64,000 nt of DNA from NCBI RefSeq assembly GCF_010726765.1, contig NZ_AP022601.1, positions 4,278,001 to 4,342,000 on the forward strand, read 5' to 3'. The position numbers were made by a program, and so were the translations under genes. Numbering within the stretch: the first letter of the stretch is position 1; every line of letters begins with the position of its first letter. Positions 1 through 64,000 of this stretch are shown here, one piece after another. The notes below the pieces were generated by a model that was not told the origin of the DNA, did not search any database, and saw only the letters and a program-made list of their open reading frames with translations. The DNA is from Mycobacterium gallinarum. GTDB lineage: Bacteria; Actinomycetota; Actinomycetes; Mycobacteriales; Mycobacteriaceae.

Positions 1-174
1 ATCGGCATCGTCATCGGCTTCGAGACCGCGGTCAATCTCAACGGCAACGCGGTGTCGGTGATGCTGGACGAGCACGATCCCTGGCGTCAGCTGGTGGCCG
101 ACCCCGGCCTGGCCGAAGATTCAGTCGAAGAGACCCTGCGTTCGAACTGGGCAAGCCGGTTCGTCACGATCTGA
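1..174 (+). pseudogene. Cytochrome P450 fragment, cut at the window edge and truncated at its 3' side
   Basis: Frame 1 is open from the window edge to the stop at 172-174. It reads like the I-helix to K-helix region of a bacterial P450: GFETAVNLNG resembles the A/G-G-x-E/D-T oxygen-binding region, and VEETLR (about residues 42-47) is the ExxR motif. Homology stops right after ExxR at about nt 145, so the heme-cysteine loop is missing and the protein cannot be functional. The breakpoint coincides with the end of the SRPBCC remnant on the other strand, which suggests a deletion joined two decaying genes tail to tail. The upstream part lies outside the window. Confidence 0.65.
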
Positions 175-568
175 TCGCGCCTCAGCGGCTCGCGGTCAAC
201 GAGCATCGAAACCCCCGACCGGCCGGGACCGACGCACACCGTATAACTCAAGTCGGTTCCATGCGCGGCCTCATTCAAGGTGAAACACCCTGTCGCAGCT
301 GTCTTTTCAGGATCACCCGCCGCCCACGCGAAAACGCTCGGCGGCGTGCAATCGACATATGCGATCGCGTCGACCACGTACCGATCAGCGGATGGGAATT
401 CGTCCCGATGAAGCGCGCACCCCTCTTCGGGCGACCGCCCTCGATCCACTCGACCGCCTGCAACTCGTTACTGAACCGAGGCATCAAGCCGATATCGGAC
501 ACCAGCGATCAGACCCGCTGCGTCGACGCCGCGATGCGGACGTCGACGGTCACCGTCGGCCAGTCCAT
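87..568 (-). pseudogene. SRPBCC (START-like/polyketide cyclase) family gene with a nonsense codon and a frameshift
   Basis: Read from ATG 566-568 the frame gives MDWPTVTVDVRIAASTQRV and then a TGA (509-511) where this family has Trp (R-V-W). The same frame continues with SLVSDIGLMPRFSNELQAVE to RGARF and GTWSTRSH near nt 359. There it shifts to a second frame, YVDCTPPSVFAWAAGDPE to DREPLRRDQI and NRLAQF, ending near nt 150. The joined reading is a near full-length small SRPBCC protein (about 140 aa), a ligand-binding fold common in mycobacterial lipid and steroid gene clusters. One premature stop and one frameshift make it a recent pseudogene. It overlaps the P450 remnant tail to tail. Confidence 0.8.
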
Positions 569-1247
569 GGCCGCAACGTAGCGGTCGTCTGGACCGAGCA
601 TCTGCCCTCACTGCAATCCCCGGGCAGTGTCAGCGCGGCGTCGATGGCACCCTCGCTGTTCAATGTGCCCACTGCAGTCGCGGGTCGGTGCGAGATCTCG
701 CATCGTTGTCGAAATCCTGAAGATCGGCTTGGGCTCTCGGCCCCGCCAGCGAAGCTGCTTCGTCGGACACACCATGTCTCGAGATGAGAAACAGCCGTCT
801 GCTTTTTGCATCTTAACCGCTGGTCAGCGGACTAGCTTGAGAATCGAGGAGGTGTCGCTGGCGTAGCACACGTCGCAACATCTGCTCGGCCTATTGACGT
901 GGGTCCAGTCGCCTCGCCAGCCTGATGCCATGGCAGAGGCGCATCCCGAAGGTCGACGTTGCACTCGGTCGGTGCTGCACGCGCGATGTCATGGGTGAGA
1001 CCACCCACGTCGACGTGTGGACACCTTCCGGGTTCGCCGCGTCCGACCGGGTACGCCATGGCTGAGGATCGCTCGTCCCGGGCCGACGCGCCACTACGGT
1101 TCGGCATAGGCGTATCTCGGCTCCACCCCACGCTCCAGCGAAAAGCCATTCATCGACCACCACACGATTCGTGACCCGCCTCGTCGCGCAGTGGGAATGC
1201 AGCCGCGGCGGTCTTGATCAGCAAGAAAGGACACCGGTTAAGCAGCG
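569..1247. other. Region with no supported gene
   Basis: Several overlapping frames are open here, but none has a good ribosome site, mycobacterial codon bias and a recognisable family together. It may hold further unrecognisable remnants upstream of the P450 at 1248. Confidence 0.5.
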
Positions 1248-2546
1248 ATGACAGCAGATCACAACAACACTGGCGTGCTTGCGTCGATGCGGCCGTTCGG
1301 CACCGCCGTGCAGATGAACATCGGCGCCGCGATTCGCACCAGGCGGCGCGGAGTAAAGGGGTGGACGGGGGCGGTCAATACCGCCTACGACCCCCTTGAT
1401 CCGGCCACCGCCGCCGAACCCTTCGCCGCTTACCGTGCTCTGCACAGCGGTGGGCGCGTCCACTACAACCCGAATAGGGCAACGTGGATCGTCTCCCGCC
1501 TCGACGATGTACGAGCCGCCCTGCGAGACACCGACAGAATCAATAGCAGCCAAGGCGTCACCCGGGTGCGCATGGCCGCCGACTTGGTTGTGGTCACGGA
1601 CGGCGAGCAGCACAGTCGACTGCGCAAGCAAGTTCAGCCCGCATTCACCAAACGCGCTCTGGAGAGCTGGCAGGCGATCACCGGCCGCCTCGCGACTGAA
1701 CTTGTCGACAACGTTGTCGCCAATCCGGGCTGCGACGTGGTCGAGGAGCTTGCCATCCCTATGCCGCTGCGCGTGATCGCCGGCATTCTGGGCATCCCGG
1801 AGACCGATATCGCTGATTTCCGTCGATGGTCCGAGGGCGCAGTGCAACTCATCAATTTCACCCCCACTCCGAGCGGCGTGATCAGTGTCGCCAAGTCCGT
1901 GAACGCTGCTCTGGCGCTACGCCGCTATTTCCTCAAACAACTCGCGAGCGGCCACCTCAAGGGGTCGGGCACCGTGCTGGGACGCCTGCTCGAGCACAGT
2001 ACCGACGGCAACCTGACGGACGAACAATTGTTCTTCATCGCCGTACTGCTTCTCATCGCTGGGAATGAGACCACCACCAACCTCCTCGGTGGCATGTTCG
2101 AGGCTTTTGCCCGAAACCCCGAAGAGTACGACAAGATTCGGGCCAATCCGGATCTCATCCCGATGGCCATCGAAGAGCTCCTCCGTTTCACCAGCCCGAT
2201 CCAGAACCTGTACAGGTACACCTGCGCCGACTACGCGATTGGCGACGTCACCATCCCCAGCGGATCACGAGTCCTGTTGTCCTTCGGCGCTGCCAACCGT
2301 GACCCGCTGGTCTTCGACGATCCCGATGCCTTCATCGCCGACCGCAATCCACGCATGCACGTCGCCTTCGGGTACGGGGCCCACATGTGCCTCGGCGCAC
2401 CGCTGGCCCGCATGGAAGCCGAAGCCGTCCTGGGGGAGCTCGTCAGTCGTGTCGAGAGGATTTCCACAGAGGGGCCCGTAACGTGGTCGACCAACAGCTC
2501 GTTGCGAGGGCCGACCAAATTGCCTGTCCACCTTCAGAAATGCTGA
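1248..2546 (+). CDS. Cytochrome P450
   Basis: Heme-thiolate monooxygenase of 432 aa, a normal length for a soluble bacterial P450. Visible motifs are the I-helix AGNETTT (271-277) for oxygen activation, EELLR (309-313, ExxR) and the heme loop FGYGAHMCLG (374-383) with Cys381 as axial ligand; HSRLRK near 122 is the usual C-helix heme-propionate contact. ATG 1248 is chosen because the protein then has the normal short N-terminus before the proline-containing start of the fold. Electrons would come from a ferredoxin and its reductase; both types occur elsewhere in the window (36187, 27538) but not adjacent. It lies 100 nt upstream of an SDR and an esterase on the same strand, suggesting one catabolic cluster. 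The substrate cannot be inferred. Confidence 0.93.
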   Translation: MTADHNNTGVLASMRPFGTAVQMNIGAAIRTRRRGVKGWTGAVNTAYDPLDPATAAEPFAAYRALHSGGRVHYNPNRATWIVSRLDDVRAALRDTDRINSSQGVTRVRMAADLVVVTDGEQHSRLRKQVQPAFTKRALESWQAITGRLATELVDNVVANPGCDVVEELAIPMPLRVIAGILGIPETDIADFRRWSEGAVQLINFTPTPSGVISVAKSVNAALALRRYFLKQLASGHLKGSGTVLGRLLEHSTDGNLTDEQLFFIAVLLLIAGNETTTNLLGGMFEAFARNPEEYDKIRANPDLIPMAIEELLRFTSPIQNLYRYTCADYAIGDVTIPSGSRVLLSFGAANRDPLVFDDPDAFIADRNPRMHVAFGYGAHMCLGAPLARMEAEAVLGELVSRVERISTEGPVTWSTNSSLRGPTKLPVHLQKC

Positions 2547-2646
2547 TGGTGGGCTGCGCGGCGGGCCCCAACGCGGCGGCTCACGTGACGGCACAGGTAA
2601 GGAATTGCGAGACCGCCGACATCGCGATCGATTGGGACTTTGACGG

Positions 2647-3570
2647 ATGATGAACGAGCACAAGTGGAGCGAGAGCGACGTTCCGGATCAATCGGGTCGA
2701 GTTGCCGTCGTCACGGGATCCAATACGGGCCTCGGGTTGGACACCGCGCGGGTGCTTGCGGCACGCGGCGCGCAGGTGGTGTTGGCTGTGCGCAATGCGG
2801 ACAAAGGCAAAGCGGCCGCTGACCAGATTCGCCGGTCGGTGCCGGAGGTGCAGGTAGCGGTGCAGCAGCTCGATCTGGGGTCACTCGAGGCGGTTCGGGC
2901 CGCGTCGGCCGAACTGCGTGCCGCCCATCCGCGGATCGACCTACTCATCAACAACGCCGCGGTGGCGTTCCCGCCCAAGACGACGACACCTGACGGCTTC
3001 GAGTTGCAATTCGCCACCAACCACCTCGGCCACTTTGCGCTGACGGGACTCCTGCTGGAGAACATGCTCGGCGTTGACGGGGCGCGGGTGGTGGTGGTGG
3101 CAAGTTTGGACCACAAGCTCGGCGGCGCAATTCATTTCGATGATCTCCAGTGGGAGCGCCGGTACAGTGGTGCGCTCGCCTACGCCCAGTCCAAGCTGGC
3201 GAATTTGATGTTCTGCTATGAGTTGCATCGACGCTTGAGTAGATCGGGCGCGCCCCTGATAGCGGTTACCGCTCACCCCGGGTACACGAAGTCTGACCTC
3301 TTCAGGAACATGTGGAAACCGGTCCAGGCCATGATGAAGTTCTCCGACCGTTTCATCGGTCAGGATCCCGCGAAAGGTGCACTGCCACAGCTGTACGCCG
3401 CGACGATGCCTGACGTGCGCGGTGGTCAGTACTGGGGACCAGGCGGGTTCCTCGAGATGGCGGGTCGCCCCACACTGGTGCGGTCGAGCAAGAGGTCGTA
3501 CGACCAGCAGACGCAACAACGTTTGTGGACAGTGTCCGAGGAGTTGACCGGTGTCACGTATCCGATCTGA
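2647..3570 (+). CDS. Short-chain dehydrogenase/reductase (retinol-dehydrogenase-like)
   Basis: NAD(P)-dependent oxidoreductase of 307 aa. It shows the Rossmann motif TGSNTGLG (23-30), NNAA (102-105), catalytic Ser near 153 and the active-site YAQSK (Tyr179, Lys183). The length and the TGSNTGLG form fit the classical oxidoreductases of the WWOX/retinol dehydrogenase group, frequently annotated in mycobacteria. The start is one of two tandem ATGs (2647, 2650). Its 3' end overlaps the next gene by 20 nt, so the two are probably co-translated. With the P450 upstream and the esterase downstream it may oxidise or reduce a hydroxylated lipophilic substrate; this is inference. Confidence 0.92.
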   Translation: MMNEHKWSESDVPDQSGRVAVVTGSNTGLGLDTARVLAARGAQVVLAVRNADKGKAAADQIRRSVPEVQVAVQQLDLGSLEAVRAASAELRAAHPRIDLLINNAAVAFPPKTTTPDGFELQFATNHLGHFALTGLLLENMLGVDGARVVVVASLDHKLGGAIHFDDLQWERRYSGALAYAQSKLANLMFCYELHRRLSRSGAPLIAVTAHPGYTKSDLFRNMWKPVQAMMKFSDRFIGQDPAKGALPQLYAATMPDVRGGQYWGPGGFLEMAGRPTLVRSSKRSYDQQTQQRLWTVSEELTGVTYPI

Positions 3571-4450
3571 CCACTATCACCCTGACCTGAGGGGCATCGC
3601 GCGAGTGCTCCCCCGGTCGCCCTTCAACAAAGTAACGCTGCCGGCAATGCGTGCCCTGACCCGATTTGCGCCGGCAACCTCAGAGGGTGTGGAAGTCCTC
3701 GCGATCACGCACAGCGCCGGGGTCCGGCTCTATCGACCCGAACGCGAGTGCACGCACGGCGGCGCACTGCTGTGGATCCACGGCGGCGGATACGTCATCG
3801 GAACGGCAGCCCAAGACGATGCGCTGTGCCGACGGTTCGTCCGCCGCGTCGGCGTTCCGGTCGCGTCCGTCGACTACCGACTCGCTCCGAAAGATCCTTA
3901 TCCGGCCGCACTGGAGGATTGTTATTCGGCGCTGACCTGGTTGGCTCGCCAGCCCGGGGTGGTTCACGACCGGATAGCGATCGGCGGCGCCAGCGCGGGT
4001 GGAGGTTTGGCAGCGGCGCTTGCGCTGCTGGCCCGCGATCGCGGCGAGGTGACACCGTTGTTCCAGTTGTTGGTCTATCCGATGGTCGACGATCGACCGT
4101 CCAGTCGCCCAGGTCTGGAGAGCCCGCACTATCGGCTATGGAGCGAAAAGAGCGATCGGCTGGGCTGGCAGGCGTACCTGAAAGGGGCCGATCGCCATTC
4201 GGCGGTCCCGGCACGACACGACGACCACTCCAATCTCGCGCCTGCATGGGTGGGCGTGGGAACGGTGGATCCGCTATATGGCCAGGACGTCGAGTACGCG
4301 CATCGGCTGCGTGCCGCAGGCGTGCCGTGTCAGCTCGACGTCGTCGACGGAGCGTTCCACGGATTCGACATCACCTCCTCCAAAACTCCAGTGGCGCAGA
4401 GCTTTTTCGATCGGCAGTGCGAAGCACTGCTGGCAGCGTTTGCAAGCTGA
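3551..4450 (+). CDS. Alpha/beta hydrolase, hormone-sensitive-lipase (HSL) family esterase
   Basis: Esterase/lipase of 299 aa with the HSL oxyanion-hole motif HGGG (77-80), nucleophile elbow GGASAGG (Ser148) and the expected acid and base at about Asp240 and His270. There is no signal peptide, so it is probably cytoplasmic. The GTG start lies inside the SDR gene (20-nt overlap), which supports coupling. It belongs with the P450 and SDR cluster. Downstream, the strand runs into the remains of a BCCT transporter. Confidence 0.92.
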
Positions 4451-4470
4451 TTCGGGCGGGAGCCGGGGCC

Positions 4471-4913
4471 GGCATCTGGCGATCAACGTGGACTGGAGCG
4501 CGGCGATCGGTTACGGCATGTACCGCAGGGGCCAGTCCAGCCGATTATCCGCGGCGTTCACCTCCCTGTTCGGGTTGGCCGCGTCGCTGGGTTTGGGCGC
4601 CCTGCAAATCGGTGACGGAAATGGACTTCAACGGATGGGTCTGCGCGGTAGCCACCCCGGTACTGGTGATGATCATCGCCGTGTTGACCCTGGCCTTCAT
4701 GTTGTCGGCGGTCTCCGGGATCGCACGCGGGATCCAGTGGCTGTCGAACATCAACATGGTGCTGGCACTTGTGCTTGCGGTGTTCGTGTTGGTCAACGGC
4801 CTAAACCTGTTGATCCTCAACCTATTCCCAGTGTGCTTGGTGACTACGTCCGCGACTGCGTCGACATGCGCGCACAGGATGACGCCAACGGCGATGCCGA
4901 GTTCGCCGCGTAG
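4471..4913 (+). pseudogene. BCCT family (betaine/choline/carnitine) transporter remnant
   Basis: Pieces of one transporter occur in successive frames. The first has [16 protein letters not shown] and LGLGALQIG; the next has the membrane stretch [20 protein letters not shown]; then LILNLFP shifts back into [10 protein letters not shown]. The '[13 protein letters not shown]' signature and the GLGALQI segment are typical of BCCT osmolyte/Na+ symporters. Only about 150 of roughly 500 residues remain, with at least two frameshifts and both ends lost, so the gene is dead. It probably once supported osmoprotectant uptake. Confidence 0.78.
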
Positions 4914-4972
4914 CTGTCCGTACATCGACGGATCAGACGTTGGCAAGCTTCTACGAGAGAAGTACCGAGCGG

Positions 4973-5896
4973 TCACCCCGCAGAGTCCCCATCTGACCTA
5001 GAACCCCGCCCAGATGCGCGCGGCGGCCGCGGCAGGAACCGCGGTATCCGGTTGACCACCTGGGCGTAATCCGGTCGTCGCTGCAAGCTGCGCTCCTCCA
5101 TCATGGGGATGCTTGCGCCGAGAAACATGGCGAGCATGGCGATCGCGCCGATGCCGAGCCACCACCAGTGCGCGGGAGCGGCGGCGATGCCGAACAGGGC
5201 AAGCGACAGCCAGAAGGTGAACTCCCCGAAGTAGTTTGGATGTCGCGACCAGCTCCACAATCCTCGGTCCATCACCTCGCCCGGCCGGGCAGCCGCGACA
5301 AAGCGGTGCATCTGCAGGTCGGCGACAAATTCGATCGCGACGGCCGCGATGCCCACCACGAAGGCCGTCCACGCCAGCCACCGCAAGCCGGGTCCCGGTT
5401 GGGTCACCGCGATGTAGACCGGGATCATGCCCAGGAAAACCTGGGCCGTGGGGATGAGATGGATGGCGAACAGGTCGACGAAAAACTCCCAGCGGCCTGC
5501 GCTCGCCTTGAACTTGGGGTAGCGCCAATCTTCATGGTGCAAACCGGGAAAGGCGTAGATCCAATTCCCGGTGAGCCGAATCGCCCACAGCACAATGACG
5601 ATTGCGATCAGCACCGTCCGCAGGGGGTCGGGGTTGGGGGCGACGAGCCACCAGTAGAGCAGCAACAGCGGCGGTATCACGCTCCAGTAGGCGTCGTAGA
5701 AGCTGGAGTTTCGGAAGGCCCGGCTGAACACGAAGATCACGACGGTTCCGAGCACGTCGGCAATCAGAGCGTCCAACCAGGCCGCGCCGGCGGCAGGTCC
5801 GGCGATCAACCATGCCGCGCCGACTGCGACCGCGGTCAGGTAGGCGATGGCGACGATGCTCAGCGACCGCGCTTTGGACGAGCGTCCGGTGCTCAT
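4973..5896 (-). CDS. DUF1295 membrane protein (steroid 5-alpha-reductase-like)
   Basis: Polytopic membrane protein (about 307 aa from ATG 5896; a TTG at 5911 is the alternative) with eight or so hydrophobic segments. The signature [14 protein letters not shown] (about 212-225) is the conserved C-terminal motif shared by DUF1295, isoprenylcysteine methyltransferase and sterol reductase families. The family is predicted to reduce double bonds in lipophilic substrates or to act as membrane methyltransferases; the substrate is unknown. It converges with the BCCT remnant. Confidence 0.85.
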
Positions 5897-5911
5897 TGAA
5901 CGCTCAAGCAA

Positions 5912-6687
5912 TCCTGTGCGGCGCAGATCAGGGCCTCGATGATGGCTCGCCGCTTCGCCTCTTGTACGGTCGACACCGCAGCGAGCTTAGTCGTGGACGA
6001 GGCCGGGAACGCGCGTATGTGATCCGGCGGCCGCCGTCAGACTTGCAACGCGTCTAGACCGGTGCTGCCGTGCGGGTCGACACAATGGACAACTCCCGCA
6101 GACGCCTTCTGGTACGCGAGACCGCGGACGGCAGCATCCCCTGCATAAGCGTGTAGTTATCTTGAGCGCTGCGGTTCCCTCCCAGGTGCCGCTGCAGGCG
6201 CGCCATTAATCCCGAATTCGCAATGCCTTACGCCCAGAGATCCCAGTATCGTTACGGCCGATGCCAGGTCGCTTCCCACCGGACGGTCCGCCGCTGGCCT
6301 AGCCTCTGTAGAGGTGCAACGAAGATTGACGGGACACGCCTGACTACTTTGACAAGACTTCGGCGTGTCGCGGAAGCTTGTTAATCTATCTTGCATACCC
6401 GCAGGTCAAGGTGCCAGCTGTTGGTTTGGAAGCGCTGGAGCGCTGCCGCTACGTGACGCCCCCGTTGACGATGATGGGCTGCTGGCCGTCGCCAATGATC
6501 TACGCAGGAGCCTAGTTGCCGTCAGGCAGCTTTATCGCCTTGCGGCCGTTACTGAGGATGTGATCGCTGAGCGGCGGCGGGAAGCCGCGGCGACACCGCG
6601 CGCGCCGCGTACCCGATCACCACGCCGGGCCCACCGCTGGCAGCGATTGCGAGTTGGTCGACGGCCCGAATGGTCGAAGGGATGAGA
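5912..6687. other. Region with no supported gene
   Basis: Only short frames without family resemblance or a ribosome site are visible. The sequence looks like decayed or regulatory DNA. Confidence 0.45.
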
Positions 6688-6936
6688 TCAGCGCCGGTCA
6701 GCCGGGGTGGCTGCTATGGGCCACACCTCGGAGATCGAGCTGTGCAGCCGCTGCTGAGCGAGCTGGTGCAGCATCTGGGGTAAGGCGCCGGATGGCACCT
6801 GCCCGTCGAGGTCGGCGACTGCTTTCAGCACGGTGCCGGCCACCTGCCGCTTTGGCAGGATCCCGTCGAATTCTTCCATCAACTGTTGGGCAACACTGTC
6901 CACCGACTCCAAGCCGTTCAAATATGTGGTCATCAT
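6688..6936 (-). CDS. Small three-helix-bundle dimerisation-domain protein
   Basis: A protein of 82 aa that is mostly amphipathic helix (VDSVAQQLMEEF, QVAGTVLKAVADLDG, LPQMLHQLAQQRL). It resembles the short mycobacterial 'three-helix bundle dimerisation domain' proteins found near stress genes. An AGGAGGGA ribosome site lies just upstream of tandem ATGs at 6931-6936. Function unknown; it is probably a homodimeric accessory factor. Confidence 0.6.
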   Translation of the reverse strand: MMTTYLNGLESVDSVAQQLMEEFDGILPKRQVAGTVLKAVADLDGQVPSGALPQMLHQLAQQRLHSSISEVWPIAATPADRR

Positions 6937-7166
6937 TCCCTCCTATTCGAGTCGGATGTTCTTCCTCCATCTTGACCGCAGAACCGCGAACCGACCTGAC
7001 GGTTATTGGTCGACGCGATGGCGTCCTGGTGGCCATCGTCGTCTCGGGCTGAGGGTGCGCCCACGACGGCCCCCAGCCGATCGAACAACCACCCGGCAGC
7101 CTATTTCGACCTCGACGACACATCCGGGCGCTGAAGTCGGCAGAGTCCGGTGGGCTTGATTCGTTG
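6937..7166. other. Intergenic, nothing seen
   Basis: Spacer between the small helical protein and the nitroreductase; no motif stands out apart from the upstream ribosome site of the small gene. Confidence 0.4.
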
Positions 7167-7682
7167 TCATTTCCGTGTCGCCGGTTCGAGGCGCAACTCG
7201 ACTAACGGCAGGTCGGTGTTGGTGTCACTGATTGTGCTGCCGAGGGTTGTCTCGATCACGGACTTGAACCGTGCCCACGCGCGCGGATGTCGACGGATGT
7301 AGGCGGCGAGCGCGAGGTCTGCTTCCTGCTGCTCGAGGACCCGTGCAGTGGCAGGGACCGGCGCGTGGCTGCGAATGTAGACCCGCACCCGCGGGTTGGC
7401 CTTGAGGTTGCGGAACCATTGCGCTTTCTCGCCGAAGCCGGAAGGGACGACGAAGGTGTCGGGCGTGGGATGGTCGAAGGCTTCCAGGACGACATAGCGG
7501 GCTGCACCGGATTTGCGCCCGATGTGTTCGAGCATCAGTACCCGTGAGCCCAGCAGTGCCCCAGCGCGGGCCTTGTATATCCAGATCGGTGCGCGCACGA
7601 GCCGGCGGGATTGCAGTAGGCGCGCGCCTGCGTTGGCGATCGTGTTGGCCACACTAATCGACGACGGACGTGTTGTGAACAT
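7167..7682 (-). CDS. Deazaflavin (F420)-dependent nitroreductase family protein
   Basis: A protein of 171 aa of the Ddn/FDOR-A split-barrel family, in which GRKSG-R near residue 55 and the 'WFRNLKANP' segment (about 92-100) form the F420-binding barrel. Members reduce quinones or other low-potential substrates with F420H2, mainly at the membrane. ATG 7682 is chosen because a GGAGG site lies 7 nt upstream; longer in-frame starts lack one. It stands alone, beside stress genes. Confidence 0.85.
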   Translation of the reverse strand: MFTTRPSSISVANTIANAGARLLQSRRLVRAPIWIYKARAGALLGSRVLMLEHIGRKSGAARYVVLEAFDHPTPDTFVVPSGFGEKAQWFRNLKANPRVRVYIRSHAPVPATARVLEQQEADLALAAYIRRHPRAWARFKSVIETTLGSTISDTNTDLPLVELRLEPATRK

Positions 7683-7902
7683 GATGTGCCTCCATTTCAT
7701 TTGGGCTCGGCATGTCATGGCTCCCTGGTAGTTCCGCTGCGATCTGTCTGTCGGTGCCGAATCGCCTAGCTATCCGTTGAAGAGGTGGGCTTGGCCAGCT
7801 CGACACCACCGTGAGTGCCTGCACTGCTAGATCCTCCTAACGTTCGTTGCCGTTATGGTGCGTCGAGCGCCGAAAGTTTTTATCTCGGTGAGTCATTCGC
7901 GT

Positions 7903-8958
7903 TCAGGTGGGTCGGGATCCGATCGTGACGTCTACATGTTGGCGCTGATCACCGCGAACGAACACCAGCTCGACCTGTTGCCCGGGTCGTGTCTGGCGCA
8001 GCGCGCTCAACAGGTCCTCGACACTGCCGACCGACTGACCCGCTATCTCCACGATCACATCGCCCGACTTGATACCTGCGCGGGCGGCCGGTGCGCCCTC
8101 GTCGACCAAGAGTGCGACCGCGCCGCGGTCGACCTGGACGTCGAGTCGCCGTCGTATCGGGTCGGTCAGCCGGCCGGCGGATACGCCCAAGTAGGGATGC
8201 GTGGCCGTGCCGTCGGCCGATAGTTGCTCGGCCACGTCCAGCACGGTGGCCGAGGGTATCGCGAATCCGATGGATACCGCTCCGGCCGCGGGCGGAATGT
8301 AGGCCTCGTTGATGCCCACTACCCGCCCTTGGGTGTCCAGCAGTGCGCCGCCGGAGTTGCCCGGTGAGATCGATGCGTCGGTTTGAATGAGGTCAACCAG
8401 TGAATAAGTCTGCGCGGCCGAGCCCGGGACATCGCGGTGCAGCCCGGAAATGATGCCGGCGCTCACCGAATTCTGAAACCCTAACGGGCTGCCGATGGCC
8501 AGGACCCGCTCGCCCGGGCGCGGGAGGTCCTTGCGGAACTGCGCTACCGGTAGATCACCACGTTCGGTGCGCACCACCGCGACATCGGTGACCTCGTCGG
8601 CGCCGAGCACCTCCCCGGGCGATCGTGTGCCGTCGGCCAAGACGATCGACACGTTGCGTTGTTGACCGACCACATGGGCGTTGGTGACGACAACGTCGGG
8701 CTGCAACACCACACCACTGCCTTGACCACCGTCGGTTAGCACGGTAACCACGCTGGGGCTGACCCGTTCGACCACCTCGACAAAGCCGGTCGTCGCCCCC
8801 GACGACTCCTCGGCCAGCGGAGTCGTGGTGGCGGTTGGGCTCCCGCTTGACGGATTGCTGACCTGTTCCGGCGGGTTGAAGCACCCTGCCGACACGAGCG
8901 TGACCGCAACCGCCAGCGCCGGGATTCCGGCGCGCCTGGTGCGCGTTTCGGCCGTCAT
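7903..8958 (-). CDS. HtrA/DegP-like S1C serine protease with PDZ domain, lipoprotein
   Basis: A protein of 351 aa. The N-terminus is a lipoprotein signal (LVSAGC, Cys26), so the enzyme should be anchored on the outer face of the cytoplasmic membrane. The trypsin-like domain has the triad His95 (TNAHVV), Asp125 (VTDVAVV) and Ser202 (PGNSGGA). A PDZ domain follows at about 255-350 (LGVSAG, GIKSGDVIV). Such proteases degrade or refold damaged cell-envelope proteins. The start codon overlaps the stop of the upstream stress-protein gene by 4 nt (ATGA), so the two are translationally coupled. HtrA proteins usually have an N-terminal transmembrane anchor; here the anchor is a lipid. Confidence 0.93.
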   Translation of the reverse strand: MTAETRTRRAGIPALAVAVTLVSAGCFNPPEQVSNPSSGSPTATTTPLAEESSGATTGFVEVVERVSPSVVTVLTDGGQGSGVVLQPDVVVTNAHVVGQQRNVSIVLADGTRSPGEVLGADEVTDVAVVRTERGDLPVAQFRKDLPRPGERVLAIGSPLGFQNSVSAGIISGLHRDVPGSAAQTYSLVDLIQTDASISPGNSGGALLDTQGRVVGINEAYIPPAAGAVSIGFAIPSATVLDVAEQLSADGTATHPYLGVSAGRLTDPIRRRLDVQVDRGAVALLVDEGAPAARAGIKSGDVIVEIAGQSVGSVEDLLSALRQTRPGQQVELVFVRGDQRQHVDVTIGSRPT

Positions 8959-9476
8959 CCGGCTTCTCGCTGAAAAGGCGCAGTGTCGTGCGCGCCGAGC
9001 AACTGTCGGGCACGCTCGACCACGGCAGCATCCGCGACGACGTCATAGTGCCGGGGCCGCAGCGCGCTGGAGGCTTGGAAGTCGCGTCGGCCACCCCGCA
9101 ACGCATGACACACGAGACTCGCGACGGCTCCGGCCGCGGCGCCGAGCACGACTCCGTAAAGGGCCAGCACGAGCCCGGTGATGATCGGGTGGAGCAGGTC
9201 GAACAGACCTAAGATCCAGCCGATCAAGGCGCCCGCCAGGGCTCCGCCGGCCGCGCCTTGCGCGGCGGCGACGCCGCGGTTTAGCCGACCTTTGACCTCC
9301 TCAACGAATTGCAGCTCCGATCCGATAATGGCGATGCGTTCAATGTCGAACGGCTGACTGGCGAGTTGGTCGACTGCGTTTTCGGCATCGCGGTATCGGG
9401 TGAAACTTTTGACAACCTGCCGTGGGTGCTCCTGCGGTGCCACCGTCGAACCTGCTTGTGTTGGTTGTTCAACCAT
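8955..9476 (-). CDS. General stress protein (GsiB/17M-like N-terminus, glycine-zipper membrane part)
   Basis: A protein of 173 aa. The N-terminal part (VVKSFTRYRDAENAVDQLAS, IIGSELQFVEEVKGRL) is the small alpha/beta domain of mycobacterial 'general stress proteins'. A Gly/Ala-rich hydrophobic hairpin follows (GAAGGALAGALIGWILG; LVLALYGVVLGAAAGAV), then a soluble tail with HYDVVAD. ATG 9476 follows a GGAGA site at proper distance. It is coupled to the HtrA-like protease gene. Probably a membrane-associated stress factor; the molecular role is unknown. Confidence 0.82.
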   Translation of the reverse strand: MVEQPTQAGSTVAPQEHPRQVVKSFTRYRDAENAVDQLASQPFDIERIAIIGSELQFVEEVKGRLNRGVAAAQGAAGGALAGALIGWILGLFDLLHPIITGLVLALYGVVLGAAAGAVASLVCHALRGGRRDFQASSALRPRHYDVVADAAVVERARQLLGAHDTAPFQREAG

Positions 9477-10178
9477 TGCTTTCTCCTTCCGAGTCTCTAT
9501 TCCCGACGTACTGTCGCCCAGCGGTCTGTCGCTCAGCTGTGTCGAGCCGCGATTCGCATCGGTCGTGAGTTGCGCCATGGGAATCCACCAGCGCGCCGCT
9601 CTGTCGCAGAGTGCAAGATGCTGCGCGCGCATCCAGTGCCGTGGATATCCATGCACTGCGCGGATCGACACGAGGCGCCGGGTCACAGCACGTTGACACC
9701 TGTATCACCAGGGAGCTATCCGCGTACCACAACTACTGCACCACTAGTCCCTGTGCGAATGCTGAGGACTAGATGTGATTGATCGAATCTTCTGCTTTGA
9801 TGTTCTCAGGCTGCTGAAACATGTTGTACGCCTTGCAATTAACGGCAGAAGCGGTTTGCGTGAGTGTCGGTCAGTGCCCCACCGATGTGGGTGTAGATCG
9901 AATCGGAAAGCGAATCCATTTCTCCGGCTACCAGTCTCGCCGATTCTCCGACTACCAGTCTCGTCGACCCGATTGATCAGGACGGCGAACGACCCGAGTA
10001 CGCGCTCGTCGACGCGCGGTTCCACGACGATCAGCGCCTCGGCCAGTCGGCGGCTAGCGGCACTCGGCGGGTCAGCAATCCCGCCAGCCAGGTCGGGTTC
10101 GCCGCAGCGAGCGCCTGCGCACCGGCTCACGATTTCACCATCGAGACCAACTGCTGACGGTCGTCGGCCAGTCGGGGG
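9477..10178. other. Region without a confident gene; coding-like segment on + strand about 9930-10157
   Basis: Between 9930 and the stop at 10155-10157 one + frame is open with strongly GC-biased third positions (contains DGERPEYALVDARFHDD and HDFTIETNC at its end), which looks like the 3' end of a former gene. No start, ribosome site or family could be recognised. A short direct repeat (CTACCAGTCTCG, twice, 24 nt apart) lies at its 5' side near 9928-9963. Confidence 0.35.
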
Positions 10179-10559
10179 TTGAAACCACGCAGCCCGGGTA
10201 AGCGGTCAGGTGTGATCGTGCGACGGATCGCCTTGTTCGCGGGGGTTGTGGCGTTAATCGTCGCAACGGCGGGTCTACTTGTTCCTCTTTCGGTTTCTCC
10301 TGAAGGGGAGTCTTCTGTCGGGTGCGGAAGCGCCATAGCTCCCGACCTGTCTGCCGCCCGTGCCAACGACGACGGAAGCGCCGCCAACATCCCTGTTCCC
10401 GGCGGGATCGTGGTCGACACGAAGTTCACTCGGCTGTGTCAATTGGACCTCGAGGATCGCCGGATCTGGACGATCACCCTGGCTGCCGTCGGAGCCCTCG
10501 CTGTCATCGGGGCCCTCGTGCTCGGCGCATTATCCAATCGACGAACGCCCACGCCATAA
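10179..10559 (+). CDS. Small two-helix membrane/secreted protein of mycobacterial type, unknown function
   Basis: 126 aa from TTG (a GTG about 11 codons in is an alternative). A hydrophobic segment (about 14-38) is followed by an exported loop of about 55 residues with two cysteines (VGCGSA, LCQLD) and a second membrane helix near the C-terminus (about 98-118). This two-TM, two-cysteine loop layout is common among unnamed mycobacterial membrane proteins. No catalytic motif is visible. Function not known. Confidence 0.6.
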   Translation: MKPRSPGKRSGVIVRRIALFAGVVALIVATAGLLVPLSVSPEGESSVGCGSAIAPDLSAARANDDGSAANIPVPGGIVVDTKFTRLCQLDLEDRRIWTITLAAVGALAVIGALVLGALSNRRTPTP

Positions 10560-10658
10560 CGATGCCGCATCGGATCTGGTGCGAGAGAAATGCCGCTCCA
10601 TGGTGCGTACCACAAACTCAATCGCCCGTCACGCGGAACCTTAAGAGAGCAGATGCAG

Positions 10659-11132
10659 ATGACGAACCCAACATATGGGCACACCCAATCAACAACACAT
10701 TTCGCCCCACTACTTGGCGGCCCAGCACCTGTAGACCGAATGTCGGGCTGCGGATTCCCGGTGGAGCATGTCCGGATCGTGGGTGATGGTGTCCGTACGT
10801 CGAGCACGTCACCGAAAGTGATGACGAAGGGCAAGGCCGCCCTCGCCGGTTCGGCCAGCGGCGCCTGGTTCGGCGTGCTCGTCGGGCTGCTCTTCGCCAT
10901 CGTCGTCGTAGGCCCGCTGTGGCTGTGGATGGTGCTGGTCGCCGTCGTGGTCGGCGCCATCTGGGGTGCGATCTTCGGTTTCGCGTCGCACTGGTCCACG
11001 CGCGGTCGACGCGACTTCTCCAGCGTGCAGACCCTCCGAGCCCAGCGTTACGACGTCTACGTCGCCGCCGAGCATGCCGCCGAGGCGGCCCGCTACGTCG
11101 AATCCGCAACCACCGGCGAACAACCCTCATAG
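10659..11132 (+). CDS. General stress protein paralogue with apparently compensated frameshifts
   Basis: 157 aa (ATG 10659; ATG 10653 also possible, AGAGAG upstream). The middle (GFPVEHVRIVGDGVRT) and the membrane hairpin followed by RGRRDFSSVQTLRAQRYDVY match the stress-protein family of the gene at 8955. Residues about 14-30 (HFAPLLGG..PVDRMS) do not match, but the +1 frame over the same bases reads YLAAQHL, as the family expects. Likewise TSSTSPKV reads VEHVT in the other frame before MTKGKAA resumes. Paired indels seem to have garbled two short stretches while keeping the gene open. It may be functional or decaying. Confidence 0.65.
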   Translation: MTNPTYGHTQSTTHFAPLLGGPAPVDRMSGCGFPVEHVRIVGDGVRTSSTSPKVMTKGKAALAGSASGAWFGVLVGLLFAIVVVGPLWLWMVLVAVVVGAIWGAIFGFASHWSTRGRRDFSSVQTLRAQRYDVYVAAEHAAEAARYVESATTGEQPS

Positions 11133-11190
11133 GCGCACGTCACGGTAAAAACGATTCATGTCTACCGAGGGCAGATGCTCCGGATCCGCA

Positions 11191-11628
11191 GGATCGTGAC
11201 CCGGAAACCCTTGACCGCGAACTCGATGAGTTTTGCGGCGAGCTTCGCATGATCATCCCCGGAGTAACGGTGCTGATGTCCGGCTTTGAACCGAAAACAG
11301 CAGGGCGTCTACTTTGTGGCGTTCCTGTCCACGACGCTGGCGGTAATCTTTCTGCTCGGCGAGCCCGCCTACCGCCGGCTGCGTGGGAAGTCTTACGACA
11401 AAGGCCCGATTGGTCAAGACGGCCGGTCGGCAGATGACAACCGCGATGGTTCTGCTCGCTGCGGGCATGGGTTCGGTGGACTTTCTCATCACCGACCTGA
11501 TATTCGGCCCAACCGGCTCGACACCAGTCACCATCATCGTGCTGATCGTCATCGCAACGACCTGGTTCGGGCTGCCTTTATGGCGCCGAATGCGTAGCGG
11601 AATCCCGACGCGACCGATGTCGCGTTAG
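11191..11628 (+). pseudogene. DUF6328 membrane protein remnant
   Basis: Three frames together spell one four-helix membrane protein: ETLDRELDEFCGELRMIIPG (N-terminal), then QGVYFVAFLSTTLAVIFLL (second frame, near 11300), then VKTAGRQMTTAMVLLAAGMG and WFGLPLWRRM (third frame, to 11628). This order (ELRMxxPGVxVL, YFVAFLST, FxITDLxF, WFxLPLxRR) is the DUF6328 pattern of actinobacterial membrane proteins. A deletion removed the second helix and at least one frameshift occurred. Confidence 0.65.
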
Positions 11629-11631
11629 CAT

Positions 11632-11908
11632 CATCCGAGCCGGCCGACAACGTAGTCTTCGGCAGCTTTCTGATTCGGGTTGGAAAACATCTTCTCGGTG
11701 TCGTCCATCTCCACGAGCTTGCCGAGCGCGCCGGTGTCCTTGATGTTGACGAACCCGGTGCAGTCGCTCACCCGCGCCGCCTGCTGCATATTGTGCCTGA
11801 CGATGACGATGGTTAAATCTAACCTTCTTCAGCTCGTTGATCAGTTCTCGATTGCCAGTGTCGAGACCGGAACCAGCGCCGAGCACGGCTCGTTCAACAG
11901 GACCACGC
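11632..11908 (-). pseudogene. pstB: Phosphate ABC transporter ATPase PstB, C-terminal remnant
   Basis: On the minus strand the last part reads [20 protein letters not shown] and [15 protein letters not shown] to [10 protein letters not shown], the H-loop and C-terminal signature of PstB. Just upstream another frame gives [16 protein letters not shown], the post-Walker B region. The Walker A, the signature motif and the rest are gone, and the two parts are in different frames. It is a dead fragment of a phosphate importer ATPase. Confidence 0.75.
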
Positions 11909-11971
11909 ATATGGGCACTCCGCCCAATAGATTGTGCGACGGCGGATTAGGTGACTTGGTAGATGGTCAAG

Positions 11972-12496
11972 CTACTTCTGGGTGGGGCACGCCTCGATGG
12001 GAACCAGGAACTCCAGCTCCCCGCGCTTCTCGAATCGGAACGTAACGTCCACCGACTTCCCGGGTGTGACGTTGCCCTTCATGCCTTCCAGGGTCACGGT
12101 GAACGGCTCGTCCGGTGCGGCAGGGTCGTCAAGGTTTTCCACGGGCTGGCCCGCCGCGATGGTTGATTTGGGCGGAATCTCCACCGTCGCAGTCGGCGAG
12201 ATCCGAACCATGTCGGCGGCGTCTGTCGTGATCCCAAGCAGTCGCTCTGATTCCGCGGGTCTAATGTTGGACACCGTGAAACGGAGGTTCGCACTTTCTC
12301 CGACCTGAATCGCGCACGAGCCTGGCAGAAACTTGGGCACGATGAACGCGTTCTCGACTGATGTTGGCTCGGTATCGGTGCCCGATCCGCGGTTCGACGA
12401 GTTGTAGTCGGCATCGTTTCCGCAACCGGCGGCTAGCGTCGTCAGTAGCGCGACACCAACTGTCGCAGATCGTCCTAGCCTCGCTGGATACACCAT
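11972..12496 (-). CDS. LpqE-like lipoprotein
   Basis: About 174 aa from ATG 12496 (a longer frame exists to 12568). A lipobox TLAAGC is followed by a low-complexity linker and a beta-rich domain (AIQVGESANLRFTVSN, RLLGITTDAADMV, PGKSVDVTFRFEKRG). The overall design matches the LpqE/copper-chaperone-like lipoproteins of mycobacteria. No Met/His copper cluster is evident, so metal binding is unproven. Expected location is the outer face of the membrane. Confidence 0.68.
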   Translation of the reverse strand: MVYPARLGRSATVGVALLTTLAAGCGNDADYNSSNRGSGTDTEPTSVENAFIVPKFLPGSCAIQVGESANLRFTVSNIRPAESERLLGITTDAADMVRISPTATVEIPPKSTIAAGQPVENLDDPAAPDEPFTVTLEGMKGNVTPGKSVDVTFRFEKRGELEFLVPIEACPTQK

Positions 12497-12525
12497 AAGT
12501 TGCGGGTAACCCGATCTGAACCGGA

Positions 12526-12790
12526 CTAATCCCACAGCATTTCGGCAACCCAGATCTGACCAGACCAATCGTCAAATTGCGTGCCCCGATGGTGGTAGAG
12601 CCGACAGCGTCCAGGAACCAGGACCGCCGCGGTGACCCTGCTCGGTGAGGAACTGACGTTCAGCGTGGACCATGGGTATGACTTGTCCGAGGATTCCCAT
12701 GCACAGGTCGGGCAACTTAGCCGGTATCTGCCCACGAAACCCATCGAACGCGGCGCCGGGATTGGGGACCGTCACCGAGCGCGAACTCGC
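12526..12790 (-). pseudogene. Decayed coding segment of unknown family
   Basis: One minus frame (PAKLPDLCMGILGQV, HAERQFLTEQGH, GPGSWTLSALPP) runs into another (FDDWSGQIWVAEMLWD, stop at 12526) near 12590. Both show coding-like composition and seem to be one C-terminal half split by a frameshift. I do not recognise the family. The end abuts the start of the LpqE-like gene. Confidence 0.35.
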
Positions 12791-12799
12791 GATGCATAC

Positions 12800-13294
12800 C
12801 GAGTCTCCCCAACGGTTATCGTCCTGGACATCCCGGCGCTCGGCGAGCTACCTCGTCGAGCTACTGGGCTTGGCTTTCCTTATTTGAACGAGGCGATATG
12901 AAAATTTGTCGCCGAATCGCTTGGCCGAAAGTGTCCAGGCGTCGAACGGTTCTACGTCCACAAACGGGACGCACTGTCTATCGGCACGAGCGTTCGCGTT
13001 CGTGACATTCGCGGTGAGCCTCCGAGACCGTTGGCCGCCGAGATGGTGTCTGCAGAACGTGCGACTCTCAGCGAAAGGCGTTGCGGGGGTTGGAGCGTGA
13101 CCGATTTCCGTTTGCAAAATGCGGCATCAGGACGGAAGCCAGTCCTATTAAATCTTCACTCTCGACCTGGAAGTTCACAATCCCAGTCTGAAGGTGCGAT
13201 AACTCTTGTGCGATGGCTCAGCGTCGCGCACACTGTGGTCGCCCGATCAGCAGAAGCGCATAAGAAACAGACGGCGTCGATAGGCCCGACTTCT
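12800..13294. other. Region with no supported gene
   Basis: Short frames in several phases only; nothing recognisable. Confidence 0.4.
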
Positions 13295-13771
13295 TCATAT
13301 GAACGCGCGATCATGTTCGGCGACGGGTTCGCCGGCAGCAGTCGCGAAGTCGTCCAGTGCAGCGGCCAGTTGATCGCGTTGAGTGGAAGCCAACTTGCGG
13401 AGAATCCGCCGGATCGCGGTCCGGCGGTGACGAATGACGCGCTCGATCAATGCGCTTCCGTCGGCGGTAAGCGTTAGTTCCAGTTGGCGGCGATCTGACG
13501 GGTCGTCGCGGCGGTCGACTATGCCGAGCTTAAGTAGTCGATCGCAAATACGGCTAGCGTTGGACGGGGCCACTCCCAGGCCGACGGCGACGCCCCCCAG
13601 ATTCAACGGACCGCGGGTCGCGAGCATCATCATCACGCGCAATTGTGGGACGGTGACAACATCGTCGACTTCGGCGATCGAAGCTGCGGTGATGCCCACC
13701 AAAGCCCGCGACGCGCGGAGTACCGACTCCACCTGATCCGCCGATACCCGGCTGTTGTTGTGCTCAGCCAT
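13295..13771 (-). CDS. MarR family transcriptional regulator
   Basis: 158 aa with the MarR winged helix: the recognition region NLGGVAVGLGVAPSNASRIC and the wing with DDPSDRRQLELTLT (the D-x-R-x-x-x-L/V-x-L-T signature). It is transcribed divergently from the glucose dehydrogenase gene 89 nt away, so it most likely controls that gene and itself in response to a small ligand. Ligand unknown. Confidence 0.9.
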   Translation of the reverse strand: MAEHNNSRVSADQVESVLRASRALVGITAASIAEVDDVVTVPQLRVMMMLATRGPLNLGGVAVGLGVAPSNASRICDRLLKLGIVDRRDDPSDRRQLELTLTADGSALIERVIRHRRTAIRRILRKLASTQRDQLAAALDDFATAAGEPVAEHDRAFI

Positions 13772-13811
13772 AACCCTCCAATCGACAAGAACCGCCTAAT
13801 TGTTATCACAC

Positions 13812-13824
13812 CGCAACCATTGCG
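13812..13824. promoter_or_regulatory. Palindrome CGCAA-CCA-TTGCG in the marR/glucose dehydrogenase divergent promoter
   Basis: A perfect 5+3+5 inverted repeat in the 89-nt divergent intergenic region, followed by a further TTGCAA. A plausible MarR operator by position only. Confidence 0.35.
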
Positions 13825-13860
13825 TGTTTGCAACCACTGCAGTCCGGCAACTACTCGAGT

Positions 13861-14919
13861 ATGCAAGCTCTGACCGTGCAACCCAAGACGGCCGAATCGC
13901 TAGGCGTCGAGGACGTGGCGGACCCGCGCCGCCCACCCGACGAGCTACTGGTCGACGGCTTGGCTATCGGCGTCTGCGGCACCGATAAGGAGATCGTCAG
14001 CGGGGAATACGGGTGTCCGCCCAAAGGACGTGACCGGTTGATCTTGGGCCATGAGTCCCTGGGCCGAGTCGCCGAGGCGCCTGCTCACAGCGGATTCAGG
14101 GAAGGCGACCTCGTCGTCGGGGTCGTACGCCGACCAGATCCGGTGCCATGCGCGGCTTGCCGCCACGGGGAGTTCGACATGTGTCGCAACGGTCGCTACA
14201 CCGAGAGGGGGATCAAGGAACGCGACGGGTACGGCAGCCAACGCTGGACCGTCGAGACCGAGTTCGCGGTGGCGATCGACCCAGCTCTTGAAGCGGTGGG
14301 GGTTCTGATGGAACCCACCACGGTGGTAGCCAAAGCTTGGGAACAGGTGCACCGGGTAGGTCAGCGAGGATACTTCGATCCACGGCGCGCCCTGATCACG
14401 GGCGCGGGTCCCATTGGCTTGCTTGCCGCCCTGCTCGGAATTCAGCACGGACTGGATACTCACGTACTCGATCGGGTCACCAACGGACCGAAACCGGCCA
14501 TCGTGGAGGCACTCGGCGCCACCTACCACGCCGACGACATCGACGACGTCACCGCGAAACTGAACCCGGACGTGATCATCGAGGCCACCGGCGCTGCGCC
14601 TGTTGTCTTCGGCGCGATCGCCGGCACCGCCACGTGCGGCATCGTCTGCCTAACGGGGGTGTCACCCGCGGGTCGCCGACTACGCATCGACGCCGGCTCG
14701 CTCAACCGCGAACTCGTGCTGGAAAACGACGCCGTCTTCGGCTCAGTCAACGCCAATCTGCGTCATTACCGCCAAGCCGCCGTCGCCTTGGCATCTGCAG
14801 ACAAGGACTGGTTGGCGAGTCTCATCACACGACGTGTTCCGCTCCATCGCGCAGCCGAGGCCTTCACCGAGCAACCCGACGACGTTAAGGTCATCATCAC
14901 CCTCGATAGCGATCGATGA
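13861..14919 (+). CDS. Zinc-dependent glucose 1-dehydrogenase (MDR superfamily)
   Basis: 352 aa from ATG 13861. It has catalytic-zinc positions Cys39 (GVCGTDKE) and GHE (63-65), a lobe loop with Cys97/Cys100/Cys108, the Rossmann motif GAGPIG (181-186) and the YxERGIKERDG segment typical of archaeal-type glucose dehydrogenases. The expected reaction is beta-D-glucose + NAD(P)+ to glucono-1,5-lactone. The stop overlaps the start of the GH15 gene by 4 nt (ATGA). The pair would release glucose from trehalose or a glucan and oxidise it. Regulated probably by the divergent MarR protein. Confidence 0.88.
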   Translation: MQALTVQPKTAESLGVEDVADPRRPPDELLVDGLAIGVCGTDKEIVSGEYGCPPKGRDRLILGHESLGRVAEAPAHSGFREGDLVVGVVRRPDPVPCAACRHGEFDMCRNGRYTERGIKERDGYGSQRWTVETEFAVAIDPALEAVGVLMEPTTVVAKAWEQVHRVGQRGYFDPRRALITGAGPIGLLAALLGIQHGLDTHVLDRVTNGPKPAIVEALGATYHADDIDDVTAKLNPDVIIEATGAAPVVFGAIAGTATCGIVCLTGVSPAGRRLRIDAGSLNRELVLENDAVFGSVNANLRHYRQAAVALASADKDWLASLITRRVPLHRAAEAFTEQPDDVKVIITLDSDR

Positions 14920-16727
14920 CCGTGGCCCCCATCGAGGACTACGCGCTACTCGGCGATCTGCACACCGCTGCGCTCGTCGGTCGAGACGGCGCGATCGACT
15001 GGCTGTGTCTGCCCCGATTCGACTCCCCGTCCTGTTTCGGCGCCTTGCTCGATGGACCGGACGCGGGCCACTGGTTGTTGGCACCGGTGGGCGCACGGTC
15101 GGCCGATCGGCGGACGTACCTGGACGACACGCTGATCCTGCACACCGAGTGGGACACCGACGATGGTCGGGTTCGACTAATCGACTTCATGCCACCACGG
15201 GGCGAGTCGGCCGACGTCGTACGCATCGTCGAGGGTATACGCGGACGGGTGATGATGACGATGTCGCTGCGGCTGCGCTTCGACTACGGCCATGTCGTGC
15301 CGTGGGTGCGTCGCCGGAGTGACGGTCTCTTGGCGATAGCCGGTCCCGACGCGGTATGGCTGCGCACGCCGGTCGAGACTCGGGGCGAACATCTGACCAC
15401 TGTGGCCGACTTCAACGTGGAAGCCGGGCAAAGGATCTCGTTCGTGCTGACCCACCGACCGTCCCATCTTTCGGCGTCAAAACCCGTCGATGCCGAGCGA
15501 GCACTGCGTGAGACCGAGGAGTGGTGGCGGCGATGGATGGGGCAGTGTCGTTACACCGGCCGGTGGCAACCGGAGGTACGTCGGGCACTGTTACTGCTCA
15601 AGGCCCTGACCTACGCGCCTACCGGAGGCATCGTCGCCGCCGCCACTACCTCGTTGCCTGAACAGATGGGCGGACCGCGGAACTGGGACTACCGATACTG
15701 CTGGCTACGCGATGCCACCTTCACGCTGCAGGCGCTGCTCGGTACCGGTTTCGTCGACGAGGCTCATGCGTGGCGCGAGTGGCTCGTGCGGGCGGTGGCG
15801 GGTGACCCAGGGGACCTGCAGATCATGTATGGGCTCGACGGCCGGCGAAGACTGCCGGAATTCGAACTGCCGTGGCTTGCGGGTTATGAAGGATCGCGAC
15901 CGGTGCGCGTCGGCAACGCCGCTTCTGGGCAGAGACAGCTCGACGTGTGGGGTGAAGTGCTCGACGGCCTGCACCTCGCCCGCGCTTCGGGCCTCCCCAC
16001 CGACGACACTGCGTGGGACGTTCAGCTTGCGCTCCTGGACTTCCTGGAAGGTCATTGGGACGAGCCCGACTACAGCCTCTGGGAAGTTCGGGGCCCTGCG
16101 CGACAGTTCGTTCATTCAAAGGTCATGGCGTGGGCCGGGGTCGACCGAGCGGTTCGCACCGTGGAGCATCATCGCCTGCCAGGGCCGTTGACCAGATGGC
16201 GCGAGTTGCGCGATGAGATTCACCGCAGTATCTGCACGCACGGCATCGACCCGGCCCGTGGCTGCTTCACACAGTCGTACGGCTCGAAGCACCTTGACGC
16301 CGCACTGTTGCTGCTACCTCGCGTCGGCTTCCTGCCCTGGACGGATCGTCGAATAATCAACACCGTCAAGGCGGTTCGCGAGGAGTTGAGCTGGAACGGG
16401 CTGCTGCTCCGCTATGATCCTGAGAAGAGCGATGACGGACTACCCGGCTCAGAGGGTGCGTTTCTGGCCTGTAGCTTCTGGCTGGTTGATGCCCTCTGCG
16501 GCATTGGTCAGGGTGATCGGGCGGCCGCACTCTACGAGGAGCTGCTCGAACTGCGCAACGACGTCGGAATGCTCAGCGAGGAATACGACCCCACTGCGCG
16601 ACGTCATCTGGGCAACACGCCCCAGGCGTTCAGTCTGGTCGGCTTGATCAACAGCGCCAGACAACTCAGTGGCCATGAGACGACGACGAGTGCCCGCAGC
16701 AGCGCGCAACACCTCGATGCCCTCTAA
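14916..16727 (+). CDS. Glycoside hydrolase family 15 (trehalase/glucoamylase-like)
   Basis: 603 aa, the usual size of mycobacterial GH15 trehalases. The N-terminus (IEDYALLGDLHTAALVGRDG, IDWLCLPRFDSPSCF) is the beta-sandwich domain; the (alpha/alpha)6 barrel begins near 215 with NWDYRYCWLRDA (256-267), which carries substrate-binding residues. Mycobacterial members hydrolyse trehalose to two glucose. No signal peptide, so it is cytoplasmic and probably acts on the internal trehalose stress reserve. Coupled to the glucose dehydrogenase upstream. Confidence 0.92.
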   Translation: MTVAPIEDYALLGDLHTAALVGRDGAIDWLCLPRFDSPSCFGALLDGPDAGHWLLAPVGARSADRRTYLDDTLILHTEWDTDDGRVRLIDFMPPRGESADVVRIVEGIRGRVMMTMSLRLRFDYGHVVPWVRRRSDGLLAIAGPDAVWLRTPVETRGEHLTTVADFNVEAGQRISFVLTHRPSHLSASKPVDAERALRETEEWWRRWMGQCRYTGRWQPEVRRALLLLKALTYAPTGGIVAAATTSLPEQMGGPRNWDYRYCWLRDATFTLQALLGTGFVDEAHAWREWLVRAVAGDPGDLQIMYGLDGRRRLPEFELPWLAGYEGSRPVRVGNAASGQRQLDVWGEVLDGLHLARASGLPTDDTAWDVQLALLDFLEGHWDEPDYSLWEVRGPARQFVHSKVMAWAGVDRAVRTVEHHRLPGPLTRWRELRDEIHRSICTHGIDPARGCFTQSYGSKHLDAALLLLPRVGFLPWTDRRIINTVKAVREELSWNGLLLRYDPEKSDDGLPGSEGAFLACSFWLVDALCGIGQGDRAAALYEELLELRNDVGMLSEEYDPTARRHLGNTPQAFSLVGLINSARQLSGHETTTSARSSAQHLDAL

Positions 16728-16862
16728 CGATCTCCAGCTCACCTCAGCAATAGCCCGCACACCCTCGGGGTTTCTCAGCTACTTCTTAGTACGCAATGAT
16801 TGCGCCTACGCAATTAAATGTTTAGAACGGAAGTACGCCACTGTGACCGATGGGAGGCAGTC

Positions 16863-17543
16863 GTGAGTCAGCGACCCACGAACGATCCGACCGATGGACG
16901 ACGCGTTCTGGATGTCGCAGAGGGAATTCTCATCGCGCTACGTCACTGCAGTGCAGAGCAAGCCTTTGACGAGCTTGTCACGACTTCCACGCGGCGAAAC
17001 GTACCGCTCTTCGCGCTGGCCCAAGCGCTGATTAACCTGGCGGCAGGCCGCTGTGAAACAGAACCGGACCATGCCGCCCGAGCGGTGCGATCGCAGTGGG
17101 CTGATGCGTTTGATGGGCGCTCCGAAGTGAAGGAATTGGCTCCCCCTGAAAGCCACCCGAGTCCTGTGAACGCTGTCACAACACTTCGCTCGTCTTCTCA
17201 CCACAGTGTCGGCGAGGCACGAGTAGAGGTCCTGGATGGGAGACCGCTCGCAGCCCTGAATGGGAACGAGATTTTTCGGGAGATTGCGCAACTGCGTCTT
17301 AAGTTGACCAGCCAGCCCGTCATCGAGCAGGCGAAGGGAATGCTTATGCAGTCGTTTGGCCTGAAGGCCGACGACGCATTCAACGTCTTGAAATCGCTGT
17401 CACAGGACTGCAACGTCAAACTGCGCGATGTATCTCGACGCATTGTCGACGACTGCACCTCCGATGCGCCTCGACCGGAATACCACACCGCCGAGGATTA
17501 CCTGCACTTTGTCCGGCGGGATTTGCGATCTTCCGTGGTATGA
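16863..17543 (+). CDS. Protein with two ANTAR RNA-binding domains
   Basis: 226 aa from GTG 16863 with a GGGAGG site. The C-terminal half (about 140-200; VIEQAKGMLMQSFGLKADDA, followed by F-N-V-L) is a clear ANTAR domain. The N-terminal half (about 15-65; DVAEGILIALRHCSAEQAF) has the same three-helix layout and looks like a second, more diverged ANTAR. ANTAR domains bind paired RNA stem-loops and stop transcription termination. No sensor domain (GAF/PAS/receiver) is present, so the trigger must come from elsewhere. It follows the GH15 gene by 135 nt. Confidence 0.85.
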   Translation: MSQRPTNDPTDGRRVLDVAEGILIALRHCSAEQAFDELVTTSTRRNVPLFALAQALINLAAGRCETEPDHAARAVRSQWADAFDGRSEVKELAPPESHPSPVNAVTTLRSSSHHSVGEARVEVLDGRPLAALNGNEIFREIAQLRLKLTSQPVIEQAKGMLMQSFGLKADDAFNVLKSLSQDCNVKLRDVSRRIVDDCTSDAPRPEYHTAEDYLHFVRRDLRSSVV

Positions 17544-17612
17544 ATGTCGGTGTCGCTCAGGCGATACTGATCGTCCACCCGACACGAAGATGTCCGGTGA
17601 ATTCTCGAACGA

Positions 17613-17963
17613 TCATTGTCGGCGAGCTCCGGCCCCCGGGTATCGAGCACGATTCATGTCTACGCGCCATCCATTGGCATGGAAGGGGACGCCTTCTTCG
17701 ATCAGCAGCGCGCGGGCGCGGCCACCATGGCAGGTGGCGGGGGTCCCGTCGGCGCGGACGACTCGCCACCACGGCACATTGGCGTCGAGCAGACTCACTG
17801 CGCGGCCGACCTGACGGGGGCCGACTCCGATCCTGCTGCCGATGTCTCCGTAAGTCGTGACGGAGCCAAGAGGAATGGTTTGGACGTCTTCACAGACGTC
17901 ATCGACGATGCTCACCTGGTCCTCATCCGGCGGGCGGGTAGGTGAGGTTGCCGCCATCGACAT
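17613..17963 (-). CDS. Alkyltransferase-like protein (MGMT-family, catalytic Cys absent)
   Basis: 116 aa. It has the DNA-binding helix-turn-helix GSVTTYGDIGSRIGVGPRQV (32-51) and VPWWRVV (63-69) in place of the PCHRV of active O6-alkylguanine transferases; the acceptor Cys is Trp. Such proteins mark bulky O6-alkylguanine lesions for nucleotide excision repair. The gene overlaps the DUF488 gene upstream by 41 nt, so the two are co-expressed. Confidence 0.88.
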   Translation of the reverse strand: MSMAATSPTRPPDEDQVSIVDDVCEDVQTIPLGSVTTYGDIGSRIGVGPRQVGRAVSLLDANVPWWRVVRADGTPATCHGGRARALLIEEGVPFHANGWRVDMNRARYPGAGARRQ

Positions 17964-18450
17964 GGGCGAAGTCGCTCAACGTCGCTCGGGTCGTGGTCGA
18001 TGCGGACATGATGTGGCGGACCTCGGCTCCGGCGACGATCAGCGCATCGGTGATCAGTCTGCGGTGACAGCGCCAGGGGACCGCCTCGCTGCACATGATC
18101 GCCGGACGGAGGTGGTCGCTGAGCTGGAGCAGCTCGCTCAGCCCATCGGCGAACTCGGTGCTTTGCATGTAGTCGGCGTAGTCACGGAACGCCTTGACTC
18201 GCCACCCTCCGTTCGGGCTTTCGACACCAGCCGGGGTATGGCGCCGACCACCCAGCTTCTGAAGCCACCGGTAGTCAATGTCGGTCGGCATCTCCTCGAT
18301 TATCGCCGCTTGGTTCCACTGCGGGAACTTTCGCGACGCCGGATAGGAGCGCACATCGACCAGAACGGTGATCGCGGTGGCGCGCAACATGGTCACTACG
18401 TCCTCGAAGGCGCGTGTTGAATGACCGATCGTCCAGACACGAATGGCCAA
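17923..18450 (-). CDS. DUF488 family protein
   Basis: About 175 aa from TTG 18450, chosen for a GGAGGG site 8 nt upstream (a longer start at 18489 exists). It shows the family hallmarks: VWTIGHSTR at the N-terminus, LVDVRSYPASRKFP and the C-terminal Cys-rich stretch MCSEAVPWRCHR. The function of DUF488 proteins is unknown; links to DNA repair have been proposed on gene context. Here it overlaps an alkyltransferase-like gene, which fits a repair role by inference. Confidence 0.85.
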   Translation of the reverse strand: MAIRVWTIGHSTRAFEDVVTMLRATAITVLVDVRSYPASRKFPQWNQAAIIEEMPTDIDYRWLQKLGGRRHTPAGVESPNGGWRVKAFRDYADYMQSTEFADGLSELLQLSDHLRPAIMCSEAVPWRCHRRLITDALIVAGAEVRHIMSASTTTRATLSDFAHVDGGNLTYPPAG

Positions 18451-18555
18451 TATCAAACCCTCCCTTTTGGTCGAGGTGATCGAACGCATCAGCGATTTTT
18501 CCGGGCGACGGCTTGATTCACCAGTGGGCGCGGCGCGCTTCTGGCGATGTCACGA

Positions 18556-19329
18556 TCACTGACGGACCAGCAGCACTGAACCGTTGGCGTAGCCCAGTAC
18601 TGGATGGTAAGCCGGCCAGACGAGTCGAGCGACGTGCTCGGCATCTGCACTACCCACCACCGCTAATTGGATTGAATCACTGCGGATGTCGTTGCGTCGT
18701 GTCGCACCTCGGCGCACAGCAACGGTTTGCACATGAACGTCCGGATAGCGTCGCACCCAGCTATCGACTCGCATATCGATCAGAAGAACCGGCGCTCTGC
18801 GCAGCCGCCCCTCCTCCATCGCGCGGTGCACGACCGCGTCATTGTCGGCGTCGTCGTTTTGCACAGCAGCGATCCAACCGATGTCTGATTCCGCTGTGCC
18901 GCCGGACCGGACGATCGCTACCGGGCAGTGCGCATGCCTCGCTAGGGCCGCCGCGGTCGAACCGAGCGGCATTCGTGCGCAGGGTCCTTTTCTCTCCGAG
19001 CCGACACAGATCAGTGACGCTCCACGGGATTCGTTTACGAGCACACAATCGGGACGGCCGCGCCGGATGACAGTTTCGACTTGTATCGGCTTTCCCATGT
19101 GGTCAATGGCCATCTCCGCGCGGTCTAAGGTTGCTTCGGCACGTACGACGTCCCATGGACGGCCCTTAACAGCCACGCGCGATGTGTAAGTGGCGGGGCG
19201 GACGTATACGAGGCGTAGGGGCACGCCGCGGCTGACCGCCTCTGCCACCGCCCAAGCGGCGGTGTCGATCGCGGCCTGAGAGCCGTTAATGCCAACGACC
19301 ACTGCTTGAGTTTGGGCTTGCTCCGTCAT
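18556..19329 (-). CDS. Universal stress protein (two-domain Usp)
   Basis: 257 aa. The first UspA domain has VVVGINGSQAAIDTAAW and the ATP-binding glycines of GSERKGPCARMPLGST (about 120-135). The second half (about 150-257) keeps the fold but has a weaker ATP motif. Two-domain Usps of this type are common in mycobacteria and respond to hypoxia and stress. Single gene between DUF488 and slipin. Confidence 0.92.
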   Translation of the reverse strand: MTEQAQTQAVVVGINGSQAAIDTAAWAVAEAVSRGVPLRLVYVRPATYTSRVAVKGRPWDVVRAEATLDRAEMAIDHMGKPIQVETVIRRGRPDCVLVNESRGASLICVGSERKGPCARMPLGSTAAALARHAHCPVAIVRSGGTAESDIGWIAAVQNDDADNDAVVHRAMEEGRLRRAPVLLIDMRVDSWVRRYPDVHVQTVAVRRGATRRNDIRSDSIQLAVVGSADAEHVARLVWPAYHPVLGYANGSVLLVRQ

Positions 19330-19426
19330 GGCTATTGTCCTAGCTCCGATCTGTTCTGGAAGTGGGCGCTGTAGTCACCACTGCCCACGACGGTCTGACG
19401 GGCAGGCAATGTCGGCTATACGGGCG

Positions 19427-20335
19427 CTACTGGTTCAGCCGGAAGGGTTGGCCTGCAACACTTTCGAGAGGCAGACTGCGAGCGTCGTCGTGGGTCGTCG
19501 GGATATCTACATTCGGCGTCTGACCGTTGAGAAGCGGGACCGCTTCGGCGGGCGTGGTGCCTACTGTGGCCCCCTGCTGTTGCGGGGTGGCTTTCTCAAG
19601 GAAACGGAGCAGTTCCACGGGGAACGGAAGTACCAGGGTGGAGTTCTTCTCGGCGGCGACCTCGACGACGGTTTGCAAGAGTCGCAGTTGCAGCGCGGCT
19701 GGGTGCTCGGCCATCACCTCGGCCGCCTCAGCCAGCTTGTCGGATGCCTGCAGTTCGCCGTCGGCGGTGATGATCCGTGCCCGTCGCTCGCGCTCGGCTT
19801 CGGCTTGGCGCGACATTGAGCGCTTCATCGTATCCGGCAGCACCACGTCCTTGATTTCAACGCGGTCAATGTGGATCCCCCAGCCCAGCGCGGGGCTGTC
19901 GATCATCAATTCCAGGCCCTGGTTGAGACCTTCGCGATTGGACAGGAGGTCGTCGAGCTCGCTCTTGCCGATGATCGAACGCAGCGATGTTTGTGCGAGC
20001 TGTCCTACTGCGGACATGTAGTCCTGCACGTCCACAGACGCGCGCTGCGGATCGGCGACATTGAAATAGATGACGGCGTCGACCCGGACGGTGACGTTGT
20101 CGCGGGTGATGCCGTCTTGGGCGGGTATCGGCATTGTGATGATCTGCATGTTCACTTTGTCGAGGCGATCGGAGATTGGAATCAACCACGTGAGCCCCGG
20201 TCCGCGAACGCCGGATTGCACCCGTCCGAATCGATAGACAACGCCCCGCTCATATTGTTTGATGACGCGAAAATGCGATCCCAGCCAGAGAACGACAAGC
20301 CCGCAGACCGCGGCCACTGCATAGAGGACAATCAT
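19427..20335 (-). CDS. Slipin (SPFH/stomatin/band 7 protein)
   Basis: 302 aa. An N-terminal membrane hairpin (about 2-20) precedes the SPFH domain (QYERGVVYRFGRVQSGVRGP; RDNVTVRVDAVIYF) and the coiled-coil segment rich in Glu/Arg (RQAEAERERRARII). Slipins scaffold membrane microdomains and often work with a NfeD protease; no nfeD is seen here. Its start overlaps the stop of the DUF3040 gene by 4 nt. Confidence 0.93.
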   Translation of the reverse strand: MIVLYAVAAVCGLVVLWLGSHFRVIKQYERGVVYRFGRVQSGVRGPGLTWLIPISDRLDKVNMQIITMPIPAQDGITRDNVTVRVDAVIYFNVADPQRASVDVQDYMSAVGQLAQTSLRSIIGKSELDDLLSNREGLNQGLELMIDSPALGWGIHIDRVEIKDVVLPDTMKRSMSRQAEAERERRARIITADGELQASDKLAEAAEVMAEHPAALQLRLLQTVVEVAAEKNSTLVLPFPVELLRFLEKATPQQQGATVGTTPAEAVPLLNGQTPNVDIPTTHDDARSLPLESVAGQPFRLNQ

Positions 20336-20847
20336 TTTCTCTCCAGTTCCGCCCGGGCTTTGGCTGTTGGTACTCGTTCGCGAGCTCGGACTGCTATTTG
20401 TGGAAACACCAACACCTCTTGACTAGGCGACTCGACGTGCTCGGGTTCCCGATCGAGACGGCCAGGCCCCTCTTCCGTATATGAGCCGTAGGAGGGCGCC
20501 GTGACCGTGGTTGACTGCGCGAGGAATACGCCCACGTCCTCGACCGGACCAGAGTGACCCGAAACTAGGCCGGTTCGTTCGGCGGCGGCGTTGTCTGCGC
20601 GCGCGGTGCGCGGCAGCGGTTGGCGCCGCAGGATTCGGACTTCGGTCGCGCTGAGCATGCGTGGTCCCCGCAGCGCCAACCACGAAAGCGCGACCGCAGC
20701 TATCAGCATTCGGGTCCTGGCCGGCTTACGCTGATTCGTCACCGACTGCGGCTCTACGCTGTCGAAGAGACGAAACAGTTCCGGGCTCCCCCGATAGAAC
20801 CGGCGCTCGATGTCGCGCAGCGCTGCGAACTCATTGTCACTGAGCAC
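20332..20847 (-). CDS. DUF3040 protein with unusual hydrophilic tail
   Basis: 171 aa. The N-terminal MLSDNEFAALRDIERRF is the DUF3040 signature and a membrane segment follows (about 46-60). The tail (about 70-171) is hydrophilic and low in conservation; most DUF3040 proteins end soon after two membrane helices, so the second helix seems lost. It overlaps DUF5994 upstream (11 nt) and slipin downstream (4 nt). Confidence 0.75.
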   Translation of the reverse strand: MLSDNEFAALRDIERRFYRGSPELFRLFDSVEPQSVTNQRKPARTRMLIAAVALSWLALRGPRMLSATEVRILRRQPLPRTARADNAAAERTGLVSGHSGPVEDVGVFLAQSTTVTAPSYGSYTEEGPGRLDREPEHVESPSQEVLVFPQIAVRARERVPTAKARAELERK

Positions 20848-21352
20848 TCCGCACCTCCGGAAATATTTCTACAACGCTGCCGTTACCGCGTTGACAGTCC
20901 AGACGGCGCGGCACTCTGCCCTCGGACTGCCAACGCTGGCGCGCCAGCACTGCGCGGCGGCGACCCTGCGCCTCCCGAGGTCCGATCCCCAACAGTTCGT
21001 CGGGGCTTGACACGTCATCGGGTTTCGATGCTGTCATCACGGCCGCGTATGCGCGCGCTGGTTTGGTATAGGGGGGAACGACCAGGAGAACTAGCTTGCC
21101 GAACCCTTCACCGATCACCGTCAGCGTGTTGGTGGATGATTGCGCAGAGCCTTCCAGGAGGATGCTGCGACCCATAACCTCCATGCGCAATGATGCTGGC
21201 GTCCAATACGTCTCATCGAAGATCACGTGGTCGATCTGGCCGAGCCGCCGCGTGAGGGCCGTCAGCAGAGGCGGAAGTTCAGTGAGTAGTTGATCGGTGC
21301 GGGGCCACCACGCACCCTGCACGAACCCGGAGGATCGGTGTGCGGGCTTCAA
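20837..21352 (-). CDS. DUF5994 protein, N-terminus probably frameshifted
   Basis: The core KPAHRSSGFVQGAWWPRTDQ and the block IDHVIFDETYWTPASLRMEV match the DUF5994 paralogues at 45626 and 49131. Function unknown. The first in-frame start is TTG 21352 without a good ribosome site. The frame stays open further upstream with family-like residues (TLHGNAPLTRPSVERGLRFR), whereas the only well-placed start, ATG 21423 behind TAGGAGG, is in another frame. A one-base indel just after the start would explain this. Middle gene of the operon before DUF3040 and slipin. Confidence 0.68.
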   Translation of the reverse strand: MKPAHRSSGFVQGAWWPRTDQLLTELPPLLTALTRRLGQIDHVIFDETYWTPASLRMEVMGRSILLEGSAQSSTNTLTVIGEGFGKLVLLVVPPYTKPARAYAAVMTASKPDDVSSPDELLGIGPREAQGRRRAVLARQRWQSEGRVPRRLDCQRGNGSVVEIFPEVRSAQ

Positions 21353-21433
21353 TCTAAATCGCAGACCTCGCTCGACGCTGGGACGTGTCAGGGGTGCATT
21401 GCCGTGCAGAGTTGCGCGGACATACGTTGCCTC

Positions 21434-22006
21434 CTACCGGGAAAAAGTTGGTTGAAGCCTTGGGATCGAGCTGGCCAGTTTCGCGTACGCGGAGCAGCTT
21501 TGGGTGCTCGACGGCCTCACGCGCGCTTCCGCCTTGCCCGTTGTCTGCGTCGTTGGGGTTGTGACGGGGCGCGTCATCGCAGCCGTCCTGCGTGGGGCAC
21601 GTGCGTCGAGGTCGATCCCAGGCGGTGAGTTCCGGTCGCCGTCATCAGCATTCGATGTGACCGAGGGCATGACGTGGCCTTGTACTGGCTGCAGTGCCCT
21701 ATTGAGTCGGTGGGCGGCATGGGCGGTTTGGGTCAGCGGGCCGAGCGCCAGGCTAGGTATCGCGTGCGGGGAGTTGTCATCGATCGTGTGCTCGCTGTTG
21801 GTCCGCAGATCCTGTGCGAGGGCTTTGATTTGCACCTCGACGGGCACCAATCGGGTCCGATTTCTCGAGCGGACGGGGATTTCGATGACCAACTGCAAGC
21901 TTGTGTAGCCGTTGGGTTTCGACCACGAGAAGACGGTATTGCAACGCCCCAACTCGGCCATCTCCGGTAGTCCGGCGCCTCCGCCGTAGACATCGCCGAC
22001 GATCAC
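21434..22006 (-). pseudogene. Truncated RelA/SpoT-type small alarmone synthetase
   Basis: 190 aa from GTG 22006 (GAGAGG upstream). Residues about 30-75 contain KPNGYTSLQLVIEIPV and VPVEVQIKALAQDLRTNSEH, which match the (p)ppGpp synthetase motifs NGYRSLH and VEIQIRTxxMDxWxxxEH, including the guanine-stacking Tyr and the catalytic Glu. The His of NGYxSLH is Gln and the whole N-terminal third with the ATP-binding and pyrophosphate-transfer residues is missing. The C-terminal 60 residues are disordered. It is open and well placed for translation 11 nt before the DUF5994 start, so a non-catalytic role is possible, but decay is likelier. Confidence 0.55.
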
Positions 22007-22029
22007 GGCTGCCTACCTCTCTCGTTGGG

Positions 22030-22580
22030 ACGGTCAATATAAAGGAATTCTATCATTTAAAAATGTGCCTGATAAGGGTGCGAGATAAGTTGTCGCATGC
22101 TCAACCCCAGGATTCGTCGGGCCGCTGGATCTACCGATCGCGTTGGTGCGAGGCGCCGCTACGCCGCCTTCAACGGCCGCGTCCTTCACAACGACATCCG
22201 TGCTGAGCGGTCGGCGAAGATCCTGTTGAATCAGCTGGGATCACACCTGATGGTGATGTGCGACTCGTGGTAGTCGGCACTCATTCGTGCGGGCATGAGC
22301 GGCGCGCGCTTGCCGCCCATCTTTTCCCGCAGCACATCGTGTTTGACTGGGACTATCGACCATATGTACACAACCCAGTCGCCAGCACGCGAAAATTCCA
22401 GCGTCCGAATTGTTCGCGCGATGCGCCGCCGCCCACATCGGGCAATGACTCGGCAGAACTCGATGCTTCTGTCTGGCCGGCGCCGTAACCACCGACGCCG
22501 CAAGACAGCGGTCGTCGAGACGGACCTCGTTCAGCGATCCCGGTTTCTAGTCGGAAGCTTTTCTGCTAAACCTGAGAAGC
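22030..22580. other. Region without a confident gene; one unidentified minus-strand frame 22231-22503
   Basis: The minus frame 22231-22503 (90 aa) ends with KHDVLREKMGGKRAPLMPAR and SADYHESH, which looks coding but matches no family I know. No ribosome site is seen. Confidence 0.3.
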
Positions 22581-22583
22581 GTA

Positions 22584-22609
22584 TTATGAATGATAGTAAT
22601 CATCTATAA
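22584..22609. promoter_or_regulatory. 26-bp AT-rich imperfect palindrome upstream of the VOC gene
   Basis: TTATgaATGAT-agta-ATCATctATAA: 11-bp half-sites with two mismatches, ending 12 nt before the ATG at 22622 and just before its GGAGG site. It is strikingly AT-rich in this GC-rich DNA and well placed for a repressor operator. Confidence 0.5.
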
Positions 22610-22621
22610 TCGGAGGTCGTC

Positions 22622-23125
22622 ATGAAGACGGACCCGGACCGCGAGGGTCAACCCGGGTCGGCCAGTGGGGGCACCGCCACAGTGTCGTCGTCTTTGGTGA
22701 CGGTCTCCGATCTGGCCCGCTCGATCAACTTCTATTGCGATGTGTTTTCGTGCCAGGTGGTGCTGCAGGAGCAGGACACCGCACTACTGTTGACAACGGG
22801 CGGTTTTCAGATCTATCTGCGTTCGGAAGCACCGCCCCGGCGGCGGCGTATCGGCGCCACGGGCGTCCAGTACCTTATGTGGGCGACCGACAACCGAGCA
22901 GAACTGCTGCGGATATCGCAGCGTCTATTCGCCTATGATGTCGCGACTTTTACCTACACCGAAAATGGGGTTACTTTCGTCGAGGGATGTGACCCCGACG
23001 GCGGACGGGTCATCGTGACACACCCAAGTCCGAGCCAGCTCCCGAGAGAGGTGATCGGCTCGCGACTGCGGGGACGACTGCGCTCTCTTCGGCGACGCTT
23101 GCGCACCAGAGACCTCGCGGCCTAG
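22622..23125 (+). CDS. VOC (glyoxalase/bleomycin-resistance) fold protein
   Basis: 167 aa with GGAGG ribosome site. One VOC module is visible: SLVTVSDLARSINFYCDVF at 22-40 and the partner strand GVTFVEGCDPDGGRVIV at about 119-135, with Glu of FVEGCDPDG at the usual metal position; the first-strand metal His is Ser. A basic Arg-rich tail (about 146-167) is unusual and may bind nucleic acid or membrane. Substrate unknown. Confidence 0.8.
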   Translation: MKTDPDREGQPGSASGGTATVSSSLVTVSDLARSINFYCDVFSCQVVLQEQDTALLLTTGGFQIYLRSEAPPRRRRIGATGVQYLMWATDNRAELLRISQRLFAYDVATFTYTENGVTFVEGCDPDGGRVIVTHPSPSQLPREVIGSRLRGRLRSLRRRLRTRDLAA

Positions 23126-23296
23126 GCCACCCGCACCGGATTCGTTGACCCTCAAGGTAGTTGAGGAATGCGAGCGCCGATACGCGGGAGCGCTCGACAT
23201 GCGCGGTGTTGCCCAGGATGGTGTCCCCGGAGATCATCGAGCCCTTTGACAGGATGCAGAGAGCCCTCCAGCGGTGGCCGCACCTCAACCACTCCG

Positions 23297-24076
23297 TTAT
23301 TGCCGAGGCCCCAACCGAGCAATGCAGAGTTCGGGTTCGACGAAGGGCTCGAGCCTGGCGGACACTGACACCTCGTCGTGGTCGGCATGTCCACCCGCGG
23401 CCCGGTTGACCAAGCCCTGCAGCAACCCCAGGTGTAGGCCGCAACCCACCTCGGGGTGGGCTCGAGACAAATCGCGCACTGGGCAGGCGTGTAGACGAAT
23501 GACCCGCTCGGCCCCGAAAACCTGCTCGCTATCAGCCGACAGCGATGCCGATGGTTCTGATTCAGCGGCCAGTTCGGCGTCAAACCCCATACGGTCGAAC
23601 ACCTCAGTCGCCAGCACGGCACCTCTATCCAACAGGTCACCGGCCCGCGCCGCGTCCGTACCACCTTGACCCCCAACAGCTTCAGGCCGCGAAGTCGCGA
23701 TCCGTTCGGCCCACTGCACTCCCGCGCGCTGAGCACGCCGAGCGCGTGTTTCTACCGTCTCGCCGAGCTCCATCGCAAGGATCTCGGCGAGTATGCGATA
23801 GTCCAGGCGCTCCGCTACGGCGCGGTATCCGGTGCGTGGGCGACCCCTGCCGTCCCGGTTCATCCGGATGCGCTCGATCGCTCCCTCGTCGCACAACGCA
23901 TCGAGGTGGAATCGCACGGTGGTGACATGCAACTTCATGAGCGAAGCAAGCTCGACCGCATCGATCGCACCGCCGCGCTCGCGCACCATCTGAAGCGTTC
24001 GTTCACGTTGCCGATTGCGCGGCAGGCGATTTCGTCGCCGACGCGAACCGGCCGCAGTGTCTGTTTCGTCGTCCAC
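23297..24076 (-). CDS. SufR-like winged-helix regulator 1 (putative Fe-S sensor)
   Basis: 259 aa. The N-terminal ArsR/SufR-type helix-turn-helix (AVELASLMKLHVTTVRFHLD, about 41-60) is followed by RDGRGRPRTGY. The C-terminal motif ACPVRDLSRAHPEVGCGLHL carries the Cys residues that hold a [4Fe-4S] cluster in SufR proteins (C-P-x10+-C-x-L-H). Paralogues lie at 25531 and 31608. It is divergent from the DUF488/YeaO gene at 24190 and the 113-nt spacer is AT-rich, a likely shared operator. SufR-type proteins repress Fe-S or redox genes when their cluster is intact (known for the family). Confidence 0.82.
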   Translation of the reverse strand: MDDETDTAAGSRRRRNRLPRNRQRERTLQMVRERGGAIDAVELASLMKLHVTTVRFHLDALCDEGAIERIRMNRDGRGRPRTGYRAVAERLDYRILAEILAMELGETVETRARRAQRAGVQWAERIATSRPEAVGGQGGTDAARAGDLLDRGAVLATEVFDRMGFDAELAAESEPSASLSADSEQVFGAERVIRLHACPVRDLSRAHPEVGCGLHLGLLQGLVNRAAGGHADHDEVSVSARLEPFVEPELCIARLGPRQ

Positions 24077-24189
24077 CTGACGCCTTGAAGACTCTTTAAC
24101 GGATATACTTCATTTATATTAGCAGGGGTCTAGGGATTCGGACGTCCATGGACAGGCGGGCTGCCTTCCTCTGCGAGGGAGGTGACCGA

Positions 24190-24549
24190 ATGGGACGCAC
24201 CCACGCGGTGCGGGTGCGGCGCGTGTATGAGGATCGAGCACGCGGCGACGGCGCCCGGGTACTGGTGGACCGGGTCTGGCCGCGCGGAATGACCAAGGCG
24301 AAGGCCGATTTGGACGAATGGTGCAAACAGATCGCGCCGTCCACTGAACTGCGTAAGTGGTACAACCATGCTCCGGAGCGGTTCGAAGAGTTCACTTGCC
24401 GCTACCAGGCGGAGTTGACCACCCCGGCGCGCGCCGAGGCCCTCGCGCACCTACGCGACCTCGCGCAAGCCGGACCGCTGACACTGCTGACAGCGAGCAA
24501 AGCCGTCGATATCAGTGAGGCCACCGTGCTCGCAGCGATTCTGCAGTAA
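24190..24549 (+). CDS. DUF488 family protein, YeaO type
   Basis: 119 aa from ATG 24190 behind AGGGAGGTG. It contains VRRVYEDRARGDGARVLVDR and WPRGMTKAKADLDEW, the YeaO-like form of DUF488, and ends shortly after LTLLTASKAVD. Function unknown. Divergent from SufR-like regulator 1, so probably its target. Confidence 0.87.
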   Translation: MGRTHAVRVRRVYEDRARGDGARVLVDRVWPRGMTKAKADLDEWCKQIAPSTELRKWYNHAPERFEEFTCRYQAELTTPARAEALAHLRDLAQAGPLTLLTASKAVDISEATVLAAILQ

Positions 24550-24593
24550 GCGGGGTCTCTCCGCCCAACCCCGATGAACCCGCTCGCCGCGGC

Positions 24594-24768
24594 TCAGATG
24601 CGGACGTCGACGAGCGCGAAGAATTCCTGGCGCGCTCGGGGATCTTCACTCAGGGCACCCAGCAGCGTGGAGGTGATGGTCGTCGATCCGGCGGCCTGCA
24701 CCCCCCGCAGGGTCATGCAGGTGTGCCCGGCCTCGATGACCACGCCGACACCACGAGGCTGCAACTGA
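24594..24768 (-). pseudogene. folE: GTP cyclohydrolase I (FolE) C-terminal fragment
   Basis: The minus frame has [20 protein letters not shown] (Cys at the zinc site, as in H-x-C-M of GTP cyclohydrolase I), then [18 protein letters not shown] and ARQEFFALV. This is the last third of FolE. The first two thirds, including the first zinc Cys and the catalytic His, are absent, so it is a relic of tetrahydrofolate synthesis. Confidence 0.75.
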
Positions 24769-24959
24769 GCGTCAAGCCAAAAGGAATGCCGCGGCGGCGA
24801 CTTCCGCGGCGGATAGATTCCGCTCTGAGGGGTGCACGAGTTGCAGTGCGGCGCTGGATTGCAGTGGAGTCCTTCCGGAAGACAAGGCGATCCCTCCGCC
24901 ACCGGTGGCAGCCGTAGGCAGCGCCGGGGTGCGCGGAGGGAGGAACCTGGTGGATTCGA

Positions 24960-25439
24960 CTATCCGACAGGCGTATCGGTGCCGGAGGGGGTCGGCCGAC
25001 GCCAGGCGGCGTCGTACACAAAGGCCAGACGGCCCAAGGTCAGCGCGGCGAGCAAGAGGCCGAAGTCGCGCAGAGCGATGTCGTAGAAGCCGGGATAGCT
25101 CACGAGGTTGACGATGATGCCGGCCAGCCATGCCGCGACGATGTAAGCGGCATAGCGCGGCTTGATCGCCACGGCGATGCCGGCCACGATCTCGATCACC
25201 CCCACGCACAGCATCACTTGATGCGCGCTGATTGGACTGAGATCCACGATCCACGGGGCCAGATAGCCCTCCCAGTTGGTGAGCACGTTGGTGAACTTGT
25301 CGAGCCCAAACACGATCGGCAGCACCGTGAATCCGATCCGCAGCAGCAGGAACGCCGCGTAAGCCGGGTCGGAGCGGGCGCGCAGCAGCACCTCGGAGGA
25401 GGTGTGGGCGGCTGAACCGGGTAGCGCTGAAGCGGTCAT
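24960..25439 (-). CDS. DoxX-like four-helix membrane protein
   Basis: 159 aa from ATG 25439 with AGGAG upstream. Four hydrophobic helices, with LDKFTNVLTNWEGYLAPW after helix 1 and a C-terminal LLAALTLGRLAFV, as in the DoxX/DoxD group. In mycobacteria DoxX takes part in a membrane oxidoreductase complex that counters oxidative and thiol stress (known for Mtb DoxX). Divergent from SufR-like regulator 2, hence probably under its control. Confidence 0.78.
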   Translation of the reverse strand: MTASALPGSAAHTSSEVLLRARSDPAYAAFLLLRIGFTVLPIVFGLDKFTNVLTNWEGYLAPWIVDLSPISAHQVMLCVGVIEIVAGIAVAIKPRYAAYIVAAWLAGIIVNLVSYPGFYDIALRDFGLLLAALTLGRLAFVYDAAWRRPTPSGTDTPVG

Positions 25440-25459
25440 CGCAATCTCCTTTGTAAAAC

Positions 25460-25522
25460 CAATACTGGCTAATTTTAGAATCTGCCGCTCAGGCCCATTT
25501 GTCAATACTTTTTGGTGTTAGA
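25460..25522. promoter_or_regulatory. Direct repeat CAATACT-N8-TTAGA in the doxX/sufR-like divergent promoter
   Basis: Two copies (25460-25479 and 25503-25522), 43 bp apart, in an AT-rich 91-nt divergent spacer. The second copy ends 8 nt before the start of the regulator gene. Likely an operator or a paired promoter element. Confidence 0.45.
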
Positions 25523-25530
25523 GTTGGATT

Positions 25531-26286
25531 ATGTCCATCACCCGCCCCGGCGACCTGGCCGCACTGAGCGGTCTGAGTCACCTGGACGACCCGTTGCGGC
25601 GCAAGCTGTACGAGTACGTGGCCGAGGCCGACGGGCCGGTTTCTCGCGAACAGGCCGCGGCCGATGCGTCGATCGGACGCACTCTCGCGGCCTACCACCT
25701 GGACAAGTTGGCCGAGGCGGGCCTCTTGACGATCAGCTACCAGCGCCCCGCCGGCCGCGGGGGGCCGGGGGCCGGACGCCCGGCCAAGCTCTACACCCGC
25801 GCCACCCAGGAGCTCACAATCACCGTTCCCCCCCGGGACTACGAACTGCTGGCGACACTGCTGGTCGCATCGGTCGAGCAGGACCCCAGTGGAGCAGTGC
25901 GAACAGCCGTGAACGAGTCCGCCGCGCAGGCGGGCCGCCGCGCGGGCCGCGAGTCCGGCGGCAACGTCGCTGGGGCGCTGCGCAATTGCGGCTACCTGCC
26001 GCGGGTCGGCGACGGCCGCATCATCCTCCGAAACTGTCCGTTCCACGTCGTCGCTCAGGATCACCGAGATGTCGTGTGTGGGCTGAATCTGCGCCTCGTC
26101 GAAGGAATCATCGCCGGCTGCGGGGACCCCCGCGCGCACGCCGAACTCGAGCCGGACCCTGACCGCTGCTGCGTGGTGGTGCACGATGTGCACCCGCCAC
26201 ACGCACGCCTGTCACCACCACAGCCATCGTCGCTGCGCGGCCGGACCGACCCCGAGTCGACGACGAGTGAAGAGAGGTCACCATGA
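25531..26286 (+). CDS. SufR-like winged-helix regulator 2 (putative Fe-S sensor)
   Basis: 251 aa. The helix-turn-helix region (REQAAADASIGRTLAAYHLD, about 39-58) and GRPAKLYTRA follow the same plan as the paralogues. The C-terminal motif NCPFHVVAQDHRDVVCGLNL carries the Cys pair; the usual His of C-x-L-H is Asn here. Several extra Cys/His occur in the tail (DRCCVVVHDVH). Divergent from the DoxX gene; downstream it overlaps a 28-aa ORF and the transaldolase, so it may head an operon with tal and the ferredoxin reductase. Confidence 0.83.
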   Translation: MSITRPGDLAALSGLSHLDDPLRRKLYEYVAEADGPVSREQAAADASIGRTLAAYHLDKLAEAGLLTISYQRPAGRGGPGAGRPAKLYTRATQELTITVPPRDYELLATLLVASVEQDPSGAVRTAVNESAAQAGRRAGRESGGNVAGALRNCGYLPRVGDGRIILRNCPFHVVAQDHRDVVCGLNLRLVEGIIAGCGDPRAHAELEPDPDRCCVVVHDVHPPHARLSPPQPSSLRGRTDPESTTSEERSP

Positions 26287-26369
26287 CGTCGAAGATCTCG
26301 TTGAGTCCGCTACCCAGGACCGATCGCCCAGTCGGCGTGGCCTTCGAGCAGGGTGGGCGGCGGCGATGA
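26283..26369 (+). CDS. 28-aa coupling ORF before transaldolase
   Basis: ATG 26283 follows GAGAGGTCACC, a strong ribosome site, and overlaps the stop of the regulator gene by 4 nt. It encodes 28 aa (starts MTSKISLSPLPRTDRPVG) and its TGA overlaps the transaldolase ATG by 3 nt. The transaldolase itself has no good site, so this ORF may couple translation, or be the stub of a deleted gene. Confidence 0.5.
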   Translation: MTSKISLSPLPRTDRPVGVAFEQGGRRR

Positions 26370-27472
26370 CACGTCTGGAGCGCCTACAGACCGAGCGAGG
26401 GCAAAGCCCCTGGCTGGACAACCTCACCCGTCCGTACCTGCACGACGGGACATTGGCCGCTTACGTGGCCGACGGGATACGCGGGGTGACGGCCAATCCG
26501 ACGATCTTGGCGAAAGCCATTGAGGCGTCCGATCTTTACGACACGCAGTTCGTCGGCCTCACTACCTCGGGTCATTCGGCCGAAGACGCGTACTGGGAAC
26601 TCGCCGTGCGCGACGTCATCGACGCCCTGGCGGTGCTGCGTCCCACTTTCGATCGCTCACACGGCAGTGACGGTTTCGTATCCGTCGAAGTCGCGCCGGA
26701 GCTCGCGCACGACACCGCCGCTACGATCGCCGCGGCCACCAACCTGCACGAGCGAATCGCCCGCCCCAATTTGCTGGTGAAGATCCCCGCCACCGCCGAA
26801 GGCATCCCGGCGATCGCGACATTGATCGGCAAAGGTCTGAGCATCAACATCACTCTCATCTTCTCCCTGTCCCGCTACGAGCAAGTGATCGAGGCCTACC
26901 TATCTGGTCTGGAAACCCTTGCTGGGCGCGGCGGCGTGCTGCCCGCGGTCCGCAGCGTGGCGTCGTTCTTCGTCAGCCGCGTCGACACACACGTCGACCA
27001 GCGTTTGGACCTGATCGGCGACGCGTACGCGGCGGCGCTGCGCGGACGTGCCGGCGTCGCGCAGGCACGCCTGGCCTACCAGATCTTTCGGGACCGGTTC
27101 AGCGGTCCGCGGTGGGAGAAACTGGCGACCCTGGGGGCCAACCCGCAACGGCCACTGTGGGCATCCACCTCGACGAAGAACCCTGACTATCCCGACACCC
27201 TCTACGTCGACAGCCTCATCGGACCCGACACGATCAATACGATGGCCGAATCCACGATCGCCGCATTCGAGGACCACGGCATCGTCGAGGCGACCCTCGA
27301 TACCCATCTAGATGAGGCGACCCGCGTGATGGATGACCTGCGCACGATCGGTATCGACATGGACGACGTCGGCCGCAGCCTCGAAGAACAAGGCGTCGAC
27401 GGATTTCATCAGTCGTTCTCCGAGCTGCTGGTCACCTTGCGCAACAAAGCACACCAGCTCGCGAAGCAATGA
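26366..27472 (+). CDS. tal: Transaldolase
   Basis: 368 aa, normal for the long actinobacterial type. Schiff-base Lys139 lies in NLLVKIPAT; GVTANPTI (about 40-47) and WASTSTKNPDY are conserved family segments. It transfers dihydroxyacetone between sugar phosphates in the non-oxidative pentose phosphate pathway, in the cytoplasm. This copy is away from the usual tkt-tal-zwf cluster and stands behind a redox regulator, which suggests a stress-induced second copy supporting NADPH supply (inference). Confidence 0.95.
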   Translation: MTRLERLQTERGQSPWLDNLTRPYLHDGTLAAYVADGIRGVTANPTILAKAIEASDLYDTQFVGLTTSGHSAEDAYWELAVRDVIDALAVLRPTFDRSHGSDGFVSVEVAPELAHDTAATIAAATNLHERIARPNLLVKIPATAEGIPAIATLIGKGLSINITLIFSLSRYEQVIEAYLSGLETLAGRGGVLPAVRSVASFFVSRVDTHVDQRLDLIGDAYAAALRGRAGVAQARLAYQIFRDRFSGPRWEKLATLGANPQRPLWASTSTKNPDYPDTLYVDSLIGPDTINTMAESTIAAFEDHGIVEATLDTHLDEATRVMDDLRTIGIDMDDVGRSLEEQGVDGFHQSFSELLVTLRNKAHQLAKQ

Positions 27473-27537
27473 CCGCGGGGATCCCGCTGCGAGGCAACCG
27501 AACTCGATACCGCCCTCTCAACGAATAGGAGGCCCAG

Positions 27538-28788
27538 ATGAGTGCACGGCAGACGTTTGTCATCGTGGGCGCCGGGCTGGCCGGCGCCAAGGCCGCTGAG
27601 GCGCTGCGCTCCAACCGATTTGATGGGAAGGTCATCTTGATCGGGGATGAGACCTACCGCCCGTACGACCGTCCACCCCTGTCGAAGGGCTACCTTCTGG
27701 GCAGCACCGAGCGGGAGAAGATCTACATCCATCCGGCGCAGTGGCACCTCGAGAACGACATCGACCTGCGTCTAGGTACCCGAGTCACCGAGATCGACTG
27801 CGTGTCCCACAAAGTAAGCACAGCGCAGGGCTGGACGCTCGACTACGACAAGCTGCTCCTGACGACGGGCTCCAGACCCCGGCGACTGCAGGTGCCCGGC
27901 GCCCAACTCCCCGGTGTCCAGTACCTGCGCAGGGTTGCCGACAGCGACGCACTGCGGGCGGCGTTCGCCGCCGCGCAGCAGGTGGCCGTCATCGGGGCGG
28001 GCTGGATCGGTTTGGAGACCGCCGCCGCCGCCCGGGAGGCCGGGTGTCACGTCACCCTTCTCGAGCGGGGGAAGCTACCGCTGCTGGGCGTGCTCGGCGC
28101 GGAAGTTGCCGAGACGTGTGCGGCGCTGCACCGCGCGCATGATGTCGAGCTGCGGCCCAATGCCGAAGTCGCCGAAATCATCGGCGACGGCGACAAGGCG
28201 GCCGGCGTGCGCCTCGCCGGCGGCGACGTCGTGCCGGCCGACGCAGTCGTGATCGGCGTGGGCGCCACCCCCAACACCGAACTGGCCGACGCGGCAGGCC
28301 TGCCGCTCGACAATGGCATCGTCGTCGATGAGCACCTGGTCACCGCCGACTCCGACGTGTTCGCCGCCGGGGACGTGGCCAACTCGTACTACCCCATGCT
28401 GGGCACTCACCTGCGCCTCGAGCACTGGTCGGCCGCCATCAACCAAGGACCGGTCGCGGCGGCGAACATGATGGGCACACTTACCTCCTATGACCACGTG
28501 CCCTACTTCTTCTCCGACCAATACGACTGTGGGATGGAGTATTCCGGCTATGTCGGGCCAGACGGCTACGACGAGGTCGTCTTCCGCGGCGACGTCGCCA
28601 GCGGTGATTTCATCGCCTTCTGGCTGCGCGAACGGCGGGTCCTGGCCGGCATGAACGTCAACACGTGGGGTGTCACCGACGCGATCGAGGCGCTCGTGCG
28701 CTCCGGCGCCCACGTCGATGCCGCGAAGCTCGCCGACCCCGACGTGCCTCTAATGGGCCTGGCCGGCAAGGCGACTCACGTTCGATAG
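27538..28788 (+). CDS. FAD-dependent ferredoxin reductase (rubredoxin/ferredoxin-NAD reductase type)
   Basis: 416 aa. It has two Rossmann motifs, GAGLAG (11-16, FAD) and GAGWIG (153-158, NAD), plus RPPLSK (45-50) and the second FAD motif AAGDVAN near 280, all typical of BphA4/putidaredoxin reductase proteins. It should pass electrons from NAD(P)H to a ferredoxin such as FdxA (31264) or the 3Fe-4S ferredoxin at 36187, and so to a P450. It follows tal by 65 nt and may be the last gene of that operon; AGGAGG precedes ATG 27538. Confidence 0.92.
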   Translation: MSARQTFVIVGAGLAGAKAAEALRSNRFDGKVILIGDETYRPYDRPPLSKGYLLGSTEREKIYIHPAQWHLENDIDLRLGTRVTEIDCVSHKVSTAQGWTLDYDKLLLTTGSRPRRLQVPGAQLPGVQYLRRVADSDALRAAFAAAQQVAVIGAGWIGLETAAAAREAGCHVTLLERGKLPLLGVLGAEVAETCAALHRAHDVELRPNAEVAEIIGDGDKAAGVRLAGGDVVPADAVVIGVGATPNTELADAAGLPLDNGIVVDEHLVTADSDVFAAGDVANSYYPMLGTHLRLEHWSAAINQGPVAAANMMGTLTSYDHVPYFFSDQYDCGMEYSGYVGPDGYDEVVFRGDVASGDFIAFWLRERRVLAGMNVNTWGVTDAIEALVRSGAHVDAAKLADPDVPLMGLAGKATHVR

Positions 28789-28854
28789 CACAACAGCTTC
28801 CCCGGACAATGAGAACGTCGCATTCGGAAAAGGTGGATGCCGCGGCGCGCCGGC

Positions 28855-30591
28855 TCAGTGACCGGACAACCGGTTCGTGACGGCGAAGTCGTGGGTGGCT
28901 GCAGGCGAATTCGGTCCGCGGCCGATGTGTGCTTCGGCGCGCATCCGCTGCGACATGTGCGGGTAATGCAATTCGAAAGCTGGCCGCTCAGAACGGATCC
29001 GAGGCAGCTCGATGAAGTTGTGCCGCGGAGGCGGGGAACTGGTCGCCCACTCCAGCGAGTTGCCGTAGCCCCAAGGATCATCGACGGTGCACGGCTCGCC
29101 GTAGCGGTAACTCTTAAAGATATTCCACACGAACGGCAGCATGGATACCCCGAGGGTGAACGCGCCGATCGTCGAAACGATGTTCAAGGTGGTGAAGCCG
29201 TCGGTTGGTAGATAGTCGGCGTAACGGCGCGGCATACCTTCGTTACCCAGCCAGTGCTGCACCAAGAAGGTGGTGTGGAAGCCGATGAACGTCAGCCAGA
29301 AGTGCAGCTTGCCCAACCGCTCGTCGAGCAGGCGGCCCGTCATCTTCGGGAACCAGAAGTAGATGCCAGCGTAGGTGGCGAACACGATGGTGCCAAACAG
29401 CACGTAGTGGAAGTGAGCGACCAGGAAGTAGGTGTCGGTGACATGGAAGTCCAGTGGCGGGCTGGCCAACATGACCCCGGACAAGCCGCCCAGCAGGAAG
29501 GTGAGCATGAATCCCACCGAGAACAACATCGGTGTCTCAAATGTCAACTGGCCGTGCCACATCGTGCCGATCCAGTTGAAGAACTTGATGCCGGTAGGCA
29601 CCGCGATCAGATACGACATGAATGAGAAGAAAGGTAGGAGAACGGCGCCGGTGGCGAACATGTGGTGGGCCCAAACAGCGGTGGACAGCGCCGCTATGGA
29701 CACGGTCGCGTAGACCATCGTGGTGTAGCCGAAGACCGGTTTGCGGCTGAACACCGGAACGATCTCGGTGACGATGCCGAAGAACGGGATCGCCACGATG
29801 TAGACCTCGGGATGGCCGAAAAACCAGAAGAGGTGCTGCCACAAGATCACACCGCCGTTGGCCGGGTCATAGATATGAGCGCCGAGGTGGCGGTCGGCGG
29901 CCAGGCCGAACAGCGCGGCAGTCAGCAGCGGAAACGCGATCAAAATCATGATCATCGTTATCAAAATGTTCCAGGTAAAGATCGGCATCCGGAACATCGT
30001 CATCCCCGGCGCGCGCATGCACGCCACCGTGGTGATCATGTTGACGGCGCCCAGAATCGTCCCGAGCCCTGCGACGATCAGGCCCATGATCCAAAGGTCG
30101 CCGCCAGCGCCTGGCGAGTGGATGGCATCGCTCAGCGGCGTGTACGCCGTCCAGCCGAAATCCGCGGCGCCCCCGGGAGTGAGGAAGCCCGACACCGTGA
30201 CCAGCGCGCCGAACAGAAACAGCCAGTAGCTCAGCGCGTTGAGGCGCGGGAATGCGACATCGGGTGCGCCGATCTGTAGCGGCAGAACACAGTTGGCGAA
30301 ACCGAATACGATCGGGGTGGCATACAGCAGCAGCATGATGGTGCCGTGCATTGTGAACAGCTGGTTGTACTGCTCGTTCGAAAAGAACTGCAAACTCGGC
30401 GCCGCAAGCTCGGTTCGCATGAACAGCGCCATCAATCCGCCGACCATGAAGAAGCCGATCGAGGTGACGACGTACATCATCCCGAGCAGCTTGGGGTCAG
30501 TCGTCGTCACCAACCTGTAGACGAACGTGCCCCTAAACCCACGACGTTGCGGGAACGGCCGGGTCGCAATCAGTTCAGCTACGGCGCTCAC
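28855..30591 (-). CDS. ctaD: Cytochrome c oxidase subunit I
   Basis: 578 aa, twelve membrane helices. It has heme ligand His82 (MHGTIM), the His260-Tyr264 cross-link region GHPEVY, CuB ligands His309/His310 (AHHMF) and heme ligands around His393/His395 (AHFHYVL). It is the proton-pumping oxidase core of the aa3 branch. It is not accompanied here by other cta or qcr genes, so it is probably an additional copy. It converges with the ferredoxin reductase. The 335-nt region upstream (30592-30925) may hold a redox-controlled promoter. Confidence 0.96.
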
Positions 30592-30712
30592 GGCGTGCTC
30601 TCAGTGTGAGTTTCCGCGGTGGGTCCGGCCGGGCTCTCCGCTTGCGCGACAACGTCGCTGCCGCTTTTCGCGCTCCCATCCGCCATGGGCCGTCCATCCT
30701 TAACCTATTTTG

Positions 30713-30728
30713 GAGGACTGTACTCCTC
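30713..30728. promoter_or_regulatory. Possible operator GAGGA-N6-TCCTC upstream of ctaD
   Basis: A 5-bp inverted repeat in an AT-rich patch about 120 nt before the ctaD start and otherwise without genes (30592-30925). Weak; offered because adjacent genes have putative Fe-S-sensing regulators. Confidence 0.3.
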
Positions 30729-30925
30729 TAATATCGTTTGGTCCACCAACCCGTTTTCCAGGCCACCCCTGCCAATCCGGCTGGGGCACAGACAATTCCG
30801 CTCTCGCCATGCTGGTCTTGGCGACCGCCCACTCGGGCAGAGTCCGTCTGCTCGCACTCGTCTGATGCCGAGCCAATCGAGCTTTCGGCGACGCAAGGGT
30901 GGCGGTGAGCATCTTGGGTGCGATG

Positions 30926-31216
30926 TCAGAGCAGACCGAAAAGGTCGGGCTCGGTGATTCGGATGATCCGGATCCGCCACAGATGTTCGGTCTGGTTGCC
31001 TTCCAGGTAGCGCCAGTCATAGGCGCCGGGCCGGTCGCGCGCGAACTCCTCGCGCAGGTGCTTGGGGTCGTGACTGTTGACGAGCACGAACGACTCGCCC
31101 GCTGCCAGTGCGTCAAAGCGCGCGAAAATCATCGGGTGCCGTTGCGGTTTGGGTATGTGGCGCACGTCCAACTCGTCGGTATCAGCAGGGGCGCGCAGTT
31201 CGTCGTAGATAGTCAT
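30926..31216 (-). CDS. DUF2249 protein
   Basis: 96 aa with the family pattern ELDVRHIPKPQRHPMIFARF, GESFVLVNSHDPKHLREEF and YLEGNQTEHLWRIRI. DUF2249 domains (TusA-like fold) often stand next to hemerythrin, NO or redox genes; the conserved HDP-K-L site may bind a small ligand. Divergent from fdxA with 47 nt between start codons, so both probably share a regulated promoter. Confidence 0.88.
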   Translation of the reverse strand: MTIYDELRAPADTDELDVRHIPKPQRHPMIFARFDALAAGESFVLVNSHDPKHLREEFARDRPGAYDWRYLEGNQTEHLWRIRIIRITEPDLFGLL

Positions 31217-31263
31217 AGCCTCATCCTATTCCTACAAGTGGTAATTAGAGTAAGTTAGTTGGC

Positions 31264-31608
31264 ATGACATACGTAATCGGGCAGCCGTGCGTGGACATCA
31301 AGGACCGAGCCTGCGTGGACGAGTGCCCAGTCGACTGCATCTACGAGGGAGCTCGGATGCTCTACATCCACCCCGACGAGTGCGTCGATTGCGGTGCCTG
31401 CGAACCGGTATGCCCGGTAGAAGCGATTTACTACGAAGACGACCTACCCGAGTCGCTACAGCCTTATCAGGATGAGAACGTCAAGTTTTTCACCGACACC
31501 CTGCCGGGACAGACCAATCCGCTGGGGTCGCCGGGAGGAGCCGCAAAACTCGGTCCGGTCGAAGCCGATACGCCGATGGTGGCGGCTCTGCCGCCGCAGG
31601 GCCACTGA
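31264..31608 (+). CDS. fdxA: 7Fe ferredoxin (3Fe-4S/4Fe-4S)
   Basis: 114 aa. Eight Cys are visible (9, 17, 21, 25, 40, 43, 46, 50) in CVDIKDRACVDECPVDC and ECVDCGACEPVCP. The layout is that of mycobacterial FdxA, a low-potential electron carrier induced by hypoxia, NO and acid in Mtb (family knowledge). No clear ribosome site, so it may be read from a short leader. Its stop overlaps the start of SufR-like regulator 3 by one base (TGATG). Confidence 0.95.
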   Translation: MTYVIGQPCVDIKDRACVDECPVDCIYEGARMLYIHPDECVDCGACEPVCPVEAIYYEDDLPESLQPYQDENVKFFTDTLPGQTNPLGSPGGAAKLGPVEADTPMVAALPPQGH

Positions 31609-32303
31609 TGCGCACCGACGCGACCGCGCATCCGTCGGAGAAGGGGCCGCCGGGCCGCCGAGATGTCATCCTGGCGCTGCTGCGGTCCTCGGCGGAGCCG
31701 TGCAGTATTGCCAGCATCGCCGATGAGCTCGAGGTGCACCCCAACACTGTTCGGTTTCACCTCGATGCGCTGGCGCGCGCTGGCCGCGTCGAACAAGTCC
31801 TCGGTGACTCCGCCGGTCGCGGCCGACCCCCAATCCTGTTTCGCGCCAGCCGCCGGATGGACCCCGCAGGGCCGACCAACTATCGGCTACTTGCCGGCAT
31901 CCTCACCGACCATCTGGCCCGCGAACCCGACGCCGCCGCCGTCGCCACCCGGCTGGGACGTGCGACGAGCCCGAGGCTGTTGGAGTCATCCGGCCAGCGT
32001 CGGGCACCGTCGAAAACCCGCGCGGTCAACGAACTGGTGGAGTTACTGGCGGAGCTAGGGTTTGAGCCCGAACCCGCGTACAGTCCGCGCACGCGCGAGA
32101 TCCGATTGCGACACTGCCCTTTCCAAAATCTGGCCGAAGAACACGGCGAGGTGATCTGCTCGTTGCACCTGGGCTTGATGCAGGGCGCGTTGAGCGCGAT
32201 GCGCGCCCCGGTCACCGTGGGTCGGCTCGACCCGTTCGTCGAGCCCGACTTGTGTGTGGCACACCTGGCTGCCGCGTCGTCGGGTGATCAGGCATCGTCG
32301 TGA
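31608..32303 (+). CDS. SufR-like winged-helix regulator 3 (putative Fe-S sensor)
   Basis: 231 aa. The helix-turn-helix SIADELEVHPNTVRFHLDAL (about 41-60) is followed by SAGRGRPPILF. The C-terminal motif HCPFQNLAEEHGEVICSLHL (Cys and His as in SufR) is the clearest of the three paralogues. Co-transcribed with fdxA by a one-base overlap, it probably senses Fe-S or redox state and controls its own operon and the divergent DUF2249 gene. Confidence 0.86.
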   Translation: MRTDATAHPSEKGPPGRRDVILALLRSSAEPCSIASIADELEVHPNTVRFHLDALARAGRVEQVLGDSAGRGRPPILFRASRRMDPAGPTNYRLLAGILTDHLAREPDAAAVATRLGRATSPRLLESSGQRRAPSKTRAVNELVELLAELGFEPEPAYSPRTREIRLRHCPFQNLAEEHGEVICSLHLGLMQGALSAMRAPVTVGRLDPFVEPDLCVAHLAAASSGDQASS

Positions 32304-32728
32304 CCGAGATCGCTATCCGGGTGGCGGCCGCTGCCACGCTGATGTGGCTGGGAATGGTTTTGGCGATCTCCTTTCTGGAAGCACCGCTGAAGTTTCGCGC
32401 CGAAGGTCTCGAGTTGGCGGTGGGTCTGGCGATCGGGCGCGTCGTGTTCCGTGCCCTCAACAGCGTCGAGTTGATCTGGGCGGTGGTCATCGCGACATGC
32501 CTAATCCTCGGCGGGCCTTCGAGCCCGCTGGTCGCGGTGGCTGCGGGGATCGCCGTGCTGCTGACCGTTCAACTCCTGTTTGTGCGGCCCCGGCTCAACC
32601 GGCGATCGGCGTACGTACTGGGCGGCCACGAGGCGCCCCGCTCCCGGGCGCACCACGCCTACATCGGGTTGGAGGTGCTCAAGGCGGCCGCCCTGGTCGT
32701 CCTGGGCGCTGCCCTGCTGGCGGCATGA
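32300..32728 (+). CDS. Four-helix membrane protein, unknown function
   Basis: 142 aa from GTG 32300, overlapping the regulator stop by 4 nt. Four hydrophobic helices with a conserved-looking first loop SFLEAPLKFRAEG and RPRLNRRSAYVLGG between helices 3 and 4; LEAP.KF in helix 1 resembles DUF4149-like heme-region membrane proteins. Part of the fdxA operon. Confidence 0.72.
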   Translation: MTEIAIRVAAAATLMWLGMVLAISFLEAPLKFRAEGLELAVGLAIGRVVFRALNSVELIWAVVIATCLILGGPSSPLVAVAAGIAVLLTVQLLFVRPRLNRRSAYVLGGHEAPRSRAHHAYIGLEVLKAAALVVLGAALLAA

Positions 32729-32763
32729 CCAACCCGACAACGACACAAGGAAGGAGAAGTCAC

Positions 32764-33051
32764 ATGAGCGTTCATCAGCCAGAACTCGAGGCGCTCGGCG
32801 ATCATGACTACCTCGTGCGGTTTGTGCGGGACGAGGACACCGTAGTTGTGCGCGTGTACGCCGACCCTGCCGTGGTTGCACAGATCGCTGAGAACGAGCA
32901 GCGCGTCGTCGAGGCAACAGCGGCCTACCTAATTGACCGTCAGAGCGCCGACGACTTGCCTGAGCAGGTCGACCTCGACGCGGTCGCCGCGGCGTACGAG
33001 GGATATATCGCCGACCTACACCGGCAGCTGAGCCGGACGTCGAGCCACTGA
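32764..33051 (+). CDS. Small acidic protein, unknown function
   Basis: 95 aa from ATG 32764 behind AAGGAGAAG. Acidic and helical (VVEATAAYLIDRQ; LDAVAAAYEGYIADL), with no Cys or membrane segment. It resembles unnamed mycobacterial small proteins. In the fdxA operon; role unknown. Confidence 0.68.
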   Translation: MSVHQPELEALGDHDYLVRFVRDEDTVVVRVYADPAVVAQIAENEQRVVEATAAYLIDRQSADDLPEQVDLDAVAAAYEGYIADLHRQLSRTSSH

Positions 33052-33068
33052 GGATCGCGATAGCCACC

Positions 33069-33407
33069 ATGGACAAAATCTCGCTGACCGTGCTTAGCCG
33101 ACAGCAGCTGGCCGCCGCGCACGACAGCCCCAGCGGCCGCAGCGCGCACACCGTCTACGGCGGACATCAACATTCGTTGCGCCAAACCGTAATTGCCCTG
33201 ACCGCGGGCACGCGTCTCGACGATCACGACAGTCCTGGCGAGGCCACGTTGCAGGTGCTACACGGACGAGTCCAGCTGACCAGCGCCAACACCCGTTGGG
33301 ATGGTCGCCTCGGCGATCACCTCGTGATCCCCCCGACCCGCCACGGACTACACGCGCTTGACGACAGCGTCGTGCTGCTCACCGTCGCCAAATCCCTTCA
33401 GCGCTAG
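33069..33407 (+). CDS. Cupin-fold protein
   Basis: 112 aa. The double motif HSLRQTVIALTAGTRLDDHD and GEATLQVLHGRVQLT with PPTRHGLHAL is a short cupin domain; metal-ligand residues are partly present (His at the first and last positions). Small cupins of this kind commonly accompany mycobacterial redox operons. Last gene of the fdxA cluster. Confidence 0.83.
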   Translation: MDKISLTVLSRQQLAAAHDSPSGRSAHTVYGGHQHSLRQTVIALTAGTRLDDHDSPGEATLQVLHGRVQLTSANTRWDGRLGDHLVIPPTRHGLHALDDSVVLLTVAKSLQR

Positions 33408-33504
33408 CGCGAATCCATCTATGACGACGACCTGCCCGGGCTATGAAGCTTGGCGACCACACTCACGGCCGCCGACGCCGACCTACGTGCGCGCTGTCGG
33501 AATC

Positions 33505-33542
33505 CGACAAAGCGTCGCGGCCTCGTTGTCTGGCTACGGCAA
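33505..33542 (+). promoter_or_regulatory. Tripartite element site 1, upstream of the Rv1733c-like operon
   Basis: CGACAAA-N13-GTTGTCT (33505-33531), then 6 nt, then GGCAA (33538-33542). The dyad ends 75 nt before ATG 33607. One of six copies; see findings. Confidence 0.72.
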
Positions 33543-33606
33543 TCGTTGCGCGGGAGATCCAGGCCACGATGAAAAGCATCGGATGGTCGAGCTGTGGAGG
33601 TGGGTG

Positions 33607-33708
33607 ATGGTCACCAGCGTGCGGATGGATGCCACCGCTGCTGATCACACCGGTAGCAGTCGGTACAGTGCCGGACGTAGGCGAGTCGCCGAAGGGTGCC
33701 GTCGATGA
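33607..33708 (+). CDS. 33-aa leader ORF coupled to the Rv1733c-like gene
   Basis: ATG 33607 has a GTGGAGGTGGGTG ribosome site and ends in CGATGA, so its stop overlaps ATG 33705 of the next gene. The peptide (33 aa, Arg-rich end RRRVAEGCRR) has no homology I recognise. Its placement relative to regulatory site 1 equals that of other first genes of this regulon, which supports translation. Confidence 0.45.
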   Translation: MVTSVRMDATAADHTGSSRYSAGRRRVAEGCRR

Positions 33709-34376
33709 ACCCCCACCGTCCCCACGATCAACGCGCGACGGCTCACCATCGGGCTGGCGCAGCCGCGATGGACACCTTCATGGTGCGGCTGCCTCGGTGG
33801 CCTGTTGTGCTGCGGCTGGCCGGTCGCGATCCACTGGTGCGCACGACTGATCGGATCGAGGCGCTGGTGTTGGTGCTGGCTGTCGTGGTGTCGCTGCTCG
33901 CGCTCCCGATCACAGCGGCCGTGGGCACCGCGGTCTATGACTCGAGCCGTCACCTCTACGCCGAGCAGGCCCATACCCGCCACACGGTGACCGCGACGGT
34001 CACCGACGTCCCTGCCTCCCAACAAATCTTGCGAACAGGTACCACCACCGTTGCCGCCCGATGGACGACCGGCGACGCCGAACACACCGGCACGGTCGAG
34101 GCGCAATCAACAACCCAGACCGGTGACTCCATTGAGATCTGGGTCGACAACACCGGAGCGCAGGTCCCCGCACCACTGCCGACCACACGCGCCGCCGTTG
34201 AGGCGGCAATGGGCGCGCTCGTGATCTGGATTAGCGTGGCCGCCATCGCAGCGACCCTGTTCACCGTCACCCGGGCCGTTTGTGACCGTATCCGTTTCGC
34301 CGGATGGCAACACGATCTCGACAACTTGGTCGACAACAGCGGTGGACATCATCCCGGCCGCACGTCGGAACGGTGA
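33705..34376 (+). CDS. Rv1733c-family membrane protein
   Basis: 223 aa from ATG 33705 (GTG 33696 is possible). It has GRDPLVRTTDRIEALVLVLA then a first membrane helix (about 47-70), YDSSRHLYAEQAHTRHTVTA and a beta-rich external loop, and a second helix near 165-190. Family hallmarks are NPLxRxxDRxEA and VYxxxxxxYAxEA. Mtb Rv1733c is a hypoxia (DosR) antigen of unknown function. A truncated paralogue sits at 45165. Confidence 0.87.
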   Translation: MNPHRPHDQRATAHHRAGAAAMDTFMVRLPRWPVVLRLAGRDPLVRTTDRIEALVLVLAVVVSLLALPITAAVGTAVYDSSRHLYAEQAHTRHTVTATVTDVPASQQILRTGTTTVAARWTTGDAEHTGTVEAQSTTQTGDSIEIWVDNTGAQVPAPLPTTRAAVEAAMGALVIWISVAAIAATLFTVTRAVCDRIRFAGWQHDLDNLVDNSGGHHPGRTSER

Positions 34377-34622
34377 CGCCGTGATTGCACCGCCCTCCAC
34401 CGGCCCTGCATCCGGCCTGCCAAGAACCGCGACCAGCGCCAACGATTCATCCACAGCCGGCCAAGCGCTGGGCGGCGACGACAGACATCGCGCGACGGAT
34501 CCGCGCACGGCCCAATCACGCTGGCGCGCTGTGCATACCGAACACGCCGTGCACGAGATGAATTGCCGGCCGCATCGGCCCAGTAGATCCCGAATACCCA
34601 CCCTCGACCGAAAGGCAACGAC

Positions 34623-36077
34623 ATGACCGACACGACACCCATACCGCCGACGACGACCGATGCCGGCATCCCGGTGCAAAGTGACGAGCACTCATTGACC
34701 GTCGGACCCGACGGGCCGATCCTGCTGCACGATCACTATCTGATCGAACAGATGGCGGCGTTCAACCGCGAGCGCGTCCCCGAGCGCCAACCACATGCCA
34801 AGGGCAGCGGGGCCTTTGGGCGCTTCGATGTCACCAATGACGTCAGTGCGTTCACCAAGGCAGCGGTGTTTGCGCCCGGCACCACCACTGAGACGGTGAT
34901 CCGGTTCTCCACTGTGGCCGGTGAGCGCGGCAGCCCAGACACCTGGCGCGACGTGCGCGGTTGGGCGCTGAAGTTCTACAGCACAGAGGGGAACTACGAC
35001 ATCGTCGGCAACAACACTCCGGTGTTCTTCCTGCGCGACCCGCTCAAGTTCGGCCATTTCATCCGCTCGCAGAAGCGCCGCGCCGACAGCAACCTGCGCG
35101 ACCACGACATGCAGTGGGATTTCTGGACGCTCTCACCAGAGTCCGCCCACCAGGTCACCTACCTGATGGGCGATCGCGGTATCCCGTCGACGTGGCGGCA
35201 CATGAACCTCTACGGCTCCCACACCTACATGTGGATCAACGCCGCCGGCGAAAGATCCTGGGTCAAATACCATTTCATCACCGATCAGGGCGTGCAGAAC
35301 CTGACTCAGGCCGAGGCCGACGAGCTGGTCAAACTCGATACCGATCACCACACCCGTGACCTGTTCGAGTCGATCGATCGTGGCGAGCGCCCGTCCTGGA
35401 CGCTGAAGGTGCAGATCATGGGATTCGACGAGGCCAAGGCCTACCGGTTCAACCCGTTCGACCTGACCAAGGTGTGGCCGCACGCCGACTACCCGCTGAT
35501 CGAGGTCGGCAAGCTGACGCTGGATCGCAATCCCACCGACAATCACAGCCAGATCGAGCAGGGCGCTTGGGAGCCGTCCAACATGGTGCCCGGAATCGCG
35601 CCCAGCCCGGACAAGATGCTGTTGGGCCGGATGTTCGCCTACGCCGATGCCCACCGCTACCGCATCGGAGCCAACTACAACCAACTCCCGGTCAACGCAC
35701 CCACGTCGCCGGTGCACTGCTACAGCACCGCCGGTCACATGCGTTACCAGCTGGCCACCGATCCGGTGTACGCGCCCAACTCCAAGGGCGGGCCCACCGC
35801 CGACACCGCCCGCTACGGCGATGCAGGGGGTTGGCACACCGATGGTGACATGGTGCGCACCGCCTACACGCTGCGCGCCGCCGACGACGACTGGGGCCAG
35901 GCCGGCACCCTTGTCCGCGATGTGATGGACGAGGCCGAGCGGGACCGATTGGTGGACAACGTCGTTGGTCATCTTCGGGCCGGCGTCAGCGAACCGGTAC
36001 TGCAACGCGCCTTCGACTACTGGCGCAACATCGACCGTGACCTCGGCGATCGGATCGAAAAGGGTGTCCTGCAATGA
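34623..36077 (+). CDS. katA: Catalase (clade 3, monofunctional heme)
   Basis: 484 aa, the size of small-subunit catalases. Distal His58 ([10 protein letters not shown]), [11 protein letters not shown], the active-site Asn stretch VGNNTPVFF near 130 and the proximal heme motif [16 protein letters not shown] (Tyr ligand) are all present. It converts H2O2 to water and O2 in the cytoplasm. A 41-aa ORF (36074-36199) overlaps its stop (ATGA) and leads to the ferredoxin. The 246-nt upstream region (34377-34622) holds no gene and lacks the tripartite element, so control must be different. Confidence 0.96.
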
Positions 36078-36186
36078 GTCCAGCCATCGCGAGGGCATCG
36101 CTGGCCGCAACGGCGTTCATCACGGTGATCCCCGGCATCCTCGGACAGCCAGTATCTAACTCGAGGCGAGGTGAAGGAGGACGCAT

Positions 36187-36378
36187 ATGCGTGTCGTAGT
36201 GGACCGTGACCGCTGTGAAGGCAATGCCGTGTGCGTGAGAATTGCGCCTGAGGTGTTCACACTCGACGATGACGATTACGCCGTGGTCACTGCCGACCCC
36301 GTCCCGGGCGGCCAGCAGGCGCTCGCCGAGGAAGCCATCGCCGAGTGCCCGCGCGCGGCCCTGTCGCGCAAAGATTAG
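36187..36378 (+). CDS. Small 3Fe-4S ferredoxin
   Basis: 63 aa behind GAAGGAGG. Cys motif RCEGNAVCVRIAPEVF (first and second Cys) and ECPRAAL (third) is the single-cluster ferredoxin that usually serves cytochrome P450s. It could be electron partner of the P450 at 1248 with the reductase at 27538, though they are far apart. Confidence 0.92.
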   Translation: MRVVVDRDRCEGNAVCVRIAPEVFTLDDDDYAVVTADPVPGGQQALAEEAIAECPRAALSRKD

Positions 36379-36876
36379 GCGGCGCCAGGTCACATTCTGA
36401 TGGAAAGTCCGACACCAACACTCCGTCGGTAATTCGAGTCGAGACCCGACCGTAGCCACCGTCGCCTGCCGAAACGGTGCCGGGCCTGAGGAGAAGCGGC
36501 CGACAAATTGAGCTGCAGACGACTGGTGGCGGACCCCTGTCCAGGGCGGCCCGCCCACCCTAGGTGGACCGATTAAAACCTGTGGATGGTTAGCAGCTCA
36601 GCGTCACGTATGCCGTCTTGTTCATTACAGTCGTGGCGATGTTCGGCCCAGACGTGCCAAGCACGTTTTCCGGCACACCGGAGTCGGACGCGAGTATGTT
36701 CGGCCCGGCGCCGACGAACACGCGTGTGCCACAACATCGAAAATTCGGCATCGTTTTCGGGCCTGAATGATGTTGCGGCATCCTGGTTGTCGGCGGGCGC
36801 CCGCTCAACTGGCGGGTTTCGACCGAGACTCCAGCTTGTTCAACAGCAGAACCGCCGCGCTCGTGCTGTCGAAACT
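36379..36876. other. Region without a confident gene; coding-like minus frame 36590-36808
   Basis: The minus frame ends with GTRVFVGAGPNILASDSG, then GTSGPNIATTVMN, an internal GxGPNI repeat of coding-like composition but unknown family. No ribosome site. The rest shows nothing. Confidence 0.3.
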
Positions 36877-36914
36877 CGACAAAGCCAGGCAGCGAGATTG
36901 TTCAGTGCGGGCAG
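36877..36914 (+). promoter_or_regulatory. Tripartite element site 2
   Basis: CGACAAA-N13-ATTGTTC (36877-36903), 6 nt, GGCAG (36910-36914). The right half and the last box are slightly diverged. Faces the small ORF at 37031 and Dps beyond it. Confidence 0.55.
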
Positions 36915-37030
36915 GTCCCAGACCTACACCTCGCAGGACGATGGAAAGAGTCGATCGCTGCTGCCGGGGAGCCCATAGTCCCCCACCAAGTCGACGGCTG
37001 CAGGTAAAGCAACGAGAGCAGTCAACGAAT

Positions 37031-37150
37031 ATGTCAAAGGAGTACGAAGTGGTGGATTCGAATGAGCCCTGGGTTGGCTGGGCGGCAGTCACCGTGGGTG
37101 TGGGCGCGGCCGTAGCGGACTTCGCGGCGAGCTCTACGCAGGTGGCGTGA
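37031..37150 (+). CDS. 39-aa protein of unknown function
   Basis: ATG 37031 encodes a 39-aa peptide with an acidic start (MSKEYEVVDSNEPW) and a hydrophobic, Ala/Val-rich second half that could insert in a membrane. In-frame ATG 36941 would extend it by 30 residues. Located between regulatory site 2 and Dps. No family recognised; the call rests on composition and context. Confidence 0.4.
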   Translation: MSKEYEVVDSNEPWVGWAAVTVGVGAAVADFAASSTQVA

Positions 37151-37332
37151 CAACAGGCCCGAGTTAGTGGCGCGTGCGCAACACTGGATTGCCGCGACGT
37201 CACAGCAGCGTCCGAAGTATGCTGTCCCCCTCACTTTTGGCGAAAGAGATTGCCGTAGAGATGGTTTCGGCAACAACGTGCTATAGCCAGTTGCCCTCAT
37301 TATGCAAATGTTCAATCAAAAAGGAGTCATTG

Positions 37333-37848
37333 ATGTCTAGCCACTACACCGTTCCGAGTTTGTCCGACAAACAGGGAGCTGAGGTCGCCGCGATGCTGCA
37401 AACACAGCTGAGCCGATACAACGACTTGCACCTGACCCTCAAGCACGTGCACTGGAACGTTATCGGTCCGAACTTCATCGCGGTACACCAGATGATCGAT
37501 CCCCAGGTGGCCCTTGTACGGGGCTACGCCGACGAAGTCGCCGAACGCATCGCGACGCTAGGCGGATCGCCGCGGGGCACTGCGGACGCGATCATGAACG
37601 AGCACGGCTGGACTGAGTACCCGCATGATCGAGACTGTGCCGACGTCCATCTGGCCGCGCTCGAGCGAGTCTACAGCGGGGTCATCGCCGAGACGCGCGA
37701 AAACGTCAAGCGCTTAGAGGATTTGGACGTCGTTACCCAAGATGTGCTGATCGGGCATGCGGCCGAGCTGGAGAAATTTCAGTGGTTCCTACGAGCTCAC
37801 CTGGAAACCGCCGACGGCTTCATCAGTCGGTTAGCTCGGGGGGCCTAA
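37333..37848 (+). CDS. dps: Dps-family ferritin-like DNA-protection protein
   Basis: 171 aa from ATG 37333 behind AAGGAG. The inter-subunit ferroxidase residues are visible: KHVHWNVIGPNF (His38/His40), VHQMIDPQ and YADEVAERI. It forms dodecamers that oxidise Fe(II) with H2O2, storing iron and shielding DNA. With catalase upstream this is a peroxide/iron defence unit. Confidence 0.95.
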   Translation: MSSHYTVPSLSDKQGAEVAAMLQTQLSRYNDLHLTLKHVHWNVIGPNFIAVHQMIDPQVALVRGYADEVAERIATLGGSPRGTADAIMNEHGWTEYPHDRDCADVHLAALERVYSGVIAETRENVKRLEDLDVVTQDVLIGHAAELEKFQWFLRAHLETADGFISRLARGA

Positions 37849-37922
37849 ACGGCCGCCGCAGAACGAAATTGCAAATGCACGGCGCGTGACTTGTTGCGAG
37901 CATTGACAAAGGATCCAGACCG

Positions 37923-38234
37923 ATGACCCACGATGTCGAGAAACGATTTGACCGGCCCCCCACATTCCGAGCAGCCGCGCGGTATGCAGGGGCGTTCGTC
38001 GCAGTGGCCGCGGTGGCATTCGCCGTCTACGCATTCACCGCGCGGGAATCGGTGATCGCGGCCTCACTGATCCCGGCAATTCTGCTGGCCGGCGGGATCG
38101 GCGCATTCGTGAAGACCTACCGGGTGTGGAAACACCAGGGCGCGTGGCCGGCATGGCAGGGCGCCGGATGGTTCCTGCTCGTGCTGATGCTGGTCACTCT
38201 GTCAATCCCTGGTGCTGCGATGTACGCCGCGTAG
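37923..38234 (+). CDS. Small three-helix membrane protein, unknown function
   Basis: 103 aa. Hydrophobic segments at about 20-42, 45-62 and 80-101, with the loop KTYRVWKHQGAWPAWQGAGW rich in Trp. Such proteins are often found beside Dps or other stress genes in actinobacteria. Function unknown. Confidence 0.68.
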   Translation: MTHDVEKRFDRPPTFRAAARYAGAFVAVAAVAFAVYAFTARESVIAASLIPAILLAGGIGAFVKTYRVWKHQGAWPAWQGAGWFLLVLMLVTLSIPGAAMYAA

Positions 38235-38783
38235 AAGCAAGATCAACTCGCGTCCGCGCCCGAAGCGACATACAATCCTCGCCGATGCCGCCAGGCCACG
38301 ATCTCGCGGCGTCGGCGCGCAAAGCGCGCACCTTCCGCCGCCGTATGATGGTCAACGCTATACCGAGGGATCGCGATACTGTTCGGCGCGGGGGTAGGCG
38401 GTTTCTGATGGCGCCGAGTTCGGGCACGCGTTCGCACTCGGCGAAGACGCCGTCACACTCGCACTGTCGACACAGGTGGTCCTCGGGGCACTGTCGTTTC
38501 CCGACGGCTGCTCGACACTGCGGCGCGCATGATCTGACGGCTGTTCGTAGGCCGGCTGCACAACACTGGCTCCGCGGTTTCAGCGCTCGTCCGCCAATAG
38601 CGTGGACAATGGGCGATCGCTGCGGGCCGATGCCGTGCCCTGAATGGCCTATCGTCGCGTTGTGAACGCACCGGACTCGCTAATGCTCGGCGTCGGCAGC
38701 CGTCGCAATCTGGCGCTGTCAGGGCCCGTTCAGGATTCACCAACCGGCGGCAGCGTGATTCCGTTTCGTATCCGCCGTGTATG
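38235..38783. other. Region without a confident gene
   Basis: A + frame near 38405-38530 (EFGHAFALGEDAVTLALSTQ) is coding-like but short and interrupted on both sides, possibly a remnant of a small membrane protein. Otherwise nothing. Confidence 0.3.
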
Positions 38784-39959
38784 TCACCACCGCAGCAGCG
38801 CAGCGACTCCGGCTGCGTCGGCCAGCTCGCCGGCGGCCGCGCCCTCGATAGGAGTGATCAATGCTGCGGTGTCGAGGGCGCGCTCGACCAGCCGTTCGGT
38901 CAACCGGGGTTCCGGTCGCGGCTGCTGGCTGCCGGGGCCGACCTCGTCACCGCCGTAGAGCGCGTCGTCGGCACCGACAGCTCCCGTGTACCGCACCTGT
39001 GGGTCATACACCAAGTGCGCGACCCTGCCGGCGTTCAAGGCGGCGGCCACTTCGGACAATCCCAGGGCTGCCATTCCCGCGCCTGCGGCGTCGCCGATTC
39101 GCGCCAGCAGCCGTTTTTCACGGTCCTTGTGTTCTTCGTGGACCTGCTCGGTGACCGCGTCGGCCAGAGCGGCGTCATCAAGGCCGTACAAGTTCCGGGG
39201 GTCAGCGATGATGTTGTCGCGCAGCGCTTGCGGGAACAATGAAATCATCGTTTCGGTCCACCGTTCGCCGCCGCTGACCAGGATTGAATCCCAGCCGAGC
39301 TTTTCGGCAAGTTCGACTGCACGCACGCTTACCCGTTCTAAGAATCGCTGTGTGCGTTGTCTTTCCCGAGATTGACGCTGTTCACGCATCGGCGTGTGGA
39401 ACTGCCCCTTCGGGCCGCCACCGATTTGGCCAGCGCGCTCGTGCGGCGCCTGGACATATTGCTGCTGCAGCCGGTCGACCGTCGTCACCGAGCCGAGCCG
39501 CCACTCCAGCAGACGGGCCTCTTCGGCGGTGACGAGGACGACCCCGGCCGGGCTGCCTTCGTCGACGAGTTCCAGTAGCGGGTGGATGAACGGGCCGTCG
39601 TCTAACACCATCCGGGTGGGTACCGGCATCGCGCTCTCCAGTCGCACGGTCCAGTCAGCACCTAGCGCGGCGAAGGCGATGCGGCCTCGCCCAGATGCGA
39701 TGGGGCTTGTCAGGATATCCAACTGCGGCCAGAGCCGCTCTAATTGGGCGGCGATCTCGTTGCTTCGATCGCCGCCACTGCCTTGGCTGATCCGGTGCTG
39801 CAGCTCGGCGAATCTGTTTCGAAGGTCGATTGCGGCGGCCCGCAGATTCGGGTCTTGATGAGGGTCAGCGTTTACGTAGACCGACAACACGCCGAGCGGG
39901 TCGGTGCGCCGGGAGAGGTCTCGCAGACCAATATCGTCAAGGCGGTCAATCATGACCAT
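38784..39959 (-). CDS. VLRF1-type (Vms1/ANKZF1-like) release-factor-related protein
   Basis: 391 aa. The N-terminal part (LGVLSVYVNADPHQDPN) and the core with GVVLVTAEEARLLEWRLGSV then GPKGQFHTPMREQRQSRERQ correspond to the eRF1-like fold of bacterial VLRF1/baeRF proteins, with the Gln-containing loop where eRF1 has GGQ. The family is thought to hydrolyse peptidyl-tRNA on stalled ribosomes. ATG 39959 has AGGTGA upstream. Confidence 0.75.
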   Translation of the reverse strand: MVMIDRLDDIGLRDLSRRTDPLGVLSVYVNADPHQDPNLRAAAIDLRNRFAELQHRISQGSGGDRSNEIAAQLERLWPQLDILTSPIASGRGRIAFAALGADWTVRLESAMPVPTRMVLDDGPFIHPLLELVDEGSPAGVVLVTAEEARLLEWRLGSVTTVDRLQQQYVQAPHERAGQIGGGPKGQFHTPMREQRQSRERQRTQRFLERVSVRAVELAEKLGWDSILVSGGERWTETMISLFPQALRDNIIADPRNLYGLDDAALADAVTEQVHEEHKDREKRLLARIGDAAGAGMAALGLSEVAAALNAGRVAHLVYDPQVRYTGAVGADDALYGGDEVGPGSQQPRPEPRLTERLVERALDTAALITPIEGAAAGELADAAGVAALLRW

Positions 39960-40139
39960 GATGTGTCACCTGTTTCTTTCATCGGTGTGTGTCGAGTCGC
40001 TAGCTGGATGCTCTGATCGGACACGTCGCACACGTTCGCGCGACTGCGTTGGTGTTTGGCCGGCCGCGGAGCCGACAGATCGCGTGACAATTTGTGTGTT
40101 CCAACATATTTGATCGCCCACAGGGGTTCACTCAAGGAT

Positions 40140-40682
40140 TCACGCAGCTCGGTCGCCGTTATACGGCCCGGCTTTCGAGTGGGGCGCCCGCTGCGCGGGC
40201 GAAGCCGATGTGGGGTGTTTGTTCAATCTGCCCCGGGACGCCGGCTCGACTTTCAGCACCGTGACCGCGATCGGTGCTGTTCCGGGCAGGGTGCAGGTGC
40301 GGTGTTCACCGGGCCGTGCGCCGGCTACGGCGCGGCCTATCGGGGATCGCAACGGGTAGATCTTGTTGTCGTGGTCTCCGGCTCCATAGCCGCCGAGGAC
40401 GAAGGTGTCGATGTGGCCGGAGTCGTCGTAGTAGACGGTGATCGCCATGTCGGGCGCGGCGATGCGGTCATCTGTCGAATCGTCCACGACGATCGCGTCG
40501 GTGAGTAGCGTTTCAATGGCACCGATGCGCGATTGCCGCGCTCGATAGTCGTCGCGATTTTCGTCGGTATCCATGTAGTCGTCGGGGACTTCGATGCCTG
40601 GACGGCCTCGCAGCGTCGCGAGTTCCTTCTTCAGGCGGATTCGGGCCTGTCGTGTCATTGAAATATGTTTCTTTATGGGCAT
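40140..40682 (-). CDS. GreA/GreB-like transcription factor, paralogue A
   Basis: 180 aa from ATG 40682 (ATG 40658 is another option). A short coiled-coil N-terminus (RLKKELATLRGRPGIEVPDD to ARQSRIGAIETLLTDAI) lacks the acidic tip typical of GreA. The C-terminal FKBP-like domain has YPLRSPIGRAVAGARPGEH. Homologues at 48035 and 48616. These may bind the RNA polymerase secondary channel, but cleavage activity is doubtful. Preceded by tripartite site 3. Confidence 0.85.
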   Translation of the reverse strand: MPIKKHISMTRQARIRLKKELATLRGRPGIEVPDDYMDTDENRDDYRARQSRIGAIETLLTDAIVVDDSTDDRIAAPDMAITVYYDDSGHIDTFVLGGYGAGDHDNKIYPLRSPIGRAVAGARPGEHRTCTLPGTAPIAVTVLKVEPASRGRLNKHPTSASPAQRAPHSKAGPYNGDRAA

Positions 40683-40864
40683 TTCGGTATCTCGTTCTGC
40701 GTGGGTGCCGTGAGGACGGGTGCCCGTTGTTTGGGCTTGCGGCAGCTGTGTCAGCCGGCCGTCGTGTCGGCGGCTACGTTTGGCCACTGTCGGTCGTCGC
40801 GACCTTGAGGGTCTCGGCCATACTGCTGCTACCTCAATGGTCGTCGACATTGGCCCACGAACAG

Positions 40865-40902
40865 TTGCCTCTCGTCGACAATCATTGGCACGCCCGTTGT
40901 TG
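40865..40902 (-). promoter_or_regulatory. Tripartite element site 3, upstream of GreA-like A
   Basis: Dyad 40876-40902: on the + strand CGACAAT-N13-GTTGTTG; read on the minus strand it is followed after 6 nt by GGCAA (40865-40869). It lies 193 nt before the start of the GreA-like gene in a 494-nt spacer with no other gene. Confidence 0.65.
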
Positions 40903-41176
40903 TGCTCCGACAACGCATATCGTGGCCGCTACGAGGTGAGGGCTCGGGGTTCGCCAACCGCCAACGAGCTGGTGAAATCCACCCGCGTGCTGTGTTCCCC
41001 ATCATGTTCCCTTTCATGGCAGGTGGCCTGCCACCGACTCGTACTAAATCGCCGTGCACAAAGCGGTGGTTCTTCAGGAGCGCTGGGCCCTGGCCAGTGT
41101 TGACATCCTTTCCGACCCGGGTTGGCGTAAGGCCGTTCGGCCGGAATCAAGCCGCGCTCGGTATCTCGCGGGTTGG

Positions 41177-42440
41177 CTAACGCAGCGATCGGCGCAGCGG
41201 ATCGAACGCCCGCAGGATCTCGGGTTGTTTGCCGGTGGTGATCTGTTCGGCCAACAACCGGCCGGTCACCGGGCCCTGCGCTAGCCCCCACATGCCGTGG
41301 CCACCAGCTACATACACGCCCCGGGAAATTTCACCAATTAGGGCGCGACCGTCCGGGGTGACCGGGCGCGGACCTACCCAGACGTCGCTGCGTTCCGCCC
41401 AGCGCACACCTTCAAGCAGGGGGCCGGCTGACGCGACGATGGCGCGCACCCGCTGCGGTATCACCGGTTCGTGCGGGTCGCGGAATTCCATGGTGCCCGA
41501 GACCCGCATGGCCCCTCGGTACGGCGTGCACGCCACCCGCACGTCCGGCAGATAGATGGGGGTGGGCATCGGGCGGTCCACTGGCACGGTGAACGAGTAG
41601 CCGCGACCGGCCTGCACCGGAACCGACACTCGATTACCGGCCAGCCGCGACAGCCACGCCCCGGTCGCGATCACGGCAGCATCGGCGGTCAGCGACGGCC
41701 CGCTGGATAATTGCACCTCTACGGAGTTGCCTGAGCTGAACACGCCTCTGACTTCCTCGGTGCGCAGCGTTGCGCCTCGCTCCTGTACGGCTTGGCCTAG
41801 GGCATGGACAAATCGGCCCGGATCGATGAATCGCTGGCCGTTGATGTTGAGTCCAGCGGTGATGCCCGGTGACGCTAACGGCACCTGTTCACGCAGCGCC
41901 GCCCCCGATAGTGCCGTGACATACATTGACTGCCCGGCATTTTGGAGCTGCCGCAGCTCCCCCATTATCTGTTCGGCGTCATCAATGGTGCGAAACAATG
42001 CGGTGATCGGGGTATCGGTGATGGGCGCATCGACACCGTTGGCGGTAAGCACGTCATAGGCTTCGATGGCCTCCTCGTTGAGTGGCACGTTGGCCTGCAC
42101 CGCCTTATTCCACGATGATCTCCGACAGTTGGCGGCGAACTGAATCAAGAAGACCGCGAACGCTGAATCGGCGGTCAACGGGATGTGTAGCGGCGCGCTC
42201 GGGTTGCCGAGGGACCGCAGCGCATAGCGCAGCACGGCCGACGAGTTCAGCGGGATAGTCAAACTCGGCGCGATCCATAGCGTTCCCCCACGAGGCGCCG
42301 GCCGCCACGCCAGCGCGGTCCACCACGGTGACTTCGACACCACGTTCCTGCAAGAACCACGCCGTGGATAGCCCGACGATGCCTGCACCGACGACGATCG
42401 CCGACCGTGGCCCCCCATCAATGCGTTCGACGCGCAGCAT
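41177..42440 (-). pseudogene. dadA: D-amino-acid dehydrogenase (DadA-like), frameshifted copy
   Basis: The N-terminus reads [20 protein letters not shown] and WGNA in one frame from ATG 42440 (GGAGG 7 nt upstream). From about 42280 the sequence continues in another frame, [16 protein letters not shown] to FDPLRRSLR. Compared with the intact paralogue at 46639 (WGNAGWISPSLALPL), a single-base deletion after WGNA explains it. The rest of the flavoprotein (FAD GxGxxG, RGYSFTVPVDRP, VWVGPRPVTPDGRALIGE) is well kept, so the break is recent; a programmed shift or sequence error cannot be excluded. Confidence 0.85.
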
Positions 42441-42507
42441 CACAAATCCTCCGTAGTTTCACCTGGCCTGTCTAATTCCATGGTCGTGTGGATGACCGCC
42501 GCGACGC

Positions 42508-42545
42508 TTGCCCGAATTCGACAACCCCCCGAGAGGGCGTTGTCG
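42508..42545 (-). promoter_or_regulatory. Tripartite element site 4, upstream of the frameshifted dadA
   Basis: Dyad 42519-42545 CGACAAC-N13-GTTGTCG (perfect arms); on the minus strand GGCAA follows after 6 nt (42508-42512). The dyad ends 78 nt from ATG 42440. Confidence 0.75.
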
Positions 42546-42747
42546 CTAACCGACAATTCGAGCCGGGGACTAAGACCGTGCATAGGACCGAAATTAGGTG
42601 GCGAAGGTATTTCGCTGAAGACCAGAAACTGGGCCGACACGAAAATCTTCCTGTCAAAGAGTGTGCAAATAATGAGGCGAGTGGCATTTTATTTTTTCTC
42701 ACGTATGGTAGATAGCAGTGGTTGCCACTTCGTATAAAGGAGCGACA

Positions 42748-42873
42748 ATGGCTAATAAATCTGCAGGAAAAGACCTTCGGAAACCCGCGCTGTCCCTTAA
42801 AGAACGTCGGGCTATCAAGCGCGCCAGGGCGATAGAGGCGACACCGCCGCGTTCGCGTAAGCGCAAGGGTTGA
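42748..42873 (+). CDS. 41-aa basic protein
   Basis: ATG 42748 follows AAAGGAGCGACA, a good ribosome site. The peptide (MANKSAGKDLRKPALSLKER at its start, RSRKRKG at its end) is highly Lys/Arg-rich with a predicted helix. Similar short basic peptides (M-[SA]-N-K-S-A-x-K-x-L-R-K-P) are widespread in mycobacteria. It may bind nucleic acid. An AT-rich stretch (42690-42740) upstream could be its promoter. Confidence 0.7.
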   Translation: MANKSAGKDLRKPALSLKERRAIKRARAIEATPPRSRKRKG

Positions 42874-43079
42874 CGCTGACCCTGGAGTTTTTCGTGCGCC
42901 TTTGGAATGGCACGAAATCCTAGAAATACATGACCACGTGGGTGATCGACCGCCGCTCGTATCGAGTCGATTTAATCCGACTCGTGGCGATGGGCGGATT
43001 CGCGATCGGCAGTCAACAACACGCCCGCTGATCGTAATTTGCATTTCGAAACCGCGGCTTTCACGAGCCGGGCCCAGCG

Positions 43080-44603
43080 CTATTCGGTGTCGGTAGCTGC
43101 CAGTTCGATCATCATGGCCAGCCGCTTTCTCGCATCGCCTAAGGGCAGACTAGTGATCTCAGCCATCTTGCGCAGGCGATAACGCACGGTGTTTTCGTGT
43201 ACCCCCAATTGTTTACCGGCCTCGGCTGGGTCGCCTTGAGCCTCCAGCCAGGCCTGCAGAGTAAGCACGTAGTCGGATGCGTTGGCGCGGTCATGGCGGC
43301 GTAGATCGGCCACCGGTCCCCGGTCCGGAGACCGACCTGAGCGCGCCGCCGTGCGCAACCGCTGCAGAAGGATTTCATCCCAGGATTCGTCGTAGGCAGG
43401 GGGCGTGACTCGAGAAGACACCTCGTGAAGCGCCAGACACTCATCGGCCTCCAGACGGGCGGCGGCGAGGTCGCCCACCTCGGCCGTACCGCTGATACCG
43501 GCCAACACCGTCGCCCCTTCGGGCAATGCCGCCCGCAAACCGGTGATCCATTGGCGCGCCAGCGACGATTGCTCACCGGGCAGCAACGTGTAGACGGTGT
43601 TGCCGGCCAAGGCGCTGCGGCCCGGCCGTGACCAACCAAATCCGGTGGTGGCACGCTCGAAAGCCAACAGCAAGGCGGCATCACGGTCTGATCCGATGAA
43701 CGCCTGCAGGGCAATCACCCGTAATCGGCCATGCGCCAAACCCAGCCTGCTGGCTAGCGTGTCGCCATCAGCGGCGCCCTCCAGCAACCGGATCACCAGC
43801 TCGGATTCGACCTGTCGTTCAAGGTCGGCACTGGCGCGAGACCGCAACACGTGCAGGGCCACCGTGTGCGCGCCATCAGTCAGGGCGGTGCGCGCGGCGA
43901 CATCCAGTGGTGCCGGGCACGCTACCCAGACCGAGCCGATGAGTTCTCGGCCCGAGCGCACCGCCACCACCATGCGCCCGGTCGACCCGAGTCCGGCGTC
44001 CTCGCCGACAAACAACGGCTCATCAGAAACCGCCAGGTGCGCAAAGACGCCACGGTCCTCGAAGAATTCACGCAACGGCTCTGGTGTCTGTCGTTCCAAG
44101 ATCGTCGCCACCCGTGCCGAGTCAGCGTGCTGCTGCTGCCTCGAATACGCCAACACCCGCAACAGTCGATCATGGATAACGACCGCACCGCCGATGGCGT
44201 GCGCCAGGCTGTCGGCAAGTGCAAATAAATCGGTGGGGCCACGACCAGATTCTGTTTCGCGGCCCTCCAAAACCAGCCCATAGACCACGGCGGCCAAATC
44301 ACTCCACGACACAGCCTCGTCGACCACCATCACCGCGCCGGCTTCGACGTCATCGTCGAACTTGGTCGGCTTCTCAGCACCGCGCATCAGCACCACGACC
44401 GCGCGCGCCGATGCCGCCCACCGCACCGCTTCCCTGACCGATCCAGCACCAATGGCCAGCAATACATCGCCCACCACAGCGCGGTGCTCGGCCGGTTCGT
44501 GGATCACCACGCTACTCAGCTCAGTGGACCTGGGCACCGACGACCAACGCAGACGCACGCCATAACCACCGAGCACGTTCACCAAGCGGTCCAGAGTGAT
44601 CAC
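43080..44603 (-). CDS. PucR family transcriptional regulator
   Basis: About 507 aa from GTG 44603, where the PucR N-terminal domain begins (ITLDRLVNVLGGYGVRLR); a start at 44711 would add 36 residues. A central GGDEF-like/CdaR region is followed by the C-terminal PucR helix-turn-helix (AGKQLGVHENTVRYRLRKM). PucR regulators respond to purines, amino acids or other nitrogen sources. It lies between two dadA copies and may regulate them and the other tripartite sites. Confidence 0.9.
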   Translation of the reverse strand: MITLDRLVNVLGGYGVRLRWSSVPRSTELSSVVIHEPAEHRAVVGDVLLAIGAGSVREAVRWAASARAVVVLMRGAEKPTKFDDDVEAGAVMVVDEAVSWSDLAAVVYGLVLEGRETESGRGPTDLFALADSLAHAIGGAVVIHDRLLRVLAYSRQQQHADSARVATILERQTPEPLREFFEDRGVFAHLAVSDEPLFVGEDAGLGSTGRMVVAVRSGRELIGSVWVACPAPLDVAARTALTDGAHTVALHVLRSRASADLERQVESELVIRLLEGAADGDTLASRLGLAHGRLRVIALQAFIGSDRDAALLLAFERATTGFGWSRPGRSALAGNTVYTLLPGEQSSLARQWITGLRAALPEGATVLAGISGTAEVGDLAAARLEADECLALHEVSSRVTPPAYDESWDEILLQRLRTAARSGRSPDRGPVADLRRHDRANASDYVLTLQAWLEAQGDPAEAGKQLGVHENTVRYRLRKMAEITSLPLGDARKRLAMMIELAATDTE

Positions 44604-44711
44604 GACCCGCTCCCATCCCGAACTGATAATCGTAACCACGGATCGGCCCCGCCGAACGACGAACGCTTCGCGATCGATCCTGGTTGAAATGTATGCGGTG
44701 CCCGAGGTCAC

Positions 44712-45056
44712 GACGCGCTCGACGGCTCCTGACAGGTGATAGCCGGATAGCTAAACTATGCGCAATCCCCGGCTGATGGCTCAAGCAGTATCCGATCGTT
44801 GTTTGAAAATGACCGGGACCGATCAATGCGCATCGGTCGAATGACTCAGTGCCAAACTCATCGATGAGCCGGCGAGCGTCGCCGTGGCCGCGCACACATC
44901 GCCTCCGTCGCCGACCTTGTGGGCTGTTTGAAGCACCAGGGCGGACTGGGCCTCGGCCCGGATCAGCGTTGAGCGTGCCAAGACACCGTGCGTTACCGGC
45001 GGTTCGGCACGATCACGAACGATCCGTCTCGGGTGACCATGACCGCTGTCGAGATT
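44712..45056. other. Intergenic region, no gene seen
   Basis: Upstream of pucR and before regulatory site 5. Only short frames; nothing recognisable. Confidence 0.4.
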
Positions 45057-45094
45057 CGACAAAGCACGGCGGCGTCGTTGTCTGGGCCGGGCAA
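45057..45094 (+). promoter_or_regulatory. Tripartite element site 5, upstream of the truncated Rv1733c-like gene
   Basis: CGACAAA-N13-GTTGTCT (45057-45083), 6 nt, GGCAA (45090-45094). The dyad ends 81 nt before ATG 45165, which has a GGAGAG site. Confidence 0.72.
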
Positions 45095-45164
45095 GACCTG
45101 AGCCGCCAATCGCGACCACCATGAAAATGGACAAGCTATAGATGCGATTGGTGCAGGAGAGCTC

Positions 45165-45563
45165 ATGGACAGCCATGATCGGCTACCGCGGTCAGCGGCC
45201 GCACCGGTACGCGTCGCGTTGGGGCCGTCGCCTATCGCCGAGAGCCGCGAACCCGCGTCTGCCACTGCGCCATCCCCGCCTGTGTCTACGCGCCAACGGC
45301 TCACGCCCCATTCAAGCTCGAACTCGACTCGCCAACAGAATATTTCGATGCTCGTCCCCCGCCCGCACGATCAACCAATCAGCATCCGGGCGACACCCGA
45401 AGAGGCCCTGGAGACATCCGGGGTTCGTCTACCACACTGGTCCATCTTCGGGCTGGTGAGCCGTAATCCTTTGGTATGGCGCAGCGATCGGATTGAGGCA
45501 CTGGTATTGGCGCTCGCCATCACGGTGTCGCTGCTGGCCATACCGCTTGCCAGTGCGGTGTAA
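45165..45563 (+). pseudogene. Rv1733c-family gene, truncated after first membrane helix
   Basis: 132 aa. The end (FGLVSRNPLVWRSDRIEALV, then ITVSLLAIPLASAV) aligns with the NPLxRxxDRxEA part and first helix of the intact paralogue at 33705. A stop codon (TAA 45561-45563) then replaces the GTAVY that follows in the intact copy. The next bases still resemble that gene for a short distance. The remaining peptide may still be made and couple translation to DUF5994 at 45626. Confidence 0.75.
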
Positions 45564-45625
45564 ACCACCGTCGCTCCCTCATCGAGCTAATCGATTCACG
45601 ACCAAAAACAAAGGGGAACTCACTT

Positions 45626-46174
45626 ATGTCCGCACCCACCGTGTACTTCGCTCAACCACGCCGGTTGACGATCGCATATCCCCGCTTGCGATTGAAGCCC
45701 GCACACAGCTCTGCGGGTTTCGTACAGGGCGGGTGGTGGCCTCGAAGCGACCGACTGTACATCGAACTTCCGCTGCTGCTCGCAGCCTTACCGTCTCGGT
45801 CCGGTGTCATCGAGCGGGTGATCTACGACGAGAACAATTGGGCTCCCGCAGCATTGAGGCAGGAGTTTCAGGGACACAGCGTGATCCTTGAGCCCAGCAC
45901 CACCTCGCCCAACTCACTGACCTTGAGCGGCAAGCGGTTCGGAACGCTCGTACTGCTGGTGGTGCCCCACGACACCGACCAGGCCACGGCCACCACTGCC
46001 GTGACGATGGCGGCCGACCCCGACAACGTCTCGAGCGCCGAGGATTTACTGCAGATCGCGAAACCGACGAGACGGCGGCGCCGCCGCGCACTAGTGACAC
46101 AGCCGCGCTGCGGGTCCGACGACGCAGCAGTACCCCGTCGAGGACATAACCGCAGCGAATCTGCCATCGCATGA
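45626..46174 (+). CDS. DUF5994 protein, paralogue B
   Basis: 182 aa with AAAGGGGAACTC upstream. The core LRLKPAHSSAGFVQGGWWPR and the block GVIERVIYDENNWAPAAL match the other DUF5994 genes; a basic, low-complexity tail follows from about 145 (KPTRRRRRRA). Function unknown; DUF5994 proteins are typical of mycobacteria and often occur in several copies next to stress genes. Confidence 0.82.
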   Translation: MSAPTVYFAQPRRLTIAYPRLRLKPAHSSAGFVQGGWWPRSDRLYIELPLLLAALPSRSGVIERVIYDENNWAPAALRQEFQGHSVILEPSTTSPNSLTLSGKRFGTLVLLVVPHDTDQATATTAVTMAADPDNVSSAEDLLQIAKPTRRRRRRALVTQPRCGSDDAAVPRRGHNRSESAIA

Positions 46175-46534
46175 GAAATTCGACACGCTCAGTGACACTC
46201 ATCGTCGGCGACCGCAGGCCGCGGATGCGTGCCAACAGTCCCTGCGTCACTCCGGTCAGACCAGCTATTCGGCCGCAGACATCGCCGGAACCGTCGTCAC
46301 CGCACCCATGTCGCGTCGACGAGCTCGCTCATACACAGCACACCGCCGGCTGTCAGCTCGCCGACGGGTGCATCGTCGCAGTCAACGACGGGCAACGCCG
46401 CAAAACCTCCTCCGATTAGCCCGATTCGACGTCAAGAAATTTTCCACCTGGCTGGCCATTCGCGTGCACGCACTTGACGTCAACTCGCTGTCTGGGCGGT
46501 GCGGACGGCACCAATAAGTGCGTTTGTTCGATCC

Positions 46535-46572
46535 CGACAACGGCGCACTATCGCGTTGTCGGGTTCCAGCAA
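46535..46572 (+). promoter_or_regulatory. Tripartite element site 6, upstream of intact dadA
   Basis: CGACAAC-N13-GTTGTCG (46535-46561; the inverted repeat extends to ten bases, CCCGACAACG/CGTTGTCGGG with an 11-nt spacer), 6 nt, AGCAA (46568-46572). The dyad ends 77 nt before ATG 46639. Confidence 0.78.
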
Positions 46573-46638
46573 ACCGATCGCCCGTCGTCCGCTCCACCAT
46601 GGAGACAACAACGAAAGTTCAGATGTGGAGGTTTGGTA

Positions 46639-47904
46639 ATGAGCGGCGGCGAGCGCATGGACGGCGGCCCCCGGTCGGCGATCGTGATCGGCGCGGGCAT
46701 CGTCGGGCTGTCGACGGCATGGTTCCTACAAGAGCGCGGCGTCGACGTCACCGTCGTGGACCGCAGCGGCGTGGCAGCTGGCGCGTCTTGGGGCAACGCC
46801 GGCTGGATCTCACCGTCACTAGCCCTTCCGCTCAACGCGCCGGCGGGCTTGCGCGCTGGGCTGCGCTCGTTGGTCGATCCGTCCTCCCCGCTGCACATCC
46901 CGATGACCGCCGACACGGCGCTCGGGGCCTTCCTGATGCAGTTCGCCGCCAGTTGTCGCCATTCGTCGTGGAAACGCGCGGTGCGCGCCAACGTGCCGCT
47001 CAACGAGGAAGCCATCGAAGCCTTCGACGTGCTGGTCGCCAACGGCGTCGACGCACCGGTGACCGACGCCCCCATCACCGCGCTGTTTCGCAACACCGAA
47101 CATGCCGAACGCATGCTGCGTGACCTTCGCCAACTCGAAAATGCCGGGCAGACACTGTCTGTCACCGGACTGGCGGGCGAGGCGCTACGCGAGCAAGCGC
47201 CGCTGGCGTCCCCAAAAATCACCGCCGCGCTCAACATCAACGGTCAGCGCTTCATCGATCCAGGCCGGTTCGTGCAGGCGCTGGGGCGAGCGGTCGTCGA
47301 CAGGGGCGCAACGATGCGCACGCTGGAAGTCAGCGACGTGCTGTCCGCAAGCACCGGCGTCCAGGTATACCCGCGCAGCGGTAAGTGGCTGACCGCCGAC
47401 GCCGCGGTGATCGCTACCGGCGCATGGCTGCCCCAGCTGGCAGACAACCGGATACGCGTGCCCGTGCAGGCCGGTCGCGGCTACTCGTTCACCGTGCCCG
47501 TGGACCGTCCCATTCCCGGGCCGATCTACCTACCCGACGTGCGGGTGGCGTGTACGCCCTACCACGGGGCACTGCGTGTCTCGGGAGCGATGGAATTCCG
47601 CGACCCGCACGAACCGGCGGTACCCGAGAGGGTTGGCGCACTCGTCGCCTCCGCCAGCCCACTGCTGGAAGGAGTACGGTGGGCCGAACGCAGCGACATC
47701 TGGGTCGGCCCCCGCCCAGTCACCCCCGACGGGCGGGCCTTGATCGGCGAAATCTCGCGAGACGTCTTTGTGGCCGGTGGCCACGGCATGTGGGGATTGG
47801 CACACGGGCCGATCACCGGTCGCCTGCTGGCCGAACAGATCACCACCGGCAAGCAACCCGAAGCCTTGCGCGCCTTCGACCCGCTGCGCAGAACCGGGCG
47901 CTAG
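46639..47904 (+). CDS. dadA: D-amino-acid dehydrogenase, FAD-dependent (DadA-like)
   Basis: 421 aa from ATG 46639 with GGAGG 7 nt upstream. FAD motif GAGIVG (18-23) and [17 protein letters not shown] mark the DAO/DadA family; RGYSFTVPVDRP and the C-terminal GPRPVTPDGRALIGE with GHGMWGLAHGPITG are typical of DadA. It deaminates D-amino acids to keto acids and feeds electrons to the respiratory chain. Intact counterpart of the frameshifted gene at 41177. Confidence 0.93.
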   Translation: MSGGERMDGGPRSAIVIGAGIVGLSTAWFLQERGVDVTVVDRSGVAAGASWGNAGWISPSLALPLNAPAGLRAGLRSLVDPSSPLHIPMTADTALGAFLMQFAASCRHSSWKRAVRANVPLNEEAIEAFDVLVANGVDAPVTDAPITALFRNTEHAERMLRDLRQLENAGQTLSVTGLAGEALREQAPLASPKITAALNINGQRFIDPGRFVQALGRAVVDRGATMRTLEVSDVLSASTGVQVYPRSGKWLTADAAVIATGAWLPQLADNRIRVPVQAGRGYSFTVPVDRPIPGPIYLPDVRVACTPYHGALRVSGAMEFRDPHEPAVPERVGALVASASPLLEGVRWAERSDIWVGPRPVTPDGRALIGEISRDVFVAGGHGMWGLAHGPITGRLLAEQITTGKQPEALRAFDPLRRTGR

Positions 47905-47959
47905 ACCTCCGCCACCCTCCTTAGTCCACACGCCCGTAAAACCCATCACGGGCGCCCCG

Positions 47960-48002
47960 GTCGTCAGGGGCGGAGCCCACGCCACCGACCGCCCCTGACG
48001 AC
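47960..48002 (+). terminator. Strong hairpin between dadA and greA-like B
   Basis: Perfect 14-bp stem GTCGTCAGGGGCGG / CCGCCCCTGACGAC with a 15-nt loop, not followed by a T-run. It lies 55 nt after dadA and 32 nt before the GreA-like start. It could be a terminator of the mycobacterial type or a processing/attenuation element. Confidence 0.6.
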
Positions 48003-48034
48003 ACCCCGACTTCAAATAGAAGGACACCGCGAAA

Positions 48035-48586
48035 ATGACTACAACCGAACGTCTTTGGATGACACCCCAGGCTCACAGTGAGCTGCAGGCAGAACTTGCC
48101 GCCCTGCGTTCACGTCCCAACATCGAAGTTCCTGAAGACTTTATGGACTACGACGACAACCTCGGCGCGAAGTACGCGGCACGACAAGCCCGCATCCGTC
48201 GAATTCAAGACTTGCTGGCCAATGCCGTGGTCGGTGAAGACCCGCCCGATGACGGTATCGCCGAACCGGGAATGGTTTTGACCGTCCGCTACGACGACAC
48301 CGGCGAGATCGAAACCTTTTTGCTCGGCGTGCGCGGCGTCGACGCCGGCGACATCGACGTGTACTCAGTCCAATCGCCACTGGGCAGCGCGATCGCTGGC
48401 GCACTAGTTGGTGAACAGCGCACCTACTCCATCCCTAGCGGGGTTAACCTGCCCGTCACGCTGCTCAAGGCGGTGCCCTATGGAATGCGTACGCCCAAAT
48501 CGTCAGGGGCACAATCTGCCTCACCGCAACGCATCAGCGGCCCTGCCCGACCCACCCGGGTAACAGCACAGGTCAACACGAAGTAA
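48035..48586 (+). CDS. GreA/GreB-like transcription factor, paralogue B
   Basis: 183 aa with GAAGGACACC upstream. The coiled-coil (LQAELAALRSRPNIEVPEDF, ARQARIRRIQDLLANAVV) and the FKBP-like domain (YSVQSPLGSAIAGALVGEQR; LPVTLLKAVPYG) match paralogue A at 40140 closely. It has the same order behind a dadA gene as paralogue A. Binding to RNA polymerase is expected; the acidic GreA tip residues are not obvious. Confidence 0.86.
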   Translation: MTTTERLWMTPQAHSELQAELAALRSRPNIEVPEDFMDYDDNLGAKYAARQARIRRIQDLLANAVVGEDPPDDGIAEPGMVLTVRYDDTGEIETFLLGVRGVDAGDIDVYSVQSPLGSAIAGALVGEQRTYSIPSGVNLPVTLLKAVPYGMRTPKSSGAQSASPQRISGPARPTRVTAQVNTK

Positions 48587-48615
48587 CTGCAACTACGAAC
48601 TTTAAAGGAACCGAC

Positions 48616-49137
48616 ATGACCAGTACGACACGCGTGTGGATCTCAGCGCAAGCGCACGAGCGCCTCCACCGCGAACTGGACACCCTGCGTTTTCTGTTCT
48701 CCGCCGGAATCGCCGACGACGGCACCGACGAGAATGCCACCGTAGTGCGACGTGCGTGGGAGCGGCGAATTCAACAGATACATGACCTCCTGATAAACGC
48801 CGCCGTCGGGGACGACCCACCCGACGACGGTTTGGCCGAACCGGGCATGGTGGTTACGATTCGCCGTCACGCTACCGGCGACACCGAAACGTTCCTACTC
48901 GGCGTTCACGACGCCGAATACCTAGACATGCCCGTCTATTCCATCGAATGCCCGTTGGGCGCCGCCATCGCGGGAGCACGCGCCGGTGAACGCCGCACCT
49001 TCGAACTGCCCAGTGGCAGCCCCCTGGCCGTCACCCTTCTCAAAGCGGTGCCCTACGGCCTCCACATTGCCGACGTGGACCAGCCCGCACAAAACGTCGA
49101 AGTTAAGCGCACAACAACGAAAGGCAGCACATGTTGA
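48616..49137 (+). CDS. GreA/GreB-like transcription factor, paralogue C
   Basis: 173 aa. Similar to paralogue B but with a more diverged, shorter coiled-coil (RLHRELDTLRFLFSAG); the C-terminal domain keeps YSIECPLGAAIAGARAGERR and LAVTLLKAVPYGLH. It probably arose by tandem duplication of paralogue B. Its stop overlaps the next gene's start by 7 nt. Confidence 0.83.
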   Translation: MTSTTRVWISAQAHERLHRELDTLRFLFSAGIADDGTDENATVVRRAWERRIQQIHDLLINAAVGDDPPDDGLAEPGMVVTIRRHATGDTETFLLGVHDAEYLDMPVYSIECPLGAAIAGARAGERRTFELPSGSPLAVTLLKAVPYGLHIADVDQPAQNVEVKRTTTKGSTC

Positions 49138-49682
49138 CGATTACCGAGAACATAAGCGACACATCGACGCGTCGGCCAGCAATAGCGAGCTTGCGAATGC
49201 AGCTGAAACCCGCACACCGGTCGTGCGGCTTCGTTCAGGGCGCCTGGTGGCCTCGATCGAGCGAACTCGGGAACGAACTGCCTGCCCTGCTGGGGGCACT
49301 CTCGCTACGGTTCGGCGCGATCGACAGCGTGCTTTACCACGAAAATGACTGGTCACCAGCACCTTTGAGCACTACGCATCAAGGCGATCAAGTTATCCTC
49401 AGCGCCCACCAAGGCTGGCCGAACGTCATCTCGGTACTCGGACCCCGGTTCGGAAGGCTCGACCTGCTGGTCGTACCCCCGTACACCGAACCCACGCACG
49501 CCTACGACGTGGTGACCAAAGCGGTCAGCGTCAACGACACCTCGACACCCGACCAACTACTCGGTATCACACGCGGCAGTGATCATCGGCTGCTCTCTCC
49601 CACCGCGCTTGAAAGATGGGAAGCCGACGGAGGAGCAGTGCCACTTGCATCGCCAATACAACCTCAGATGCAGGACGCATGA
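49131..49682 (+). CDS. DUF5994 protein, paralogue C
   Basis: 183 aa. The core LKPAHRSCGFVQGAWWPRSS and DSVLYHENDWSPAPL match the family, and the tail (TALERWEADGGAVPLAS) reappears in the deletion remnant at 49851. It overlaps the GreA-like C gene by 7 nt, so the two are translationally coupled. Confidence 0.84.
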   Translation: MLTITENISDTSTRRPAIASLRMQLKPAHRSCGFVQGAWWPRSSELGNELPALLGALSLRFGAIDSVLYHENDWSPAPLSTTHQGDQVILSAHQGWPNVISVLGPRFGRLDLLVVPPYTEPTHAYDVVTKAVSVNDTSTPDQLLGITRGSDHRLLSPTALERWEADGGAVPLASPIQPQMQDA

Positions 49683-49850
49683 GCACTTGACTACGCCCGA
49701 GGAACCTGTGGCGCGACGCCCCATCCGCAGGGCTCCCGGTCATGGACCATGACAAATTCTCGGAAGCGATGAGCGTGAACCCTCGACAGAGTTTGTCCGC
49801 CAACAACACTCGCTGTGGACCTGTGTTCCGACAATCACCGGAGGCATGAC

Positions 49851-50051
49851 ATGTCAGCAACCCGTCAGAGAATTTCCAGTACACGCCCCGTCGGCATGGC
49901 ACGGCCAGCCGGCGGCGTCATTGATACGTCGGCTTTACGCCCCCTGCCCGCAACCAACAAGTACATCGCCAGCACTCACAGCCTCGCTCCTATCGCTATC
50001 CAGCGGTGGGAAGCCGAGGGAGGTGCGCTCGACCCTCCAGGCCACGCTTAG
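49851..50051 (+). pseudogene. Internally deleted DUF5994 copy
   Basis: 66 aa from ATG 49851 (GGAGG at -8). The start (MSATRQRISSTRPVGMARP) looks like a DUF5994 N-terminus and the end (SLAPIAIQRWEAEGGALDPP) like the C-terminus of the neighbour at 49131, but the whole conserved core is missing. It is an in-frame deletion derivative, open but unlikely to function. A half-site CGACAAT occurs just upstream (about 49835). Confidence 0.6.
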
Positions 50052-50311
50052 CACCACCAACACAACCGCCGAGCCACTCAGCTGTGACCTGGTCGCCCAC
50101 AGCCGGCCCCGTCAGCCATATTTCAAACCACGCCGAAGGAACCACCCATGCCTAGTGCTGCTGCTTGCGCTACCCGGACCCGAGCGGTCGCAATACAATT
50201 AGCTTCTACCCTCGAAGGGGATTGCGACCAGGAGCTAACCCGGCTCGACCAGCGTGATGGCGGATTGATGACCGCGGGAGCTCCCGCCAAGTCCCACCAG
50301 ATTTACCCGGA

Positions 50312-51004
50312 ATGCGGATCGAGCGCCAGCAGACGCTTGACGTTACGCGAGTGTACTCCGACGTGACGCTCGACGACGTCATCGTCTCCGACGACGCACT
50401 GTTTGCATCAGGCGATGCGGCCCAGACTGAGATCGCACGGTCGTCTCACGTCAACGCAGTGTTGGCCTGCGCGGAACTTACCGGCGTCGGCAAGAAACTT
50501 CTAGAGATGACACTGGAGTATGCCGCCCAACGAGTGCAGTTCGGGCGACCCGTGGGCAGCTACCAGGCCGTTAAACACAAGTGCGCGGACATCCGCATGT
50601 GGGTGCAATCAGCCACCGCCGCAACGTATTACGCAGCGATGGCCATCGATGCACAGACATCCGATCATGCTCGGGCCGTCAGTGTTGCCAAGGTCTGTGC
50701 GTCCGACGCGATCACCCGTGTCGCTGGCGAGGCCCTGCAGCTACACGGCGGTGTCGGATTCACCTGGGAGCACGATCTACACCTCAATCTGCGCCGCGCA
50801 CGTACCAACGCACTCCTCTATGGCGACGCCACACATCATCGGGAGTTGCTACTGCAATTCGTCTGTCCGCAGCCCGCCGATAATGACCAACTACGTCAAT
50901 ACGTAACTTCTGACGCGCGCCCGAGTAGTGCCTCTGTCCGCGGTACCAGCGAAAGGTACGGTACGGTTGCGCCCGACAAAGCACGTCGGGCGTCAAGTCG
51001 TTGA
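50312..51004 (+). pseudogene. Acyl-CoA dehydrogenase (FadE) C-terminal half
   Basis: The frame has ERQQTLDVTRVYSDVTLDDV at its start, then LTGVGKKLLEMTLEYAAQRV, QFGRPVGSYQAVKHKCADIR and the end LQLHGGVGFTWEHDLHLNLR. These are the middle and C-terminal helical domains of an acyl-CoA dehydrogenase. The N-terminal helical domain (about 150-170 aa) with the FAD/substrate site is missing, and the true C-terminus (HHRELL near 50850) is followed by about 50 unrelated residues. A remnant of lipid catabolism. Confidence 0.75.
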
Positions 51005-51218
51005 GCGGCCTATCGATCAGTTCACCCGTCTCGTCACGAACCGTGACGGACGGCTGCACCTCTGTGTTTGTGCATGGCATCAGTTCTCATCCATCGGCGG
51101 TAGTCATGCCTTCGAGAATGAGTCGCACAGTGCTATCCGCGCCAACCCCCAGATCGAATCGGGATGCAGCCGAGATCAAACCTCCACACGAAAGTCGAAC
51201 GGTATAAACCTCTTTGGG

Positions 51219-51253
51219 TTGACCGCGTCAATAGTTTCTATTGACAGCGTCAA
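51219..51253. promoter_or_regulatory. Tandem palindromic operator, two TTGAC-N3-GTCAA sites
   Basis: Two 13-bp palindromes (51219-51231 and 51241-51253) 22 bp apart. Between them their inner halves form a third, larger inverted repeat GTCAATAG-TTT-CTATTGAC (51227-51245). This is a TetR/GntR-style double operator, but no intact gene follows on either side within 500 bp. Confidence 0.6.
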
Positions 51254-51839
51254 CAGTTCTTTTGTTGCAAGATGCAACGGTTAAAAGGCCGCGGATGCAG
51301 CGGATTTCCATGTCACTCATCTGTAACTGCCTACACGACAGTATCTTTCACCTGCCGTGTTGGTTGCCAGTCGGCATCGTCTTGTCAGTCCTGATTTCGC
51401 GTTGCGCGGGTGTCCGCGCACCTGACCGACGTCTATCGGCGCGCCAGCCAGCACCGATTTCCGGCGCGACAACACGTGAGACGAGCCTGCGAAGCCTCGT
51501 CGCCATCTGCGCGCGTCGAGCGAACCGCGATTAGACATCACTGACAACGGAGCCCCAAAGCCAACCACCCGACGACCGAAACACAACTTACCTGCGGGAA
51601 CCTCGAACACAGCGCTCAGTGGATTGGCAACCGCGTGTCTTCACACAGACACGGCGGATGCGCCATCGCTCCGCCGCCACCCGTGAGAATTTCGCACGTT
51701 CGGTGCGATGAACCTCCAACGACACGGCTTGTCTCACACTTCGCGACCAATTGGTCATTCGGTGGTCACTTTAGATGGGATTTGGTCATGAAGTATGAGA
51801 AATCACACCGGCAGTTTTCCTGCCAGCACGAGTGCCGCC
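51254..51839. other. Region with no supported gene
   Basis: 586 nt between the orphan operator and the end of dnaB. Only unconvincing frames; the gene controlled by the operator seems to have been deleted. Confidence 0.45.
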
Positions 51840-54476
51840 TTAAGCCTTCGCCATGTTCGCGAAACGCGACAAATGTAGTTGGTGCGCAACGGTAATCGTC
51901 TTTGTCGGACCGCTGCGGTGCTTGGCGATGATCAAGTCGGCCTCGCCACCACGCGGGTCGTCGCGCTCGAACGCGTCGGGCCGGTGCAGCAGAATCACCA
52001 TGTCCGCATCTTGCTCGATCGATCCCGATTCGCGTAGATCGGCCAGCATTGGCTTCTTGTCGGTGCGTTGTTCCGGACCACGGTTCAGCTGGCTCATCGC
52101 GACCACGGGAACTTCGAGCTCCTTGGCCAAAAGCTTGATCTGACGCGAGAATTCGGACACTTCCTGTTGACGCGACTCGACCTTTTTGCCTGACGTCATC
52201 AGCTGCAGGTAGTCGAGGACGATGAGCTTCAGGTCCGCCTTCTGCTTGAGCCGACGCGCTTTGGCCCTGATCTCCATCATCGTCAGGTTCGGTGAGTCGT
52301 CGATATACAGTGGCGCCTCGCTGATCTCGCTCATCCGTCGCGCGAGCCGAGTCCAGTCGTCGTCGTTCATCCGACCCAAGCGCATGTCTGCCAGCTTGAT
52401 CTTCGCCTCGGCCGACAGCAGACGCATCACAATCTCGGATTTACTCATCTCCAGCGAGAAGATGACGCTCGCCATGTGGTGCTTGATGGAGCACGACCGC
52501 AAAAAATCGAGTCCAAGAGTCGAGTTGTGCGTCGGCACCATGGCGCGCCCTGCCAGATACATGTGGTCGTCGTTATCGACCTGGACACAGCGCACCGGAA
52601 CGCTGTCCACGGGACGCACATCGACAATGAACCTTGAGTTCGACCGCGCGATTCCACGACCTGCTCGGCGTTCTTTGTGCAACAGGCTCTTTCGCGTCAG
52701 TCCAAAGACATCATCTTCGGTCGAGAAGTTGAGGATGTACGCGATCGACGTATCCGCACGGCGGCCGTTGACCGGCTTCCGGGAGGTTTGGCATCGATAG
52801 CCGAGGCTGACGATCAATTCCGCGACGTCGGCCGCCAGTCGGCGATCAGTGACACAGAACTGGACCGCGCCGCTCGCGGTGACGGTGCCGTCCGTGTCAA
52901 GTAATCCCGCCAACAGTGCTCGCCGCTGCGATTCCGACGCACGCAAGTACTCGATCGGTATGTGCTTATTGCCCAAAACGCCGACGGTGCGCAGCCGCGC
53001 TTGCAGCGTCCCTACCGCGTTGCGGCATTCCTGGCACAACCTCAATCCGCACGACGGCCCGCCGCAACGACCGCAGGTGGGCGCCGGTACCCGGTCCGAC
53101 ATAAACCGTGCGCGTCCTCCGCAGGTCCGGCCGCAGGTACGTACCTGGCTCGTCCGCGGAACGAACGGTGAACCGCAGACAACACAGTTGCGCGCGGCGA
53201 CGTCCTCAAACTCGGGCAGGCGTAATTGATAGCGCAATTTTGCAGCCCTCGATTGGTGCGCGACGAAGCCCTCGGCCTCGATACGCATAATGACTTCCGC
53301 GTCTTCCGTGGTGATCTGGGCAGAGGCGGTCGTGCCGTCACCCAGCCACGCACCCAACGTGTATGGCGGGACGAGCAGATCACGTTCCGGAGCCTGCAAC
53401 GGCGCAGCGTTGACGACTGAGTGGTTGAGCCTGCGATCGGCGGTCCGGCACCGCAGCGTCTGGGCGATCTCGCGCGTCGTGCGGACCTCGGCGAATGTGC
53501 GCTGATTCTTGGTGCGGTTGTACCCGACGGCGGCGGCTTGAGCTGACTTGCGTGACGTTCGCGTATCTGTGAGCCACTGGTGCTCGGCGTCGGCGACGAT
53601 CACGGTTCCGTCCGAGAACTCGACCTCGAAGCAGGGCCGCCCGAACATCACCTCTGTTGCCGCGACCACCCGTGTCGGGTTTCCGTCGGCTCCGATCAGC
53701 TGATCGCCGACGGCGACCGCACCCATCGTCGTCCAGCCTGTCGGAGTCGGCAGCGGCGTATCGAGCTTGAGGGCCTTCCCCATACCAGGACGTGCCGCGA
53801 TGACGACCATCTGCCCGGGATGCAGACCGTTGGTCAGATCGTCGAGTTCCACGAAGCCCGTCGGCACCCCGCGTGACATCCCGCCTTGCGAGGCGATCGC
53901 GTCGATCTCATCCATCGTCGGCTGCAGCAATTGCTCCAGCGGCACGAAGTCCTCTGAGGTATTGCGACCCTCGGTCACGTCGTAGATCTCGGCCTGCGCG
54001 CGGTCCACAATGTCCGCCACATCGGCACCATCGGCGCCGGCATAGCCGTACTGCACGACGCGCGTGCCCGCCTCCACGAGCCGACGCAGCAGTGCCTTCT
54101 CCGCGACGATGCCCGCGTAGAACCCCGCGTTCGCGGCCGTCGGCACCGTCGAGATGAGCGTGTGCAGATAAGGTGCTCCACCGATCCGGCGCAGTAACCC
54201 GCGGCGGTCGAGCTCCGCCGCGACCGTCACCGCGTCGGCCGGCTCACCACGGCCGTACAGGTCCAGGATCGCGTCATACACGTTCTGGTGCGCCGGCCGG
54301 TAGAAGTCACCCGGCCGCAGCTTCTCCAGCACGTCGGCGATCGCGTCCTTGCTCAGCAGCATGCCGCCCAGGACCGCCTGCTCGGCAGCGGCGTCCTGCG
54401 GAGGCTGGCGGCCGAATTCCTCACTGGATGGAGGGGTGTCCATGTCCGAATGGCCAAGGTCGTCCACGACAGCCAC
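51840..54476 (-). CDS. dnaB: Replicative DNA helicase DnaB, interrupted by an intein
   Basis: 878 aa precursor from GTG 54476 (GGGGAGGTG upstream). N-terminal domain: EQAVLGGMLLSKDAIADVLE, FYRPAHQNVYDAI. The RecA-like domain begins before the Walker A, IAARPGMGK (ending at residue 234), resumes with STLGLDFLRSCS after the 417-aa intein and continues with DYLQLM (Walker B) and SQLNRGPEQRTDKKPML. Spliced DnaB would be about 461 aa, close to intein-less mycobacterial DnaB. It unwinds DNA at the replication fork as a hexamer. Splicing is essential because the P-loop Lys and Ser/Thr are on opposite sides of the insertion. Confidence 0.97.
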   Translation of the reverse strand: MAVVDDLGHSDMDTPPSSEEFGRQPPQDAAAEQAVLGGMLLSKDAIADVLEKLRPGDFYRPAHQNVYDAILDLYGRGEPADAVTVAAELDRRGLLRRIGGAPYLHTLISTVPTAANAGFYAGIVAEKALLRRLVEAGTRVVQYGYAGADGADVADIVDRAQAEIYDVTEGRNTSEDFVPLEQLLQPTMDEIDAIASQGGMSRGVPTGFVELDDLTNGLHPGQMVVIAARPGMGKALKLDTPLPTPTGWTTMGAVAVGDQLIGADGNPTRVVAATEVMFGRPCFEVEFSDGTVIVADAEHQWLTDTRTSRKSAQAAAVGYNRTKNQRTFAEVRTTREIAQTLRCRTADRRLNHSVVNAAPLQAPERDLLVPPYTLGAWLGDGTTASAQITTEDAEVIMRIEAEGFVAHQSRAAKLRYQLRLPEFEDVAARNCVVCGSPFVPRTSQVRTCGRTCGGRARFMSDRVPAPTCGRCGGPSCGLRLCQECRNAVGTLQARLRTVGVLGNKHIPIEYLRASESQRRALLAGLLDTDGTVTASGAVQFCVTDRRLAADVAELIVSLGYRCQTSRKPVNGRRADTSIAYILNFSTEDDVFGLTRKSLLHKERRAGRGIARSNSRFIVDVRPVDSVPVRCVQVDNDDHMYLAGRAMVPTHNSTLGLDFLRSCSIKHHMASVIFSLEMSKSEIVMRLLSAEAKIKLADMRLGRMNDDDWTRLARRMSEISEAPLYIDDSPNLTMMEIRAKARRLKQKADLKLIVLDYLQLMTSGKKVESRQQEVSEFSRQIKLLAKELEVPVVAMSQLNRGPEQRTDKKPMLADLRESGSIEQDADMVILLHRPDAFERDDPRGGEADLIIAKHRSGPTKTITVAHQLHLSRFANMAKA
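52524..53774 (-). mobile_element. DnaB intein with homing endonuclease and Cys-rich insert (417 aa)
   Basis: Residues 235-651 of the precursor. The N-terminal splice motif starts with Ala instead of Cys (ALKLDTPLPTPTGW) and the end is MVPTHN before Ser+1, so splicing must begin without the first acyl shift. Block B is ADAEHQWLTDT. The LAGLIDADG-type endonuclease motifs are LGAWLGDG and LLAGLLDTDG (intein residues about 140 and 290). Between them lies a Cys-rich stretch: CVVC, CGRTC, CGRCGGPSCGLRLCQEC (about 197-250), two probable zinc ribbons. It occupies the GK^S/T P-loop site also used by other mycobacterial DnaB inteins. Confidence 0.93.
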
Positions 54477-54643
54477 GGAGCTACACCTCCCCTGAACTAG
54501 GTCGAACTGACGTTCGATCAAACGCTACCGCGGCACAGTGACAAGCGTCGGACATCCGCCCCCAATCGGTCGCCCTGATGGACTCGCGACGGCCAACGCT
54601 AGACGTTGCTGGGAGCGATGCAAGTGCCCCCTGTTCATGGACC

Positions 54644-54772
54644 TGTGGATGGGCTGTGGATAGGTCTGGACAGCCATGTTGAGTCGTTGGGGAGAACCTG
54701 TGTATAACTTGCTTTTTTCAGCGCATCCGTGCAGATAGCCGCACCATAAACCGCATGGAATTCTGTGGATGG
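54644..54772. promoter_or_regulatory. Four DnaA-box-like nonamers upstream of dnaB
   Basis: TGTGGATGG (54644), TGTGGATAG (54655), TGTGTATAA (54699) and TGTGGATGG (54764) lie within 129 nt. They resemble the mycobacterial DnaA box (complement of TTGTCCACA) with one to two mismatches. They could give DnaA control of dnaB; chance cannot be excluded. Confidence 0.4.
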
Positions 54773-54917
54773 GAATTCGCACGGCGTGTCGCTATAGGTT
54801 GCGGTCTCGGGCGTGTTGTGTTTCCGATCGGGGCCATGCAGGTTAACAGCCGGTTAGCTTCGCTGTGACCTAAACACCTTGACGAGTTCGCCAGCACCTG
54901 CCTGCGCGCACAGCAAT

Positions 54918-54952
54918 GGCCGGGTGAAGATCTATTCGATCCTCACCCGGCC
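54918..54952 (-). terminator. Intrinsic-type hairpin after rplI
   Basis: GGCCGGGTGA / TCACCCGGCC, 10-bp perfect arms separated by 15 nt that contain a further GATC pair. It sits 15 nt past the rplI stop on the coding strand side and has no T-run, as is usual in mycobacteria. Confidence 0.68.
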
Positions 54953-54967
54953 GTATTTGCGCTGACG

Positions 54968-55426
54968 TTACTGTCCGGCGACGACGCTCAACGACACCGA
55001 GGCGTCGACCTCGGGATGTAGCCGCACCGTGATCGGATGCGTGCCGGTGGACTTGATGTGCGCCTTGGGCAACTGCACGGTGCGCTTGTCCAGATTCGGG
55101 CCGCCGGCCTTCTTGATGGCAGCGACCACGTCGGAGCCCGTGACCGAGCCGAACAGCTTGCCGCTGTCGCCGGCGGCCTTCACCGACAGCTCGACCGCGC
55201 CCAGACCCTCGAGTGCCGTCTTCAACTCGCGTGCGTGCTCGAGCCCTTGCACGGCCTTGGCCTCGCGGGCCCGGCGGATCTCCTCGGCCTGGCGCTCGGC
55301 GCCACGCGATGCCACGACGGCCATGCCGCGGGGCAGCAGGAAGTTGCGGCCGTAGCCGTCCTTGACCTCGACGATGTCACCGGAAGTACCCAGGTGCTCC
55401 ACCTCGGTGGTGAGAATGAGTTTCAT
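54968..55426 (-). CDS. rplI: 50S ribosomal protein L9
   Basis: 152 aa from ATG 55426. N-terminal domain [20 protein letters not shown] with [16 protein letters not shown], a long connecting helix (about 40-75), and the C-terminal domain ending in [17 protein letters not shown]9 binds 23S rRNA near the L1 stalk. Last gene of the rpsF-ssb-rpsR-rplI operon, 17 nt after rpsR. Confidence 0.98.
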
Positions 55427-55443
55427 GTCTTGTTTCCCTCTGC

Positions 55444-55707
55444 CTATCGCGTCGAGGAGCTGAACGGCAGCAGCGCCACCTCGCGGGCGTTCTTCACCGC
55501 GATGGCGATGTCGCGTTGGTGCTGAACGCAGTTGCCTGTTACGCGGCGGGCACGGATCTTGCCGCGCTCGCTGATGTAGGTCCGCAGCAGTGCGGTGTCC
55601 TTGTAATCGATGATCTGGTTCTTGCCCTTCTTCGAGCAGAACACGCACTTGCGGGTCTTGACCGGCTTCTCGGGAGCCGGACGCCTCTTGGTCGAGGACT
55701 TGGCCAT
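55444..55707 (-). CDS. rpsR: 30S ribosomal protein S18, Cys-containing form
   Basis: 87 aa. The CVFC pair (about 21-24) with NCVQHQRD (Cys60) gives a zinc-binding type S18; a zinc-independent paralogue is usually present elsewhere in mycobacteria. [17 protein letters not shown] is the usual N-terminus. S18 pairs with S6 on the 30S platform. Between ssb and rplI. Confidence 0.98.
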
Positions 55708-55745
55708 GTGTCTATCTCTTTCTGGAATTGCTGATCAGTGATAAG

Positions 55746-56282
55746 TCAGAAGGGGGGTTCGTCGTCGCTGCCGCTGAACGAGCCCGACGCGGGCGCGCTG
55801 CCCCACGGATCGTCTTGCCGGCCGTCGGAACCACCGGCACCGCCGGCACCGCCAGTAGCCGCACTACGCGAACCACCACCGCCACCGCTGCCGAACCCGC
55901 CGCCGCCACCGCCGCTGCGGCTGGCCTTGTTGACCTTGGCCGTGGCGTACTTCAGTGACGGGCCGATCTCGTCGACCTCGAGCTCCACCACGGTGCGCTT
56001 CTCACCCTCACGGGTTTCGAAGGAGCGCTGCTTGAGCCGCCCTTGCACGATCACGCGCGAGCCGCGAGTCAGGCTCTCGGCCACGTTCTCGGCCGCCTCA
56101 CGCCAGATGTTGCAGCGGAGGAACAACGCCTCGCCGTCTTTCCATTCATTGGTCTGACGGTCGAAGATGCGCGGCGTCGACGCCACGGTGAAGTTGGCGA
56201 CGGCTGCGCCTGACGGCGTGAACCGAAGCTCGGGATCTGCCGTCAGGTTTCCGATGACCGTGATGATGGTGTCACCAGCCAC
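55746..56282 (-). CDS. ssb: Single-stranded DNA-binding protein
   Basis: 178 aa. OB fold (about 1-110: [38 protein letters not shown]), a Gly/Ser-rich flexible linker (about 125-165) and the acidic C-terminal peptide DDEPPF that recruits repair and replication partners. Second gene of the rpsF operon. Confidence 0.98.
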
Positions 56283-56361
56283 GAGTTCCTCCTGGATTGG
56301 GTTGTCGGCGCGAAGTCAGTCGCAGGCGAGCCTACGGAGCCGCTCCGACGTACGGCAGCCT

Positions 56362-56652
56362 TTAGTGCTTGTCGGTCCGCATGACCTTGGTCCGCAGGAC
56401 GGACTCGTTCAGGTTGAGCTGGCGGTCCAGTTCGGACACCGTTGCGGACTCGGCCTTCACATCGACGACGGCATAGATGCCCTCGGCGTGCTTGGCGATC
56501 TCGTATGCCAGTCGGCGCTTGCCCCAGATGTCGACCTTGTCGACAGTGCCGCCGTCCTTGCGGATGACATTGAGGAACGTCTCCAGCGACGGAGCAACCG
56601 TGCGCTCGTCGAGAGTGGGGTCGAGGATGACCATGATTTCGTATGGACGCAT
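56362..56652 (-). CDS. rpsF: 30S ribosomal protein S6
   Basis: 96 aa starting [20 protein letters not shown] at ATG 56652, with the conserved [20 protein letters not shown]. First gene of the operon; divergent from the cyclase gene 142 nt away. Confidence 0.98.
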
Positions 56653-56794
56653 GAGAACCACACCACCTCCTACGGTCTTGTTCGGCCACGGTCGTTCCGT
56701 GACAGGAGGGTTACCTGCGTCGGCAACCGGCCCAGGCTACAGGAATGCCCGCTGATCTGCGAAATCGCACTGCTCGGCGGCTTACGCTTCCCCC

Positions 56795-58102
56795 GTGTTC
56801 TCCGAGACGCGGTATGCAATGAACGGAGACTTGCACGTCGCGTACCGCGCCTCGGCGCCTGGCGATCGCGACATCGTCTTCCTCTCCAATTGGTTAACCC
56901 ACTGCGAGGTCGTGCCCGAGATGCCGCTGCTGCACGGCTGGATCGAGGCCATGACCTCCTTGGGCCGACTGATCTTCTTCGACCAACCGGGAACGGGGGC
57001 GTCCGACCCCGTCGCCCAGGGTGCTCACCCCTCCCTTGAGCAGTGGACCGACAGCGTCATCGCAGTGCTCGACGACCTCGACAGCACCGAGGCGGTCCTG
57101 ATTGCCGTCGACGGCGCCTTCTCCACCGGTGCGCTGTTCGCGGCGACGCATCCGTCGCGCACGACAGCACTGATCTCGCTCGAGGGATATGCGGACGTGC
57201 TCATCGACGACGACCGCACAGACGGGCGCACGGAGATGCTGTCCCTGTGGGGAACGGGCGAGTTGCAGCGTGCAATCAACCCGGACATGCCGTGGAACGA
57301 GGAGATCCGGGCGTCGTGGGCGCGTATGGAGCGTCTCGCGGCGAGCCCCGGAACCGCCGCGGTCATGCTGCCTTTCGTTGCGGAGATGAATGTCCGAGCG
57401 GTCCTTCCGAGTGTGCGCGTGCCGACACTCGTCGTGCAGCACGCCGACGACCCGTACATCACTCCCACGATGGGACGCGACATCGCTAACCGCATATCGG
57501 ATGCGAAATACGTTGAGCTGCCGGGCCGCAACATGTATCACTTCGTCCAGCCGTGGCGTGAGTCGTTTCAAGAAATCGCCGAGTTTCTGACCGGTCACCA
57601 GCCAGACGTGGCAGACGACCGTGTGCTTGCCACCGTGCTGTTCACCGACATCGTGGACTCGACGCGGCGCGCCGCCGAGATGGGCGACCGCGACTGGCAT
57701 GCGCTGCTCGACGCGCACGACGCCGTCGTCCGTTCGCAACTGGCACGCTTCCGCGGCCGCGAGGTGAACTCGACCGGCGACGGCTTCCTGGCCACCTTCG
57801 ACGGCCCGCAGCGAGCGATCCGCTGCGCCATGGCAATTCGCGACTCGGTGCAAGCACTCGGCATCGAGGTGCGTGCAGGGTTGCACACCGGGGAGGTCGA
57901 AATCCGCGGCGACGACATCGGCGGCATCGCCGTACACATCGGCGCCCGCGTCAGCGCACTCGCCGGCGCCAACGACGTCGTCGTCTCTAGCACCCTGCAC
58001 GACCTTGTCATCGGCTCGGGGCTTGAGTTCGACGACCACGGCACCCATCAACTCAAAGGCGTGCCCGGCGAATGGCGGCTATTCGCCGTCGCGTCGACGT
58101 GA
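56795..58102 (+). CDS. Adenylate/guanylate cyclase with N-terminal alpha/beta-hydrolase domain
   Basis: 435 aa from GTG 56795. The first 265 residues form an alpha/beta-hydrolase fold (HVAYRASAPGDRDIVFLSNW, FFDQPGTGASD). The nucleophile elbow reads AFSTG (Ser110) instead of GxSxG and His is at a weak position, so hydrolysis is doubtful; it may be a ligand sensor. The class III cyclase domain (about 270-435) has both metal Asp (VLFTDIVDST, Asp285; STGDGF, Asp329), GLHTGEVE and HIGARVSA, so it should make cAMP. Mycobacteria have many such two-domain cyclases. Confidence 0.93.
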   Translation: MFSETRYAMNGDLHVAYRASAPGDRDIVFLSNWLTHCEVVPEMPLLHGWIEAMTSLGRLIFFDQPGTGASDPVAQGAHPSLEQWTDSVIAVLDDLDSTEAVLIAVDGAFSTGALFAATHPSRTTALISLEGYADVLIDDDRTDGRTEMLSLWGTGELQRAINPDMPWNEEIRASWARMERLAASPGTAAVMLPFVAEMNVRAVLPSVRVPTLVVQHADDPYITPTMGRDIANRISDAKYVELPGRNMYHFVQPWRESFQEIAEFLTGHQPDVADDRVLATVLFTDIVDSTRRAAEMGDRDWHALLDAHDAVVRSQLARFRGREVNSTGDGFLATFDGPQRAIRCAMAIRDSVQALGIEVRAGLHTGEVEIRGDDIGGIAVHIGARVSALAGANDVVVSSTLHDLVIGSGLEFDDHGTHQLKGVPGEWRLFAVAST

Positions 58103-58115
58103 CGTGTATGTGAAC

Positions 58116-59030
58116 TCAGCCGGGTCCGAGCCTACGGCCGAGCGCCCGACCCAACTCCTGTGGGGCGTCGCCGCTGGGCCCCGAGAGGAACGGCGAGAAC
58201 AGGTGAAAGTCGTGCCAAAGACCGTCGTAGGCGCGGTGCTCGATGTCCACGCCACCCGCGCGCGCCCGCTTTTCGAGCTCGCGTGCGTCCGAGGCGAGGA
58301 TGTCGTCACCGCCCGAGTGCATGACAATCGGCGGCAGCCCGGCGAGGTCGGCGAACATCGGCGAGATCGTCGGCTCGGCCGGATCCTGACCAGACGGCAG
58401 ATAGGCGTCAGCGAAACGGATCAAGAGGTCAGCGGTCAGCGCAGCGTCCCGCGGCGCCGGACCACGTCGTACATGGGCGCCCGGGGTGAGGTCGGGCCAG
58501 GGACAGATGAGACCGAGCACGGCCGGCAGAGCCTCGCCGGTTTCGCGCAGACGCAGCGCGACGGCGAGCGTCAACCCGGCGCCGGCGGAGTCACCGGCGA
58601 TCGCGATGCGGCTCGGATCGACACCCTGCGCGACGAGCTCGCGATAAGCAGCGAGCCCGTCGTCGACCGCGGCGGGGTACGGGTGTTCCGGCCCCATCCG
58701 GTAGTCGAGCGAGATCACCCGCGCATCCGCTGCGGTACCGATCGCGGCGACGAGCGCGCGATGCGAGCGTGCGCTTCCGACTGCGTACCCGCCGCCGTGC
58801 GCGTAGAGCAGCACGCGCGATTCGGCGACCCCGGGCGGCCGGATGTCCTCTGCCCGAACGCCACCAATGGTCGTTGGCGTCACCATCGTCCCCTTCGGCG
58901 GTGGCGGATAGGCGAGCGCGAGCGTCATGCGCCTGCGAATCGTCGACCACGACGCGGTCGGCGAAAACAGCCAGCGACAGAGGACGCGGGCGCCAGGACG
59001 CATCGCGGCGGGTGACAGACCGACCTTCAT
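58116..59030 (-). CDS. Alpha/beta hydrolase, HSL family esterase
   Basis: 304 aa with HGGG (78-81), GDSAG (Ser148), acid around Asp242-243 and His273. Same family as the esterase at 3551 but only distantly similar. Convergent with the cyclase gene (13 nt between stops). Probably a Lip-type short-chain esterase acting in the cytoplasm. Confidence 0.93.
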   Translation of the reverse strand: MKVGLSPAAMRPGARVLCRWLFSPTASWSTIRRRMTLALAYPPPPKGTMVTPTTIGGVRAEDIRPPGVAESRVLLYAHGGGYAVGSARSHRALVAAIGTAADARVISLDYRMGPEHPYPAAVDDGLAAYRELVAQGVDPSRIAIAGDSAGAGLTLAVALRLRETGEALPAVLGLICPWPDLTPGAHVRRGPAPRDAALTADLLIRFADAYLPSGQDPAEPTISPMFADLAGLPPIVMHSGGDDILASDARELEKRARAGGVDIEHRAYDGLWHDFHLFSPFLSGPSGDAPQELGRALGRRLGPG

Positions 59031-59078
59031 CGCCCAAGGCTAGGCGTCTGCGTCACGCAACGTTGTCTTTTTCCCAGC

Positions 59079-59810
59079 TCACTGGCACGGCGCAGGCACT
59101 GCGCTGGACAATTCCATCGCCCACGCTTCGTAGGCTTCCGGGGTCGGGTGAATCCCATCCTCGACCCATTGGTTTTCATCGGCCTGTTGCGTGTACAACG
59201 GTCGCATGTCAATGAATTCGGCGCCCGCCGCGTTGGCCTCTTCGATCAGCACGCTGTCGAACGCCTCGCGCTGCGCAGGGAGGTCCTCCCCGTAGGTCTG
59301 CCCCTCGGGCGACCGAAACCATTCGTTCTGCGCCAGCACGATCACGCGCGCACCACTGGCCGTCGCCGCATCGAGTACCGACTTCACGTTCTTCCGATAG
59401 TCCTCGATCGTCACGCCGTTGACGATGTCGTTGGCGCCGGCCTGGAAAGTGATCAACGTCGGTGCGAACGAGTCGATCTGGGGCACCTCGTCGGTCAGCA
59501 CCTGCTCGGCCGTGTAGCCGCTGATGCCTCCATTCTGCAGCTCTACCTGGCAGCCTTCACCGCGCCACCGCTCGGCCAGCAGCGCTGGGAAAGCACCCGT
59601 CTGCTCGTCCGGCGCGCCGACGCCCTGGCTCAGCGAATCGCCCAACGCGAGATAGCGCACGGTGTCGTCGTCCGGCACGGCGGATGTCGTGCCACCTTCC
59701 GGCTGCTGTGCCGTCGGCGACGACGGTGCCGGGCTCTCGGACTTGCCGCAGCTGACCAGCGCGGCGGCCAGGCAGGCCACCGCAAGCAGGCGTCGCGTCC
59801 GCCGGGTCAC
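59079..59810 (-). CDS. SGNH/GDSL hydrolase lipoprotein
   Basis: 243 aa from GTG 59810. Lipobox ALVSC (Cys21) indicates surface anchoring. GDSLSQG (Ser59), AGANDIV and DGIHPTPEAY (catalytic Asp and His) are the SGNH blocks I, III and V; the Gly of block II is in NGGISGYTAEQV. Probable esterase or lipase for lipids at the cell surface. The next gene upstream of it (-) is the esterase at 58116. Confidence 0.92.
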   Translation of the reverse strand: MTRRTRRLLAVACLAAALVSCGKSESPAPSSPTAQQPEGGTTSAVPDDDTVRYLALGDSLSQGVGAPDEQTGAFPALLAERWRGEGCQVELQNGGISGYTAEQVLTDEVPQIDSFAPTLITFQAGANDIVNGVTIEDYRKNVKSVLDAATASGARVIVLAQNEWFRSPEGQTYGEDLPAQREAFDSVLIEEANAAGAEFIDMRPLYTQQADENQWVEDGIHPTPEAYEAWAMELSSAVPAPCQ

Positions 59811-59905
59811 CCGTCGAGAATAGCTTCGAGTGCCGTTGCGCCGCCCCTGCTTCGGCTTAGACTCGGCCTGTTCTCCGTCGGCCCACCCTGATTGGAGATG
59901 TGACC

Positions 59906-61834
59906 ATGTCCGATCTGCCATTCGACTGCGACCTCGTATTGAAGGGCGGAATCACCAGCGGCGTCGTCTACCCCACCGCCATCGTCGAGCTTGCCCGCGA
60001 CCACCGCTTCCACAACATCGGCGGCGCTTCGGCAGGAGCGATCGCCGCCGTCGCCGCTGCGGCAGCCGAATACGGGCGCCAGACCGGCGGCGGCGGGTTC
60101 GACGAACTGAACGCGATTCCCGACCAACTGGCGCAGGAGGACACGCCATCCCGCCAGACGATGCTGCAGCGACTCTTCGTGGCGCAGCCCGAAACCCGCG
60201 AGTACTTCGACCTGTTCTGGCAGCAGAAGAAGCTGGAGGGAGGGCTGTTCACACGCGCCAAAGCTGTACTTCCGACCCTCCTCCGACACAGCCCGACCTT
60301 TCCAAAGTTCAAGGTGGCCAATGTCTTTGCCGTCGTCCTTCCGCTGGCGGCGATCGTATGGGCGGTGCTCGCGTGCTCACCGGGAACAATTGCGTTCGCC
60401 GTGCTGACAGTGCTCGTCGGCGTGGTCACCTACCTGGTCGCTCGCGTGGTCGCGGGCGTCATCAACATGGTCCGTGACGCGCAGCAGGCCGTCGCCGCCA
60501 ACATGCACGGCCTGGTCAACGGGCGGTCGGTCGGCGACCAGATGGGACTCACCGACTGGCTGCACGAACGAATCGAGCGACTGGCGGGCGGCGATCGTCA
60601 ATCACCGCTGACCTACGGCGACCTCGCGCGCCACGACATCGGCCTCGTCACGCTGACGACCAACCTCTCGCAGACCTCGAGCGAGACCTTTCCCTTCTCG
60701 GACCTGACATGGGCGTTCCGGCCCGCCGACATCCGCACGCTGTTCCCCGAGCAGGTCGCTTCCCATCTCGAACGTCGGGGGCAGGCCGCGACCGAACCCT
60801 CGGACCAGCGCACGGCACTCGAAAAGGCGGGACTGCTGCAGCTGCCGCCGGCACCGGAGCTGCCGGTGATCCTCGGTGCGCGGATCAGTTTGTCGTTCCC
60901 CGTGGTGATCTCGGCGATTCCGCTATGGCGATTGACGCCGATTCGGCGCGGGGGCCAGTGGGTCACCGAGTACCGCGAGGTGTGGCTGTCCGACGGTGGC
61001 ATCTGCTCGAACATGCCCGTCCACCTCTTCGACCATCCACTGCCGTCGCGCCCGACCTACGCCATCAACCTCGGCTCCGGTGCGACAGACGACGACGCGG
61101 AACCCGGCGATGACCATTCGGTGATGGCCCGCGCACACCGCAACGTGTGGCGCCCGATCCGGACCGGATCCGGTGCAGGAGCTCCCATCTCCGACATCGA
61201 TTCCACCGCCCAGCTGCTGGGCGCGGTAATCACCACGATGCAGAACTGGTCGGACTACTCGGCGACCAGATCGCTCGGCATACGTGATCGTGTCTGCACC
61301 ATTCGGCTGAGCTCGAAAGAGGGCGGCATGAACCTCGACATGGCGAGTACGACGATCAAGGGCCTGGCTCCGCGCGGACAGGCAGCCGGAGAGAACCTGG
61401 GCTGGATGGTGCGAGGGACCATCCCGGAGCACGCCGATCCCGATCAATCCGATCAAGCAGCGACGCAGTGGACCAGACACCGGTGGACGCGGCTGCGCTC
61501 GACGGCACTCGGCGCGGGTAGCTACTCCGACGACGTCGAGTCCGGCTGGGCGAAACCCGCTGTGCCCCAACAAGGACCGCACGCCAACAACTTCACCTAC
61601 GCTGAACTGGCTGCCAACGCGAAGACGCTGCAGTACCTGCCCTACCGATCGGATTGGAGCGCGACCGCCGGCATCGCCCTCACGGCTGGCATCGACGCGC
61701 TCGCCGCCGTCGATTTCGGCACCGCCAACGTAGTGAGTAAGCCGCCGTTCCGACCACTCATATTGAGCACGCGCGGAGAGCCCGTCACCGAACTCAACGA
61801 GCGCACTCAGCGCGACGAACTGCCCACCAGCTGA
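59906..61834 (+). CDS. Patatin-like phospholipase family protein with membrane segment
   Basis: 642 aa from ATG 59906 (GGAGATG 8 nt upstream). The nucleophile elbow GGASAGA (39-45, Ser42) after LVLKGGITSGVVYPTAI, and the Asp-Gly-Gly of SDGGICSNMP near 365, form the Ser-Asp dyad of patatins. Two membrane helices at about 145-190 (ANVFAVVLPLAAIVWAVL) split the domain, which is unusual. Probably acts on membrane lipids. Its end overlaps the convergent GT87 gene by 28 nt. Confidence 0.88.
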   Translation: MSDLPFDCDLVLKGGITSGVVYPTAIVELARDHRFHNIGGASAGAIAAVAAAAAEYGRQTGGGGFDELNAIPDQLAQEDTPSRQTMLQRLFVAQPETREYFDLFWQQKKLEGGLFTRAKAVLPTLLRHSPTFPKFKVANVFAVVLPLAAIVWAVLACSPGTIAFAVLTVLVGVVTYLVARVVAGVINMVRDAQQAVAANMHGLVNGRSVGDQMGLTDWLHERIERLAGGDRQSPLTYGDLARHDIGLVTLTTNLSQTSSETFPFSDLTWAFRPADIRTLFPEQVASHLERRGQAATEPSDQRTALEKAGLLQLPPAPELPVILGARISLSFPVVISAIPLWRLTPIRRGGQWVTEYREVWLSDGGICSNMPVHLFDHPLPSRPTYAINLGSGATDDDAEPGDDHSVMARAHRNVWRPIRTGSGAGAPISDIDSTAQLLGAVITTMQNWSDYSATRSLGIRDRVCTIRLSSKEGGMNLDMASTTIKGLAPRGQAAGENLGWMVRGTIPEHADPDQSDQAATQWTRHRWTRLRSTALGAGSYSDDVESGWAKPAVPQQGPHANNFTYAELAANAKTLQYLPYRSDWSATAGIALTAGIDALAAVDFGTANVVSKPPFRPLILSTRGEPVTELNERTQRDELPTS

Positions 61835-63510
61835 TCGGGATCAGGATCGGGATCGGGCTGCGGCGCGCCCACCCGCACCCTGTCCCGATCCGGGCGTAGC
61901 CAGTCGGGCAGCCATCGGGGCGGGGCGTCGGGCGCGCGGTCGAAGACTCCTCCCGCCGGGTCATCGACCTCACCGCCGAAGCGCACCAGATCCTTGTCGG
62001 GTCGATAGATCTGATGAATCACCAACGCACACAAGCCGATCACCGCGAGATCCCGGAGTACCACCACGACGGTGAACGGTTGCTCTGGCAGGCCCTTGTT
62101 CTGCTGGCCGTAGAGGTAGAGCATCCGCGGAATCCAGACCAGCGCGTCTATCGTCATCCACGCAAGCAGGACGCGCCGGTGCGGCAGGGCGAGCACCGCC
62201 AGCGGCACCAGCCACAGCGAGAACTGCGGGCTCCACACCTTGTTCGTCAACAGGAACGCCGCGACCACCAGAAACGCGATCTGCGCCACCCGCGGCCGCT
62301 GTTTGGCCGTCAACGCGATATAAGCGATTGCGACGCAACATGATACGAACAGCAGCGCCGACACGGTGTTCAGCACCGTCGGCGGCTCCCACACTCCCAG
62401 ATCCGGATCGAAACCACCCCAGCCGGTGAACGACCTGATCACGTTGTAGATCGAATCCATGTCGTCACCGCGACGGCTGTTGAGCCGGAAGAACTCTGAC
62501 CATCCCCTCGGGAACAGCACCATGATCGGCAGGTTCACCAGCACCCAGGTGACCACGGCGGCGAGTGCCGTCTTAGCCACGTCACGTCCCTTGCCGGTGC
62601 GCACTGCCAACACCAGCAGCGGCGCGAGGAGCAGCAGCGGATACAGCTTCGCCGCCACGCCCAGGCCGATCAGCACGCCGGCCAGCACCGGCTTTCGTCG
62701 CGCCCACGCGAGCATCGCCCCCGTCGCGAAAGCCGTTGCGAGCGCGTCGAAGTTGGTGAAGATCTGGAAGATCACGATCGGCGAGGCCGCCACCAGGGCC
62801 GCATCCCACACCCTGCGCGGGCCGGCTAGTCGCGACGTCGCCCACACCGTCGCCAGCCACGCCAGCGCCAGTCCGAAGGCCGCGATGTTGAAGAACATCA
62901 CCACCTCGGCCAGGATCGGCAGCGACACCAGCTTTGCCAACGCGGTGTACGACTTCGCCAGCGCCATCGACCCGTATTGGTACAGCCCGGTCAACACCGG
63001 ATACTCCATGTACCGCACCGCGACATCGCCGTCGTACCTGATCTTCGGCTTACCCTCACCGTCCTTTTCAGTCCAACTGGACTTGTACGGGAACTTGCCG
63101 AGGTTCAACAGTTCAGCGGTGTACAGCGGGACGGTGTCGGAGTAGCAGAGCTGGTAGTACGCCCGCTGGTTGTCCCAGTTGGCGACGCGTTGGTCAGGCG
63201 GGCCGGTGCCGGTGGTCTGCAGGCACGCCGCCTTGGTCGAGTACCCGAGCGCGAGCAACACCAGCGCGATGAGCAGCATGGCGCGCAACGGGGTGAAGAA
63301 CCGTTGGCGGCCGATGAGTGCGTGCCTGCCGACCGGGCCGCCGATCATTCCGGACAGGGCGGCGCCCAGGGTGTCCGTGCGGCTGGGCATGTCCCGGTTG
63401 TCGAGGCTCCGCCGGTCTTCTGCCGGCCGAGCCGGCGATTCAAACCCTGCCGGCCGAGCCGGCGATGCCATCGGTGGCTCGCCGTCGTCGCGGTCTGGCA
63501 CGTCGGTCAC
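61807..63510 (-). CDS. GT87-type polyprenyl-phosphate mannosyltransferase-like membrane protein (Rv0051-like)
   Basis: 567 aa from GTG 63510, whose GTGA overlaps the ponA1 stop. About ten membrane helices start after residue 80. NWDNQRAYYQLCYSDTVPLY and DVAVRYMEYPVLTGLYQYGS form a large external loop; GVLIGLGVAAKLYPLLLLAP is the conserved GT87 helix. It occupies the position of Mtb Rv0051 next to ponA1. The expected donor is polyprenyl-phosphate-mannose and acceptors are envelope lipids or glycans; the exact role is unknown. The N-terminal 45 residues contain a PARPAG repeat. Confidence 0.93.
   Translation of the reverse strand: MTDVPDRDDGEPPMASPARPAGFESPARPAEDRRSLDNRDMPSRTDTLGAALSGMIGGPVGRHALIGRQRFFTPLRAMLLIALVLLALGYSTKAACLQTTGTGPPDQRVANWDNQRAYYQLCYSDTVPLYTAELLNLGKFPYKSSWTEKDGEGKPKIRYDGDVAVRYMEYPVLTGLYQYGSMALAKSYTALAKLVSLPILAEVVMFFNIAAFGLALAWLATVWATSRLAGPRRVWDAALVAASPIVIFQIFTNFDALATAFATGAMLAWARRKPVLAGVLIGLGVAAKLYPLLLLAPLLVLAVRTGKGRDVAKTALAAVVTWVLVNLPIMVLFPRGWSEFFRLNSRRGDDMDSIYNVIRSFTGWGGFDPDLGVWEPPTVLNTVSALLFVSCCVAIAYIALTAKQRPRVAQIAFLVVAAFLLTNKVWSPQFSLWLVPLAVLALPHRRVLLAWMTIDALVWIPRMLYLYGQQNKGLPEQPFTVVVVLRDLAVIGLCALVIHQIYRPDKDLVRFGGEVDDPAGGVFDRAPDAPPRWLPDWLRPDRDRVRVGAPQPDPDPDPDQLVGSSSR
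63420..63466. repeat. 20-bp tandem repeat inside the GT87 gene
   Basis: CTGCCGGCCGAGCCGGCGAT occurs at 63420-63439 and 63447-63466, 27 bp apart, adding a repeated SPARPAG peptide to the disordered N-terminus. The unit is itself partly palindromic (GCCGGC). Confidence 0.75.
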
Positions 63511-64000
63511 GGAGGCGGAGGCGGTGCACCCGGCACGCCGGGGGGCGGCGGTGGCGCACCAGGCGCGACCGGCGCACCGGGCGCGACGGGCACAGGCTGA
63601 GGCGCGCCGGGTGCGACGGGCGCAGGCGGGCCGACGGGCACAGTCGTGGGTGGGCCCCACGGGATCGTGACCCCGGGCGCCAGCTCGATCGTCGGCTGAA
63701 TCACGGTGGTCTGCGGCACGGGCGGGACGTCCGGCGGCGGGCTCGACGGCGGCGGCGCCGGGGCTTGCGGCACACCGGCGTAGCCGCCGATCTCCTCGGG
63801 CTTCGGGAACGTCTCGTTGTCGGTTCCGTCCAGCGCGCCGTCCATCGTCGCTTTCCAGATGTCCGACGGCAGACCCGAACCGTAGACCGGCGAGCCGTAA
63901 CTGTTCTCCAGTGGTTTGGTGCCTTCGGTGGTGCCGACCCAGACCGCCGTCGACAACGACGGTGTGAAGCCGACCATCCACGCGTCACGGTTGGCGCCGG
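63507..64000 (-). CDS. ponA1: Bifunctional penicillin-binding protein 1 (PonA1), C-terminal part
   Basis: Truncated by the window edge; the N-terminus lies beyond 64000. What is visible is the end of the transpeptidase domain (DAWMVGFTPSLSTAVWVGTT, SGLPSDIWKATMDGAL) and the long Pro-rich tail (PPPSSPPPDVPPVPQTT to PGVPGAPPPPP) typical of mycobacterial PonA1, which reaches into the periplasm and contacts RipA. Coupled to the GT87 gene by the GTGA overlap. Confidence 0.95.
   Translation of the reverse strand, partial: GANRDAWMVGFTPSLSTAVWVGTTEGTKPLENSYGSPVYGSGLPSDIWKATMDGALDGTDNETFPKPEEIGGYAGVPQAPAPPPSSPPPDVPPVPQTTVIQPTIELAPGVTIPWGPPTTVPVGPPAPVAPGAPQPVPVAPGAPVAPGAPPPPPGVPGAPPPPP

Follow-up and report, generated by a model that had tools for sequence, protein, structure and literature searches.

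The window analysed here is a 64,000-nt stretch of the Mycobacterium gallinarum genome (contig NZ_AP022601.1). It carries six copies of a palindromic element, the genes that these copies face and a gene for a PucR-type regulator (Table 1).

Table 1. Elements, facing genes and regulator gene in the window
Feature	Position	Strand	Distal palindrome	Proximal palindrome	-10-like hexamer	Remarks
Site 1	33494-33570	+	33494-33510	33526-33542	CACGAT 33565-33570	faces 33-aa ORF and Rv1733c-family gene
33-aa ORF	33607-33708
Rv1733c-family membrane protein gene	33705-34376	+				167.3 bits, cut-off 80
Site 2	36866-36942	+	36866-36882	36898-36914	GACGAT 36937-36942	faces 39-aa ORF and dps
39-aa ORF	37031-37150
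dps	37333-37848
MSMEG_1130-family ribosome hibernation factor gene	38784-39959	-
GreA-like gene	40140-40682	-
Site 3	40837-40913	-	40897-40913	40865-40881	GACCAT 40837-40842	faces GreA-like gene, hibernation factor gene next
dadA copy 1	42105-42443 and 41177-42421					two ORFs
Site 4	42480-42556	-	42540-42556	42508-42524	GACCAT 42480-42485	faces dadA copy 1
PucR-type regulator gene	43080-44711	-				proposed binder of the six sites
Site 5	45046-45122	+	45046-45062	45078-45094	CACCAT 45117-45122	faces second Rv1733c-like ORF and DUF5994 gene
Second Rv1733c-like ORF	45165-45563
DUF5994 gene	45626-46174
Site 6	46524-46600	+	46524-46540	46556-46572	CACCAT 46595-46600	faces dadA copy 2, two GreA-like genes after
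dadA copy 2	46639-47904	+				FAD-dependent D-amino acid dehydrogenase-like
Two GreA-like genes	48035-48586, 48616-49137	+				behind dadA copy 2

The Rv1733c-family gene likely starts at 33705, where the stop of the 33-aa ORF overlaps it; an earlier note on this DNA had placed its start at 33607, which is the first position of the short ORF. The 39-aa ORF facing site 2 looks, by eye, like the start of an SPW protein in locus L179. The start of the GreA-like gene facing site 3 was picked among several in-frame candidates; the hibernation factor gene lies 181 nt past it, and the two are probably co-transcribed. Sites face both dadA copies and the second Rv1733c-like/DUF5994 unit, as the note had proposed, but the reading frame of dadA copy 1 is broken, and the second Rv1733c-like ORF is cut short, matching only profile positions 3-38 of 180.

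The coordinates of pucR are those of the longest ORF; conservation begins at about residue 37, and translation may in fact begin further downstream. The C-terminal HTH domain (PF13556, 61.8 bits against a cut-off of 27) is present in all 10 aligned relatives, and the GGDEF-like domain (PF17853), borderline in the window protein at 24.4 bits against a cut-off of 24.5, is found in six of them at E 0.1 or better. In this C-terminal part, over the HTH and the putative GGDEF-like domain, the protein resembles MabR in sequence and in fold. Its GAF domain resembles that of CodY, and the GAF matches also include many phytochromes. Autoregulation is not supported, since the window has no element immediately in front of pucR. 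The best NCBIfam match is AdeR (NF058503, E 3.8e-22); with 78.9 bits, where the cut-off is 700, the protein is not an AdeR equivalog. The enzyme controlled by AdeR is alanine dehydrogenase.

Anatomy of the element and its occurrence in the genome

The six copies occur at the positions and on the strands that the earlier note had given, outside all ORFs taken as genes and oriented towards a gene. That note had described a 38-bp tripartite element, with two arms paired across 13 nt and a separate GGCAA-type box. The 6-nt step to this box is constant in all six sites, and the first arm reads CGACAA everywhere except in site 3 (CAACAA). The rest of the description changes: the conserved block reaches 11 nt further upstream, where the sites begin with YTGT(C/T), and the result is four half-sites that make two 17-bp palindromes 32 bp apart, distal TTGTC-N7-GACAA and proximal TTGTC-N7-GGCAA. 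The two arms thus belong to different palindromes, and GGCAA, instead of being a separate third box, makes up the inner half-site of the proximal one. Its suggested assignment to the promoter survives in one respect, as the proximal palindrome, GGCAA included, sits over the -35 position. The larger element also takes in a -10-like hexamer, (C/G)ACSAT, exactly 22 nt past the last box in 6/6 sites, and this hexamer is likely to be the predicted promoter signal.

A scan of the 6.3-Mb genome at up to three mismatches returned the six sites without mismatch and one further full copy, with one mismatch, flanked by a second pucR and a third dadA. The remaining matches were three of the six sites read in the opposite direction and a lone place with three mismatches; a scan with the reversed pattern gave one match. 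The element is therefore not spread at a random rate, and the note's view that chance is unlikely holds. The regulatory element is real, and the regulon that it called local extends to the seventh copy at the other pucR-dadA locus and to further copies in relatives. A looser half-pattern gave 19 matches in the genome against nine for its control; of six places inspected outside the known copies (117903, 121059, 1651620, 2137715, 2138629 and 3824838), none has both a GGCAA-type box and a hexamer at the set distance, and they are not counted as copies.

Conservation beside pucR in relatives

Across genomes, the element accompanies a PucR-family gene. With a matrix made from the six sites, it was found adjoining the pucR stop codon in 75 of 80 loci of named relatives, so that the conservation in orthologous regions for which the earlier note had called is present. 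Loci L178 and L193 have no 12-bit match within 70 nt and L191 has none at all. The matrix gave 103 matches of at least 20 bits, as compared with none in five Markov sets. Near-exact copies (at most one mismatch) occur in 43 of 68 genomes of the genus with pucR and in 0 of 50 without it, counts which assume that the 148-genome set contains all of G000-G117 (118 plus 30 new) and in which 45 genomes without a match are not listed. Among the 68, 25 lack a match at this threshold and 13 at up to two mismatches; at the latter threshold 6 of the 50 pucR-less genomes have a match, which we read as chance.

In 49 of 55 genomes having both, namely those in which one strand or the other carries a match adjoining pucR, the distance between the two is 2-43 nt (47 genomes), 117 nt or 406 nt. 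Outside this list, the element of G000 lies 17 nt from the second pucR of that genome; beside pucR, G011 shows no more than a copy with four mismatches (L113), and G022, G069, G077 and G094 have none there at two mismatches.

The spacing of the palindromes is 32 bp in 75 pairs, other values occurring in at most three pairs each; of 96 non-redundant sites, 89 have the -10-like block at a distance of 22 or 21 nt. By eye, the distal arms change symmetrically to TGTG/CACA in Nocardia loci, and locus L074 has TTGTG/CACA in both palindromes; covariation inside the palindromes is weak and is inflated by relatedness. Targets in the relatives sampled include dadA, Rv1733c-family, GreA-like (searched with a 'greA1' sequence that took in some non-coding DNA before the gene), SPW, STAS/ribosome-hibernation-factor and CBS genes.

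A candidate PucR-controlled regulon

Few PucR-family regulators have known sites, according to the available part of PMC7652997. One of the nearest comparisons is the mycobacterial activator MabR (Rv2242) with its operator in the fasII promoter (PMC5541348 and PMC11617747, available parts), which reads TTTTGT(N)9ACAAAA (PMC5541348). The half-sites TTGT-N9-ACAA are common to both systems: the distal palindrome fits this inverted repeat and the proximal one reads TTGT-N9-GCAA. The outer TT..AA of the MabR operator, however, is not kept in the window element, and MabR has a globin-like N-terminal domain in place of GAF; in the available parts of the same two papers its targets are fatty-acid genes and we found no description of a 32-bp tandem or of a fixed distance to -10. 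GabR of Corynebacterium glutamicum is a PucR-type activator whose two inverted repeats directly precede -35 and are both required for strong binding, but the repeats are of 21 bp, the targets are GABA genes and a GGDEF-like domain is missing; AdeR of Bacillus subtilis is a PucR-type activator with L-alanine as effector and a 24-bp inverted repeat, as cited in the same source (PMC7652997, available part). Searches of one open-access library, which leaves out most subscription journals, turned up no description of the element itself.

From the sequence data, the sites are probably activator-dependent promoters for the PucR-type regulator and its paralog, and the earlier note, which had named PucR as a candidate, guessed well in the light of the genomic linkage. 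One PucR dimer would bind each TTGT-N9-RCAA palindrome. As 32 bp is about three helical turns, the dimers would lie on the same DNA face, as two dimers or as a tetramer, centred at about -75 and -43. The proximal dimer would cover -35 and recruit RNA polymerase to a weak promoter, whose -10 hexamer is poor, (C/G)ANNNT in place of TANNNT. PucR probably senses an effector; the CodY-like GAF domain suggests a small one, perhaps an amino acid, and the place of dadA as a core target points to a D-amino acid or to the product of one. The induced genes would serve to handle D-amino acids and to adjust the cell to slow growth.

This arrangement may be put against two other ways of reading the linkage to pucR. 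PucR could bind the palindrome pair as a repressor, or act in both ways, with an effector relieving repression; the same linkage and a proximal palindrome over -35 would suit this, and B. subtilis PucR does work both as activator and as repressor. The other characterised members of the family are called activators, however (PMC7652997, available part, for both statements), and the two palindromes stand upstream of a poor -10-like hexamer at a fixed distance, as at activated promoters; we regard repression as improbable. It is very unlikely that pucR is only a conserved neighbour of an element bound by some other regulator, such as a dormancy response regulator. Targets of the Rv1733c, hibernation-factor and CBS types do recall hypoxia regulons (Balon paper, available part), but near-exact copies are absent from all 50 pucR-less genomes, a copy is present at the pucR paralog, the element is retained in the divergent pucR-dadA arrangement of locus L090, and the half-sites are those of MabR.

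The palindromic nature of the element and its several copies in 13 kb might also point to a dispersed repeat of the REP/MITE type or to an RNA structure without a protein-binding site. Repeat copies would be alike along their whole length, but among the six sites pairwise identity is 87% in the boxes, 37% in the spacers and 27-29% in the flanks; the copies are also gene-oriented, lie upstream of a promoter-like hexamer and have no match in Rfam. This explanation is largely refuted, and we give it almost no weight.

Most likely, then, as judged from sequence, in many mycobacteria a single regulator, PucR, activates D-amino-acid, stress and dormancy-type genes. PucR-type control as such is already known; the regulon is unusually dormancy-like here. 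A group of stress and hibernation genes in many non-tuberculous mycobacteria, and in some relatives, would thereby gain a regulon defined by sequence and a specific candidate for its regulator; whether D-amino-acid metabolism is coupled to ribosome hibernation becomes a testable question. The exact layout of the promoter, with two palindromes 32 bp apart and 22 nt to the -10-like hexamer, may aid in finding other PucR-family operators. More tentatively, the CodY-like GAF sensor might read D-amino acids (e.g. cell-wall-derived D-alanine) or their keto products in non-tuberculous mycobacteria and Nocardia, and so drive a dormancy programme distinct from that of DosR. Such a programme would comprise D-amino-acid oxidation, GreA-like RNA polymerase factors, a Balon-family ribosome hibernation factor, Rv1733c and CBS proteins. 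The Rv1733c-family, CBS and hibernation-factor-related targets resemble those of the DosR dormancy regulon, of which Rv1733c is a member. The DosR box is a different palindrome from the window element.

The ATG in CACCATGG was considered as a general conserved translation start and rejected: its A is often replaced (CACCCT in eight and CACTGT in two of the 89 hexamers), and ATC and ATT also occur, including at window site 3. In locus L248 the longest dadA ORF does begin at this ATG; by eye, a GTG 7 nt past the hexamer would be compatible with leaderless translation.

Anatomy of the element

The earlier note had described a 38-bp tripartite element, two arms across 13 nt followed by a GGCAA-type box. 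The six sites (numbered 1 to 6 along the window) are real and lie where it had placed them, but the two arms it had paired come from different palindromes, one being the inner arm of the distal and the other the outer arm of the proximal palindrome. In a wider alignment of the six sites, YTGT(C/T) is conserved 11 nt before the first of those boxes, and the element therefore has four arms in two palindromes. The full element reads TTGTC-N7-GACAA, 15 nt, TTGTC-N7-GGCAA, with two 17-bp palindromes 32 bp apart, start to start. A (C/G)ACSAT hexamer stands exactly 22 nt past its last base in all six sites. Since identity among the sites is 87% in the boxes, 37% in the spacers and 27-29% in the flanks, they are not recent whole-length duplicates.

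The genome (6,301,681 bases) was scanned with the element pattern at up to three mismatches, with the reversed pattern as control. It matched the six window sites and one remote copy (one mismatch); the other matches were three of the window sites read in reverse and one isolated place with three mismatches. The control matched once in the whole genome. The remote copy has CACCAT 22 nt past its last box too. Its neighbours, a pucR gene on one side and a dadA (D-amino acid dehydrogenase-like) gene on the other, both in the same direction, indicated the genetic context of the element. The PucR encoded there is 73% identical to the window PucR; just one further relative turned up in the genome, at 30% identity.

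Linkage to pucR and conserved geometry

A search of 198 genomes, 118 of which (own genome counted) belong to the same genus, found the pattern at up to two mismatches in 63, including 61 of that genus; the reversed control gave seven matches in six genomes (counted from the table). When 148 genomes of the genus were searched for pucR (E ≤ 1e-60), 83 had the gene. Among the 118, matches with at most one mismatch were present in 43 of 68 pucR-positive versus 0 of 50 pucR-negative genomes (Fisher 1.3e-14), and with at most two in 55 versus 6. Across 298 genomes of the order, a longer pattern including part of the hexamer matched 13, and the table of that search contains no control match.

As an independent test, a matrix derived solely from the six sites of the window was applied to 80 named pucR loci, the best 80 of 376 and in part strains of one species. 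They come from Mycobacterium, Mycolicibacterium, Nocardia, Labedaea, Goodfellowiella, Actinomadura and unnamed bins, the nearest to the window being those of Mycobacterium. Between −10 and +70 of the pucR stop, the score reached 12 bits or more in 75 of these loci and 20 bits or more in 69. The latter threshold was reached at 103 places in 1.44 Mb, versus none in five first-order Markov sets of equal size. As to the exceptions, the element lies 402 nt on in L136 and upstream of pucR in L189, L178 and L193 have only weak matches further on, and L191 has no matrix match at all, with TTGTG-N7-TACAA kept by eye.

In the 390 bp around the pucR stop, 75 palindrome pairs have a spacing of 32, and no other spacing occurs more than three times. 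At 85% identity, 96 of the 103 sites are non-redundant, and 90 of the 96 carry a CACCATGGA-like block (at least 6/9), its distance being 22 nt in 74 sites, 21 nt in 15 and 24 nt in one. In the 89 sites at 21-22 nt, hexamer positions 3-5 vary while A2 and T6 stay, a pattern favoured by the selection of blocks by similarity. Mycobacterial −10 elements are TANNNT. The A2/T6 pattern supports, short of proof, the hexamer as a −10 element, and C or G instead of T at position 1 would be as expected for a promoter needing help. With the hexamer at −12 to −7, the palindromes would centre near −43 and −75.

Forty stretches were fetched from relatives' genomes, and pucR is present in 36. L110 has target genes and elements without pucR; L091-L093, chosen for a two-mismatch match without pucR, showed nothing. 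By our count, 26 of the 36 include dadA; in the remaining ten, the gene faced by the element behind pucR is Rv1733c-like or GreA-like. The usual order is pucR, element, (Rv1733c-like, element,) dadA, GreA-like; in L090, which comes from another family of the order, pucR and dadA are divergent, with the element between them. No element was found in L074 at up to five mismatches; inspection by eye shows TTGTG-N7-CACAA and TTGTG-N7-CACAT kept there at a distance of 32 bp.

The PucR regulator and known operators

In the window PucR (543 aa) the PucR HTH scores 61.8 bits against a cut-off of 27, and a GGDEF-like domain falls narrowly short of its own cut-off; the best NCBIfam model of the protein, AdeR, scored far below cut-off. 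A profile of ten relatives matched MabR (Rv2242, 9f80; E 5e-7), 3onq (E 1e-6) and, at positions 129-279, the CodY GAF domain (E 1e-4). A fold search with the structure model (mean pLDDT 72.9, pTM 0.55) returned the same three, then many phytochromes, which likewise hold GAF domains. The CodY entries among the fold matches name Ile and Leu complexes; the identity of the PucR effector is a guess.

MabR activates the fasII operon and recognizes TTTTGT(N)9ACAAAA, binding being lost when the repeats are replaced (PMC5541348); the distal palindrome here has the same half-site arrangement, TTGT-N9-ACAA. Dimers and tetramers of MabR are reported in its structure paper, the recognition helices lying about one turn from each other (PMC11617747), and strong binding of GabR requires both of the two inverted repeats that it binds immediately upstream of −35 (PMC7652997). 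Control of a promoter by a PucR-type activator through two palindromes thus has precedent. What is new is a candidate operator of the pucR-dadA family, with its fixed geometry and regulon.

Genes facing the element

Targets were called as the nearest downstream match to window queries. For the 96 sites these were Rv1733c-like (35), dadA (33), GreA-like (15), DUF5994 (2) and none (10), the nearest match of one site being to an unusable query. Seven of the ten were given to Pfam; L175 is the same place as L243, and L141 and L146 are without class. Pfam placed SPW membrane proteins downstream in L159 and L179 and CBS-BON proteins in Nocardia L172, L186 and L188. In L123 and L171 the nearly symmetric element, when read the opposite way, faces a GreA-like protein and a dadA-like oxidase, respectively. 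In the three Nocardia stretches the CBS-BON gene, not dadA, faces the element behind pucR, and the distal arms are altered symmetrically to TGTG/CACA.

In 17 further stretches around relatives' sites the target was classified in 13: the Rv1733c family (L234, L235, L245; under cut-off), GreA-like (L237, L238, L241, L246; some under cut-off), SPW (L236, under cut-off; L243), dadA-like (L247, L248) and, in L239 and L249, where full elements lie away from pucR, STAS then MSMEG_1130-family ribosome hibernation factor genes. The gene faced by window site 3 is GreA-like; a hibernation factor gene of that family (654.8 bits, cut-off 480) follows in the same orientation after 181 nt. According to the Balon paper (PMC10901736), hypoxia activates Rv2629 and Msmeg1130, which act in vitro as inhibitors of protein synthesis. 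Taken together, the targets look like a slow-growth programme, the evidence on element, regulator and regulon being all comparative.

In the window, dadA copy 1, the second Rv1733c-like ORF and perhaps also the 39-aa ORF behind site 2 are broken or truncated targets, so some of the six sites need not drive a working gene today. The overlap of the 33-aa ORF with the Rv1733c-family gene would make translational coupling of the two possible.

Features of the window, with the remote copy on contig C1 of the same genome
Feature	Coordinates	Strand	Remark
33-aa ORF	33607-33708	+	GGAGGT-type ribosome site; end overlaps Rv1733c-family start by 4 nt
Catalase gene	34623-36077	+	between sites 1 and 3; candidate regulon member only
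Dps gene	37333-37848	+	between sites 1 and 3; candidate regulon member only
Balon-type ribosome hibernation factor gene	38784-39959	-	inside regulon cluster
dadA copy 1	41177-42443	-	two overlapping frames, broken or mis-sequenced in appearance; its promoter element, site 4, intact
41-aa ORF	42748-42873	+	small, very basic; between pucR stop and site 4; only a few nucleotides here in most relatives
pucR	43080-44711	-	PucR-type regulator
Remote copy of element	C1:3826277-3826324
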